Source: Flavobacteriales bacterium | GTDB lineage: Bacteria; Bacteroidota; Bacteroidia; Flavobacteriales_D; Crocinitomicaceae | Direction of reading: 5' to 3' | DNA length: 48,680 nt | Assembly (NCBI GenBank): GCA_947475275.1 | Contig: CANJNE010000009.1 | Coordinates: forward strand, 1-48,680 | Part shown: positions 1 to 48,680 of the stretch, piece after piece | Layout: each line of letters begins with the position of its first letter | Numbering within the stretch: position 1 is the first letter of the stretch | Translations under genes and position numbers: made by a program | The notes under the pieces: generated by a model | The model's database searches: none | Told to the model about the DNA's origin: nothing | What the model saw: only the letters and a program-made list of their open reading frames with translations

Positions 1-151
1 TGATATACTCAAACGATTCGAAACCAGTCAAGGTATGTTTATTATCGTCGAGTTCAACGGAAATGGTGTAATTCACTTCCTGTTGCCAATAGTTTTGGGA
101 CTAGCTATATGATCCAATAAAAAGCGATAGATTAGCGATGATGTTTTTCAT
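1..151 (-). pseudogene. M1-family aminopeptidase, 5' end, interrupted by in-frame TAG (partial)
   Basis: Reading the minus strand from an ATG at 151-149 gives MKNIIANLSLFIGSYS, then TAG at 103-101, then in the same frame SQNYWQQEVNYTISVELDD and TGFESFEYI up to the window edge. The part after the stop looks like the mature N-terminus of Bacteroidota M1 zinc aminopeptidases, which start with YWQQ-x-V-x-Y and continue with a GxxxxxY strand. The part before it looks like a signal peptide. The stop sits where a signal peptidase region would be. A single base change (for example TTG to TAG) would explain it, as would a sequencing error. No ATG follows the stop within the visible 33 codons, so no obvious restart exists here. 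The catalytic HExxH domain lies outside the window. Family assignment is by eye from about 30 residues, so moderate. Confidence 0.5.
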
Positions 152-250
152 AGGAAAGTTTTGAAGGATAAATTTAATTATCAAATTCTGATTTTGATAG
201 AAAAAATTACGCGAAGCTGCCTTTTCAACTTTTTTAATTGTTCAAAATTC

Positions 251-285
251 CTCCCCCTATATCCCCCTCTTAAGGGGGAATTTTA
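251..285. repeat. C-rich/G-rich hairpin element
   Basis: Two CCCCCT blocks at 253-268 are followed by a perfect 7-bp inverted repeat, TCCCCCT (262-268) and AGGGGGA (273-279), with a CTTA loop and then ATTTT. The composition is very unlike the surrounding AT-rich DNA. It could be an interspersed intergenic hairpin or a weak plus-strand terminator. Only one copy is visible here. Confidence 0.35.
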
Positions 286-312
286 GCAAAAATGCCATAG
301 TCTATTATAAAT

Positions 313-340
313 AAAAAAGGTCGGCGAACCGACCCTTTTC
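313..340 (-). terminator. Intrinsic terminator with UUCG loop
   Basis: On the minus strand GGTCGG-TTCG-CCGACC is followed by TTTTTT (plus positions 319-334 for the hairpin, 313-318 for the A-tract). It lies about 20 bases beyond the stop of the type IX secreted protein and would end that transcript. Confidence 0.85.
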
Positions 341-359
341 AAATTTTATTATGATTTTC

Positions 360-3041
360 TTATTTCAAAATCAATCGGTGCATTGAAACAAATGTTCCGT
401 TGGAAACTTCTACAAAGTAAATTCCTACTTGAAATGCACTTAAATCCAAAATGGTTTCATTTCCATTTATTTCAAAGCTTTTCGTCATTGAACCATTCGC
501 TGCTGAAACAGTAATCTTTCCATTTTCAATAGCATTAGCACGAATTGTTACCAAACCAAAGCTTGGATTAGGGAAAATTTCCAATATGTTTGATTCAATT
601 GAATTGATTCCAAGATAATTGTCCGTTCCATCGCAATTTTCGTCGATGCCATTATTTAAAATTTCAACGGCATTCGGATTGATATTGGGGTTGTTGTCGT
701 TACAATCACCAGTTTCAGTTGCATAACCATTTCCTGGATCTTCACACAATTGCATCCCAATAAGGCTACCTCCAAAATTATCACCATCCAAATCTTCGTA
801 ATATGTTATGAATGTCAATCCATCATCAACGCCATTCAAACAGTCGTTATCTAATCCATCACAAATTTCAGTTGCACCAGGATATACTGTAGGTTCTGCA
901 TCGTCACAATCGGTATTGTTGGTTGCGAAACCAGGCCCTGGATTTGAACAAAGGCTTAAACCCGCAGATTGAGTGGCATCACCAAAACCATCATTGTCGG
1001 CATCGGTGTAATAGGTTACAGGTCCTAAAATTTGATTGTTGTTGTCATCACAATCTCCACCACTTAAAACATACCCATTGGGTTGGTTACAACCTGTTTG
1101 TGTGATTTGTTGATTACCAACGCCGTCATTATCTGTATCCTGATACCAAACTGTATTTGGATTAATCAGTGAATCACTATCGTTGCAGTCCGTATTGTTC
1201 AATACGTAGTTTGCTGGAGCAGTACAAGCTGAAATGGTTGTATTTGTTGTTCCGAAACCGTCACCATCTGCATCTGCATAAAACGTCTGAGGTGTTAAAG
1301 ATGTGGAATTACCAATTAAGGTAACATTATCATTTCTCCAAGTGGAACCTGATTGGGCCATACTAAGGATGTAAAATCTAAATGTCACTTGATCAACTGC
1401 ATCAAAAGCTGAACCAAGCAAAACGGTATCGATTTTATCAGTTGTGATTGGCGCGCCCGTAGCTAAATCAGCAGTGTAATTATCTAAGCTTGAACGCAAT
1501 ACCCATGAAGGTGTTCCGCCAGATGCACTGATTCTGTTTGTGAAAATCAATTTATTCAAGTCTAAAGTATAACAATCGGCTGCATCAATAGAAAATTCAT
1601 TGTATTGATTCAAATCTATTGTGCCAGAAGTATTCCAACCACTGTTATTGAAAACGTTGTTGGCTGCAGCACATGTAGTACCAGATGTTCCGTAAGGACT
1701 AAAAGTCGCAAATGCCGGTTGAGCTGTTACATCTAGAGCGGTTACAGGGCAAGCAGATGGTTGCGTAAATTCATAAACTCCGATAGTAGTTCCAAGTGCG
1801 GTTGCGTCACCTCCTGAACAATCTTCATCGATTCCATTGTCTGGAATATCTGTTCCGTTAGGATTAATACTTGCTAAATTGTCATTACAATCTTGGTTAT
1901 TGCTTACGTAACCAACCGGAACGGTGCAAGCTGTTGTTGTATTCGTTGGAGAGCCAAATCCGTCGTTATCACTATCTAAATAGAAAACAGTTGTTGGCAA
2001 TCCTATTGACGAGTTATTATCATCACAGTCATTGGAATTGGTTACATATCCAACCGGCAAAGAACAACCAATCGTTGTATTATTTGGATTTCCGAGTCCA
2101 TCACCATCAGTATCTGCAAAATAAGTAATCCCCGCTGCGATGGTTAAATTTATAGTAATGATACTGTCGCAAAGTGCTGCGTTCTGAATGGTATCAGAGT
2201 ATATTCCGGAAACCGTGTAGGTCTCATCACCACTTGGTACGGTGTATGAGTTACAATTAGAAACTGAAATCGTTGAGGTTGTGATACAAGAATTTTCGGG
2301 AGTTACGGATTCCCAAGTTGAACCAAAACGAATCTCATCAATTTCTACATTACCTGTTCCCGTTGCTGCTGTTCCTGCTTGACGCAAGAAGATAGAAGCA
2401 AAATTTGCGAATGTATTCGTTCCAGAACTGTTTGAAACTGTTGCTGCCGGTTCAGGGGCGCTCACGTTAGGATTGATAAACAAACTGGCTTGAATTGGAG
2501 CCACAGCAGCATTCAATTTTACAACAACAAAAATGGTTGTCCCAACAGGATATTCACCACTGTATGTTTGAGTCGGTGTCCCTCCTGTTGTATTTTGCAC
2601 ACCCATTTGAAAAGTATTAGGTGTAACACCTGCTTTAATGAATACTCTTGGCGCAAAGATGGTGACACTGGCCCCTGCAGTTCCACCAAATCCTGTAAAA
2701 TACTCACCTGTTGCACTCAAACCTGTAGTATTTGATACTTTAACAAAAAAGGAATAATACCCAGTTCCTGCAATACCCGTTATGGCTTTATTAACATCTT
2801 CTGTATTTCCTGCAACCAAGGTAGAACGATTTCCAATAGCATTAGGAAGGTTATTTGCATACAAACTATTGCCTTGATCGGAAGGCGTTGTTATGGTCTG
2901 CTGTTGGCCTGGAGTTGCTCCACTATGTGTGGCCCAGCCATTTGCATTCAATGCACCATTAAAATCAAAAGTTTCGATTCCTTGTGCGCTAACTTTTTGA
3001 AATAAAAGGGCTGTTAAACTTAAAAGTAATATCTTTTTCAT
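360..3041 (-). CDS. T9SS-exported protein with MopE-type calcium-binding-like repeats
   Basis: This is an 893-residue secreted protein. Residues 1-19 form a signal peptide. Residues about 20-250 are beta-rich with no named domain I recognise. Two blocks, about 305-412 and 583-812, hold six repeats of the type YxDxDxDGFG ... GY ... DCDD or DCND ... INP, the MopE putative metal-binding motif; the acidic DxDxDG loops resemble calcium sites. Residues 415-580 between the blocks look like a jelly-roll region. The last ~70 residues begin IFPNPSFG and end in HRLILK, a type A sorting domain for type IX secretion. I infer a surface-anchored or released, calcium-stabilised protein; its ligand is unknown. 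It is monocistronic, with its own promoter and terminator. Confidence 0.85.
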   Translation of the reverse strand: MKKILLLSLTALLFQKVSAQGIETFDFNGALNANGWATHSGATPGQQQTITTPSDQGNSLYANNLPNAIGNRSTLVAGNTEDVNKAITGIAGTGYYSFFVKVSNTTGLSATGEYFTGFGGTAGASVTIFAPRVFIKAGVTPNTFQMGVQNTTGGTPTQTYSGEYPVGTTIFVVVKLNAAVAPIQASLFINPNVSAPEPAATVSNSSGTNTFANFASIFLRQAGTAATGTGNVEIDEIRFGSTWESVTPENSCITTSTISVSNCNSYTVPSGDETYTVSGIYSDTIQNAALCDSIITINLTIAAGITYFADTDGDGLGNPNNTTIGCSLPVGYVTNSNDCDDNNSSIGLPTTVFYLDSDNDGFGSPTNTTTACTVPVGYVSNNQDCNDNLASINPNGTDIPDNGIDEDCSGGDATALGTTIGVYEFTQPSACPVTALDVTAQPAFATFSPYGTSGTTCAAANNVFNNSGWNTSGTIDLNQYNEFSIDAADCYTLDLNKLIFTNRISASGGTPSWVLRSSLDNYTADLATGAPITTDKIDTVLLGSAFDAVDQVTFRFYILSMAQSGSTWRNDNVTLIGNSTSLTPQTFYADADGDGFGTTNTTISACTAPANYVLNNTDCNDSDSLINPNTVWYQDTDNDGVGNQQITQTGCNQPNGYVLSGGDCDDNNNQILGPVTYYTDADNDGFGDATQSAGLSLCSNPGPGFATNNTDCDDAEPTVYPGATEICDGLDNDCLNGVDDGLTFITYYEDLDGDNFGGSLIGMQLCEDPGNGYATETGDCNDNNPNINPNAVEILNNGIDENCDGTDNYLGINSIESNILEIFPNPSFGLVTIRANAIENGKITVSAANGSMTKSFEINGNETILDLSAFQVGIYFVEVSNGTFVSMHRLILK

Positions 3042-3059
3042 TTCTAGAATATTTTAGCG

Positions 3060-3067
3060 CAAAAGTA
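3060..3067 (-). promoter_or_regulatory. Bacteroidota -7 box (TACTTTTG)
   Basis: Minus-strand TACTTTTG matches TAnnTTTG exactly and ends 18 bases before the ATG of the T9SS protein gene. No clear -33 TTG is seen. Confidence 0.6.
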
Positions 3068-3114
3068 CGAAAGACTAACTCATGTATTTTTCTCTTACAT
3101 TAAATAATTGTCAA

Positions 3115-3137
3115 CAAAAAAGCGACCGAAGTCGCTT
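3115..3137 (-). terminator. Intrinsic terminator with cUUCGg tetraloop
   Basis: On the minus strand AGCGAC-TTCG-GTCGCT is followed by six T. The stem lies at 3121-3136, seven bases after the stop of the thioredoxin-like lipoprotein. The C-UUCG-G loop is the very stable form. Confidence 0.88.
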
Positions 3138-3143
3138 AAAATA

Positions 3144-4703
3144 TTAGTGCATTTGTTCATCCTCTTCAGGATCTGGTGGAAATAATTTTGGAAGATCGGT
3201 AAAACCCTGCTCCCTATCTATTAAATCCTCTAGTTGTGAAATCGAAATTCCTTTGGCAATAATTTTCTTATTCTTATCCAAAACAAAAACTCGTGGTGTT
3301 GAAAAAATGTCATATGTAGTTTGGTAATTCAAAGATTCAATGGTAGTATATCGAAGTAAATTATGCAACTTAGATTGATTATCTGTTTTATCAGAGGCAT
3401 CTTTAAAAAGTTGATCAGTTACACCAACATTAATAAAAGTCAACTTGTTGTCTTTGATGAATTTTTTCCATTTTTCGAAATCTTCACCTACTGCTTTTCC
3501 TACAGCAAAAATCTCAACGTTGCGTGCTTTAAATTTTTCTTTGTAAAGTGTTTCCAATTTTGGAGTTGTTTTTTTACAGTGCCCACATTCTGGATCCCAG
3601 AAATATAAAATAGTGTAATCAGAGGTCAAATCATAGAATCCTTTCCAATTGACATCAGTTGTGTCCCTTAAAATGACATTCGGGGGTCTTACGCCAATTA
3701 CGAGGTTCTTTTTAATTGGAATATCCTTGCACAATTCGTCCAATTTATCTGGTTTCACCCAAGTTGCTATAGAATTACCATTGGCATCTCGTTTACAATA
3801 ATACCTTTCTACCATGTACAAATACACTTTGTCCATTCCCATGATGTTGCTTTTACCATAGGTAGATGTGATGTAAGAAACGCAATATTCGAACGCTTTG
3901 GATTTCGGGTTCAATTGATCGCACAATTCAAAAGCATATTTGATGATGGTGTCCCAATGTTGAATGGTCATTTTGCTACTGAAAAGATATTCCAATTTAG
4001 AATGAAAATCAGGGGAATTTACCAATCTATCATCGTTGAAGTCTACATTGTCCCAATAGTGCTTACGGTAATAATTGTATCTAAAATTGGAATCAAGAAT
4101 ATTTCCTTTCTCATCTTTGGGGGCTTCAGGCACCTCAACATCGATAGTCATTCCTACGTATTTAGACCAAAGTAAATCAGGATTATTGCTCATTATCGAT
4201 TTCTGATAATCACTCACTGATTTATTTACACTTTCAATTTGTTTGGTCAAATTTTTATGTGCTTCGGACGAGGCTTCCATTTTAGAAAGTGAGTCTGATA
4301 ATTTTGTGAGTTCATTCCTTTTTGAACTTATGAAATTCAAATAATCCAAAAACACTTTATTTTCTCTGGATTTAACGATTTTCATATTTTTATAAAAATC
4401 AACCTCTCCTTTTTCATTTTTATTTTCAAGAGTTTCTATTGAAACTTCCTCATTGTTGTATACAAACTGGAAAAACTTTTGTCCTGGTAAAAGAAGGCCT
4501 AGCATTCCTGCTTTTTGCTTGGTCCCATCAAACTCAACGACGCCATTTTTTATGATAGCCGTATCAGCATAATAAAGGTTTTTACCGAAGTACTTTACCA
4601 GATGTACAGTTGTATCCGAATAACCCGGAACTTTAAACTTTATTTTTTGACTGATGGAACAACTAGAGATTAATGCAATTGAAAAAAGAATTAAATACTT
4701 CAT
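3144..4703 (-). CDS. TlpA/ResA-like thioredoxin-fold lipoprotein (DUF4369/DUF5106 type)
   Basis: This 519-residue protein starts with a signal peptide ending in LISSC, a lipobox with Cys15, so it should be a lipoprotein of the periplasm or outer membrane. Residues about 20-110 look like the DUF4369 beta domain. The middle is helical and charged, as in DUF5106 proteins. Residues about 350-480 form a thioredoxin fold with the active site WDPECGHCKK (CGHC near 372-375) preceded by YTILYF. Known relatives are thiol-disulfide oxidoreductases of the cell envelope; here the substrate is unknown. The C-terminus is acidic. The gene stands alone between its own promoter and a UUCG terminator. Confidence 0.85.
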   Translation of the reverse strand: MKYLILFSIALISSCSISQKIKFKVPGYSDTTVHLVKYFGKNLYYADTAIIKNGVVEFDGTKQKAGMLGLLLPGQKFFQFVYNNEEVSIETLENKNEKGEVDFYKNMKIVKSRENKVFLDYLNFISSKRNELTKLSDSLSKMEASSEAHKNLTKQIESVNKSVSDYQKSIMSNNPDLLWSKYVGMTIDVEVPEAPKDEKGNILDSNFRYNYYRKHYWDNVDFNDDRLVNSPDFHSKLEYLFSSKMTIQHWDTIIKYAFELCDQLNPKSKAFEYCVSYITSTYGKSNIMGMDKVYLYMVERYYCKRDANGNSIATWVKPDKLDELCKDIPIKKNLVIGVRPPNVILRDTTDVNWKGFYDLTSDYTILYFWDPECGHCKKTTPKLETLYKEKFKARNVEIFAVGKAVGEDFEKWKKFIKDNKLTFINVGVTDQLFKDASDKTDNQSKLHNLLRYTTIESLNYQTTYDIFSTPRVFVLDKNKKIIAKGISISQLEDLIDREQGFTDLPKLFPPDPEEDEQMH

Positions 4704-4750
4704 AATTATAAGTTGTTTTTATTTCACGAATTTACCTTCTCTTGACGTGT

Positions 4751-4758
4751 CAAAAATA
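4751..4758 (-). promoter_or_regulatory. Bacteroidota -7 box (TATTTTTG)
   Basis: Minus-strand TATTTTTG matches TAnnTTTG about 47 bases upstream of the ATG of the thioredoxin-like lipoprotein, in the gap after the permease gene. Confidence 0.5.
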
Positions 4759-4789
4759 CAAAACACGCTAAAATTAACATTTCTTTAAC

Positions 4790-5965
4790 CTATTTAGCCA
4801 AAAATTTTAATTCTTGGGTTGCTGTCAAAAAACTTGCCATTACAAATAAACTAAAAGCAATAATTACGGCAAAATAAGGCTCCATTGTAAATGATGATTC
4901 CAATGGAAAACCGCTAGAAATAATAAAATTTTCAACAAATGGAATTAGGCATAGAAAAACTAATAATCCCAAAAGTCCCATAATACCGAAAAGAAAAACG
5001 AAATACTTCAGGAATACTTTAGTTATACTTTTTTTACTATAACCTAAAAGATAAAGCGTTTTAATTTCATAGGTATTACGACTCAGTAAAAGTTGTAGAA
5101 ACTGCATCATGATCAAACCTGAAAGAACAAGTGTTAGGATAGCTACAACAGCAGTAATCAATAAAGTTTTTTCTAAAATACTTTTGAGTCTTGCGGATAT
5201 CATTTGGTTATTTTTTGCTTCAAGTCCTTTATTCTCTAATGCAGATGAAAGTTTACCAAATTCACCACTTATACCCTTAACAATCAACTGATTAACTTTC
5301 ATTTTAGTCAAATCTCCATGATTGATGTTGCAATATTTCATAAATGTTTCAGGAATTAAAATCGCATTAAATTCATTTGTAAATCCTACGATATTTGCAT
5401 CAAACCATTCTTTTTGAGAACCTTGGCCAATCGTAAACTTAAATTTCACATCCATGATGAGTTCATCTGATAGTTGCGGCAGATTTCTAGCCACCATAAA
5501 GGTGTTTAGCATTAAAACAAAATCTCTTGGTAATGCAATAGGAACAGTTTTATCATTCTTGTTCCAGCTCCAGTTGCTTTTGTCTAAATCTAAAAAATTC
5601 TTTGGAACTGATTGAAGAAAAATATCGGAACGTAAATAAGGTACAATTTTATCATTTGTTTCAAAAGAAACCGGGAATGAATTATTTGTGACAGCTTGGA
5701 TTGACGCAATGCCCTCAGTTGTTTTGAGCACATTTATTTCATTCTCTGTAAAATTCGGATTAACTAGGCTTAAAGTAGAAAAGTTCGAAATTTTCCTTTG
5801 AACCAATAAAATATCGGAACCCAAAATACCCGATTTTTTATTCGACGAATTAATTTTGATAAAAAAATGAACAGAAAGAGCTAAAAACAGGTATCCAATC
5901 AACAATCCGAAAAGTGCAATTACAACTTGTTTTTTACCTTGATTATTGAGTAAAAGCTTTTTCAT
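4790..5965 (-). CDS. FtsX/MacB-like ABC transporter permease
   Basis: This 391-residue membrane protein has the FtsX/MacB layout: one membrane segment at about 14-36, a large extracytoplasmic domain (about 40-265), and three C-terminal membrane segments near 270-297, 316-340 and 362-385. The final cytoplasmic tail is short. It partners the ATPase encoded just upstream; the start codon overlaps that gene's stop (ATGA), so translation is coupled. The family includes LolCDE, FtsEX and MacB, which work on lipoproteins, peptidoglycan enzymes or export. Nothing in the sequence picks one of these. Many relatives have a longer or second domain; this is the compact 4-TM form. Confidence 0.8.
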   Translation of the reverse strand: MKKLLLNNQGKKQVVIALFGLLIGYLFLALSVHFFIKINSSNKKSGILGSDILLVQRKISNFSTLSLVNPNFTENEINVLKTTEGIASIQAVTNNSFPVSFETNDKIVPYLRSDIFLQSVPKNFLDLDKSNWSWNKNDKTVPIALPRDFVLMLNTFMVARNLPQLSDELIMDVKFKFTIGQGSQKEWFDANIVGFTNEFNAILIPETFMKYCNINHGDLTKMKVNQLIVKGISGEFGKLSSALENKGLEAKNNQMISARLKSILEKTLLITAVVAILTLVLSGLIMMQFLQLLLSRNTYEIKTLYLLGYSKKSITKVFLKYFVFLFGIMGLLGLLVFLCLIPFVENFIISSGFPLESSFTMEPYFAVIIAFSLFVMASFLTATQELKFLAK

Positions 5966-6606
5966 CAGATAATGATATTTTGGGTAAAATCTGGCAGCTC
6001 ATTGTTTTCCAATCCCGATAGGATTATGCCCGCTCTTTGCACTGAACATCTATCATGAATAATTTCAAAACAAAGAGAAGCTGTGTTTTTATCAAGGTGT
6101 GCAAAAGGCTCATCCAGTAAAATATATTCATAAGGTTGGCTTAACGCTCTTAGAATGGCTACCCGTTGTTTTTGTCCCATTGACAAAGTTGCAGTTATTT
6201 GGTTCCATTGCTTTTTGATGCCAACATGCTCAGCAAGGTAGAGAGCTTCTGCTTCGGAGAAAGTCTGAAATATTTCATTTTTAAGCTTAATATTCTCCCA
6301 AACAGTTAATTGATCAAAAAGACGTAAATCTTGAAACACCATTGAAAGTTTAGCTTGTCTGATTGCACTCCAATTATCAAAAGGAATGTCTCGAATATTT
6401 ATTCCATCAAAAAGGATGTTTCCGCCATAATCTTTCCGCAGTCCGAAAATCATTTGTAAAAAAGTTGATTTCCCTTTGCCACTTTTCGCAGATATATAAA
6501 TGTTCTGACCAATCAAATTTGCATTACCATGTGACCAAAAACTCCATTCGGGATGTTGGATATCGTTCAATGGTTCTGGAAGTAAATTCTGGAGGATAAT
6601 GTCCAT
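5965..6606 (-). CDS. ABC transporter ATPase (LolD/FtsE-like) with deviant motifs
   Basis: This 213-residue nucleotide-binding protein works with the downstream FtsX-like permease. Walker A reads AKSGKGKST (40-48), with alanine where the first glycine is usual but the essential GK-S/T kept. Q92 is in the Q-loop, the signature is LSMGQ (141-145), and Walker B is YILLDEP (161-167) with a D-loop AHLD. The switch histidine normally found in a VSHD-type motif is absent: the matching stretch is IILSGLE (194-200). The catalytic core is otherwise intact, so I expect ATP binding. Its start is nine bases after the miaA stop, so the three genes form an operon. Confidence 0.85.
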   Translation of the reverse strand: MDIILQNLLPEPLNDIQHPEWSFWSHGNANLIGQNIYISAKSGKGKSTFLQMIFGLRKDYGGNILFDGINIRDIPFDNWSAIRQAKLSMVFQDLRLFDQLTVWENIKLKNEIFQTFSEAEALYLAEHVGIKKQWNQITATLSMGQKQRVAILRALSQPYEYILLDEPFAHLDKNTASLCFEIIHDRCSVQRAGIILSGLENNELPDFTQNIII

Positions 6607-6615
6607 ATGGTGTAT

Positions 6616-7509
6616 TTAAAGAAAAGACAATATTTGTTTGACCAATAAGCTATCTGCATCGTGCGGCATCCAAACAGCATCTTCATGCCTGCGAAACCAA
6701 GTTAACTGACGCTTGGCATAGTTTCTTGTATTTTTCTGAATGAGTTCCACTGCTTTTTGCAAAGAAATTTGTTGATCCAAATGTGTGAAAAGTTCCTTGT
6801 ATCCAACCGTTTGCAATGCTTGCAAATGAGAAAATTTCCGAACACTTTTCACCTCATCAAGTAACCCATCATCCATCATTTTCAAAACCCTTTGGTCAAT
6901 CCTTTGATATAGTATTTCTCTTGGATGATCAATAACGAAACGTTTAATATTGAATGTTTTGTCTTGTTTTTTGTTTGTTCGCAATTGAGAATATTGTTTA
7001 CCTGTAATTCTAATGGCTTCAAGAGCACGAAGCAGCCGCATTGGATTTTGTTTATCTATTTCCTCATAAAAAACAGGATCTTTTTGCTTTAATTCTTCCA
7101 AAAGGAATTCCAATCCATTGGCTTCTAATTCTTGTTGAAGTTTATTTTTTATGTTGGCATCAACTGGTATATCATCAATTCCTTGACATAATGCGTCAAT
7201 ATACATCCCTGATCCACCAACTAGAATAGCATAATCTTGTGTTTTGAAAATTTCTTTTAAAATTCCCTCTGCTTCTGAAGCAAAAACAGCTGAACTAATA
7301 TGGCTTGTAATGGAATGAGAATCTATAAAATGATGCGCAATACCTTTCATTTCCTCAAGGCTTGGTTTCGCAGTTCCTATATTTAACTCTTTGTAGAACT
7401 GTCTCGAATCGGCAGACAGAACCTCTGTTTTAAGTTCAAGAGCCAAAGCAACAGCTAAACTTGTTTTACCACTTGCCGTTGGGCCTTCTATTACAATGAG
7501 TTGTTTGAT
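6616..7509 (-). CDS. miaA: tRNA dimethylallyltransferase MiaA, apparent ATC start
   Basis: MiaA adds a dimethylallyl group to A37 of tRNAs that read UNN codons. The P-loop GPTASGKT is at residues 9-16 if translation starts at 7509, followed by LSADSRQFYKELNIGTAKP (substrate loop), GGSGMYIDALCQG, and the C-terminal NTRNYAKRQLTWFR motif. With this start it is 297 residues, the normal length. The first conventional start codon in frame is TTG at 7446, which would delete the P-loop. Upstream of the P-loop the frame has no ATG, GTG or TTG back to a TAA. At the position where homologues have ATG-AAA-CAA this gene has ATC-AAA-CAA, 11 bases after a perfect TAnnTTTG box. I therefore place the start at ATC; a base error is the alternative. 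Confidence 0.9.
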   Translation of the reverse strand: MKQLIVIEGPTASGKTSLAVALALELKTEVLSADSRQFYKELNIGTAKPSLEEMKGIAHHFIDSHSITSHISSAVFASEAEGILKEIFKTQDYAILVGGSGMYIDALCQGIDDIPVDANIKNKLQQELEANGLEFLLEELKQKDPVFYEEIDKQNPMRLLRALEAIRITGKQYSQLRTNKKQDKTFNIKRFVIDHPREILYQRIDQRVLKMMDDGLLDEVKSVRKFSHLQALQTVGYKELFTHLDQQISLQKAVELIQKNTRNYAKRQLTWFRRHEDAVWMPHDADSLLVKQILSFL

Positions 7510-7520
7510 AGTTTTTCTTT

Positions 7521-7528
7521 CAAAGGTA
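7521..7528 (-). promoter_or_regulatory. Bacteroidota -7 box of miaA (TACCTTTG)
   Basis: Minus-strand TACCTTTG matches TAnnTTTG. Eleven bases separate it from the ATC at 7509. If used, the transcript would begin only a few bases before that codon, which excludes any start further upstream. Confidence 0.55.
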
Positions 7529-7706
7529 GTTGATTTACCAATAAAAATCTCCAGAAAAAAGTCTCTTTGGTGGAAGAAAAATTAAATAAATTGATCCTAC
7601 TCTTCTGCTCGCCAAGTATTGTAATTGAAAGGTTCAAGCCTACAAATAAACATCTGCTTAATGGCGATACTATAAATATTAATGCTACCAGCTTTGCAAG
7701 CGACCT

Positions 7707-8264
7707 TTACTTCTTAATAGCATCCCAGGCCATTTCGAAAAGTCGACTTTTATATTCGAAATCTTCGTTTAAAGTTTGATTTTTATTGAGATGTTTTACA
7801 GTAGTTTCAACAAGCGAAGTAAGGATCCTAACAACAAAAAGTGGATTGAAATGCTTAAAAATTCCTTGATCTATTCCTTGTTCAATCAATTCCAGGTTCA
7901 TTTGAACATATCGTTGCGCCCGCTCCACCTCTTCGTCGTAATAAGGAGAATTTTCAAATTGAAGCATGAATTCAAAATCCTCCGGGTGCTCTAAATTCCA
8001 TTCCACTGAAGCCAACCATAATGTATAAATTGATTCTTTCAACGTTGCACCATTATAGATCTGTGTCATTGAATAATTGAAGATTCTGTCTTTTATATCT
8101 TGATATAAAGATTTTACCAAAATTTCTTTGGTTGGGAAATAATGAAAAAGAATTCCATTACTTACCCCTGCTTCTTTTGCCACTAAAGCCGTAGGTGTCC
8201 CATAAAAACCACTTTCCGCAAAAAGTTTACGAGCAGTTTTCATTAACAATTCCCGTTTAGACAT
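7707..8264 (-). CDS. TetR/AcrR-family transcriptional regulator
   Basis: This 185-residue repressor has an N-terminal helix-turn-helix (about 8-55), with the typical pattern ARKLFAESGFYGTPTALVAKEAG followed by VSNGILFHYFPTKEIL. The C-terminal ligand domain is helical and unassigned. The gene has its own promoter at 8282-8289, and a GACT-ATTC-AGTC palindrome sits just upstream of that box, so self-repression is likely. The thioesterase and MscS genes lie upstream on the same strand and may be co-regulated, but their shared promoter is separate. The ligand is unknown; acyl-CoA sensing would fit the thioesterase neighbour, but this is only inference. Confidence 0.9.
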   Translation of the reverse strand: MSKRELLMKTARKLFAESGFYGTPTALVAKEAGVSNGILFHYFPTKEILVKSLYQDIKDRIFNYSMTQIYNGATLKESIYTLWLASVEWNLEHPEDFEFMLQFENSPYYDEEVERAQRYVQMNLELIEQGIDQGIFKHFNPLFVVRILTSLVETTVKHLNKNQTLNEDFEYKSRLFEMAWDAIKK

Positions 8265-8281
8265 TCTAAGTCATTTTTCGA

Positions 8282-8289
8282 CAAACTTA
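8282..8289 (-). promoter_or_regulatory. -7 box of the TetR gene (TAAGTTTG)
   Basis: Minus-strand TAAGTTTG matches TAnnTTTG, 17 bases before the ATG. A TTG lies 22 bases upstream of it, in TTGACTGAATAGTC, serving as a candidate -33 element. Confidence 0.65.
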
Positions 8290-8297
8290 GAAATATA

Positions 8298-8309
8298 GAC
8301 TATTCAGTC
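8298..8309. promoter_or_regulatory. Probable TetR operator palindrome
   Basis: GACT-ATTC-AGTC is a perfect 4-bp inverted repeat with a 4-base spacer. It occupies the spacer between the candidate -33 TTG and the -7 box of the TetR gene. TetR-family operators are often TGACTGA-type palindromes, so this is a good autoregulatory site. Confidence 0.5.
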
Positions 8310-8349
8310 AATTTAGATATAAAAAACTTAAGAACACAGTATTGTTAAA

Positions 8350-8787
8350 CTACATGTATCCTGCTTTTTCTTTTGGAAAAGCGTTAAGGGTTGCGCTTGC
8401 CTTTGCAATTAAAACATTACTATGATTAAAAATCTCTGCCTCCATGAAAATCAATCGATTTCCAATTTTTATAGGGTTGGATAAACATTTTAGTTTATCG
8501 TCTAAATTGCAAGCATTTAAAAAGGAGACTTTGAATTCTAAGGTTGAAACTACCATCCCCTTTTCGCAAACAAGAGAAAGCGCGCCGACACCAATTGTTG
8601 CATCCAAAAGGGCGGCAATACATCCTCCATGCATAGCATTTGGTGTAGCAAGATGTTTTTCAGAGACATTTAAATGGTATTCAATTACACCGTAATCTTT
8701 AATTAAGAACGATGCCCCAAGCAGGTTGCCAAAATTATTATTTGCAATGTAGGCTTTAATTAGCGGGTTTTGATTGAGTGAATGCAT
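8350..8787 (-). CDS. PaaI-family hotdog-fold thioesterase
   Basis: This 145-residue single hotdog domain is likely to hydrolyse acyl-CoA thioesters. The family signature is HGGCIAALLDATIGVGAL (about 53-70), where the HGG and the acidic residue on the long helix form the active site. The N-terminal KHLATPNAMHGG matches the H/N-P-x-G-x-x-HGG pattern of 4-hydroxybenzoyl-CoA/PaaI-like enzymes. The gene follows the MscS gene by nine bases and is probably co-transcribed with it. Its natural substrate cannot be told from sequence. Confidence 0.85.
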   Translation of the reverse strand: MHSLNQNPLIKAYIANNNFGNLLGASFLIKDYGVIEYHLNVSEKHLATPNAMHGGCIAALLDATIGVGALSLVCEKGMVVSTLEFKVSFLNACNLDDKLKCLSNPIKIGNRLIFMEAEIFNHSNVLIAKASATLNAFPKEKAGYM

Positions 8788-8796
8788 GGGATAAAT

Positions 8797-9603
8797 TCAA
8801 TTTTGGGATGCCGGAAAATGAATGTTCGAATTTGAAAATTCTTTATAGATAACTTCATTAATATCATGCTGAACGGCATTGCAATCAGATGTTTTTGACC
8901 AGGCCCAAATCAGAATTTCCATCCCTGAAGCCGTTAGCGAAGTAATCCCAACGAAAGTACCTTTCTCTTTTATAATTCTTTTGTCTTCTAAAAGAATTTT
9001 TTGAATTGTTTCTCTTATGAGGTCAAAATCTTGCCCGTATTCCAGGGTAATTGTCCAATCATTTCTTCGTTTACCTTCCTTGGTGAAATTGATAATATTT
9101 CCATTTGCTACTGGTCCGTTTGGAAGAATAATCACCTTATTATCTGCGGTGTATATGTAAGTGTTAAAAATTTGAATTTCTTTAACCACTCCTTTTTGCG
9201 TTTGTATGAGCACTGTATCACCTACCTTAAATGGTTTCAGTACTAAAATCATTATTCCACCTGCAAAATTTGAAAGTGTTCCCGAAAATGCCATACCAAT
9301 TGCGAGACCAGCAGCACCCAAAATCGCAACAAAGGATGTCATTTCAATCCCTAGCTGCGTAATTGCCGTTACGACTACCAATATTTTAAGAACCAGAGAA
9401 ATAAAGCTCGTTGAAAAAGTAATTAGACCCTCATCAGTATTGCTTTTTCTCAGTACGCGAACGAGTCCTTTGGAAATCATTTTTGCTAACCAAAATCCCG
9501 CTATAACTATTACAATAGCCGCTATAACATTTGTTCCGATTCTCAATAAAAATTGATTTAAATCGGTGTATTTCATCCCTAAAAACTCTTCAATCCAACT
9601 CAT
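8797..9603 (-). CDS. Small-conductance mechanosensitive channel (MscS family)
   Basis: This 268-residue inner-membrane channel releases solutes when membrane tension rises. Three membrane segments occupy about 18-45, 62-85 and 88-120. The third is the Gly/Ala-rich pore helix ILGAAGLAIGMAFSG followed by LSNFAGGIMIL, the hallmark of MscS. The beta domain starts with FKVGDTVLI and contains VLKPFKVGD and IILPNGPVANGNIIN. The length is that of the minimal E. coli MscS type. It has its own TAnnTTTG promoter and leads into the thioesterase gene. Confidence 0.93.
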   Translation of the reverse strand: MSWIEEFLGMKYTDLNQFLLRIGTNVIAAIVIVIAGFWLAKMISKGLVRVLRKSNTDEGLITFSTSFISLVLKILVVVTAITQLGIEMTSFVAILGAAGLAIGMAFSGTLSNFAGGIMILVLKPFKVGDTVLIQTQKGVVKEIQIFNTYIYTADNKVIILPNGPVANGNIINFTKEGKRRNDWTITLEYGQDFDLIRETIQKILLEDKRIIKEKGTFVGITSLTASGMEILIWAWSKTSDCNAVQHDINEVIYKEFSNSNIHFPASQN

Positions 9604-9623
9604 TTAAGTTTTTTAAATATCAA

Positions 9624-9631
9624 CAAAACTA
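9624..9631 (-). promoter_or_regulatory. -7 box of the MscS gene (TAGTTTTG)
   Basis: Minus-strand TAGTTTTG matches TAnnTTTG exactly, 20 bases before the MscS ATG, in the divergent gap with the YdcF-like gene. Confidence 0.6.
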
Positions 9632-9688
9632 AATTAAAGTTTCCATTTATAAAGGTACGGTTCAAATTATTAAATGTATATTTAGTTC

Positions 9689-10462
9689 ATGTTTTTCGTT
9701 TTATCAAAGGCGCTACTTTTTTTACTTTCCCCACTTACGTGGGTAGCAATTGCTCTATTGATTGTTTTATTCTCAAAGAATGCCAAGACAAAAAACATCG
9801 CCGTTTGGATTACTTTTTCTTTGTTCATATTATTTTCAAACACCTTTGTCTTTCTTGAAATAACAAGACTTTGGGAAGTTCCGGGAAAAAAAATAGAGGA
9901 TTTGGATTCTTGCTATGATGCGGCTATAGTATTGACCGGAATGGTTGAATATGATAATGATTTGGAACGCTTAAGTATTCGAAGGGGGGCAGACCGAATT
10001 TGGCAGGCATTGACTTTATATCATCAAGACAAGGTTAACAAGATATTAATTTCAGGTGACAACGGATACATTACAGATCATGGTCTGCATGAGGCGAAGC
10101 AACTAAAATCATTATTGGTTTCATGGGGAATTCCAAAGGAAGACATAATCACTGAGGAAAAATCAAGAAACACCTACGAAAATGCTTTAGAAACGAAAAA
10201 ACTGATTGATGAGAAGTATCCTCAATTAAAAAATAATATACTTATCACGTCTGGAAGACACATGAAAAGGGCAAAAGCATGTTTTGATCAAGTGGGACTT
10301 GAGTGTGAAACCTATTCTACCGACATGTATACGGGTACATCGAGAAACTATTATTGGGATCAATACATAATACCTGATTTCAACACTTTATTAGAGTGGA
10401 ATTACCTCTTAAAAGAAATTATTGGATACATTGTGTATGACGTTCAAGATTACATCGACTAA
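9689..10462 (+). CDS. YdcF/SanA-family (DUF218) membrane protein
   Basis: This 257-residue protein has two N-terminal membrane segments (about 5-27 and 33-58) and a DUF218 domain. Seen in it: YDAAIVLTGMVE at the first strand, RRGADRIWQALTLYHQ, ILISGDNG, the ESRNTYENA-like motif KSRNTYENALETKKL, and ITSGRHMKRAKACF. Relatives such as SanA and ElyC affect envelope integrity and peptidoglycan precursor turnover. The catalytic role is not settled. A TATATTTA stretch ends four bases before the ATG, so a leaderless mRNA is possible. The DUF5916 gene follows 51 bases later. Confidence 0.85.
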   Translation: MFFVLSKALLFLLSPLTWVAIALLIVLFSKNAKTKNIAVWITFSLFILFSNTFVFLEITRLWEVPGKKIEDLDSCYDAAIVLTGMVEYDNDLERLSIRRGADRIWQALTLYHQDKVNKILISGDNGYITDHGLHEAKQLKSLLVSWGIPKEDIITEEKSRNTYENALETKKLIDEKYPQLKNNILITSGRHMKRAKACFDQVGLECETYSTDMYTGTSRNYYWDQYIIPDFNTLLEWNYLLKEIIGYIVYDVQDYID

Positions 10463-10501
10463 AATTTAAACTTTTCGCATAGTTAAGACGATAGTTGTTG
10501 T

Positions 10502-10509
10502 TAATTTTG
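10502..10509 (+). promoter_or_regulatory. -7 box (TAATTTTG) very close to start
   Basis: TAATTTTG matches TAnnTTTG and ends only four bases before the ATG at 10514. If active, transcription would begin at or next to the start codon. Confidence 0.4.
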
Positions 10510-10513
10510 AAGC

Positions 10514-12955
10514 ATGTTATTGCGATTGGGTCTGGTATTCTTTTTTTTCATTCAAATTACTGCGCTTAATGGCCAAAAAAGTCTTAACGCTTTCAGGCGT
10601 GGTGAGAAAATCGTCTTAGATGGTCGTCTGGATGAAAAAATATGGCAAGATGCCGAAACCGCTAGCGAATTTGTACAAATCAATCCTAACCCCGGTTCCA
10701 GGGCAAGTCATGAGTCTCGGGTTAAAGTATTATATGATGATGAAGCGATATATTTTGGAGCCGTTTTGTTTGATTCTTTAGACAATATTTCCAAAGTGCT
10801 TTCCCCAAGGGATGAATTCAACGCCAATACAGACAACCTACAAATTGTTTTAGACACCTACAATGACGATATCAATTCCTTTTTGTTCGGCGTATCGAGT
10901 GAAGGCGTTCAATACGATGGCAAAATTACCGCTTCAAGAACAGATCTCTCCTTAAATATGGTTTGGTCTAGTGAGGTACTAATAACTGATTCAAGTTGGA
11001 ACGTTGAAATAAAAATTCCTTATTCAGCATTCAGGTTTTCGAAGAATGAGATACAAACATGGGGCCTTAATTTTGTTAGGTATATCAGTAGAAACAGGGA
11101 ACGCTCATCTTGGAATACAATCAAACCTGACTTTGACAACTGGCCTGCTCAGGCAGGCACCTTAAACGGAATTCATGATATAAAACCACCTGTTAGATTA
11201 GCTTTGATCCCATATTTGTCTGGATATTTAGATAATAATGGGACATCAACAAATACTAATTTTAATGCTGGAATGGATGTCAAATGGGGACTGAATGAAG
11301 CTTTTACTATCGATATGACTTTGGTTCCTGATTTCGGTCAAGTAGTATTTGACAATCAAGTACTAAACTTATCTCCATTTGAAATTCAATTCAATGAAAA
11401 TCGCCAATTTTTCACAGAAGGAACTGAATTATTTACAAAAGCGGGGCTTTTTTATTCGAGAAGAATTGGGGTCCAGGCTCCCTACAATGTGTTGACCACC
11501 CAATTACAACCCAACGAGACACTCATCAATTATTCAGGTTCTTCAGACTTGTTAAATGCAACAAAATTTTCCGGAAGAACCAAAAAAGGACTAGGAATTG
11601 GAGTGTTTAATGGTATCACAGATCGACAATCAGGAACTGCATTGAATACTATTTTGGGAAGTACCCGAGAAATTACGGTTTCTCCTCTAACCAATTTTAA
11701 TGTCTTGGTTTTGGATCAAAATTTACCCAATAACAGTTCCCTTACATTAACCAATACCAATGTAATGCGAGCAGGAAGTTTTTACGATGCAAATGTAACG
11801 GCGATGCAGGCCCGATTGAATTCTAAGGAAAATAAATATTTTATTGCCGGGCAAACAAGTATGTCCAATATTTTTGAAACTGATCAAGTTAAAACAGGAT
11901 TCAACACATCGCTAAGATTAGGCAAACATACCGGAAATTTCATTTTCAATAGCGGTTTATTTCTGGAATCTGACACATACAATCCAAATGATTTAGGCTT
12001 TAACACAAATAATAACAAGCAAAATTTTGATTTCACAATAGGTTACCGAAGATTCGAACCATTCGGGATTTTCAATCAATTATATAGCTCATTAAATTTC
12101 AATTACAATAGACTTTATCGACCAAATGTCTTCACATCATCTTCATTATCAGGTTCTGTAACACTCATTGACAAGAAATTCAATGCTACTGGTTTTGAAT
12201 GGTATACTTCTATTGTGCAATCTTATGATTATTTCGAGCCAAGAGCACCAAATAGATATTTCGTTAGGCCAAGATGGTTTGATTTGTATTGGTGGTATTC
12301 TTCAAACTATCAAAAACGATTAGCCATAGACGCATCGGTATCTTATACGTTAATAGATCGAGACGAATGGGAAGAATATGGTTTCAGAGTAAGTCCTAGA
12401 TGGCGTGTTAGTAATCGTGTTTTTTTAATTTACGACTTTGATCAAACGTATTCATTTAATGGTCAAGGTTATGCGCTTTCTTTCGGATCACCAGTAGAGA
12501 ATTGGAATGGAATTCTTTTTGGACAGCGAGATAGATTGAATACTGTTAATGGTTTGCAACTTCAAGTTTCATTTACGAGTAAAATGAGTCTAGGTTTGAG
12601 AATGAGGCATTATCGCTCTTCAGTAAGTTATGATCGTTTTTTCGATTTAAGTGATGACGGAAGCCTGTCACCGATAAACTATTCGGGACAGCAAGCCGAC
12701 GGAACTTCCGCATACAATACCAACTACAATGCTTTTACCATTGACTGTGCCTATAGATGGGTATTTTTGCCTGGAAGCGAAATTAATTTAGTTTGGAAGC
12801 ATGCGGTTTTCTCTTCAGACAAATTTGTTGACAACGGTTATTTTCAAAACCTCTCCAATCTATTCGAATATTTACCTACTAACAGTTTGTCTCTGAAAGT
12901 TCTTTATTGGTTAGATTATCAAAGTTTGAAAAATAGAAAAAAGAAAAAATCATAA
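10514..12955 (+). CDS. DUF5916 outer-membrane protein with CBM9-like N-terminal domain
   Basis: This 813-residue protein has a signal peptide (1-20, ending ALNGQ). Residues about 25-220 form a CBM9-like sugar-binding fold: LDGRLDEKIWQDAE, VKVLYDDEAIYFGA, DNLQIVLDTYND, WNVEIKIPYSAFRF. Residues about 230-810 match the DUF5916 region: FTIDMTLVPDFGQVVFDNQVLNLSPFE followed by FFTEGTELF, then many alternating aromatic strands that look like an outer-membrane beta-barrel. Its role is unknown; a barrel binding carbohydrate or hydrophobic compounds is the usual guess. It ends in a basic tail and abuts the UbiB-like gene tail to tail with no gap. Confidence 0.88.
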   Translation: MLLRLGLVFFFFIQITALNGQKSLNAFRRGEKIVLDGRLDEKIWQDAETASEFVQINPNPGSRASHESRVKVLYDDEAIYFGAVLFDSLDNISKVLSPRDEFNANTDNLQIVLDTYNDDINSFLFGVSSEGVQYDGKITASRTDLSLNMVWSSEVLITDSSWNVEIKIPYSAFRFSKNEIQTWGLNFVRYISRNRERSSWNTIKPDFDNWPAQAGTLNGIHDIKPPVRLALIPYLSGYLDNNGTSTNTNFNAGMDVKWGLNEAFTIDMTLVPDFGQVVFDNQVLNLSPFEIQFNENRQFFTEGTELFTKAGLFYSRRIGVQAPYNVLTTQLQPNETLINYSGSSDLLNATKFSGRTKKGLGIGVFNGITDRQSGTALNTILGSTREITVSPLTNFNVLVLDQNLPNNSSLTLTNTNVMRAGSFYDANVTAMQARLNSKENKYFIAGQTSMSNIFETDQVKTGFNTSLRLGKHTGNFIFNSGLFLESDTYNPNDLGFNTNNNKQNFDFTIGYRRFEPFGIFNQLYSSLNFNYNRLYRPNVFTSSSLSGSVTLIDKKFNATGFEWYTSIVQSYDYFEPRAPNRYFVRPRWFDLYWWYSSNYQKRLAIDASVSYTLIDRDEWEEYGFRVSPRWRVSNRVFLIYDFDQTYSFNGQGYALSFGSPVENWNGILFGQRDRLNTVNGLQLQVSFTSKMSLGLRMRHYRSSVSYDRFFDLSDDGSLSPINYSGQQADGTSAYNTNYNAFTIDCAYRWVFLPGSEINLVWKHAVFSSDKFVDNGYFQNLSNLFEYLPTNSLSLKVLYWLDYQSLKNRKKKKS

Positions 12956-14680
12956 TCATCCATCATGGTTCCAACCGGACCAATCATCATGATCACCTTT
13001 CTTTAAATCCCTAAAAATTTTCAATCCAAAATATATGGCAAGTAACAAACATATTAAGCCGTAGAAAGAAATCGAACCCCAAAAAGGAGGGACATCATAG
13101 ATAAAACATAAGATAAACCCAGCAGATAAGGCTATAAATGTAAATGTTAAGATTACTTGTTTTGTAACCCGATTGATTGTATGTACCATTGGATCGATAC
13201 CACGATGAGTAAGATCAACTTGAACAGTACCTGAATTTATTTTTCGAATAGCATTTTTTAAATCCAAAGGAAAATCTTCCATGTAGGTTCCTAAATCATA
13301 TAGACCCATTGCAAGTTTTTTTGCCATAGTAAAAACATTAAATTCCTTTCGAATGGTTCTCATTAAATAAGGTTTTGCAAGTTCCAACAAGTCTAATTTA
13401 GGATCTAAGTGATGAATAACTCCCTCAATAGTAACCATTGATCGTGCAAGTAAAAAAAAATGAGGCGGAACTTTTAGGCCATGCAGAATGATTACATCTT
13501 TTAATTCGATAAGAATAGTGCTCATTTCATTTTCGTGATAATCTGTAAAACTATAATTCTGCACAAACTCATTAATGGCAAATTCTAATCCCCGCATGTC
13601 TTTAACTGCAACATTATCAGACATCATTTGAAGTGCTTTAATAATTGAACGAATATCTTTTTCTTTAACTGCGAGAAACAGAAGACCAAACATTTTAATG
13701 TCATGTTTCATAATGCTTCCCATCATCCCAAAATCTAGGAAACACACCTCACCTTTTTCCATAACAAGTATATTTCCCGGATGAGGATCTGCATGAAAAA
13801 AACCGTACTCAAACACTTGTTTAATGTATGAAACTGCAAGTTTTTTAGCAAGAATAGTATTGTCAAAGCCTTTTGCTTTTAATCTACCTGAATCTGTAAT
13901 TTTTGTTCCTTGAACATATTCTAAGGCAAGAATTTTTTGGGTAGTGAATTTTTTATAAACTTTAATAGTGTAGGTTGTCTGATCTTCATGATCGTTTTCT
14001 ATGTTTTTTGCAAATCTGTTGGCATTAATTGATTCATGGATGAAATCGAGTTCTTTTAAAATACTTTCTTCAAAATTTTTCACCAATCCTCTTGGGTCAA
14101 ATGCACGAAGGGTAGGAATTCTTTTGGCGAAAATATCAGCAAGTGTGTACATCACCTTTATATCTTCAATAATGACTTTTCTTATATGAGGTCGTTGAAT
14201 TTTTAAAACAATTCGTTCTCCGCTTTTCAATACCGCTTTATGCACTTGTGCCATTGAAGCCGAAGCAAAAGCCTCCTTATCAAAATGAAACAAGAGTTGA
14301 TCGATAGGTTTATTAAATTCTGATTCTACTATTTGGACTGCAATATCTCCAGGAAAAGGAGGAACATTATCCTGAAGTTTTTCCAATTGGACGATAAGTT
14401 CTTTAGGCAATAAATCCGCTCGATTACTCAGGATCTGTCCAAATTTCACAAAGGTTGGTCCTAATTCTTCGCACACTAAGCGCATTTTTTCCCACCTCGT
14501 ATATTTCTGGGCATTTTTCTTTGTTGTGGAAGGAATAAGTTTACGAATTAAACGGTAGCGCCCGGTTGCAATCATATAAGAAACCATTTCTTCAAATCCG
14601 TATCGAACGAACACCCTTAGAATTTGGTTGTATCGTACAAAAGATTTATACCGGTTTTGCAACCGAGCTAGCCATCCCAT
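12956..14680 (-). CDS. UbiB/ABC1/AarF-family atypical kinase
   Basis: This 574-residue member of the UbiB family has the KxGQ motif as VKFGQILSNRADLLP (KFGQ 79-82), the alanine-rich loop ASASMAQVH (139-146, replacing the usual glycine loop), K160, HADPHPGNILV and DFGMMG. Two membrane segments sit near the C-terminus (about 510-555). E. coli UbiB supports ubiquinone synthesis and the fold has ATPase activity. Most Bacteroidota use menaquinone, so a ubiquinone role is doubtful and a role in lipid or quinone handling at the membrane is only a guess. The upstream coiled-coil gene ends two bases before it. Confidence 0.93.
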   Translation of the reverse strand: MGWLARLQNRYKSFVRYNQILRVFVRYGFEEMVSYMIATGRYRLIRKLIPSTTKKNAQKYTRWEKMRLVCEELGPTFVKFGQILSNRADLLPKELIVQLEKLQDNVPPFPGDIAVQIVESEFNKPIDQLLFHFDKEAFASASMAQVHKAVLKSGERIVLKIQRPHIRKVIIEDIKVMYTLADIFAKRIPTLRAFDPRGLVKNFEESILKELDFIHESINANRFAKNIENDHEDQTTYTIKVYKKFTTQKILALEYVQGTKITDSGRLKAKGFDNTILAKKLAVSYIKQVFEYGFFHADPHPGNILVMEKGEVCFLDFGMMGSIMKHDIKMFGLLFLAVKEKDIRSIIKALQMMSDNVAVKDMRGLEFAINEFVQNYSFTDYHENEMSTILIELKDVIILHGLKVPPHFFLLARSMVTIEGVIHHLDPKLDLLELAKPYLMRTIRKEFNVFTMAKKLAMGLYDLGTYMEDFPLDLKNAIRKINSGTVQVDLTHRGIDPMVHTINRVTKQVILTFTFIALSAGFILCFIYDVPPFWGSISFYGLICLLLAIYFGLKIFRDLKKGDHDDWSGWNHDG

Positions 14681-14682
14681 AA

Positions 14683-15060
14683 TTATACCGCACTTTTCTC
14701 CAACTGATTGATTCTAGATTCTGCATTCGTTAAGTTTTTATTCATTTCAGCCAACTTTTGCTCCAGAACTTCAACTTGATTAACATGTGCAACATTAATT
14801 TTATCGTAGAAATCCTCAATTAATCCGGCAATTTTTAAATCCAAATCTTCTTTGGCTTCTTTAGCTTTTTGTAACATTTTTTCAACGAATTCCATTTCGT
14901 TTCCTTTATCATCAAAAAGACGTTCTTTAACTAGCGAATTGATTTTCTTTTTTCCCTTTTCTCCCAATTCACCTAGCTTTTCAAGCACTTGTGTTTCTTT
15001 TGAGATCGTGTACAAAGTAGTTGACAAGGTGACCAATTCCAATAATGTTCTTGCTTTCAT
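14683..15060 (-). CDS. Small coiled-coil (phasin-like) protein upstream of UbiB-like gene
   Basis: This 125-residue, mostly helical protein has a short hydrophobic N-terminus (TLLELVTLSTTLYTIS), charged helices, and a C-terminal heptad region that begins VEVLEQKLAEMN and includes IEDFYDKINVAHVNQVE. It resembles phasin or PhaF-like proteins in overall pattern, but I see no decisive motif. It shares a transcript with the UbiB-like gene (two-base gap). Regulatory subunits of similar type are not described for UbiB as far as I know. Function unassigned. Confidence 0.75.
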   Translation of the reverse strand: MKARTLLELVTLSTTLYTISKETQVLEKLGELGEKGKKKINSLVKERLFDDKGNEMEFVEKMLQKAKEAKEDLDLKIAGLIEDFYDKINVAHVNQVEVLEQKLAEMNKNLTNAESRINQLEKSAV

Positions 15061-15153
15061 ATTTTTAAGTTTTGAAAAAAATTAGTACATTTCATTTGGC
15101 TGAGCTATTGAAATCCATAAATCAGCTATTTTATTCAATACAACTGACCTATC

Positions 15154-15564
15154 ATGAAACTGACCGATTCTGTTTTGTCTATAACGACAACTAAAATATA
15201 TTCTTTAACCCCAAGTCATACATTACTTGATGTAAAGCACATATTTGAAAAAAAATCTTTTCATCATCATATACCTATCATGACTGAAAAAAAATTGGTT
15301 GGAATGGTCAGTTTGATTGATTTTATGAGAAAAATTGGCAATGCTAGTCTAGAGGACAACGATCCGGTATATAAAAGTCAAGTTAATGAGATAATGACTT
15401 TAAATCCTATAAAAATCAACGATTCTAAAAGCATTAAAGAAGCAATTGAAAAGCTAGTTCGTCAAAATGTTCATGCTTTAGTTGTAACCGATGAAAATAA
15501 TGATGTTGTCGGAATGCTTTCAACTAAAGATATTCTGCAAAAAATTCTTTTGACTTCTAATTAA
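15154..15564 (+). CDS. Stand-alone CBS-domain pair protein
   Basis: This 136-residue protein consists of two CBS domains (about 8-62 and 76-134), with the typical endings VGMVSLIDFMRKI and VVGMLSTKDILQKIL. CBS pairs bind adenosine nucleotides and sense energy state, usually as part of a larger enzyme or as a free regulator. No catalytic domain is fused. The gene ends eight bases inside the convergent HI0933-type gene. A target cannot be named. Confidence 0.88.
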   Translation: MKLTDSVLSITTTKIYSLTPSHTLLDVKHIFEKKSFHHHIPIMTEKKLVGMVSLIDFMRKIGNASLEDNDPVYKSQVNEIMTLNPIKINDSKSIKEAIEKLVRQNVHALVVTDENNDVVGMLSTKDILQKILLTSN

Positions 15565-16774
15565 TCGCGTTCAGGTGTTTTCCTGCAACAAAGGCAGTCG
15601 TCCATGCCGCTTGAAAATTGAATCCGCCTGTAATTCCATCAATATCCAATATTTCTCCGGCAAAGAATAAGCCTTTAATTTTTTTACTTTCCATGGTAAG
15701 GGGGTTGATTTCATGCAATGCAACACCTCCAGCTGTAACGAATTCCTCTTTGAAAGTTGTCTTACCGGAAACTGCATATCGATCGTTCAACAAATTATTA
15801 ACCAGTCGATTTTTCAATTTCCCGTTTAATTCGCTCCATTTCGCATCGATATGAATACTTGATTTTTCTAAAAGGTAAACCCAAATTTTATTAGTGACTG
15901 GAAAAGGATTAAAATTGACTATTTTTTTATTAAAATTATTGGATTTAATATTTTCCAATTGTGTTCCAAGTTCATTTTCTTTGGTTTCATTTAACCAATT
16001 GACTAAAATATGGAAGTTATAGTTTTTTTGATTCAACAACCTTGCTCCCCAAGCTGAAAGTTGCAAAATGGCAGGTCCGCTCATTCCCCAATGCGTTATT
16101 AAAAGTGGGCCCTTTCCGACTAGTTTCTCACCTTCAATCTTAACTGTTGCATCGTTAACAACATTACCCATTAAAGCGGTAACGTTTTCCGTAGGCATGT
16201 TGAATGTAAATAATGACGGTACCGGATCAATAATTTCGAGTCCTAAATTTTCAAGCCAAATGAGACCACTTTTTTTAGGTTGCCCTCCAGTTGTAATGAT
16301 TACCCGGTCGAAAAAAAGAACTTCTTCATCAAATTTTAACAGCAGTTGATCGTCGATTTTTTCTATCTCTCTAACTGGCTTATTGGTAAGTATTTTTATA
16401 TCTTTTGACGAAGCTTCATTGATAAAACAATCGATTATCGTTTGTGAGTCATTTGAGAGCGGAAAAATACATCCGTCGGGATATGTTTTCATCAAAATAT
16501 TTCGATCTTTGAACCATTCGATAGTCGCATTTGCGTCGAATTGATAAAACAATTTCTGCAGGAATCTAGCACCTCTTGGGTAATGACCTGAGAGTTCTTT
16601 GTTGTCAAAGCAGGCATGCGTTACGTTGCATCGACCTCCACCTGAAATTTTGACTTTTGATAAAACTTTAGCGCTTTTCTCAAAAATCTTTACTTCCGCA
16701 TCTGGATAATGTGTTTTCACACTTAATGCTGAGAAAAATCCTGCGGCTCCTCCACCGATTATAGCAATATTCAC
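15557..16774 (-). CDS. HI0933/YhiN-family FAD-binding oxidoreductase
   Basis: This 405-residue flavoprotein starts with GTG. FAD is bound by IIGGGAAGFFSALS (5-18) and the family motif KVKISGGGRCNVTHA (about 40-54). A second conserved region near the end is TAGGVALHEINPLTMES and GEILDIDGITGGFNFQAAW, diagnostic of HI0933-like proteins. The reaction is not established for this family; members are called aminoacetone-oxidase-like or NAD(P)/FAD-dependent oxidoreductases. It is the last gene of the seven-gene operon, one base after the YwqK-like gene, and overlaps the CBS gene tail by eight bases. Confidence 0.9.
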   Translation of the reverse strand: MNIAIIGGGAAGFFSALSVKTHYPDAEVKIFEKSAKVLSKVKISGGGRCNVTHACFDNKELSGHYPRGARFLQKLFYQFDANATIEWFKDRNILMKTYPDGCIFPLSNDSQTIIDCFINEASSKDIKILTNKPVREIEKIDDQLLLKFDEEVLFFDRVIITTGGQPKKSGLIWLENLGLEIIDPVPSLFTFNMPTENVTALMGNVVNDATVKIEGEKLVGKGPLLITHWGMSGPAILQLSAWGARLLNQKNYNFHILVNWLNETKENELGTQLENIKSNNFNKKIVNFNPFPVTNKIWVYLLEKSSIHIDAKWSELNGKLKNRLVNNLLNDRYAVSGKTTFKEEFVTAGGVALHEINPLTMESKKIKGLFFAGEILDIDGITGGFNFQAAWTTAFVAGKHLNAIN

Positions 16775-16775
16775 T

Positions 16776-17828
16776 TTAATTCGTTATGACTTCCTGCTCT
16801 TCTTTATTCGACTTTTTCTTAGATTTTTTTTCCTTTTTCTTCTTCTTCTTCTTCTTCTCAGAATTATCCTCAGGCATTTGGTCATCCTCAGCACCTGATG
16901 CATCTTCTACTCCGAAAGAATAAGTTTCAATTCCATTCTCATCATAACGATGTTCTTCTATTAATTCACCTTTTTTATAGAGCTTTGACCACATGACTTG
17001 ATTATTTGGATAACGCTCTTCAAATAATCCTTCTGGAACACCTTTTTTGTAAAATTCATTTAGTCGAATTATTCCGTCATAGAAAAACACTTTGAACTCA
17101 CCATTTTTTACATCCATTGTCCAATTTTCGACGGTTAAAAGCACACCATCGTCAAAATAGCTTTTCAAAACGCCATTACGTTTGCCATTTTTATAAGGGA
17201 TTTCTTCCACCAATATCCCGTCTGGAGTATACCTTTTATAATTTCCGTTAATTAGACCTTCTGCATAATTTACTTCAGTTCTCAATTTACCCTCAGGATG
17301 AAAATCCCGTCGCATTCCGTTGAGTAAATCATTAGTATAATATTCAGAAATTACCGTATCCCCATTTTTGGTGAGTTGGTATTGGATACCATCGAATTTC
17401 CCCATGTAAAAATTTGATTCTTTTTGAATGATTCCAGTGCTGTCGTAATAAACAGTGAAGGTTCCATGTTCTAATCCTTCTAAATAATTCTCTACGACTT
17501 GAGTACAGCCAGATTTGAAGTATGTAATAATTTCTCCATCCTCCTTACCATTGACAAAAGTTACTTGTTGTTGTAATTGACCATTCAAATAACAAGTTTC
17601 GCAAGTACCCGAGAAGGCTGCTCCAGTGCTATTTGTAACCACCAGTTTTCTATCTTCATCAAAAACGAGTTTTTCTTGACAATCGATAACCCCTGGAGTG
17701 AGCCCGCATTGCCACGTTGGTTTATATCCTGCTGGTTTTTCATAACATTTCAATCTTGCTTCTTGATTAATTTGAGCATTTACGAGGTTAAACAATAATA
17801 TAAAACTCAAAAAGAATATTTTTTTCAT
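16776..17828 (-). CDS. Exported YwqK/MORN-like repeat protein with lysine-rich tail
   Basis: This 350-residue protein has a signal peptide (1-18, ending NAQ). It then carries about nine repeats with the pattern NGKxDGxxxxYxxxG (KEDGEIITYFKSG, LEHGTFTVYYDSTG, LINGNYKRYTPDGI, KRNGVLKSYFDDGV). This is the toxin-antitoxin YwqK or MORN-like repeat common in Bacteroidota exported proteins. Residues about 323-342 are almost all lysine and glutamate, encoded by a (GAA)7-type tract. The antitoxin name is historical; here it is more likely structural or surface-binding. The start overlaps the thioesterase stop by four bases. Confidence 0.82.
   Translation of the reverse strand: MKKIFFLSFILLFNLVNAQINQEARLKCYEKPAGYKPTWQCGLTPGVIDCQEKLVFDEDRKLVVTNSTGAAFSGTCETCYLNGQLQQQVTFVNGKEDGEIITYFKSGCTQVVENYLEGLEHGTFTVYYDSTGIIQKESNFYMGKFDGIQYQLTKNGDTVISEYYTNDLLNGMRRDFHPEGKLRTEVNYAEGLINGNYKRYTPDGILVEEIPYKNGKRNGVLKSYFDDGVLLTVENWTMDVKNGEFKVFFYDGIIRLNEFYKKGVPEGLFEERYPNNQVMWSKLYKKGELIEEHRYDENGIETYSFGVEDASGAEDDQMPEDNSEKKKKKKKKEKKSKKKSNKEEQEVITN
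16837..16857. repeat. TTC/GAA trinucleotide tract (7 units)
   Basis: Seven tandem TTC units on the plus strand encode part of the lysine tail of the YwqK-like protein. Slippage in units of three would change tail length without breaking the frame. Confidence 0.7.
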
Positions 17829-18226
17829 AACAACTTGTTTAATTTATTAAGTGCCTCCATCATTTTTTCAGGAATTGGAATACTCTGACCTGAAATAGAA
17901 TCATAGCATACTTGAACTGAAATTCCTTTGGTATGTAACACTCCATTTACCCTTAATTCATAATGAAGTGCAAAGCTTTTCGTCCCAATATGCGCTACTT
18001 TCATCTCAATTTCAGGATTATCAGTGACTACAACTGGTTTAATATATTCGATTTCATTTTTAACCAATACCATCCCATCTTTTTTCCAATCCCAATGATC
18101 TCCAACCAAAAATCTGAAGTAATGTAATCTCGCCAATTCAAAATAAGTAAGATATACTGAGTTGTTTACATGACCTAAAATATCAAGATCTGCAAAACGA
18201 ATTTGAAGTTTTAAAGGAGGTGTCAT
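17825..18226 (-). CDS. YbgC/FadM-like acyl-CoA thioesterase
   Basis: This 133-residue hotdog-fold protein has the family pattern RFADLDILGHVNNSVYLTYFELAR, in which the D-x-x-G-H-V-N-N-x-x-Y-x-x-Y-x-E core gives the catalytic aspartate. It should hydrolyse acyl-CoA or acyl-ACP. It overlaps the dehydratase gene upstream and the YwqK-like gene downstream by four bases each, so it is translated as part of the glycan operon. That placement suggests a link to acyl chains of a surface lipid, but this is inference. Confidence 0.85.
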   Translation of the reverse strand: MTPPLKLQIRFADLDILGHVNNSVYLTYFELARLHYFRFLVGDHWDWKKDGMVLVKNEIEYIKPVVVTDNPEIEMKVAHIGTKSFALHYELRVNGVLHTKGISVQVCYDSISGQSIPIPEKMMEALNKLNKLL

Positions 18227-20097
18227 TTTGCGTCTAATTTTTCGAAATCTGAATTGTTACTTATAAATTCGGGAACGATATCCTTCATTTTTTTGACAAT
18301 TAAAGTGTTTTCTTGTTCATCAAAAAGGTTGATTAATTCTTCAATTGCGATTAATCGTGAAGAAAGTTCTTCTCTGGTTTTAGCTTTAAGAATTTGAGGA
18401 TGATGTGTCGGTATCGTATTTTCCTCTTCAGCGAGCAACTCTTCATAAAGTTTTTCACCTGGTCGAAGGCCCGTTATTTTAATATCTATATCTTTTCCTA
18501 CCTCAAATCCACTAAGTTGTATCATTTTATGTGCGAGATCTATAATTTTGACACTTTCTCCCATATCAAAAACAAAAATTTCACCGCCTTCTCCCATTGC
18601 TCCTGCTTCAAGTACCAACTGACAAGCCTCAGGAATGGTCATGAAATAGCGCGTTATGCGCTCATCCGTAACAGTAACAGGACCACCTTGTTCAATTTGC
18701 TTTTGAAAAAGAGGAATAACAGAACCATTTGATCCTAATACATTTCCAAATCGCGTTGTTACGAACTTGGTTTTGCCTTTTTGATTTGATAATTGCGCAT
18801 AAATTTCTGCAATACGTTTTGAAGCCCCCATCACATTTGTTGGATTGACAGCTTTATCTGTAGAAATCATTACAAATTTTTCAACATTATAGGATAATGA
18901 TAAATCAACTAGGTTTTTTGTGCCCTTAATATTTGTTAAGACTGCTTCTGATGGGTTGTTCTCCATTAGCGGCACATGTTTATACGCTGCTGCATGGAAG
19001 ACATAATTCGGTTTGAAAAAATCAAAAAGACGTTTCATTCGATCGTAATTTCGAATATCGCCAATTACGACTTCAAGTTCAATTTTACTGGCTACAAGTT
19101 CTTGTTGCAGGTTATACAAATCTGATTCTGCTTGATCCAGTAAAACAAGTTTGGCAGGAGCATAATTGGTGAGCCTTCTCACAATTCCGCTACCAATAGA
19201 ACCAGCTGCACCTGTAATCAAAACAACCTTGCCAGAAAGTTCATTTTTTATTTTCAACTCGTCTAAAATAATTGGTTTTCTGCCTAGCAGGTCTTCTATG
19301 TTTATTTTAGCGATTTGTTTGACAGAAAATTCTCCGTTTATCCAACTTTTTGCATTTGGAACTTTTTGAATCGTCACTTTATGCGCAAGACAAGTCTCAA
19401 CAACTTTTTTTCTATTTTCTTCATCAGGCTTTTGAATGGCAACAATTAATGCAGAAACATTATCATCATGAATGGCTTTTTCAAGATTACTAGAATGTAA
19501 AATTGGTACTCCTTCCAATCTGGTGCCGGACATTTTTTTATTGTCATCAATAAAAGCAATAATTTTATAATTCAAGCGTGGATCTTTTTCAATAGTTCTT
19601 TTGGTGATGAGTCCTGAAATGCCTGCACCATAAATTATAATATTTGTTTCAGTTTGCTTAGATTTCAAAGATTCCAAATACCATAATTTGACTGTAAATC
19701 TTGAGCCAATCATGAATAAAAATGTAGCGAATGCTTCAAGAATAAGAACAGAGGTAGGAAATAAGAAAAACTTATCAAAAAAGTATACTCGTATAAAGCC
19801 AAGCCCTAAATAAATTAGTGTACAGGTCAATACCGCCATAAAAATGCGCTGTATGTCTTGAGTGGATGTATGTCGAACTAAGCCATTGTGAATTTTAAAA
19901 GCATAAAACACAATAAGCTTGACCGCATAATAAATTCCAATTGATTTTGATAACACATACCATTCTTGAGCAATTAGTTCTGCATCAGCTTTAAGGTCGA
20001 ACCGAATAAGGTAAGCAAACAATAAGGCAAAAGTTGAAAGCAATAAATCAACAAGAATGATTATCCATCTGGGTGTATTCGCTTTCAATTGAATCAT
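18223..20097 (-). CDS. CapD/FlaA1-type membrane nucleotide-sugar 4,6-dehydratase
   Basis: This protein (624 residues from ATG at 20097) has four N-terminal membrane segments, a Rossmann domain (YGAGISGLITKR, about 150) and a second SDR domain starting ITGAAGSIGSGIVRR (near 296). The catalytic area reads MISTDKAVNPTNVMGASKR, with the MxxxK pattern in place of YxxxK that marks the CapD/PglF/WbpM branch. These enzymes turn UDP-GlcNAc into the 4-keto-6-deoxy sugar used for capsule, O-antigen or glycoprotein sugars. A TTG two codons upstream would also be in frame, but the ATG fits better. It begins 24 bases after the SDR gene. Confidence 0.93.
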   Translation of the reverse strand: MIQLKANTPRWIIILVDLLLSTFALLFAYLIRFDLKADAELIAQEWYVLSKSIGIYYAVKLIVFYAFKIHNGLVRHTSTQDIQRIFMAVLTCTLIYLGLGFIRVYFFDKFFLFPTSVLILEAFATFLFMIGSRFTVKLWYLESLKSKQTETNIIIYGAGISGLITKRTIEKDPRLNYKIIAFIDDNKKMSGTRLEGVPILHSSNLEKAIHDDNVSALIVAIQKPDEENRKKVVETCLAHKVTIQKVPNAKSWINGEFSVKQIAKINIEDLLGRKPIILDELKIKNELSGKVVLITGAAGSIGSGIVRRLTNYAPAKLVLLDQAESDLYNLQQELVASKIELEVVIGDIRNYDRMKRLFDFFKPNYVFHAAAYKHVPLMENNPSEAVLTNIKGTKNLVDLSLSYNVEKFVMISTDKAVNPTNVMGASKRIAEIYAQLSNQKGKTKFVTTRFGNVLGSNGSVIPLFQKQIEQGGPVTVTDERITRYFMTIPEACQLVLEAGAMGEGGEIFVFDMGESVKIIDLAHKMIQLSGFEVGKDIDIKITGLRPGEKLYEELLAEEENTIPTHHPQILKAKTREELSSRLIAIEELINLFDEQENTLIVKKMKDIVPEFISNNSDFEKLDAK

Positions 20098-20100
20098 ATA

Positions 20101-20108
20101 CAAACTTA
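20101..20108 (-). promoter_or_regulatory. Possible internal -7 box (TAAGTTTG) before the dehydratase gene
   Basis: Minus-strand TAAGTTTG lies three bases before the ATG at 20097, inside the operon. It could be an internal promoter making a leaderless message, or a chance match. Confidence 0.25.
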
Positions 20109-20120
20109 CAAATTGCGTTG

Positions 20121-20834
20121 CTAACTGAATAAACCTCCGTTCAGATTAATAACTTGTCCGGTAATATAATCAGAATCCTCATGTATCAGCCAAGAAATGG
20201 TTTGACATATATTCTTAACTGAACCTAATTTTTTCATAGGAATTTGATTAATAATCTCATTTTTTAATCCTTCGGGAACATTTGAGATCATACCTTTTTC
20301 GAAATATCCTAAAGAAATAGCGTTTACTCTGATATTATTGCCTGCTACTTCTTTTGCCATTGTTTTGGTTAAACCAATCAAACCTGCTTTGGAGGCCGCA
20401 TAAGCCGCAGTTCCTGGAACTCCTGTTTGAGCAACAACCGAACTGATATTTATTATTACGCCTTGGTTATTTTGTCGCATTGAAGGAAGAAAAGCACGAC
20501 AAATTTTAAATGGTGCAGTTAGATTAACTAAAATGGTTTCATCCCAATCCTCATCTGTAGTTTTCCAAGTCACAGCATTTCTGGATATACCGGAATTATT
20601 AATGATTACATCTATTTTTCCAAATTTGGACAAGACCTGATCTGCCAATTTTTGGATGTCTGCTGATTGGGTTAAGTCCGCTTTGATTAATGTAATACTA
20701 TCATTATTGGGAAGATTAATTTCATTTTTAAAATAATGTAAAACCAAGTGATGTTTTTCATCGTTAAAAAAGGATGCCAATTCCAGCCCTATTCCACCGG
20801 AAGCTCCGGTAATTAAAATCACTTTTTTATCCAT
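20121..20834 (-). CDS. FabG-like short-chain dehydrogenase/reductase
   Basis: This 237-residue classical SDR has the cofactor motif TGASGGIG (8-15), NNSG, the catalytic serine in NISSV, and YAASKAGLIGLTKTMAKE with Tyr and Lys of YxxxK. The C-terminus ends TGQVINLNGG, as in FabG. It should reduce a 3-ketoacyl thioester or a related keto group with NADPH. It sits inside the glycan operon, overlaps the upstream transferase gene by 16 bases, and is probably not the housekeeping fabG. A role in a modified acyl chain or sugar is possible. Confidence 0.88.
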   Translation of the reverse strand: MDKKVILITGASGGIGLELASFFNDEKHHLVLHYFKNEINLPNNDSITLIKADLTQSADIQKLADQVLSKFGKIDVIINNSGISRNAVTWKTTDEDWDETILVNLTAPFKICRAFLPSMRQNNQGVIINISSVVAQTGVPGTAAYAASKAGLIGLTKTMAKEVAGNNIRVNAISLGYFEKGMISNVPEGLKNEIINQIPMKKLGSVKNICQTISWLIHEDSDYITGQVINLNGGLFS

Positions 20835-21709
20835 AAATTCTTAATTCTTTTTAATTCCTTGAACCAAAATGGTGCTTTTTCAGAATGGTATATTCCATAT
20901 TCAACATCTGATCCACCCAAGTTTAAATTAAATCTCCGCACACCTTCAGCTGAAGAACCTCCAAAGTCAAACTTCAAGTTTTTTTGCTGTGCATATTCAA
21001 TGGCATGGTTCATTAGCGCATACATTGCTCCTTTCTTTTTATAATCAGAAAATGATGCACCTTTTAAATACAATAGCATTCCATTAAACTCAATTAAAAT
21101 TAAACCTGCAATTATTTCATTTTCTATTTTAATTGCGAAGGATTTAATCAAATTCTTTTGAGCTAAATTAAGAACTAAACTTTTTAAGGTTGCAACACTT
21201 TTTGTATTTAATGTAGCTATTTTTGCGGGCAATTCACTTTTAATAATTTCCAAAATCGACAAAGTTTCGGATGAATCAGCCGTCTCAATTTTAAAATGTT
21301 TCGCTTTTGCAAGCATACGTGTAGCTTGAGAACCTAACCTTCTGTCTCCATCAATAATTTGAAATAGCCGAAATTGCTGTTGATTAATAAGATTTAATGG
21401 TACTTGTATGACTCCTCCAGAAAAGTATTTTTCTATTAGGATACTTGCACTATTCCAATTTTCTTGACTACCAAACCACTCTAAATACCTTACAAAAATA
21501 GGAGTGGTAAAACATTTCACACCAAGACGGATGGTAAAAGGAACCGCAATTCCGCATGAATAATCGTTATCTGTAACAATGCACCAATTTTCAGCGACTT
21601 CATCTAAGTAATAACTGTGAGAAAAAATAGATTGACCCATTTTCGAAGTAACCAAATCATTCCATTTGGAGATGTCAATATGTTCTCTTTCAATTATTTT
21701 CAATAACAT
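20819..21709 (-). CDS. FemAB/GNAT-like acyltransferase
   Basis: This 296-residue protein resembles the FemAB-like branch of the GNAT fold. Conserved points seen are IIAGLILIEFNGMLLYLKGASFSD, GAMYALMNHAIEYAQ and FDFGGSSAEGVRRFNLNLGG. The DFGG...G-x-x-x-FK-x-x-F/G pattern is typical of the second GNAT half of FemAB and of lipid or sugar aminoacyltransferases. Its substrate is unknown; with a deacetylase just upstream, N-acylation of an amino sugar is a sensible inference. It overlaps both neighbours (20 bases upstream, 16 downstream). Confidence 0.72.
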   Translation of the reverse strand: MLLKIIEREHIDISKWNDLVTSKMGQSIFSHSYYLDEVAENWCIVTDNDYSCGIAVPFTIRLGVKCFTTPIFVRYLEWFGSQENWNSASILIEKYFSGGVIQVPLNLINQQQFRLFQIIDGDRRLGSQATRMLAKAKHFKIETADSSETLSILEIIKSELPAKIATLNTKSVATLKSLVLNLAQKNLIKSFAIKIENEIIAGLILIEFNGMLLYLKGASFSDYKKKGAMYALMNHAIEYAQQKNLKFDFGGSSAEGVRRFNLNLGGSDVEYGIYHSEKAPFWFKELKRIKNLWIKK

Positions 21710-22691
21710 CTTGGAACGTGAAAAATTTGTGTTTAGTGCGATTTCGCTTCAAAAAATGATCAAGCCGTTGAAAAGAATATTTCGTCATGCTTTTGGGATG
21801 ACCAATAACGACCATGTTTTCAATATTATTTTTAACAAATCTTCTTTCAATTTGATTCAATTTCGAGGCGTAATAACCATCTGTACTTACATGGTTCCAT
21901 GTGAAATTGGTTAAAACTGACTTTTTTCTTCCCGGTTGTCTTAAGAAATTGCCATCTCCAACCATTTTGTGTCGATCAGGATTTAGCCTTCCTTTGATAT
22001 ATAACCGCCAATAAAATAAAGGCGAGTACCGCCAAGAACTTATAGGTAATTCAAGAAAATTACCATTTTCATTTTCTAGACAAACATCTTCAGTAAATCT
22101 GTAAGAAGATTTTTTAGGGGCAGCAGTAAAATCAAAAGCGTAATCTTCAGAATAAAATCTTCCACCATAAAAAACCGAGGAGTCTATTTTAATATTCAAT
22201 TTTGAAAAGATATTACTAAATCTTTGAAAGGGTTGAATGCACCATCCACCGGCTCGAAAAGCAAAAGTTTTTCGACCAATTAATTGCTCTAAATACGCTT
22301 TATATCGGGTAAGAATATCTTCAATTTCCTCATCTGAAAAATCAGCTAACTTGTAATTTCCTGTAACGTTCATTACCCATTTCGTTCCATCATAAATTGA
22401 TTTTTCCCAATGCGGATGAACGTGCAATTGGATATCATGACCGTTTTGGATCATTAAATGAATTTGATTTTTCACTTTAATGAAGTCTTGATTCAAATTT
22501 GCAAATTTAGAGGCAAATTGTTCCAGTTTTATTAAATATCCTACATCGACAAAAAAAGTCATTGGAACTTGATACTTTTCTGAGATTTCAAGCAAATAAT
22601 TTGTAGGCTCTAGCAAACACTTTTCAATTGTTCCTGAATTATCACCAAAGAACAACTCGTAATCGTATGTTAGAAATATTTTCAACAGCAT
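21690..22691 (-). CDS. Polysaccharide deacetylase-like (NodB fold) protein
   Basis: This 333-residue protein is read as a NodB-like metal-dependent deacetylase: TYDYE near residue 8 (in place of the usual TFDD), the zinc-site-like HDIQLHVHPHW (about 105-115), FRAGGWCIQ (arginine/glycine motif 4) and VVIGHPKS near the end. There is no signal peptide, so it should act in the cytoplasm on a nucleotide sugar or lipid-linked glycan. It is the first gene of the operon that runs to 15557. The exchange in the first motif should be noted when predicting activity. Confidence 0.78.
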   Translation of the reverse strand: MLLKIFLTYDYELFFGDNSGTIEKCLLEPTNYLLEISEKYQVPMTFFVDVGYLIKLEQFASKFANLNQDFIKVKNQIHLMIQNGHDIQLHVHPHWEKSIYDGTKWVMNVTGNYKLADFSDEEIEDILTRYKAYLEQLIGRKTFAFRAGGWCIQPFQRFSNIFSKLNIKIDSSVFYGGRFYSEDYAFDFTAAPKKSSYRFTEDVCLENENGNFLELPISSWRYSPLFYWRLYIKGRLNPDRHKMVGDGNFLRQPGRKKSVLTNFTWNHVSTDGYYASKLNQIERRFVKNNIENMVVIGHPKSMTKYSFQRLDHFLKRNRTKHKFFTFQDVIENN

Positions 22692-22799
22692 AAAATTAGC
22701 ACAATTCAGAGGATTATTTCGAAGAAATTAAAATTGACAGGTCTTGTTTTTATAGATTATTATTAAAAATTCGGATACTTTTAATGAAAAAAGTAACCA

Positions 22800-23249
22800 A
22801 TGGAAATTGAGCGCAAATTTTTAGTTGATTCAGATACATGGGAGAATTACCCGAAACCTCATCCTGAGCTGATAATGCAAGGATATTTAGTGAATTCGCC
22901 GGAAATTACAGTTAGACTAAGAACTAAAGGTGATTCTGGATATTTAACAATTAAAGGCGCAACCAAAGGAATTTCTAGGGAAGAATTCGAATATAAAATC
23001 CCAGCTAATGATGTTGGTGAAATGATTAAACTATTTCAATCACAAGTCTTGACCAAAAGGCGATACACCATGGTTTACGAGAATAAAACTTGGGAAATTG
23101 ATGTTTTTGAGGAAAATTTGAGAGGACTGATTTTAGCTGAAATTGAGTTGACAAGTGAAGATGAAAAATTTACATTGCCTCCTTTTATCAAAGAGGAAGT
23201 TTCTTTAAATCCTCAATACTACAATTCAAACCTCATACAAAGGTGTTAA
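22800..23249 (+). CDS. CYTH-domain (triphosphate tunnel) protein
   Basis: This 149-residue CYTH protein begins MEIERKFLV, giving the family-defining E-x-E-x-K motif that binds triphosphates and metal. Further conserved charges are VRLRTKGDSGYLTIKG, EFEYKIP, TKRRYTMVY, WEIDVFEENLRGLILAEIEL. Bacterial single-domain members are usually inorganic triphosphatases or of unknown role, while others make cAMP. The length is typical. It ends four bases inside the convergent SOUL gene. Confidence 0.92.
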   Translation: MEIERKFLVDSDTWENYPKPHPELIMQGYLVNSPEITVRLRTKGDSGYLTIKGATKGISREEFEYKIPANDVGEMIKLFQSQVLTKRRYTMVYENKTWEIDVFEENLRGLILAEIELTSEDEKFTLPPFIKEEVSLNPQYYNSNLIQRC

Positions 23250-23848
23250 TTCTTGGCTTGGTATTCATCCAACTCAACCACAATTTCGTTTCTTCTATTC
23301 AAAATTTGATAAGGAGGATTGTAACCTAAGTAAGCGAAATTACCCTTGTGTTTATAACCATTTTGGGTTAATAGTTCATTTAATTTCTCCTGATAAGATT
23401 TAATTTTTTCATCATTCGCCCATCCACCAAATTCAATTGCTGCCATTACTTTTTGACTATCCTCTTCAAAATATATTTTGCTATTGTTTGGTTTTGGAAG
23501 CGACTCCACAGTGTATGCTTTCGGAACCATAAAAGACATTTTAGACGAATCCCCTATTTCCATTCTGACAGGAGAAGTCATGGCTATACTCTTACTTTCT
23601 TCATTACCTCCAAAAATATATCCTGCCAATACCCTAAAGCCAGAGCTTGAAGTATTTTCGTATGAATTCGCATCCAATTTCACACTAGAAAATAGTGCTG
23701 GGGCATATTGTCTGATTTCAAAATCTTCATAAGTTTCTAAAACAATGTAAGGATGTTGTTCAATATCAGAACTGCTACTCATAACAAATGCTTGACTTAT
23801 AAAAACGACTGCAAAAATTATCGCAACTACGATTATAAATGTTTTCAT
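23246..23848 (-). CDS. SOUL family heme-binding-like protein
   Basis: This 200-residue protein has an N-terminal membrane anchor or signal (4-24, IIVVAIIFAVVFISQAFVM). The rest matches the SOUL family: YEDFEIRQYAPALFSSVK near 40, FRVLAGYIFGGNEESKSIAMTSPV (the GYI-FGGN...IAMTSPV signature), MSFMVPKAY, and the closing LGYNPPYQ. Eukaryotic SOUL proteins bind heme, but bacterial ones are poorly studied. I see no obvious partner gene. Confidence 0.92.
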   Translation of the reverse strand: MKTFIIVVAIIFAVVFISQAFVMSSSSDIEQHPYIVLETYEDFEIRQYAPALFSSVKLDANSYENTSSSGFRVLAGYIFGGNEESKSIAMTSPVRMEIGDSSKMSFMVPKAYTVESLPKPNNSKIYFEEDSQKVMAAIEFGGWANDEKIKSYQEKLNELLTQNGYKHKGNFAYLGYNPPYQILNRRNEIVVELDEYQAKN

Positions 23849-23917
23849 GTCTATTTAAACAAAAAGCACTAGCACTTTGTTCAAATTTTGAAATGGGAAA
23901 ATAATGTTATTCTTTTC

Positions 23918-24604
23918 CTATTTCTCGTTTTTAACACAACGCACTGATAAACCTAGACCTTTCGACAACCAATAGGTTTGAAAACTTCCGTCAAAGTTCA
24001 AATTTCTTCCCAAGGCAATTGAATCACCTTTGATTTTATTATCTATTGACGAACTCCAATAATATGCGCTTGAGCCGGTAGGGTCAAAATATCCGTTGGA
24101 ATAACGGTAGCCACCAGGAACAAGAGAGAGCCCACTTGAGTTATTTCCATTTTCATCGTTTTTCCAACCTTCGGTATGTTTTATTTTACCAGCTAATTCT
24201 TTATCATCCCCTAAAAATTTTACCAATGTTGACCATTCTTCATCACTTGGAATATGCCAACCTTCTGGCGCTAGTCCTCTTGGGTCATTTACTGCAAACC
24301 AGTTGTATAATTTCCCAGATTTAAGTCCGTTTTTAGGGTCGTTATAATAATAACACCAAGCTGGTTTCTGAGATTTCACAGCGTGAACCCATTCCTCTTG
24401 TGTTTTTGCTTCAGTAATTTTGTTCCCATCCCGGAATGCATCTACATCAAGATTTTGAGAAGTCCATGTTTGCTCACCGATTTTAATAGGAGGTCGTGCG
24501 GGGGCCTTTTCGACAATTTCTTCTTTTTTCTTTTCTTTCGATGAACAAGCATTAAATAAAATGGATACTATAGATAAGCCGAAGAGATAAATTATATTTT
24601 TCAT
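23918..24604 (-). CDS. FISUMP-domain lipoprotein
   Basis: This 228-residue lipoprotein has a lipobox ILFNAC (Cys20). Residues about 45-226 form the Fibrobacter succinogenes major paralogous domain: WTSQNLDVDAFRDGN, YYYNDPKNG, GKLYNWFAVNDPRGLAPEGWHIPSDEEW, a GGYR loop, YYWSSS, and the final SVRCVK. The domain has a C-type-lectin-like look and occurs on many Bacteroidota surface proteins. Ligand unknown. It is the last gene of the operon starting with the threonine aldolase. Confidence 0.88.
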   Translation of the reverse strand: MKNIIYLFGLSIVSILFNACSSKEKKKEEIVEKAPARPPIKIGEQTWTSQNLDVDAFRDGNKITEAKTQEEWVHAVKSQKPAWCYYYNDPKNGLKSGKLYNWFAVNDPRGLAPEGWHIPSDEEWSTLVKFLGDDKELAGKIKHTEGWKNDENGNNSSGLSLVPGGYRYSNGYFDPTGSSAYYWSSSIDNKIKGDSIALGRNLNFDGSFQTYWLSKGLGLSVRCVKNEK

Positions 24605-24619
24605 TTTTATTTGAATGGG

Positions 24620-24946
24620 TTAATATGTAATGTCACTTTTTTCAAGGTCGATAACCGTGCTCCCGATGAAAGAAATAATGAACCACAATTCAAACGTTGC
24701 AATATCAATTTTTTCTGGCCATATACTTTCATTTTCAGTTACAGATAATAATTCCGATTTAAAAATTTTTTTGAAATATTGTTCAACAATAATCTCATCA
24801 TCAAAAAAATCCTCATTTATCAAGTAAAGCGTCGGTTCACAATTGTCATCTTCATTAAAGATACATTCTTCATCAATACCTTTGACCCAATCCCAATAAG
24901 CTTGACGGTGATGCACCATTATGTATCCTCTATTCAGTAATCGCAT
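24620..24946 (-). CDS. Hypothetical protein, 108 aa
   Basis: This small acidic protein has no signal peptide. It has VHHRQAYWDWVKGIDEEC near the start, an acidic middle and an aromatic C-terminal half with WFIISFIGS. No family is recognised. The ATG overlaps the stop of the upstream lipoprotein gene by one base (TAATG), so it is translated in the operon. An internal ATG nine codons in (MVHHRQ) is an alternative start. The size and charge recall small cytoplasmic partners or immunity proteins, but there is no evidence for that. Confidence 0.65.
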   Translation of the reverse strand: MRLLNRGYIMVHHRQAYWDWVKGIDEECIFNEDDNCEPTLYLINEDFFDDEIIVEQYFKKIFKSELLSVTENESIWPEKIDIATFELWFIISFIGSTVIDLEKSDITY

Positions 24947-25575
24947 TATTTCTTAGTTAAATTAATTTCCTCTTCTTCTTGAATTGCAGACCACTCTGCC
25001 TTACTATTTTTCTTTTGATATATGATTAACTTCCAATCAGCAATTCCTGAATGCACTTTGTAATAATTCAACCATGCAGCTTTTGAAATTAAAGTATTTG
25101 AGCTAATATAAGTTAAAGAAGTATCTGAAATTAAAAGCATAAAATTGTCTTTTTGTAAATTCTTTTTCTCATACAATTTTATCGATTTACAATTAATATC
25201 AAAACAGTCCAACCAATTGTAAAGTGCATTATTCGTTTTTAAGGAATCTTTATAGGACCAATGGTACCATAAAGTGGAATCATTTCCGTTTTTTAAAATT
25301 AGTTTTTTAGAATTTTTCGGATTAAAACGCTCCGGAAAAAAAGTATTTTCATTCAAATAAATACTGTCATAATCAAGTTTGTAAAGAGCAGCAGTATCCT
25401 TATTGAATCCATAATCAAGAATTGGAACAAGCATTGTATCCATAACAGCTGGCTTGTAATCAGAAGATGGGATTACTTCTTCGGCATTGATGATTTGCTC
25501 TTCATTATTCGATGAACATGAGGTTGTAATTATAATCCATGACAAGAATAAATACTTCAAACTTTTAAATCGCAT
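24946..25575 (-). CDS. Hypothetical lipoprotein, 209 aa
   Basis: Residues 1-20 form a lipoprotein signal with IITTSC as lipobox. The mature part is rich in Ser, Asp, Lys and Tyr, contains two cysteines (CFDINC) and no domain I know. Its start overlaps the end of the threonine aldolase gene by 19 bases and its end overlaps the next gene by one base, so it is part of that operon. Function unknown; it should sit in the outer or inner membrane facing the periplasm. Confidence 0.7.
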   Translation of the reverse strand: MRFKSLKYLFLSWIIITTSCSSNNEEQIINAEEVIPSSDYKPAVMDTMLVPILDYGFNKDTAALYKLDYDSIYLNENTFFPERFNPKNSKKLILKNGNDSTLWYHWSYKDSLKTNNALYNWLDCFDINCKSIKLYEKKNLQKDNFMLLISDTSLTYISSNTLISKAAWLNYYKVHSGIADWKLIIYQKKNSKAEWSAIQEEEEINLTKK

Positions 25576-26579
25576 AACACTTTTTGTACTATTTGGATTT
25601 CAGATAAAGATATATCCAAATGGGTTACCATTCTTATCATACCAGGGCCAAAAGCCATTATTCTAACGCCATTTTTTTGCATTTCAGAAATGATTTCATC
25701 GCGTTTTTCAGGTACTTCCAAAACTGCGACAACGATATTCGTTTGGACTGAAAAAACATTTTTCACCCATTTCAATTCGTTTAATGTCGCTTCTAACATT
25801 TTAGCATGATGATGATCGTCTATCAATCGATCAACATTATTTTTTAGTGCAAATAAACCACCTGCAGCAATAATTCCCGCTTGTCGCATACCGCCGCCAA
25901 AAACCTTCCTTATTCGTCTAGATTTTTTAATGAAGTTGCTTGAACCTATTAAAAGTGAACCCACTGGAGCACCAAGGCCTTTTGAAAGACAGAGTGAAAT
26001 GGAATCAAAATATTTCGCATATTCCTTTGGGTCTATTTTGGTTTCAACCAAAGCATTCATCAATCTTGCACCATCCAAGTGAAGTGGCAAACTATTTTCC
26101 TTGCAAAAGGAACTTATTTTCTTTATTTCCTCAATGTCATAAATGGATCCACCACCCCTATTTGCAGTATCCTCAAGGCTTATTAGTTGGGTCAATGGAA
26201 AATGAACGTCTTCAGGATTATTGATCCATTTTGAAATCGTTTCAACGTTAAGTCGTCCTCGATCTCCTGTCAATAATCTTACCGAAGCGCCACTGTTTCT
26301 GGCAATTCCTCCACCTTCATATTTGTAAATATGACTTTCTTCGTGACAAATAACTTCTCCTCCTGGTTGAACGTGCACATTGATTGCAATTTGATTGGTT
26401 TGTGTTCCTGAAGAACAAAAAAGCGCAGCCTCTTTTCCAAAATAATTTGCTGCGAATTCTTGAAGCTCATTAACGGTTTGGTCCTCAGAAAAAACGTCGT
26501 CACCGACAGGTGCATTTATCATGAATTCCTTCATTTGTGCAGAAGGTTTTGTGACGGTATCGCTTCTTAAATCTATCAT
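25557..26579 (-). CDS. ltaE: Low-specificity L-threonine aldolase (PLP)
   Basis: This 340-residue PLP enzyme of the aldolase class splits L-threonine or allo-threonine to glycine and acetaldehyde. Seen: the N-terminal IDLRSDTVTKPS, SSGTQTNQIA, HEESHIYKYEGGG, LHLDGARLMNA (Asp binding the pyridine ring), and the Schiff-base lysine in LSKGLGAPVGS (near 203). The length is normal. It is the first gene of an operon that continues with three genes of unknown role; no metabolic logic to them is visible. Confidence 0.93.
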   Translation of the reverse strand: MIDLRSDTVTKPSAQMKEFMINAPVGDDVFSEDQTVNELQEFAANYFGKEAALFCSSGTQTNQIAINVHVQPGGEVICHEESHIYKYEGGGIARNSGASVRLLTGDRGRLNVETISKWINNPEDVHFPLTQLISLEDTANRGGGSIYDIEEIKKISSFCKENSLPLHLDGARLMNALVETKIDPKEYAKYFDSISLCLSKGLGAPVGSLLIGSSNFIKKSRRIRKVFGGGMRQAGIIAAGGLFALKNNVDRLIDDHHHAKMLEATLNELKWVKNVFSVQTNIVVAVLEVPEKRDEIISEMQKNGVRIMAFGPGMIRMVTHLDISLSEIQIVQKVLCDLKV

Positions 26580-26642
26580 AATTATTTATGAAATTAAGGT
26601 TAAATGGAACATTGCAAAAAAAAATCTGTTTTTTTGCTTTAA

Positions 26643-26650
26643 CAAATTTA
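26643..26650 (-). promoter_or_regulatory. Possible -7 box (TAAATTTG) of the threonine aldolase operon
   Basis: Minus-strand TAAATTTG matches TAnnTTTG, 63 bases upstream of the aldolase ATG in the divergent gap. Confidence 0.35.
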
Positions 26651-26654
26651 AGAA

Positions 26655-27428
26655 ATGGAATACATTATTGTTTGCGGAATTGTAATTATCGGAGCTTTAC
26701 TCACTTTTTTCTCCGGTTTTGGTTTGGGGACATTGCTATTGCCTACATTTTCCATTTTTTTCCCGGTTTCATTTGCTGTAGCGGCTACTGGAATTGTTCA
26801 TTTTGCAAATAATATTTTCAAATTCCTATTGGTCTATCGCAATGTAAATCTAAAAGTATTAATGAAATTCGGTTTTCCAGCCTTATTGGCGGCAATTATT
26901 GGTAGTTATTTATTGATTTCAATAGGCGAATCATCAATATTGTTCAATTATTCGATTGGTTATATTACTGCCGAGATAACCAGCCTAAAAATACTTATAG
27001 GTTTTCTGATGTTGTTTTTTGCCATTTGGGAGTTTATTCCGCAAGTTGAAAAACTACAATTTTCACCAAAATATCTTCCAGTTGGCGGTTTATTAAGCGG
27101 ATTTTTCGGAGGATTATCAGGTCATCAGGGAGCATTTAGATCCGCATTCCTTGTAAAATCAGGTTTGAATAAGGAGGCATTCATCGCCACATCAAATGCA
27201 ATTGCATTAATTATAGATATCGCACGACTCAGTGTTTATGCTACGGGACTCAAATTTGAATTTATTATTGGATCTGCAGGCATTGTGATTGCAGCAATAT
27301 TTGCGGCATTTACGGGAACAATTATAGGTAACCAACTTTTAAAAAAGACTTCTCTAAACTTTCTTAAAAATCTCGTTGGATTGTTTTTAGCGGTTATGGG
27401 CATACTTATTATCCTTGGGATATTGTAA
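26655..27428 (+). CDS. TauE/SafE-family (TSUP) membrane exporter
   Basis: This 257-residue membrane protein has about eight hydrophobic segments. The two TSUP repeats are visible: a Gly-rich start GFGLGTLLLPTF, VGGLLSGFFGGLSGHQGAFRSAFLV in the middle, and TGTIIGNQLL near the end. The family exports sulfite, sulfoacetate or other organosulfur anions; the substrate cannot be told. It is divergent from the aldolase gene and convergent with the O-methyltransferase gene. Confidence 0.9.
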   Translation: MEYIIVCGIVIIGALLTFFSGFGLGTLLLPTFSIFFPVSFAVAATGIVHFANNIFKFLLVYRNVNLKVLMKFGFPALLAAIIGSYLLISIGESSILFNYSIGYITAEITSLKILIGFLMLFFAIWEFIPQVEKLQFSPKYLPVGGLLSGFFGGLSGHQGAFRSAFLVKSGLNKEAFIATSNAIALIIDIARLSVYATGLKFEFIIGSAGIVIAAIFAAFTGTIIGNQLLKKTSLNFLKNLVGLFLAVMGILIILGIL

Positions 27429-27433
27429 TATTT

Positions 27434-28072
27434 TCATTGTAATTTCCTTGCAATCATCAAACCATCTCGAATAGGAAGTAAAACCTCTGCTACCCTAGGA
27501 TCCGAATGGATTATATCATTGTAGGCTTTAATGATATCAGTTTCTTTATCACTTTTTTCCTCTATAACTTTACCTGACCATAACACATTGTCAGCGATAA
27601 TGTAACCGCCTTTTTTTACTTTAGGAAAAACAAGATTGTAGTAATTAATGTAATTTTTTTTATCTGCATCAATAAAAACAACATCGAAGGTCTCTTCGAG
27701 TTTTGGAATTTCAATCGTCGCGTCTCCAATTATACTTTTTATTTTTTGCTGCATTCCAGCTGAATGGATCGACTCCTTTATAATCGCGTCTAATTCTTCA
27801 TTAGCTTCTATGGTAATAAGTAATCCATTTTCTTTCAACCCTTCTGCCATGCATAATGCAGAATAACCTGTGTAGCTTCCAATTTCCAAAATACGTTCAG
27901 GTTGAATCATATGCATGAGCATACTCAAAACCCTTCCTTGAAAATGACCACTTAACATTCGCGGTTGCAGAACCTTTAGATGCGTTTTTCGATTCAATGC
28001 TGCCAATACAGCTGATTCTGCTTCGGTATGATCACAAACATATTTATCAAGCTTCGGGTCTAGGAATTCCAT
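27434..28072 (-). CDS. Class I SAM-dependent O-methyltransferase (CCoAOMT type)
   Basis: This 212-residue methyltransferase shows the SAM site ILEIGSYTGYSALCMAEGL (about 58-76), IEANEELDAIIKE, FDVVFIDADKKNYINYY (metal-binding Asp in the DAD-K-x-N-Y motif), GGYIIADNVLWSG (second metal residues DN) and the C-terminal IRDGLMIARK. This pattern is of catechol or caffeoyl-CoA O-methyltransferases, which need a divalent cation. The natural substrate in this organism is unknown. Confidence 0.93.
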   Translation of the reverse strand: MEFLDPKLDKYVCDHTEAESAVLAALNRKTHLKVLQPRMLSGHFQGRVLSMLMHMIQPERILEIGSYTGYSALCMAEGLKENGLLITIEANEELDAIIKESIHSAGMQQKIKSIIGDATIEIPKLEETFDVVFIDADKKNYINYYNLVFPKVKKGGYIIADNVLWSGKVIEEKSDKETDIIKAYNDIIHSDPRVAEVLLPIRDGLMIARKLQ

Positions 28073-28119
28073 TTTTTATTGTTTCTACAAAGATTACCAA
28101 AAGGTAGCAGGTGCGAAAG

Positions 28120-28127
28120 TAATTTTG
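28120..28127 (+). promoter_or_regulatory. -7 box of the SpoU gene (TAATTTTG)
   Basis: TAATTTTG matches TAnnTTTG and ends 12 bases before the ATG at 28140, which supports that start over the upstream TTG at 28125. Confidence 0.55.
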
Positions 28128-28139
28128 CAATTTTGTTAC

Positions 28140-28619
28140 ATGAAAACATTCCACAACCAAGGTTATTTTGCAATAGGAATTTACAGGGGGAAAACCGAAC
28201 ATAACATTGGAACACTTTGGAGGACTGCATACATTCTTGGAGCAAGTTACATTTTTACCATAGACAAAAGATATAAAAAACAAACCTCAGATGTACTAAA
28301 AACCTGGGCTAGGATACCGATGTTTCACTACCGCACAACTGAAGATTTTTTAAAATCCATACCCTATGATTGCAGGTTAATTGGCGTTGAAATGACAGCG
28401 AAATCTGAAATGATATCCACTTTTCAGCATCCAAAACGTGGAATATATCTGTTAGGGGCTGAAGATGAAGGTTTGCCAAAAGAAATATTAGATGCTTGCC
28501 ATTTTTTGGTGAAGTTACCAGGATACAATTCCCTAAATGTTGCTGTAGCTGGAAGCATTGTTTTGCATGACCGGGTGAGTAAAATACCTGCGGATTTTCC
28601 GCCATTTCACAAGGAGTGA
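28140..28619 (+). CDS. SpoU/TrmH-family RNA 2'-O-methyltransferase
   Basis: This protein (159 residues from ATG 28140) belongs to the SPOUT class. Motif 1 is KTEHNIGTLWRTAYILGA, with N and R of the N-x-G-x-x-x-R site, motif 2 is IYLLGAEDEGLPKEIL, and motif 3 is VKLPGYNSLNVAVAGSIVLHD. Short members of this family methylate the ribose of tRNA or rRNA, such as TrmL at position 34. A TTG five codons upstream is in frame, but the promoter position favours the ATG. Confidence 0.92.
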   Translation: MKTFHNQGYFAIGIYRGKTEHNIGTLWRTAYILGASYIFTIDKRYKKQTSDVLKTWARIPMFHYRTTEDFLKSIPYDCRLIGVEMTAKSEMISTFQHPKRGIYLLGAEDEGLPKEILDACHFLVKLPGYNSLNVAVAGSIVLHDRVSKIPADFPPFHKE

Positions 28620-28681
28620 ATAAAAACCTTTTGTTAGTGAGAGTGCTGTGAAAATGAGAGAGCGAGAAAGATAGTGAGGAA

Positions 28682-30565
28682 TTAAACAAACTCAGCCAAT
28701 TCCAACCAACGGTCTGACATGGTTTCCAATTCAGAAACGATTGCCGACATACGGTTGCCTGATCGAATTAAATCTTCATTGGATACGGAACCAGCACTCA
28801 TCTCTTCGGTCAATCGCTGCTTCTCTAATTCTAGCTTCTCCATTTCACTTTCCAAACGTTTGAATTCTTCCTTTTCCTTGAAAGACAATTTACGTTTTTC
28901 CTTTGGCTGAGATTCCGATTTAACCTCTTCAAGTTTTACCAGTGCAGGTTCAACATTTTTTAGCTTTGCTGCTGAATTTGAAGATGCTGCATTCTTTTCC
29001 AACTGACGGTATGCAGTGTAATTTCCAATAATATCTTTTATTGCCCCTTCGCCTTCGAACACAAAAAGATGATCAACCATTTTATCCATGAAGTAGCGGT
29101 CATGAGAAACCACTATTAAACAACCTTGAAAAGAGCGCAAATATTCTTCAAGTACCGACATTACGAAAATATCAAGATCATTTGTTGGTTCATCGAGAAT
29201 TAAAAAATTCGGATTCGACATGAGTACTGTCATCAATTTTAAACGTCGTTTCTCTCCCCCGCTCAATTTGTGCACGAAATTGTAATGCATAGAACGGTCA
29301 AAGAGAAATTTCTCAAGAAACTGCGCAGCAGAAAGTTGACGACCTTTTTCTAGAGGAATAAATTCAGCAATATCACGAATAACATCAATAACCTTCTTAT
29401 TTTCATCAACCTGAATCAATTCTTGACTATAATAGCCAAAAACGACCGTTTCACCGATGACAATCTTTCCTTGGTCAGGTTCCAAATATCCTTGAAGAAG
29501 ATTTAAAAATGTTGATTTTCCTGTACCGTTAGAACCAACAATTCCCAAACGTTCTTGACGTTGAAAGTTATATGTAAATCCGTTTAGAATGGTCTTAGTT
29601 CCGAATGATTTCGAAATTTTATGCAATTCAACGATTTTGGATCCAAGTCGTTCCATTTTTACTGGAATATCTATTTCGTCTTCATCAATGCGTTGTGATG
29701 CTATTTTTTTTGTTTCCTGAAAAGCATCGATACGAGCTTTCTGTTTCGTTCCTCTCGCTTTTGGTTGCCTGCGGATCCAATCAAGTTCCTTTTTAAAGGT
29801 GTTACGCGCCTTATCTATTGTTGATTGCTGTTGCTCTTGTCTTTCAGCTTTTTTCTCCAAATAATAAGAAAAATTACCTTTGTAACGGTGTAAGGTTTTG
29901 TCCTCCAATTCCAGAATTGTATCGCAAACTACCTCCAAAAAATATCGGTCGTGTGTTACCATGATGATAGTGGCCTTCGACTTGGATAAATAGTCTTCCA
30001 ACCATTCAATCATATCCAAATCAAGGTGGTTGGTGGGCTCATCTAAAAACAACAAATCAGCATCAGCAAGTAACACCTGAGCCAAAGCCACACGTTTTTT
30101 CTGACCCCCAGATAGCGATGCAACTTTAGCAGAAGTATCGTTGAGTTTTAATTTCGAAAGCATTTGATTAACTTGGACTTCTGTGTCCCAAGCATTGAGT
30201 TCTGTCATCTCCTCATAACATGCCTCAACTTCTTGATTGTTCCCTGAAGCCAATGCCTCATTGTATTTTTTCACGATTTTTAATTGCGGCAAATCATGAG
30301 ATAAAACAGCATCAAGAACACTAAGATTTTCGTTTAAAAGATCGATTTGTTGCATGTATACAACTCGAATATCTTTGCGGTAAACAATATTTCCATTATC
30401 ATAGGGCTCTAGGCCCATTAAACACCGCAATAATGTTGTTTTGCCATTGCCATTTTTTGCAACAATTGCGACTTTTTGACCACTATCTATTCCGAAAGTT
30501 AAGTCAGCAAAAAGTACACGTTCACCGAAAGATTTTGTAAGATTTTCAACAGAAAGGTAATTCAT
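28682..30565 (-). CDS. ABC-F family ATPase (Uup-like)
   Basis: This protein (627 residues from ATG 30565) has two nucleotide-binding domains and no membrane segment. Domain 1 has VAKNGNGKTTLLRC, LSGGQKKRVALAQVL and LLFLDEPTNHLD; domain 2 has VGSNGTGKSTFLNLL, LSGGEKRRLKLM and LILDEPTNDLD. The linker between them carries basic helices, and the C-terminus (about 545-627) is a coiled coil, as in Uup. ABC-F proteins bind ribosomes and relieve stalled translation. It follows the DUF4293 gene by 34 bases, probably as one transcript. Confidence 0.95.
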   Translation of the reverse strand: MNYLSVENLTKSFGERVLFADLTFGIDSGQKVAIVAKNGNGKTTLLRCLMGLEPYDNGNIVYRKDIRVVYMQQIDLLNENLSVLDAVLSHDLPQLKIVKKYNEALASGNNQEVEACYEEMTELNAWDTEVQVNQMLSKLKLNDTSAKVASLSGGQKKRVALAQVLLADADLLFLDEPTNHLDLDMIEWLEDYLSKSKATIIMVTHDRYFLEVVCDTILELEDKTLHRYKGNFSYYLEKKAERQEQQQSTIDKARNTFKKELDWIRRQPKARGTKQKARIDAFQETKKIASQRIDEDEIDIPVKMERLGSKIVELHKISKSFGTKTILNGFTYNFQRQERLGIVGSNGTGKSTFLNLLQGYLEPDQGKIVIGETVVFGYYSQELIQVDENKKVIDVIRDIAEFIPLEKGRQLSAAQFLEKFLFDRSMHYNFVHKLSGGEKRRLKLMTVLMSNPNFLILDEPTNDLDIFVMSVLEEYLRSFQGCLIVVSHDRYFMDKMVDHLFVFEGEGAIKDIIGNYTAYRQLEKNAASSNSAAKLKNVEPALVKLEEVKSESQPKEKRKLSFKEKEEFKRLESEMEKLELEKQRLTEEMSAGSVSNEDLIRSGNRMSAIVSELETMSDRWLELAEFV

Positions 30566-30611
30566 AATGGATGCCAAATGGCTAGATTAAAATTTGAAAG
30601 CTATTATTAGA

Positions 30612-31058
30612 TTATCTCAAACGATTCAATGAATCGATTAACGCTTGGTCTTTTTTCACGCCACGAATTCCCAAATATATGCATGGTATGGACACAATTA
30701 AAGCAATTGAGCCCAAACCTAAGGACTTCTCTGCTGCAGCAAAAATTGGATTAAAAAAAACAGCAACAAGCATCCATCCAGTTAAGACAAAAAGTAAAAC
30801 TAAACTTGCCCATGCAAGCTTGATTTGTGTTTTTCTATTCTTGAATGAGAAAATGGTTAGAATAAGTAATAAAACAGCTGCAGAAAGTACAATCCAAAAA
30901 TAATGACCTTGTGCATCCTGTAAACCATTTACTTTAAAAGCATCTACTGTAATTTCTTCTTTCATAAGGTTTAAAGAAAATAAAGTAATTCCAAATAAAG
31001 GTAATAATGCAAAAATGAGTGCAACTGTAAAAAATAAGGTTTGAATTCTTTGAAGCAT
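30612..31058 (-). CDS. DUF4293 family membrane protein
   Basis: This 148-residue protein from the ATG at 31058 starts MLQRIQTLFF, the usual start of DUF4293 proteins in Bacteroidota. Four membrane segments lie at about 6-27, 54-74, 80-100 and 105-130. A TTG 17 codons upstream is in frame but unlikely, since the family begins with MLQRIQT. Function unknown. The gene is divergent from the TetR gene of the secretion operon and leads into the ABC-F gene. Confidence 0.85.
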   Translation of the reverse strand: MLQRIQTLFFTVALIFALLPLFGITLFSLNLMKEEITVDAFKVNGLQDAQGHYFWIVLSAAVLLLILTIFSFKNRKTQIKLAWASLVLLFVLTGWMLVAVFFNPIFAAAEKSLGLGSIALIVSIPCIYLGIRGVKKDQALIDSLNRLR

Positions 31059-31146
31059 AGGAAAAATATTTGAAGCGAATATCGCAAATTTTCTAGAGTT
31101 TGAATCCAAGAAAAGAGAAACATTACATTTTATATTTTTTTCACAA

Positions 31147-31175
31147 TTGGCTAAACCAAAGGAGTATTATATTTG
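31147..31175 (+). promoter_or_regulatory. Promoter of the TetR-ABC-HlyD-TolC operon
   Basis: TTG at 31147-31149 and TATATTTG (TAnnTTTG) at 31168-31175 are 21 bases apart start to start, as in Bacteroidota -33/-7 promoters. The GTG start at 31217 is 41 bases downstream. Confidence 0.65.
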
Positions 31176-31216
31176 TTGATTGTAAAACAATTATTAATGA
31201 TAGCAATACTATTATT

Positions 31217-31906
31217 GTGATTAAACAAATTAAACTAAATATTCCAGAATGTAATTTTATTAGGGATCCACAAGAAACCAAATTGGGGAATTCAATTTTG
31301 GATGAAGCTGTTGGCTTGATATACGAAATAGGTTTTGAAGCATTTACTTTTAAAAAACTAGCGCAACGCATCGGAACAACTGAAGCCTCAGTTTACAGGT
31401 ATTTTGAGAATAAATATCAACTTTTACTTTATTTGGATTCCTTATATTGGGGCTGGATGAATTATAAAATTACATTAGCTACTCATCATTTGGTCAACGA
31501 AGAAGATAAAATCAAAACCGCAATTGGAATACTCATAGAAGAGAACAATTTGGATAATGATATTACAGGCATGAACCAACATAAATTAATTCGTATTGTT
31601 CAACAAGAAGGAATAAAGTCAATGTTGAGTAAAAACGTAGATGATGTAAACAAAACTGGTGCTTTTCAAAACTATAAGCTGCTTGTAGCGCGAATATGTG
31701 ATTGGATAAAAATTGTTCGGCCAGATTTTGAGCAACCAAACATGCTGGTAACAACTATCATTGAAGCCGCCCACATACAGCATTTTTTTGCAGAACACCT
31801 GCCAAGTCTTACAAATGCTAAGAAAGGAAATAAAAACGTAGAGAATTTTCTTTTTAAATTATTGAATGAACAATTATTCAATAGATCAAATCTTAAGAAA
31901 TCATGA
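31217..31906 (+). CDS. TetR-family regulator at the head of a secretion operon
   Basis: This 229-residue protein starts at GTG 31217 (MIKQIKLNIPECNFIRDPQ). The frame extends upstream to a TTG at 31100, but the promoter lies between, so the GTG is preferred. The helix-turn-helix (about 27-75) reads IYEIGFEAFTFKKLAQRIG, followed by TEASVYRYFENKYQLL. The C-terminal half is an unassigned helical ligand domain. The stop overlaps the ABC gene start (ATGA). It should control its own operon, because no separate promoter is seen before the ABC gene. Confidence 0.88.
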   Translation: MIKQIKLNIPECNFIRDPQETKLGNSILDEAVGLIYEIGFEAFTFKKLAQRIGTTEASVYRYFENKYQLLLYLDSLYWGWMNYKITLATHHLVNEEDKIKTAIGILIEENNLDNDITGMNQHKLIRIVQQEGIKSMLSKNVDDVNKTGAFQNYKLLVARICDWIKIVRPDFEQPNMLVTTIIEAAHIQHFFAEHLPSLTNAKKGNKNVENFLFKLLNEQLFNRSNLKKS

Positions 31907-33507
31907 TAAAAACACCTTGGAAACGACTTTCTGAACTCTTAAAATTGGAAAAACGAGAAGTTTCTCAATTATACATTTATGCCATTTTCAGCGGAATTCT
32001 GGGATTGAGTCTACCGCTTGGCATACAGTCGGTAATTCATTTTATACAAGCGGGTCAAATAAGCACGTCTTGGGTGATTTTAATACTTTTTGTTATTGGC
32101 GGTGTAATTCTTTCCGGCACGCTTCAAATTATGCAGCTTCGAATTACTGAAAATCTTCAACAACGTATTTTTGCTCGTTATTCTTTCGATTTGGCTTACC
32201 GTTTTCCGCGGTTTAAAAGGAGTGCGGTAAATGACAAAGAGCCTGCAGAATTGATGAACAGGTTTTTTGATGTGATTAGTCTTCAAAAAGGTTTAGCTAA
32301 GGTACTTCTTGATTTTACCTCATCTTCACTACAAATTACATTTAGTTTAATTGTCTTATCTTTTTATCACCCTTTCTATATTGCCTTTTCTTTGCTTTTG
32401 GTTTTTACGCTTTATCTTGTTTTCCGACCTATGATTAGAGCAGGATTCAAAACCAGCATGGAAGAATCAGGTTATAAATACCGCACGGCATATTGGCTAC
32501 AAGAGATTGCGAGAGCTGACTGGAGCTTTCGTTTAACACCAAAAGGAAACTTACCCCTAAAAAGACTTGACGAGCACACACAAGATTATTTAAATGCCCG
32601 GGAACAACACTTTAAGATATTATGGAAACAATACTTCTGGATGGTTTCATTGAAAGCTGTTATTGTTGCAGCACTTCTAGGATTAGGGGGTTATTTGGTC
32701 ATTGACCAACAAATGAATTTAGGTCAATTCGTTGCGGCAGAGGTATTAATACTTCTTTTACTCACATCCGTAGAAAAACTTATTCAACTATTAGAATCAT
32801 TGTATGATGTATTTACCTCGTTAGAAAAACTTGGACAAGTTATAGATATTCCGCTAGCGTTCGAACAATTGGAGCAAAATGAAAATGTAGATAATAGAAA
32901 TATTTTCCCAGTTGAACTTTCTAGTAAAGAAGTAAACGAGAATACTATTATAAAAGTGGAGAAAGGAGACAAAATCATATTAAGAGGTATTGACAGCATT
33001 GAAACCACGAGTATTTTACGCCAACTCATTGATACGTCTATTGATTCAAACAACATTTTACTTTGGAATAAAACGGTTCCTGATGCACAAAAAATTGTGA
33101 AGACCTTTGATGTTACAGGCTGGTTTGAAAAAGGATCTCAATTAATTAGAGGAACTTTAATGGAGAATATTCTCATGGGAAGAGATTCAATTTCTGAGGA
33201 ACAATTGCAATTGGCAGTAGAAACAACCGGATTGCTAGCATTTATCGAGAAAGAGCGGTATGGTTACAATTTTGAAATTTTCCAACAATTTGGACAGTTT
33301 ACTGAAGAAGTCAAAGAGAAGGTTTTGATTACCAGAGCCCTTGTTCATGACCCGGAATTTCTGCTTTTGTCTTTTGATCAATTGGCAATGGAGGCAGATG
33401 AACTTTCGCAAATATTATCAAGAATTGAGGTAAATTATCCAAACACAACCATTGTCTGTGCCTCCGAAAACATTTCATTACCTAATTGGAAAATTAAAAC
33501 TATTTAA
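31903..33507 (+). CDS. ABC half-transporter with degenerate nucleotide-binding domain
   Basis: Residues 1-310 form a six-helix ABC exporter membrane domain, like PrtD/HlyB but without a peptidase domain. Residues 335-534 fold like a nucleotide-binding domain, since GTLMENILMGRD (417-428) and ITRALVHDPEFLLL keep their places, but the catalytic motifs are gone. Walker A reads GIDSIETTS (362-370, no lysine), the signature LSGGQ became FTEEV (466-470), the Walker B end became LLSFDQ (488-493, no Asp-Glu), and the switch histidine became serine in CASEN (519-523). I infer no ATP hydrolysis. It is coupled to TetR (ATGA) and followed after two bases by the HlyD gene. Confidence 0.88.
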   Translation: MIKTPWKRLSELLKLEKREVSQLYIYAIFSGILGLSLPLGIQSVIHFIQAGQISTSWVILILFVIGGVILSGTLQIMQLRITENLQQRIFARYSFDLAYRFPRFKRSAVNDKEPAELMNRFFDVISLQKGLAKVLLDFTSSSLQITFSLIVLSFYHPFYIAFSLLLVFTLYLVFRPMIRAGFKTSMEESGYKYRTAYWLQEIARADWSFRLTPKGNLPLKRLDEHTQDYLNAREQHFKILWKQYFWMVSLKAVIVAALLGLGGYLVIDQQMNLGQFVAAEVLILLLLTSVEKLIQLLESLYDVFTSLEKLGQVIDIPLAFEQLEQNENVDNRNIFPVELSSKEVNENTIIKVEKGDKIILRGIDSIETTSILRQLIDTSIDSNNILLWNKTVPDAQKIVKTFDVTGWFEKGSQLIRGTLMENILMGRDSISEEQLQLAVETTGLLAFIEKERYGYNFEIFQQFGQFTEEVKEKVLITRALVHDPEFLLLSFDQLAMEADELSQILSRIEVNYPNTTIVCASENISLPNWKIKTI

Positions 33508-33509
33508 TT

Positions 33510-34838
33510 ATGTATCGTTTCCAAAATTATAAATCGATTCAGACTTTAGAAGAACGAAAAACACCAAATCGGCTTTCAAGAATATTAATATTCTCGACAC
33601 TTATTCTGCTGATAGTTCTGCTACTCCCTTGGACGCAATCAATAAGTTCTGACGGCAAGGTAACAGCATACAATCCTGCCAACAGACCTCAAACAATAAA
33701 TGCAATTATTGGAGGGAAAATTGAAAAATGGTACGTTCAAGAAGGTCAATTCGTGAAAAAGGGTGACACGCTGGTTTACATTTCGGAAATCAAAACGGAA
33801 TACATGGATACGATGCTTATTGAAAGATCTGAATCTCAAATCAAATCCAAAGAAAGTAGCGCCTCTTCATATATGGAAAAAGTTCAGGCCTTAGATAATC
33901 AGATCGATGCGATGATTGACAATCGTGCGGTTAAATTGATACAATCAAAAAACAAGATTAAACAAGGAAAATATAAGGTAACAACAGACAGCATGGACCT
34001 TGTTGCTGCCGCGAACAAATTAGATATTGCCAAAAAACAATACAAACGAACAGAAGGATTGTATGATAAAAAATTAAAATCTAAAACAGATTTAGAAAAT
34101 AGTCTTGTTAAGGTACAGCAACTTGAGGCGGAATATACGAGTTATGAAAACAAACTTAAAGTTTCCAAAAATGAAATGGACAATTTAATTTCAGAACTAG
34201 AATCCATAGATGCAGATTACCGCGATAAAATAGCAAAAAGTGAATCTGACAAAGCAGCGGCATTAAGCAGCCTTTATGATACGGAAGCCCAAGTGACTAA
34301 GATGCAAAATGAAGTAGCAAATTACAGTATTCGATCCGGATATTACTATATAACTGCTCCACAAAATGGTTTTATCTCAAAGGCTTTATTAAGTGGTATT
34401 GGTGAAATCATAAAAGAAGGAAGCCCTTTGCTAAGTATAGTTCCTTCTGAATCTGACATGGCCGTCGAAATGTTCGTTGATCCAGTTGATCTGCCGTTAA
34501 TTCATGTTGGAAATAAAATTCGCTTACAATTCGATGGTTGGCCAGCAATCGTTTTCTCAGGTTGGCCAAAGTTAAGTTATGGTATGTATACGGGAATTGT
34601 ATCTGCAGTTGACAATTACATTAGTGAAAACGGTAAATATAGAATTCTAATTGAACCCGATCCTAATGACCATAAATGGCCTGCTGGTTTGAGAATGGGC
34701 GTTGCAACTCGTGGAATCGCCCTGCTCAATGATGTTCCTTTATGGTATGAGCTGTGGCGAAAAATTAATGGATTCCCTCCAAACTATTATGAGAATCCAG
34801 CAGCAAAGGATAAATCTGAAATTTCTAAAAAAGATTAA
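33510..34838 (+). CDS. HlyD-family membrane fusion (adaptor) protein
   Basis: This 442-residue protein has a short cytoplasmic start, one membrane segment (about 24-40), a lipoyl-like half motif around residue 65-95 (GKIEKWYVQEGQFVKKGDTLVYI), a long coiled-coil hairpin (about 100-275), the second lipoyl half (YYITAPQNGFISKALL followed by GEIIKEGSPLLSI) and a beta-barrel region with VDPVDLPLIHVGNKIRLQFDG. Such adaptors bridge an inner-membrane ABC transporter and a TolC channel. It starts two bases after the ABC gene and its stop overlaps the TolC gene start by one base. Confidence 0.92.
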   Translation: MYRFQNYKSIQTLEERKTPNRLSRILIFSTLILLIVLLLPWTQSISSDGKVTAYNPANRPQTINAIIGGKIEKWYVQEGQFVKKGDTLVYISEIKTEYMDTMLIERSESQIKSKESSASSYMEKVQALDNQIDAMIDNRAVKLIQSKNKIKQGKYKVTTDSMDLVAAANKLDIAKKQYKRTEGLYDKKLKSKTDLENSLVKVQQLEAEYTSYENKLKVSKNEMDNLISELESIDADYRDKIAKSESDKAAALSSLYDTEAQVTKMQNEVANYSIRSGYYYITAPQNGFISKALLSGIGEIIKEGSPLLSIVPSESDMAVEMFVDPVDLPLIHVGNKIRLQFDGWPAIVFSGWPKLSYGMYTGIVSAVDNYISENGKYRILIEPDPNDHKWPAGLRMGVATRGIALLNDVPLWYELWRKINGFPPNYYENPAAKDKSEISKKD

Positions 34839-36208
34839 TGAAAAAATTTAGCTTGATATTCCTATTGTTTTGCTCACCAATCGGACGAGCACAGGATACT
34901 TTATTTCAACTCGACTTGGAATCATTCATCCTTCAAGTTAGGGAAAACCATCCGCTTGCTTTTATTACGAATAACTATATTTTACAGGCAGACCAATTTA
35001 CTATAAATAGCAAAGGAGCTTTTGATCCACAAGCTGTCGCTCAGATCAATCAGAAATATTACGATGGCAAAACTTATTACAGTACACTTTCCACGGGTAT
35101 AAAAATTCCAACGCGTTTTGGAGTTCAGTTTAAAGGCATGGTCGATTGGAGCAGAGGCGAATATTTATCTCCTGAAGACGTAACCCCAATTAATGGTCTT
35201 GGGCTTTTAGGTGTTGAAGTCCAATTGGGAAGAGGTTTACTTACTGACGAACAAAGAACGCAGTTGAAACGGGCACAAAATGCACTATTATTATCAGAGG
35301 TAGAAAGAAACATTGCATTAAACGATTTACTTTATGATGCTGGAGTTGATTTTGTTGCTTGGCAAGAAAGTTATAACCAAATGATTCTTGCCCAAAACAT
35401 GGCTGGTTTTGCAAAAAACAGATTTGAACAAATCAAAGAAAAGGTTTTTGCAGAAGATCGTCCAGCCATTGATACTGTTGAAGCATTGGCAATATATACC
35501 CAGCGCCTTTTTGAGTTGAATCAAAAAACTGTTTTAGAGCAAAACTCAAGATTAAAGGTTGAAAGCTATCTTTGGGATCAAGGCCTAGCACCCTTATTTT
35601 TTGATAGCTCGGTAGCTCCAGCAAAATTAAATGTGCAGCAAATTATTATATCTCGTGCTGCAGAACTTAATGAAACACCTTTTTTACAAGCTTACGACTA
35701 TAAACTTACAGATCTCAATTATGAGCGTAAGCTAAAAATTGAAATGCTCAAACCACAACTTTCTTTAAATTACAATTTTCTCCAAGATGCCCAAAGTTCT
35801 TTAAGTAATTATAACATCAACAATTACAAATGGGGAGGAACTTTCTATATGCCTATATTTTTAAGAAAAGAACGCTCATCACTTGAAATGACAAAATTAA
35901 AAATCGAAAACACCAGGTATGAACAAAGCTTGAAACAACGTGAAATTGACATCAAGCAACAACAACTTTTCAACGAATGGGCTGCTCAAATTGAACAATC
36001 CGCTCAACTCGAAACCATAGCTGAAAGCTACAAGCAATTGGTAGAAGGAGAGCAATCCCTTTTCGAACTTGGAGAAAGTACTGTATTCTTGATTAACATG
36101 CGGGAAATCAACTACATTAATGCGCAAATGAAACTTTTAGAGACTCAAGCAAAGACCATTAAATCCTTTTTGTCTGTGCGATACCTTCAAGGAGGTTTTA
36201 CACGTTAA
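34838..36208 (+). CDS. TolC-family outer membrane efflux protein
   Basis: This 456-residue protein has a signal peptide (1-18, ending GRAQ). It then shows the repeated helical pattern of outer membrane factors: a first half up to about 230 with [18 protein letters not shown], and a second half with [33 protein letters not shown] and a C-terminal helical pair. TolC proteins form the outer membrane tunnel of secretion or efflux systems. This completes the set with the HlyD-like and ABC proteins. It overlaps the convergent aroC by 11 bases. Confidence 0.92.
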
Positions 36209-37280
36209 AATCAGAAAAATTTGTAGATTTTTGTTGAAGCAATTGATCAAAAACAACAATCGCAACCATAGACTCCACAATTGGAACAGCTCGTGGTACG
36301 ACACAAGGATCATGTCTTCCTTCAATTTGATTCGAAATGAGTTTACCTTGATCGCTCAAGATTTCTTGCTGTTTCATAATCGAAGAAACTGGCTTAAATG
36401 CAACTTTTAACTCGATAGGCATCCCATTAGAAATCCCACCTTGAATCCCACCTGAATTATTTGAACGTGTTGTTCCATCAGAATTAAAGACATCATTCTG
36501 CTCTGACCCCAACATTTTTGAACCATCAAAGCCACTTCCAAATTCAAGGCCTTTAACAGCATTTATTGAAAAGATTGCTTTCGCCAACTCAGCATTGAGT
36601 TTTTCGAAAACGGGTTCACCCAATCCAGCAGGAACCCCATTAACTTTGCTAAAAACAATTCCCCCTACAGTATCACCTTCTTCCTTGATAGTTCGTATGA
36701 ATTCAATCATTTTATTTGCATCCCCACTATTTGGACATCTTACCGGTGACGATTCTATCTCGTCAAAAGTAAAGTCTTTCCAATCAGACAAAGAAATGTT
36801 TCCTATTTGACATACAAAAGTCGAAAAGGTAATTCCAAAATGCTTTAAATACTGCTTAGCAATAGCTCCTGCTACAACCCTGGAAGCTGTTTCTCGAGCA
36901 CTAGAACGTCCTCCTCCTCTTGGGTCACGAATACCATATTTTTTAAAATAAGTATAATCCGCATGCGATGGTCTGAAGCTGTTCTGAAGTTTATTGTAAT
37001 CTTGTGATTTCTGGTTTTTGTTTTCAATAATAAAACCGAGTGGCGCACCTGTGGTTTTCCCTTCATACAAGCCTGAGAGGATTTTTAATGTATCCGGTTC
37101 CTTTCTTTGAGTAACGATTTCGGATTGACCAGGAGCACGTCTATTAAGTTCCAATTGTATTTGATCCAGATTGACTTCAAAATTGGAAGGCAGGCCTTCA
37201 ATTATTCCTCCAATAGCTTCACCGTGAGATTCGCCGAATGTTGTTAGCCGAAAAAGTTTACCTATTGATGACCCTGCCAT
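36198..37280 (-). CDS. aroC: Chorismate synthase
   Basis: This 360-residue enzyme makes chorismate from 5-enolpyruvylshikimate 3-phosphate with reduced FMN, the last common step to aromatic amino acids. Signature stretches: [16 protein letters not shown] near the start, [71 protein letters not shown] and [15 protein letters not shown]. All key residues are in place. A TAACTTTG box ends five bases before the ATG. Confidence 0.98.
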
Positions 37281-37285
37281 GTTTA

Positions 37286-37293
37286 CAAAGTTA
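37286..37293 (-). promoter_or_regulatory. -7 box of aroC (TAACTTTG)
   Basis: Minus-strand TAACTTTG matches TAnnTTTG, five bases before the ATG of aroC, so the message would be leaderless or nearly so. Confidence 0.5.
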
Positions 37294-37326
37294 GTTGATT
37301 TCTAACAAAGACTGAGAACGGAAAGT

Positions 37327-38766
37327 TTAATCATCTGTAATTTTTCTCCAATTCTCGTAACGGTTATATATCTTATCTACATAATTGCAAGTATGCCATC
37401 CCCTTGCCGCACCATTCGTGACAACCTTATCTCCAAAATATTTGCGTTTTGAAAGATTCTTAAACATGATTTTCACATGACCATCCCATATATTGGGGTT
37501 CTTGCCATATTTTTTTGCGAGGCGTTGGGCATCCTCAACATGGGATTGACCGGAGTTATAGCTTGCTAAAACAAATTTGTATCGCTGTAAAGTGTCGGGA
37601 ATGGAGGTAAATGATTTTAACGTATTGGACAAAAGTTTTGCTGCAGCTTCAATCTGTTTATCTGCACTTGATTTGGTACTCACGCCATATTTCCTTCCAG
37701 TTGACGGCATAAATTGCATAATACCAAATGCACCACCCAGACCTCTAGCATTCGGGTTAAATCTTGACTCTTGAAATGCAATTGATGCTAAGATTCTCCA
37801 ATCTATACCGTATTTCTTTCCATGTTTTTTAAAGATCTCATCGTATTCTGATAATTTGCCTCCTATAACTGAAGCAATTAACTCATCTGGATCTGCAGCA
37901 ATATTTTTCAAATCGAAATACTTGCCTTTTATATAAGCATACTTTTCACTTTTCAAGAACGTTTCCAACCATTCGTTCATTGCTGCCAAAAGCAAACCGC
38001 TCTTTTTTCGCATTCCAAAAACAATATTTTGCTTTATAGAAACGGGCAATGACACATCGATATTTTCGTAAAACCTCTGGTTGAGCAACGCTAAATTCTG
38101 CTCTGCAATAGTATAGTCAATTTCACCGTCAGCTACCATTTCTATTAGCTCCTCAGTGCCAACATCCCCTTCTTGTTGTATAATTTTTATAGAGTCCCCT
38201 ATTTCTTCTTGAAGATGCATTAAACGTTGAAAATAACTTGAGTTTTTCCAAACATGTACTTTTTTACCAGCCAATTGAATCGGATCTGTAATCATGGCAG
38301 TTGCCTTTTTTTCAGCTGGTAAACTTTTCCAATCTGCCGGTCTTCGTTGCACCAGTACCTGAGGAGATTTATAGAAAGGTGTCGAAAAATTCATTTCTTT
38401 ACTTCTTTCTCTCGTCAATGCATAATTGCAAGCAATAACATCAACGTTTCCATTATTTAACTGATTGCGTAAACTATCTTTATTTTCAAGTAATTGAATA
38501 TCCAAATCTACTCCCAAATGTTTTGCAAATTCAGACATGACTTCATATTCAAAGCCCATCTCTTTTCCCTTGTAATTGAAATAAGAAAGTATACTGTTTT
38601 CAAACAATACCGTAAGTTTCTTTTTCTTTAAAATGTTAGGTAAATCAAAGGTGTCTGATACACTTGTTTTTATACCATTTGATTCGTTCTCTGCTGAGCA
38701 AGAAACTTGAAATATTAGCGTTAAAAACAACGCTATTGAAACGACATAGTAGTGAGTTAACTTCAT
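37327..38766 (-). CDS. mltF: Membrane-bound lytic transglycosylase MltF-like lipoprotein
   Basis: This 479-residue lipoprotein has a lipobox FQVSC (Cys23). Residues about 45-270 form a periplasmic solute-binding (SBP_bac_3) domain: LTVLFENSILSYFNYKG, LGVDLDIQLLENKDSL, VDVIACNYALTRER. Residues about 310-430 form an SLT lysozyme-like domain with IAFQESRFNPNARG (catalytic Glu in ES), GAFGIMQFMPSTGRKYGV and VLASYNSGQSHV. It should cleave peptidoglycan with formation of 1,6-anhydroMurNAc. It lies upstream of aroC, 46 bases apart. Confidence 0.92.
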   Translation of the reverse strand: MKLTHYYVVSIALFLTLIFQVSCSAENESNGIKTSVSDTFDLPNILKKKKLTVLFENSILSYFNYKGKEMGFEYEVMSEFAKHLGVDLDIQLLENKDSLRNQLNNGNVDVIACNYALTRERSKEMNFSTPFYKSPQVLVQRRPADWKSLPAEKKATAMITDPIQLAGKKVHVWKNSSYFQRLMHLQEEIGDSIKIIQQEGDVGTEELIEMVADGEIDYTIAEQNLALLNQRFYENIDVSLPVSIKQNIVFGMRKKSGLLLAAMNEWLETFLKSEKYAYIKGKYFDLKNIAADPDELIASVIGGKLSEYDEIFKKHGKKYGIDWRILASIAFQESRFNPNARGLGGAFGIMQFMPSTGRKYGVSTKSSADKQIEAAAKLLSNTLKSFTSIPDTLQRYKFVLASYNSGQSHVEDAQRLAKKYGKNPNIWDGHVKIMFKNLSKRKYFGDKVVTNGAARGWHTCNYVDKIYNRYENWRKITDD

Positions 38767-38828
38767 TCAAATGAATAAGTGACAGCGAAAAATACAATAA
38801 AATTTGGAAATAATGCCTAAAATATATT

Positions 38829-39410
38829 TCAAGGTACCGCTTCTGGTTCAAAATAGGTTATTGCGTCACCCATGAAAACACTGAATGCGTCTTCAATCAA
38901 AGTCATTCTTGATTTATAAAAATCAGGTAATTCTCCGAGCCTATTTTCAAAAGATATTTTTTTTGAAACGCCTTCGCTTAATTTGATTAATCCATATTCC
39001 TGATAATAGACATCCATCCAGCGGTATTTTTTCAAATTTTGAATAAAAGTTTGAAAGTCTGGTGGGTAATGATCAATCAATTCAACTTGATAATTGTAAA
39101 ACGCTTCGAGATAATCTTGGTAATTTTGGTTTGAAAATTCGCTCCAATACTTTGCAAGCAGGTGATCAAAAAGCAAATCAACAGCAATACCCGAAACTTT
39201 TGGAAGGGCGCTGTACATTTCTTTTTTCAGTTTCTTAACTTCTTGATGATTATCAATGTAGAAATCAATAGATCGATGGAGCTTGATACCTTTTTGAATT
39301 AATAAAGGATAAGCACTTAAATCGCTCCCTTTAACATAATCACCAAAAAGGTTGGCATACATCAATTCTTTATCAGATCCAGAGAAAAAAAGGTGTCCTA
39401 AATAATTCAT
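38829..39410 (-). CDS. ACP phosphodiesterase (AcpH) family protein
   Basis: This 193-residue protein begins MNYLGHLFFSG and has NLFGDYVKGSDLSAYP, then GIKLHRSIDFYIDNH, the metal-binding histidine region of ACP hydrolases. Further seen are VAVDLLFDHLLAKYWSEF-like stretches. The family removes the 4'-phosphopantetheine from acyl-carrier protein, though some members do otherwise. The downstream end leads into mltF after a 62-base gap. A terminator for the preceding DUF2795 gene overlaps its first bases. Confidence 0.88.
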   Translation of the reverse strand: MNYLGHLFFSGSDKELMYANLFGDYVKGSDLSAYPLLIQKGIKLHRSIDFYIDNHQEVKKLKKEMYSALPKVSGIAVDLLFDHLLAKYWSEFSNQNYQDYLEAFYNYQVELIDHYPPDFQTFIQNLKKYRWMDVYYQEYGLIKLSEGVSKKISFENRLGELPDFYKSRMTLIEDAFSVFMGDAITYFEPEAVP

Positions 39411-39438
39411 TAAAAAAAAATCCCACCTGAGTGGGATT
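39411..39438 (-). terminator. Intrinsic terminator after the DUF2795 gene
   Basis: On the minus strand AATCCCAC-TCAG-GTGGGATT (39419-39438) runs into a T-tract (39412-39420). It lies nine bases after the DUF2795 stop and directly before the AcpH-like ATG at 39410. Confidence 0.85.
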
Positions 39439-39446
39439 CGGAATGA

Positions 39447-39668
39447 TTAATACTCATCTTCATTGAAGAGAAAATCTTCTCTTGACGGATAATCCGGCCA
39501 AATTTCTTCGATACTTTCGTATATATCACCTTCATCCTCCAAATCCTGCAAGTTTTCCACTACTTCCAAAGGAGCTCCAGCTCGGATTGCATAATCTATC
39601 AACTCATCTTTTGCCGCCGGCCACGGTGCATCCTCTAGATATGATGCTAATTCTAAAGTCCAATACAT
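39447..39668 (-). CDS. DUF2795 small acidic protein
   Basis: This 73-residue protein begins MYWTLELASYLEDAPWP, with AAKDELIDYAIRAGAPLEVVENL and IWPDYPSREDF, which I recognise as a very conserved Bacteroidota DUF2795 protein. It has no signal peptide, is strongly acidic and likely acts by binding a partner; its function is unknown. It has its own promoter and terminator and so is a single-gene unit, which suggests high or separately regulated expression. Confidence 0.92.
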   Translation of the reverse strand: MYWTLELASYLEDAPWPAAKDELIDYAIRAGAPLEVVENLQDLEDEGDIYESIEEIWPDYPSREDFLFNEDEY

Positions 39669-39700
39669 CTTTTCCTTATTTAGATATGGTTAATTTTGCG

Positions 39701-39708
39701 CAAAAATA
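39701..39708 (-). promoter_or_regulatory. -7 box of the DUF2795 gene (TATTTTTG)
   Basis: Minus-strand TATTTTTG matches TAnnTTTG, 32 bases before the ATG, with a TTG about 22 bases upstream. An AAGGAAAAG sequence just before the ATG may act as ribosome binding site. Confidence 0.6.
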
Positions 39709-39779
39709 AATTTAATTTCAAAGAATGCAAGTTTCTTAATAAAAACTTTAAATCTGTTTTATTAACAATTCAACAAAAT

Positions 39780-40328
39780 TTAAACCCGAGGTTTCCATGG
39801 TTGTTCTTCTATTTTTAAATCAAAAGCAACCTTTCGACTAAGCACAAAAAGATAATCGCTCAAGCGGTTCATGTATTGGAGTACCAACTCAGCAACAAAA
39901 TCATCCTCATTTAACTGTACAATAATTCTTTCCGCCCTTCTGCATACGCATCTTGCAACATGACAAAAAGATACCGCTTGATGTCCTCCTGGCAATACAA
40001 AAAACTTCATTGGTGGAAGTACTTCATCCATTTCATCCATCCATTTTTCCAAGAATTGCACATCTTCCATTTTCAAATCAGGAATTTTCATCGTTGATTT
40101 TTCTGGGTCTGAAGCTAATGAAGACCCAATTGTAAACAAACGGTCCTGAATTTCAATGATTTGATTTTTATTTTCCTCCCCTATTTCATGGTCACGAACA
40201 ACTCCCAAATAGGAATTGAGTTCATCAACTGTTCCATATGATTCGATGCGCAATGAGGATTTTAGAATGCGCGTACCTCCAATTAAACCCGTTTTGCCCT
40301 TATCGCCTTTTTTAGTGTATATCTTCAT
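39780..40328 (-). CDS. PduO-type cob(I)alamin adenosyltransferase
   Basis: This 182-residue enzyme adenosylates cob(I)alamin with ATP to make coenzyme B12. The N-terminal ATP motif is YTKKGDKGKTGLIGG, followed by RIESYGTVDELNSYLG, FVLPGGHQAVSFCHVARCVCRRAER (the RxxxRRxER-type region) and YMNRLSDYLFVLSR. This is the PduO/MMAB fold, not CobA. No other cobalamin gene is in the window; it may feed B12-dependent enzymes such as methylmalonyl-CoA mutase. Its start overlaps the cyclase gene by 17 bases, so the two are translated from one message. Confidence 0.95.
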   Translation of the reverse strand: MKIYTKKGDKGKTGLIGGTRILKSSLRIESYGTVDELNSYLGVVRDHEIGEENKNQIIEIQDRLFTIGSSLASDPEKSTMKIPDLKMEDVQFLEKWMDEMDEVLPPMKFFVLPGGHQAVSFCHVARCVCRRAERIIVQLNEDDFVAELVLQYMNRLSDYLFVLSRKVAFDLKIEEQPWKPRV

Positions 40329-42015
40329 CTTTTATTTTTCTTCTTTGTTCTTTCAATTCTAAAATTCTGGCTTTTTTGCCAATCAAACGAATATTTTTCG
40401 CTGTGATGGTATAATAGCGATGCTTTCCTTCCAAGTAATTCAATTGAAAATCTATCCATTCCAGGTTAGACATTTTCATACCTACGTTTTCCAGTTCTTT
40501 TCTCAATTTCTGAGCGACCGTGTGGTAATCAGCTCTTCCTAAATAATCATGATCCGCATCGCACATGATACGTTCAAGAATGGTTTGTGGTTCTTCATTA
40601 TATCCAGTTGATAATATAATATTAGCAATAATGTCAATCTGCTCTTGAGAATATCCGAATTTCGGCAAGTTAGCCCTTGCCAAATCAGCCGAAAAATGCT
40701 CATTGTTATGGTATTCAAGAATAAATCCTGCATCATGGTAAAGCACTGCTGTTTGCAACAATAATATCGACTCCTCATCAACACCTTCAAGGTTTGCAAA
40801 CCGAACAGCCGCTTTCTCAACGTTCATGACATGGTGAATATCATGGTAAATGTATTCTTCAGGGATTAAGGCTTTAATCCGGTTCAAAATATCTTTTCGC
40901 ATGTGCTCAAAATCAATGGTAGACAAACCGCAATGCGCCCTTAAAGATGTAGACGGGTATTTGCCTTCGCCGTACAAACAATGTTTTATTTGAATATTAT
41001 TTATAAAAAACATCTCTATTTTACCACCCCTTTTTTGAATAGGTATTTCACCTCTAGATTCTAAATTAAAATATTCGCCGACCTCATCAGCAATCATTTT
41101 GGTAATCGAAATAGTGCCTGGAAGCGTCCCTGATTCTGCTCGTGATGCAATGTTTACTGTATCGCCCCAAACATCAAAACTCATTTTGTTTGTCCCTATT
41201 ATTCCGGCGACCAAAGGTCCCATATGAATACCAATTCGGATTTCCCAAAATTCTCGACCAACTGCCTTAGCTACCTCTTTTTCATTCCGCACAAAATCAC
41301 GCATTTCCAACGCAGCCAAACATGCCCTTGTAGCTGGATGTGGTGCATTTTCTGTAACCCCAGACAAAGCCATATATGCATCACCAATAGTTTTGATTTT
41401 TTCTAGGTGATAGCGTTTAACAATTGCATCGAATTGGTTAAAATAATATTCTAATTTTTTAACCAAACGTATGGGCTTTATACTTTTTGCTTTGAATGAA
41501 AAATCTTCAAAATCGGTAAATAAAACTACCCCATTTTCTACCCTTCGAGGTGAATATTTATTGTTGGCATTCAAATCTTCAAGCACATTCGAAGGGAAAA
41601 TACTTCTTAATAATTGATTGATGCGCTGATCTTTGTGGTAGAGCGACTTGAATACATCAATTTTAGCTTGAATCAAATTTGGATTAAACGGTATTAAAAT
41701 AAAATCTACCGCTCCATCATGCATGCCTTTTACATATTTTGCTCCAATTGCAGAGTCTACTGTCATCACAATTTTATAAACGTTGTGAGAAGTATTCAAA
41801 CCTTTAACAGCCTTTAAAAATTCCGGTGCTTCCTCGCTTTTTCCATCAATATTGACAAATAGAATACCGATTTCTTTAACATCCAAAACCAAACGCGCTT
41901 CTTCAAAAGAGGATACCAACAAAATGTTGTTGCCGCCACCCATAAGAATGGCTTTCAACTGCTTTTGATTTTCGATATTGTCATCAACAATGAGGATGTT
42001 AATGAAACGCTCCAT
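40312..42015 (-). CDS. Receiver-like / class III nucleotide cyclase / HD-domain fusion
   Basis: This 567-residue protein has three domains. Residues 1-120 are a receiver fold with D11/D12 kept, but the phospho-acceptor is N55 (ILFVNID) and the usual lysine is I108 (DFILIPF), so phosphorylation is unlikely. Residues about 150-335 are a class III cyclase: metal aspartates D168 (LFTDFED) and D212 (KTIGDAYM), purine-binding K208 and D281 (FDVWGD), and VNIASR with N288 and R292. This set predicts adenylate cyclase. Residues about 380-520 are an HD domain (HDIHH at 391-395, YHDAGF near 426-431). It overlaps the adenosyltransferase gene downstream by 17 bases. Confidence 0.9.
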   Translation of the reverse strand: MERFINILIVDDNIENQKQLKAILMGGGNNILLVSSFEEARLVLDVKEIGILFVNIDGKSEEAPEFLKAVKGLNTSHNVYKIVMTVDSAIGAKYVKGMHDGAVDFILIPFNPNLIQAKIDVFKSLYHKDQRINQLLRSIFPSNVLEDLNANNKYSPRRVENGVVLFTDFEDFSFKAKSIKPIRLVKKLEYYFNQFDAIVKRYHLEKIKTIGDAYMALSGVTENAPHPATRACLAALEMRDFVRNEKEVAKAVGREFWEIRIGIHMGPLVAGIIGTNKMSFDVWGDTVNIASRAESGTLPGTISITKMIADEVGEYFNLESRGEIPIQKRGGKIEMFFINNIQIKHCLYGEGKYPSTSLRAHCGLSTIDFEHMRKDILNRIKALIPEEYIYHDIHHVMNVEKAAVRFANLEGVDEESILLLQTAVLYHDAGFILEYHNNEHFSADLARANLPKFGYSQEQIDIIANIILSTGYNEEPQTILERIMCDADHDYLGRADYHTVAQKLRKELENVGMKMSNLEWIDFQLNYLEGKHRYYTITAKNIRLIGKKARILELKEQRRKIKDEDIH

Positions 42016-42263
42016 GCTGTTTTATAATTTTTACTAAAGTTAAGAAAGCAATTTGAATTGGGATTGAAAGCGCTTATCGCAATTAAAAATTGATAGTTTC
42101 GTAATAAAAGAAATATGAATCAAAATTGGAAACGGTTAGAACTCAGCATCAAGGTTTTCATGTTCCATTAAATAAATCCATCATGTAATGCGGAAAAATA
42201 AACATATACCTTTAATCATGAACAATAATTTGTTCTTCTTGTTAATCAATTTTTTACAAACTC
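42016..42263. other. Intergenic region between cyclase and lipoprotein genes
   Basis: This stretch holds no gene I can support. It contains a possible weak box TAGTTTCG (42094-42101) followed by an 18-codon open frame from ATG 42115 (MNQNWKRLELSIKV) that ends in TAA. I do not trust it as a gene. Confidence 0.4.
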
Positions 42264-42271
42264 TAGTTTTG
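42264..42271 (+). promoter_or_regulatory. -7 box (TAGTTTTG) of the small lipoprotein gene
   Basis: TAGTTTTG matches TAnnTTTG and ends eight bases before the ATT at 42280 and 17 before the GTG at 42289. A TTG at 42239 is a possible but rather distant -33. Confidence 0.5.
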
Positions 42272-42279
42272 AAAAACAC

Positions 42280-42720
42280 ATTAGAAAAGTGTTACCTCTA
42301 TTGCTTGTTTCTTCTTTTATGATGATCAGTTGTAAAAAATATAATGAAGGAGGGTTAGTAAGCAAAGCTGATGAAAGAATTAGTGCCAATTCTTGGAAAT
42401 TAGAAAAATACCTGCGAAACGGAAATGATGAAACGAATCAACTCCTCATTAGCAATTTCGTAGAAAATTTCACAGAAAATGGTACAATTACGAGATCTTA
42501 TAACGACTCAAACGGAGATCCTTTTAGCGAGTCAGGCTCATGGGCATTTGATAATGCTAAAATGCAAATTAATTTAACTGGTGTTGGAAGTATAGAACTT
42601 ACCAATCAAACGAGCACTGTATCTGCTTCAGATTACAATATTATTAGATTAAAGAAAGGTGAATTGTGGTATTTTTATGAAAATGGAGGTTCAAAACATG
42701 AATTTCATTTCATTAAATGA
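42280..42720 (+). CDS. Small lipocalin-like lipoprotein, apparent ATT start
   Basis: From ATT 42280 the product begins M-R-K-VLPLLLVSSFMMISCKK, a complete lipoprotein signal with basic residues and lipobox MISC. The first conventional start, GTG 42289, would remove both basic residues; TTG 42301 is even later. The mature part (about 125 residues) has WKLEKYLRNGND, FTENGTITRSYND, SGSWAFDNAKMQINL and LKKGELWYFYENGG, a pattern of lipocalin-like lipoproteins of Bacteroidota. The role is unknown. The non-ATG start could be real or a base error. Confidence 0.8.
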   Translation: MRKVLPLLLVSSFMMISCKKYNEGGLVSKADERISANSWKLEKYLRNGNDETNQLLISNFVENFTENGTITRSYNDSNGDPFSESGSWAFDNAKMQINLTGVGSIELTNQTSTVSASDYNIIRLKKGELWYFYENGGSKHEFHFIK

Positions 42721-42877
42721 TACCCTTAAAATATTAAAAAAAAGCATTTTATAATTTTCAAGCTAGGAATTGGTCGCTTTTTTATTTCCTTTAGTGCATT
42801 GAAAATATTTTTTATTAAAACTTACAGTTTTTTTTGGCTGTGACAAATCAAAGGATAATAATTTAACTAACAATAAA

Positions 42878-43783
42878 ATGAAAAAAATAGTAGTAATCGC
42901 TGGAGCAACGGGAAATTTAGGTGGAAAAATTGTGAATGCATTATTAGCTAGAAACGTTGAAATAAGGGCCATAGTAAGACTAGGAACAGATGTAAAAAAG
43001 GTTGAAGAATTGGAACGTAAGGGTGTAAAAGTATTTGAGGTCGACACCACAAACAAATCTGAGATTTCAAAGCATTGTCATGGAGCACATTGTTTCGTAT
43101 CAGCATTAGCGGGTTTAAGAGAAACAGTTATGGATACTCAAAAAATATTTTTGGATGCCGCTGTTCATGCTAAGGTGAAAAGGTTCATTCCAAGCGACTA
43201 TTCAAGTGATTTCACGAACTTGATAGACGGTCAAAATAGAAATTTAGACCTTAGAAGAGAATTCCACAGGTATATTGAAAAAATGCCAATAGAAGTTACA
43301 ACGATATTCAATGGGCCCTTCATGGATTTATTAATTACAGACATGCCTTTAATACTTTTTAAACAAAAACGTATTTTATGTTGGGGTAACCCAAATCAAA
43401 TTATTGAGTTTACAACCACTTTTAACGTAGCTGAGTTTACTGCTGAAGCTGCTATTGATGACAATACGCCGAGATATTTAAGAATTGCAGGTGACAGAAT
43501 TTCTTGCAATGATTTCGTAAAATTAATGAGTCACTTGACTAGTGAAAATTATAAAATTTTCAGACCTGGTGGTATTAAACTATTAAATTTCCTGATTAAG
43601 GTCACAAGATTCTTTTCACCTTCAAAAAAGGAACTTTATCCAGCCTGGCAGGGGATGCAGTATATGAGAGATATGATGGAAGGAAGAATAATTTTCCATG
43701 AATATGATAACAGTAGGTATATAAACATTAAGTGGACATCTGTGAAAGACTTTTTAATTCAAGAGAAATTCAGCAACAAATAG
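42878..43783 (+). CDS. NmrA-like NAD(P)-binding oxidoreductase
   Basis: This 301-residue atypical SDR has the cofactor motif IAGATGNLGGK (8-18), RAIVR after the second strand (an arginine suggesting NADPH preference), the stretch VKRFIPSDYSSDF (isoflavone-reductase-like PSEFG region), and TIFNGPFMDLL. NmrA-like proteins act either as reductases or as redox-sensing regulators. The substrate is unknown. It stands alone on the plus strand, with 157 bases before and 312 after it. Confidence 0.85.
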   Translation: MKKIVVIAGATGNLGGKIVNALLARNVEIRAIVRLGTDVKKVEELERKGVKVFEVDTTNKSEISKHCHGAHCFVSALAGLRETVMDTQKIFLDAAVHAKVKRFIPSDYSSDFTNLIDGQNRNLDLRREFHRYIEKMPIEVTTIFNGPFMDLLITDMPLILFKQKRILCWGNPNQIIEFTTTFNVAEFTAEAAIDDNTPRYLRIAGDRISCNDFVKLMSHLTSENYKIFRPGGIKLLNFLIKVTRFFSPSKKELYPAWQGMQYMRDMMEGRIIFHEYDNSRYINIKWTSVKDFLIQEKFSNK

Positions 43784-44095
43784 TCTGTTGCCAAAAATGT
43801 AAATCAGAAGAAAACACTATTTAATCTACATTTCTTAAGTAGATGAGCGCATCTATTGGAAATATCTTATTGAATTCCTCAAGTTTTCTAATTTAAAATA
43901 CCAGAAAACAAATCCCAAAATGAATTTGGTAGAGCGTAATCCAAAGATGAATCAAAAAAAACATCAATATTATCGGTGATTTTCATCATTGTATTATTGT
44001 TCTCTAAGCTTGATTTTTGCATTTATTATTTTACCAAAATCGAAAGAAAATTAAATTTTCTGACTTAAAAAATCAGAAGGAAATAAACGAATAAA
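43784..44095. other. Intergenic region, 312 bases
   Basis: The only structures I see are a 44-codon open frame on the minus strand (43888-44022, listed separately) and an inverted repeat TTCTGA-N9-TCAGAA (44058-44078) that ends 17 bases before the next ATG, a possible regulatory hairpin. No clear terminator or exact TAnnTTTG box on the plus strand. Confidence 0.4.
43888..44022 (-). CDS. Possible small protein, 44 aa
   Basis: From ATG 44022 the minus strand encodes MQKSSLENNNTMMKITDN, then a stretch with DVFFDSSLDYALPNSFWDLF, ending ILN and TAG. The composition looks like a real small acidic protein, not noise, and CGATTTTG, one base off TAnnTTTG, lies just upstream. No homologue is recognised; it may also be chance. 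Confidence 0.25.
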   Translation of the reverse strand: MQKSSLENNNTMMKITDNIDVFFDSSLDYALPNSFWDLFSGILN

Positions 44096-44476
44096 ATGAA
44101 TTTAATAAGGGCTATATTGATGGGAGTCATATCATGGGTACTCGTATTTTTTGAAGTGAGTATACTCATGTTCGGTTTTAACATTAAAAGTACAGATAAA
44201 AGTATCATCCATTACATCTTATTTCCTATAGCCATATTTATTCCTACGCTTATTTATTTTAAAAAACCTAATTTAAAAACTGGAGCCCAACAAGGACTTT
44301 ACCTTGGGATAATCTTTTTCCTTGTAAGCTTACTATTAGATACTCTGATTACCATTCCCCTATTTGTAAATGATTTTTCCTTTCTTTTAAATCCCTACCA
44401 CCTTATCGGGCTAGCGGAGAGTCTAGTTGTAACGGTAATCGTTGCTGAAACAAAAAGACTTCATGAGCTATCTTAA
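44096..44476 (+). CDS. Four-helix membrane protein, 126 aa (DUF5367-like)
   Basis: This small integral membrane protein has four hydrophobic segments at about 3-28, 38-56, 68-92 and 103-120. The pattern IRAILMGVISWVLVF at the start and LYLGIIFFLVSLLLDTLITIPLF in the third helix resembles DUF5367-type proteins, but I am not certain. No catalytic motif. It stands alone, with long gaps on both sides. Confidence 0.78.
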   Translation: MNLIRAILMGVISWVLVFFEVSILMFGFNIKSTDKSIIHYILFPIAIFIPTLIYFKKPNLKTGAQQGLYLGIIFFLVSLLLDTLITIPLFVNDFSFLLNPYHLIGLAESLVVTVIVAETKRLHELS

Positions 44477-44850
44477 CGAATTCATTATTGCTTTTAAAGA
44501 ATCAAAATGAACGAAATTATCGCATAAATTGCTGTTTAATTATAAATCATTTTGACACTAAATTATCAGAAGAACTTTATATTCAAATTTCGACGAGACA
44601 TATCAGAAATTTTTTATTTTCGCACTAAGCTATGCGCCAAATAACTTCACCTTAAACACAGATTTTAGTTATCTAATGAAAAGAAAATAGAGGTATTTGG
44701 AAGATATCCGGCATAAACTACTTCTGTCCTAAAGTTACACCAGCAATAACTTACCTAAGAAAAATTAAATTCTTACTTTAGAAGTTAGTATCGCAATTCG
44801 AAACTAATGATCAAGAGTTTTGGCGATTAAGAATATTTTATCAGCAATAA
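44477..44850. other. Intergenic region, 374 bases
   Basis: AT-rich, with stop codons in all frames. Two near-matches to the -7 box are visible (TATTTTCG near 44616 and TACTTTAG near 44776), neither well placed for the next ATG at 44851. I see no gene, repeat or terminator in it. Confidence 0.4.
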
Positions 44851-45405
44851 ATGAACAAAAAAACGTTTTTCACAGCACTTATCATTCTTACTACCTTAAT
44901 TCAAGGACGATGTTTTGGCAAAACCATACCTATACCCGTAGACTCAATATTCAACCACATCAAAAGTCTTTCAGAAATTAAAGTAATTGGATACGTTGGT
45001 GACACACTCATGAATTACATCGACATCGAAAGTCAAGACACCTTTCAATTGGACTGTAAATGGAAAAAATACAGTGAAGCCGAGACAAGAATTATGAAAG
45101 AAAACGATTCTTCTTACCAATCACTGGAAGGAACTTTTCCGGAAGTGGGTGAAACACTTTTCATTCTTTTTTATGAATACGGAAGAAATGGATGTTTATT
45201 CGCCAGAAAGGAAAATCAAAATTTCAGATTTTGGGATCCGAACTCAATACCTTTTGCCAATTCCGTATTTTTTGTAGCCAAAGAAGGCATCTACAAACCC
45301 ACTGAATGGTGCAAAACCGAATACCAAACGCAGACTGAATTTTATTGTTCCGATGGGTTTTTAATTGAAGAAAACGATTTTGAAAAAATAAGCGCTTTGT
45401 ATTAA
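44851..45405 (+). CDS. Hypothetical exported protein, 184 aa
   Basis: Residues 1-23 form a signal peptide (MNKKTFFTALIILTTLIQG, then RCFGK). The mature protein has cysteines near residues 66, 117, 151 and 167, which could form disulfides, and a FPEVGETLFILFYEYG strand followed by GCLFARKEN. No family is recognised. It lies 78 bases before another exported protein and may share its surroundings with the following small secreted genes. Confidence 0.65.
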   Translation: MNKKTFFTALIILTTLIQGRCFGKTIPIPVDSIFNHIKSLSEIKVIGYVGDTLMNYIDIESQDTFQLDCKWKKYSEAETRIMKENDSSYQSLEGTFPEVGETLFILFYEYGRNGCLFARKENQNFRFWDPNSIPFANSVFFVAKEGIYKPTEWCKTEYQTQTEFYCSDGFLIEENDFEKISALY

Positions 45406-45483
45406 ACGAGGCGGGAACAATAATTACCCTTTACCTTAAACCAACTTCAACTAAATCGTTAAATTGCAATAAAAACCTTGATT

Positions 45484-46119
45484 ATGAGACAACACTTATT
45501 TAGCTTACTCATTTTAATAACCGCCTCAACACAAGCCTATTCTCAAGAAAATTTGCAAATGCAGCGACTTAATATATCGTGCGACACATTGGTTTTACAA
45601 ACTACTGTTTCATTTTCTTTTGGCTACGGAACAAGTTGTCCTCAACTTGAATATTTCGAAACAAGCAGCAACGCCGATACCATGGAATTGAAATTGTATT
45701 ATAACGTTTCAGGGTTTTGGCCTCAAGTGGGATGTGGTCAAATCGATACGGTTACCACCCTTATTTTACCGAGTTCGACTGTTCTGAAAGGAACCGCATT
45801 TGCATTAAGTGAAATGGATACGACTGCCACTTCAACAGCGCAAATTGAATTGTGCAGCACTTCAGGAATCGAATCATCAAATTACGATGAATTAAATGCT
45901 ATTTACCCAAATCCATTTACTTCAGAACTAAAGATTTACTCGAAATTAAATGAACAGTCAATACTCTTTATTTACGATTGCTTTGGGCAACTTGTTAGGC
46001 GTCAAACTTGTACAAACAACAACTCGATTAACACCGAGCAGCTCAATAAAGGACTTTATTTTTACGAATTGCGCAACGAAAATGGAATCCTTTCAAATGG
46101 AAAAATAGTCAAGGAATAG
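45484..46119 (+). CDS. Small T9SS-exported protein (type A sorting domain)
   Basis: From ATG 45484 the product has 211 residues; a TTG two codons upstream is in frame but the ATG fits the signal peptide MRQHLFSLLILITASTQAYS. The mature N-terminal part is a Cys-containing beta domain (about 24-130) with no known family. From about 140 the T9SS type A sorting domain follows: IYPNPFTSELKIYS, FIYDCFGQLVRRQT, LNKGLYFYELRNENG and final KIVKE. It should be secreted through type IX and surface attached or released. Confidence 0.85.
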   Translation: MRQHLFSLLILITASTQAYSQENLQMQRLNISCDTLVLQTTVSFSFGYGTSCPQLEYFETSSNADTMELKLYYNVSGFWPQVGCGQIDTVTTLILPSSTVLKGTAFALSEMDTTATSTAQIELCSTSGIESSNYDELNAIYPNPFTSELKIYSKLNEQSILFIYDCFGQLVRRQTCTNNNSINTEQLNKGLYFYELRNENGILSNGKIVKE

Positions 46120-46186
46120 TTTCTAACAGCGATCGTATCTTCCCGCGTCAAAGCATATCATAATTGAAAAACAAGGTAGCGGTCGG

Positions 46187-46242
46187 AATGTGAGTTACAC
46201 GATACTTTCGCAATTTAACCCACATTTGTTTAACTCACATTT
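46187..46242. repeat. 11-bp inverted repeat plus tandem direct repeat
   Basis: AATGTGAGTTA (46187-46197) and TAACTCACATT (46231-46241) are perfect reverse complements with a 33-base loop. The right arm is also the second copy of a 14-base direct repeat, TTTAACCCACATTT (46214-46227) and TTTAACTCACATTT (46229-46242). It lies five bases before the first candidate ATG (46247), so it may act as an operator or RNA structure. Confidence 0.5.
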
Positions 46243-46261
46243 TATTATGAACTTCATGTTT

Positions 46262-47077
46262 ATGAATATTAAACAATTCATCATTTTTTTATTGTTGACA
46301 TCACAAGTTAATGCCCAACGCGCATCCGAAATTTCATTTACAATCAACCAGCAAAATTTTACTGTAAAAGTCAATTTTACGCCTACACAAATACCGATTG
46401 TCACTTTTTTCAGAGACTCAATTCAGATTAAAACGGACACATTAAATTTAGGCGAAACGAAATTGTACTTTCGTTCGCTTGATAGAGATAGTTTCAATAA
46501 CATTCATTTATTTGAATACAATAAAGAATACGGAAATGGCGAATATTCAAATGAAACTAAAAATGCAAAACATGAGAAAATGCTCAGTTTAGATATTTAT
46601 GAAATGAATATTGATGAGCGCTGTAAAATGTATACGTATAACAAAAAAACAAAAAAATTTAACACGGTAAATGGAATGGAATTCATCTGTAAGCCAGTAA
46701 TTCTTAGCAATAACCCCAATTATTTAATTAGCAACAGATCAGAAAGCGACGCAGCCTTTCATTTTATTACAACGCTGTACACTGTAAAAAAATTAAAATG
46801 TATTCCTGTAGCGGAAATGATAGGCTATACGGAAACGGGTTCACTTCAAACACCAATAGTAGAGTTATACAAAATTGACAAGAGGAATCGTAATAGAAAA
46901 ACAATGATTGACAGACAAATGTCGTATCGAGGTTGTTATGAATGTCAACCCATATTTGGCAATGATTTGTATTTTACACCTACTTTTCAGTATTGGGAGG
47001 AACATTATAATGATTTTGAAACCTATCGACTTGGAGTTCACCAAAAGTTAATCAAAAATAAAAACGAGCGCGATTAA
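46262..47077 (+). CDS. Hypothetical exported protein, about 271 aa
   Basis: The frame is open from GTG 46190, but the signal peptide is MNIKQFIIFLLLTSQVNAQ, which begins at ATG 46262; ATG 46247 is the other good start. The mature part has few known motifs: VKVNFTPTQIPIVTFFRD, LFEYNKEYGNGEYSNE, and two cysteines in RGCYECQPIFG. A FHFITTLYTVKKLKCI stretch may be a buried strand. No family recognised. Seven bases separate it from the DUF1801 gene. Confidence 0.65.
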   Translation: MNIKQFIIFLLLTSQVNAQRASEISFTINQQNFTVKVNFTPTQIPIVTFFRDSIQIKTDTLNLGETKLYFRSLDRDSFNNIHLFEYNKEYGNGEYSNETKNAKHEKMLSLDIYEMNIDERCKMYTYNKKTKKFNTVNGMEFICKPVILSNNPNYLISNRSESDAAFHFITTLYTVKKLKCIPVAEMIGYTETGSLQTPIVELYKIDKRNRNRKTMIDRQMSYRGCYECQPIFGNDLYFTPTFQYWEEHYNDFETYRLGVHQKLIKNKNERD

Positions 47078-47083
47078 AAGGCA

Positions 47084-47476
47084 ATGACCAAAGAAATTAA
47101 AGTTTATATGGAATCTCAGACAGTGCTCGATAAAGAAATTTGCGAATTGCTAGCCCAAACAATTGACGAGGAAATGAAAGATGCGGAAAGCAAAATATGG
47201 CATGCACACCCCGTTTGGTTTTTGAATGGAAATCCTATCGTTGGTTTTAGCAAACAGAAAAAGGGAATAAGATTGATGTTCTGGAGCGGAGCAGATTTTG
47301 GTTACGATCAATTAAACTTTAGAGGAATGAAATTTAAAGATGCCTCCATTTTTTATAACCATGTAAACGAAATTAACCTTGAAGATCTGAAACTATGGCT
47401 TAAAAAATCCAGGGAAATCCAATGGGACTATAAAAACATTGTAAAAAATAAAGGAAAATTAGAGCCATATAAATAA
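47084..47476 (+). CDS. DUF1801-domain protein
   Basis: This 130-residue soluble protein has ESKIWHAHPVWFLNGNPIVGFSKQKKGIRLMFWSGADF and ASIFYNHVNEINLEDLKLWLKKS (short pieces of the DUF1801 pattern: W-x-x-P-x-W, a small-molecule-binding-like fold similar to YdhG). The function is unknown. It is followed after one base by a DUF2200 gene and then, further on, by a DUF4287 gene. Confidence 0.82.
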   Translation: MTKEIKVYMESQTVLDKEICELLAQTIDEEMKDAESKIWHAHPVWFLNGNPIVGFSKQKKGIRLMFWSGADFGYDQLNFRGMKFKDASIFYNHVNEINLEDLKLWLKKSREIQWDYKNIVKNKGKLEPYK

Positions 47477-47477
47477 T

Positions 47478-47840
47478 ATGAAAGAAACACCTGAACATAA
47501 TGAGCGCGTAGCAAAATTGACCTTTGCCGCTGTCTATCCGCATTACATAAACAAAGTCGAGAAAAAAGGAAGGACAAAGGAAGAATTGCATCAAGTCATT
47601 GAATGGTTAACGGGTTTCAATTTGGAACAACTTCATTTATTAATTGAAGAGAAAGCGACCTTTGATACATTTTTTAAAAAAGCAACGTTGCACCCAAACG
47701 CAGTCTTAATTAAAGGAGTAATTTGTGGATATAAAATTGAAGATATAGAAAATACATTAACCAAACATATGCGTTACTTAGACAAATTGGTTGACGAGTT
47801 GGCAAAGGGCAGAAAAATGGGGAAGATTTTGAGACAGTGA
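47478..47840 (+). CDS. DUF2200 family protein
   Basis: This 120-residue protein has VAKLTFAAVYPHYINKVEKKGRT near the start, VIEWLTGF, FDTFFKKATLHPNAVLIKGVICGY and ENTLTKHMRYLDKLVDELAKGRKMGKILR, the DUF2200 pattern. It is soluble, with basic C-terminal helices. The function is unknown. Probably co-transcribed with the DUF1801 gene. Confidence 0.88.
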   Translation: MKETPEHNERVAKLTFAAVYPHYINKVEKKGRTKEELHQVIEWLTGFNLEQLHLLIEEKATFDTFFKKATLHPNAVLIKGVICGYKIEDIENTLTKHMRYLDKLVDELAKGRKMGKILRQ

Positions 47841-47921
47841 TTAAAAATTGAATTTTGAAAATTCCACAGATAATTCGCTTTTAAACATAACTTTAACCAA
47901 AAAATGCTATTAAACAGAGCT

Positions 47922-48368
47922 ATGAAATACCTAAACATTATTTTGCTAATATTTATTTACAGCTTTGTATCTGTTTCAAATGCTCAATTTTCTGACAGTT
48001 TAAATGATACAATTTTTGAAAATAAAACGTTTGTTTCAAATGAAATTATTGGGTTCGAAAATTTTAAGTACAATCCAACAGTTGCATATTTTGAATTGAA
48101 CAAACCAGATGATGTTTATGGAAATATCACAACATTTAAAAATGGTAAATTTTCTTCAGGAAATATAGGACCCTGTGGTAATGAATGTCGGGTTACTGTA
48201 TCAGGAACATACGCCCTTGAAGGTAACTTGATTTCTTTATTTATTGAAACAATATCATTTTGGAAAGAATGTATTGATGAACCGAAGCAAATAATCAATG
48301 CAGAGATAGGAACATTTGTTTGGGAAAATGGCGACAATGGAACAATCAAATTAACTTCTTTAAAATAA
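47922..48368 (+). CDS. Hypothetical exported protein, 148 aa
   Basis: The frame starts at ATG 47904, but the signal peptide MKYLNIILLIFIYSFVSVSNA begins at ATG 47922. The mature part is beta-rich with GPCGNECRVTVSGTYALEGN, a Cys pair in CGNEC, and a C-terminal FVWENGDNGTIKLTS, reminiscent of small lipocalin-like copper- or ligand-binding folds. No family is claimed. It lies after the DUF2200 gene by about 80 bases. Confidence 0.65.
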   Translation: MKYLNIILLIFIYSFVSVSNAQFSDSLNDTIFENKTFVSNEIIGFENFKYNPTVAYFELNKPDDVYGNITTFKNGKFSSGNIGPCGNECRVTVSGTYALEGNLISLFIETISFWKECIDEPKQIINAEIGTFVWENGDNGTIKLTSLK

Positions 48369-48511
48369 AATCTGCTGTTAATTCCTAATGGGGTAAATAT
48401 TCTGGAAATTCATTTTTTTTAGCTGAAAACATAAATTCTCAGAAACTATCAATGAATCTTAACTGATGGAAGCACCAAATTGTTTCACAAACTTTTTCCA
48501 CCTTGTTTACA

Positions 48512-48540
48512 TTTGAGATTTAAGTCGTTTTATATCTTTA
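48512..48540 (+). promoter_or_regulatory. Candidate promoter of the DUF4287 gene (TTTG / TATCTTTA)
   Basis: TTTG (48512-48515) and TATCTTTA (48533-48540, one base from TAnnTTTG) are 21 bases apart start to start; the ATG is at 48578. Confidence 0.4.
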
Positions 48541-48577
48541 CGTTCACAAAATGAAATACTTATAAAATTTGATTGCT

Positions 48578-48680
48578 ATGTCATTTCAAGCTTACATCGA
48601 TAATATCAAAACCAAAACAGGTAAATCACCTGAAGAGTTTAAAAAATTGGCGGAGAAAAAAGAATTTATCATCGATGGAA
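48578..48680 (+). CDS. DUF4287 domain protein, 5' end (partial)
   Basis: MSFQAYIDNIKTKTGKSPEEF, followed by KKLAEKKEF and IIDG, matches the start of DUF4287 proteins (MSFQAYLDNIxxKTGKxPxxF). Only 34 residues are visible; the gene runs off the right edge. Function unknown. It is the third DUF gene of this type here. Confidence 0.8.
   Translation, partial: MSFQAYIDNIKTKTGKSPEEFKKLAEKKEFIIDG

Follow-up and report, generated by a model that had tools for sequence, protein, structure and literature searches.

The window analysed here, a stretch of 48,680 nucleotides from a Crocinitomicaceae genome (Flavobacteriales bacterium, assembly GCA_947475275.1, contig CANJNE010000009.1), carries on its minus strand the gene for MiaA, the enzyme that makes i6A37 in tRNA. 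Read from an AUC start codon, the coding sequence including its stop codon occupies positions 6616 to 7509, as judged by translation of the frame and by profile and structure matches; the span of 7444-7530 given in an earlier, sequence-only reading covers the start only, and miaA extends to 6616. The genome is a draft assembly of 2.68 Mb in 183 contigs, and a search of it returned a single miaA match. In a whole-protein profile search the product scored 264.9 bits against TIGR00174 (cut-off 148.65), and it matched MiaA crystal structures with a best E of 3e-58. Its N-terminal P-loop GPTASGKT (7462-7485, minus strand), visible in the translation and in the profile and structure matches, is intact and lies eight codons past the ATC. 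Lengthening the structural alignment by two residues brings the residue encoded by this ATC opposite residue 2 of the 2qgn chain.

On the minus strand, the start region reads TACCTTTG (7528-7521), 11 nucleotides (7520-7510), ATC (7509-7507) and AAA CAA CTC ATT GTA ATA GAA, followed by the P-loop codons (7485-7462). Translation of 7620-6400 places the in-frame TAA that closes the miaA frame upstream at 7584-7582, and from there 24 sense codons lead into I-K-Q-L-I-V-I-E-GPTASGKT. The sequence-only reading had claimed that no ATG, GTG or TTG separates this TAA from the P-loop, that ATC stands where the start is expected, and that a perfect -7 box lies 11 nt ahead of it. The translation and the list of open reading frames bear out the first claim and the minus-strand reading the other two, TACCTTTG being a perfect match to the Bacteroidota -7 box TAHHTTTG by its sequence and by family-wide statistics. 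It had also been correctly noted that a start at TTG 7446 would cost the P-loop: this first in-frame TTG of the ORF list (7444-7446, minus strand) lies downstream of 7485-7462 and is thus not a plausible miaA start, the shortened form retaining its Pfam IPPT match and losing the P-loop. The upstream neighbour in the window is a TetR-type regulator, which ends 197 nt away at 7707.

Is ATC at this position a common feature of the family? We searched 240 Crocinitomicaceae genomes, found a miaA match in 219 and used the start region of 128 (107, G232 and a further 20); 91 matched genomes, among them G257 and G258, lie outside this count. In the following, g1 denotes the window's own genus, and g36, g37, g38 and g41 are further genera of the family. 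ATC stands exactly eight codons ahead of the P-loop in 56 of the 128 genomes, namely in 19/24 of g1, 28/29 of g41, 4/4 of g37, 3/4 of g38 and 2/2 of g36, and in 0/65 from other genera, while neither ATT nor ATA occupies the start position in any of the 128. ATG is found at the same codon in five g1 genomes and in members of g6, g7 (several), g11, g40 and g43, and the remaining family genomes start at other nearby ATG, GTG or TTG codons. Outside the family we took 22 genomes of the order, and none of the 21 that were resolved (all except G046) has ATC at the start position. The comparison with sister genomes that the sequence-only reading had proposed thus supports it, with ATC in 19/24 same-genus genomes and in four further genera. 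The ATG in sister strains that it had named as speaking against an AUC start does occur, in the five g1 genomes, which form one separate, starred (well-supported) clade on the MiaA tree, and the other 19 of 24 keep ATC. Since ATC is absent from other genera and from these five genomes, an AUC start can be dispensed with.

From these comparisons, translation of miaA very probably starts at AUC. The sequence-only reading had already suggested this, and it is supported by the conservation of the codon in 56/128 genomes together with the lack of any other start in 38 of the 56 (37/55 and G022), in which no ATG, GTG or TTG lies between the in-frame stop and the P-loop. The other 18 have at least one such codon in frame, 2 to 30 codons ahead of ATC and at scattered positions, and therefore those genomes alone are no proof of AUC. 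Among the AUC loci, codon 1 is invariant and codons 2 and 3 are variable; Leu4 is written TTA, CTC, CTA, CTT or CTG, and such synonymous variation is the mark of translated sequence, which places initiation at or before codon 3. Among representatives of less than 75% identity, ATC is found in 35/35, compared with 39-71% for the commonest codon in ten other Ile columns (codon 7 excepted). Indeed, a synonymous-codon count over 139 usable columns in 54 sequences gave z > 10, by a score that ignores relatedness, in four columns only: codon 1 (ATC), codon 6 (GTC), codon 7 (ATA) and the P-loop Ser, whose score reflects the split Ser codon family. A generic near-cognate start gives no account of the strict C at the third base, never U or A.

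The second fixed position concerns codons 6-7 (7489-7494, minus strand), which by codon-column counts are GUC AUA in most AUC lineages and GUA AUA in the window. GTC is used by 29/33 Val representatives at codon 6 in AUC lineages versus 3/27 in others, and ATA by 33/35 Ile representatives at codon 7 versus 4/28. Fisher's test of codons 6 and 7 against AUC gives p near 1e-9 and 3e-11 with shared ancestry ignored; starred branches allow four tree-independent pairs, of which, on average, two to three agree in direction and practically none runs counter, which is not significant. Exceptions to GTC ATA among AUC genomes include the window (GTA ATA), the four g37 genomes without exception (ATT), and G145, G144, G162 and G173, and GTC ATA occurs together with an ATG start in G159 and G065, as well as in locus L085 outside the family. 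We considered, unsystematically, whether GUC AUA serves to place out-of-frame stops, to avoid TTG or to pair, and no such meaning fits all genomes. The fixed GUC AUA may belong to the start element as its second part, may be targeted by something else or may reflect history.

The -7 box is likewise found beyond the window. A perfect TAHHTTTG lies within 20 nt upstream of ATC in 22/54 AUC loci, where 1000 shuffles averaged 0.55 and never exceeded 4, and the looser TAnnTTTG within 40 nt in 23/54 versus a shuffled mean of 1.2; in the other 32/54 loci the box is imperfect. The 22 perfect boxes are spaced from ATC by 3 nt in three cases, 4 nt in two and 9-16 nt in 17. In Flavobacterium johnsoniae, probable promoters were taken with 4-5 nt from the -7 box TAHHTTTG to the transcript start (PMC6847099), and in F. 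psychrophilum the -7 box is placed at -12 to -5 and leaderless mRNAs are put at 5.5% (PMC9723704). By the 4-5 nt rule, the 4-nt spacing (2/22) predicts a leaderless AUC mRNA and the 9-16 nt spacing (17/22) leaders of about 4-12 nt; for the 3-nt spacing (3/22), the rule taken literally puts the RNA start inside AUC, and transcription would need to begin one base nearer the box than the rule allows. As far as motifs indicate, the 3-4 nt spacing of 5/22 perfect-box genomes is thus compatible with a leaderless transcript. In the window, transcription beginning 4-5 nt past the box would leave a predicted ultra-short leader of 6-7 nt (7510-7516, minus strand). With a -7 box just upstream, a nearly leaderless miaA mRNA free of a Shine-Dalgarno (SD) sequence is predicted.

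The immediate context of AUC agrees with initiation in this phylum. A stands at -3 in 40/54 AUC loci and an SD-like core ahead of ATC in 0/54, which matches the A-3 described as an initiation determinant in Flavobacterium and a preference of Bacteroidetes (PMC6847099). The mean predicted pairing of the twelve upstream bases was 0.11-0.29 in the AUC set versus 0.13-0.55 in the non-AUC set, a rough contrast, the non-AUC set being aligned at the P-loop and not at each true start. We rejected a downstream hairpin that would aid the AUC start, as none was common to 14 single-sequence folds and the mean pairing was low in the AUC set. A start in another frame upstream was rejected as well, ATG in any frame occurring within 40 nt in 20/54 loci and spread over -38 to -20, and so was a TTG start at the -7 box or a frameshift from it, this TTG being in frame in some genomes, while in others it lies in a different frame or runs into a stop codon.

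Are AUC starts a general habit of these genomes? We compared a 400-kb stretch of G167 (g41) with g1 stretches (G005, G021 and the window), which yielded 92 non-overlapping reciprocal-best ORF pairs at a median identity of 61%, and flagged a pair if, in one or both of its members, the alignment ran for more than 20 codons before the first canonical start was reached. This picked out two of the 92. One is miaA, which qualifies only in the g1 genomes, as an ATG is present nine codons upstream in G167; the other is a short pair that lacks any canonical start and resembles an antisense shadow. Between G005 and G021, 3/87 pairs were flagged and miaA alone was clear in both genomes; of the other two, one showed too little divergence for a judgement, with 37 conserved codons ahead of a plausible Met, and in the other only a single genome was without a start. 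A general habit was rejected, miaA being the only clear case among the 92 and 87 ORF pairs, so that non-canonical starts are no habit in this sample.

The classical non-canonical-start gene, infC, begins with ATG in 20/20 g1 genomes and G024, and also in G163, G158, G119, G120 and G167 from other AUC genera; the AUC genera covered in this way are g1, g36 and g41. In g1, infC thus gives no hint of being the classical IF3 feedback gene. Of 24 further infC loci of the family, 18 have ATG, five ATA-GCN (in g5, g9 and g12) and one TTG (G028). Beyond the family, ten genomes of the order were read for infC. In eight, ATA-GCN or ATC-GCN occupies the expected IF3 start, and in two of the eight an ATG follows within a few codons; we infer that ATA and ATC are the infC start codons there.

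Other miaA genes were also seen with unusual starts. In family f2, loci L263 and L273 (G037 and G048) have no usable ATG, GTG or TTG ahead of the first strand; their miaA frame reads TTC ATT CTG AGC, and the TGA of the upstream ORF overlaps the CTG (CTGA), which suggests a coupled CUG or AUU start. Locus L087 (JAEEZY010000003.1, Bacteroidales bacterium Tb.RUG.96, around position 3001) has no ATG, GTG or TTG after the stop in the miaA frame and ATA AAA AAA CTA at the expected start, and L085, from another Bacteroidales genome, has ATG. L080 and L091 likewise lack a canonical start ahead of the P-loop. As to gene order, an ORF that we take to contain a lytic-transglycosylase-like stretch precedes miaA in L009, L003, L167 and L120 and ends 24-34 nt upstream, where the window has its TetR-type neighbour instead.

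How else could the ATC be explained? The sequence-only reading had left room for a base error, and a draft assembly of 183 contigs with five same-genus genomes showing ATG at this codon might invite the idea of a G read as C, or of a decayed gene. Separate assemblies from five genera (56 genomes), however, share the ATC, and the presence of the same codon in sister genomes and four further genera excludes a sequencing error; the miaA reading frame is intact, and we give error and decay together practically no credence. It is very improbable, too, that AUC is an internal Ile codon behind an upstream canonical or near-cognate start, for instance the TTG of the -7 box, or behind a frameshift from it. 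Such a start would find candidates among the 18/56 genomes with upstream codons in frame: a TTG four codons ahead of ATC in G006, G025, G020, G119 and G120, a TTG two codons ahead in G146, G152, G166 and G175, and an ATG further upstream in G010, G155, G164, G167 and G020. It would, however, have no room in G013, where a stop codon directly precedes ATC, and hardly any in G007, G021, G160 and G153, where one sense codon (AAA or ACC) lies between the two; the 38/56 frames without any canonical codon offer it nothing, and at an internal Ile the absent ATT and ATA would be equally acceptable. A dedicated initiator tRNA would account for the strict AUC. ARAGORN found 29 (G021) and 27 (G000) distinct tRNAs, in incomplete lists (two of 32 G000 matches were left out), with three CAU tRNAs each, one of which per genome we take, judging the anticodon stem by eye, to be initiator-like. 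A GAU tRNA is in neither list, the ordinary tRNA-Ile GAU being missing from these incomplete lists too, and a dedicated tRNA seems to us extremely improbable.

Translational coupling, by which ribosomes from the upstream gene would reinitiate at AUC with no initiation of its own needed, is an unlikely explanation with somewhat more in its favour. A same-strand ORF ends 24-34 nt ahead of ATC in four of five genomes (G005, G017, G143 and G152; none is listed for G129), and outside the family the miaA of G037 and G048 seemingly starts at a CTG or ATT that overlaps with the stop codon of the gene before it. The window nevertheless keeps its ATC with the upstream gene ending 197 nt away, and the nearby -7 box speaks for a miaA transcript of its own. 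A regulatory role is also not needed if AUC, once fixed in an ancestor, has simply been tolerated as a start and retained by inertia, a reading on the unlikely side. On a MiaA tree from which the first eight alignment columns were left out, and in which deep branches are unresolved and the direction of change is not given, the start state changes 12 times by parsimony, four of the changes being forced by starred branches, and AUC can evidently be done without; the pattern fits one old origin of AUC and repeated losses. Inertia sits less easily with a codon that is one base from ATG and yet stays fixed in AUC-lineage MiaA proteins down to roughly 50-60% identity to that of the window, without drifting to ATT or ATA, and with the synonymous fixation seen at codons 6-7.

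Taken as a whole, the start region is likely best explained by weak AUC initiation of miaA on a nearly leaderless mRNA whose output may be linked to IF3. In g1, g36, g37, g38 and g41, AUC would lie at the 5' end of the mRNA or within about a dozen nucleotides of it, the -7 box just upstream giving a very short leader that is A-rich, weakly structured and devoid of a Shine-Dalgarno sequence. The ordinary initiator tRNA (CAU) would read AUC with a third-base mismatch, as the only initiator-like tRNA seen in the incomplete lists of G000 and G021 is a CAU one, and would yield the full enzyme with its P-loop. Judging from established knowledge, AUC initiation would be weak and discriminated against by IF3, which in a reconstituted system is described as disfavouring weak third-base pairs (PMC10158994). 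MiaA would then be kept low and would rise when IF3 activity or initiation fidelity drops. That AUC lowers or regulates the MiaA level is plausible by analogy with known systems; that it has been retained for an IF3-type control of this level is possible, at somewhat less than even chances.

The class of known rare starts is small. E. coli pcnB, with its AUU start, is like miaA a case of a rare AUN start outside infC; codon and gene differ. The start of infC itself is given as ATT in E. coli and ATC in Streptomyces (PMC5472188), and in infC the rare start goes together with autoregulation. Like miaA, infC is one translation-related gene whose AUN start is non-canonical and conserved; unlike infC, miaA lacks an SD context and has a predicted near-leaderless mRNA, and repression by IF3 is here hypothetical. 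Streptomyces sigR is described as having an IF3-repressed GTC start that is conserved genus-wide and keeps the protein level down (PMC5472188). As in miaA, this rare start is conserved and missed by gene finders; codon, gene and phylum differ, and the logic of SigR/RsrA stoichiometry has no known counterpart for miaA. E. coli miaA is itself under post-transcriptional control by CsrA/CsrB, for which binding of CsrA to the 5' UTR has been proposed as the mechanism (PMC12249760). This proposed route differs from one at the start codon; what is shared is that MiaA synthesis is controlled post-transcriptionally, which makes control plausible and is no evidence for a route through AUC.

According to the Streptomyces report, few non-canonical start codons have been characterised by experiment and start prediction uses ATG, GTG and TTG (PMC5472188). 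A gene caller limited in this way would begin miaA at the internal TTG and describe an enzyme seemingly without its ATP site. Among the literature matches listed, with subscription journals largely outside their scope, no title or abstract opening reports an AUC-started miaA. By comparison of genomes, the AUC of miaA is real, conserved and no artefact, and it extends the small known class by one new gene, in a new setting. The comparative support for the start assignment is strong, and we offer the regulatory meaning as a hypothesis, in which AUC may help to set the amount of MiaA made.

In summary, the five genera with an AUC-started miaA provide a natural system for the reading of a mismatched start, in a phylum that rarely uses Shine-Dalgarno pairing, and allow one to ask whether tRNA modification is tied to initiation fidelity. 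We speculate, with the odds clearly against us, that miaA is the Crocinitomicaceae counterpart of infC as the non-canonical-start gene, with AUC and the fixed GUC AUA of a near-leaderless mRNA forming a two-part element that is recognised in the course of initiation, and with MiaA output following IF3 or fidelity. If this holds true, the decoding of UNN codons in these bacteria would, via MiaA output, track IF3 activity or initiation fidelity.
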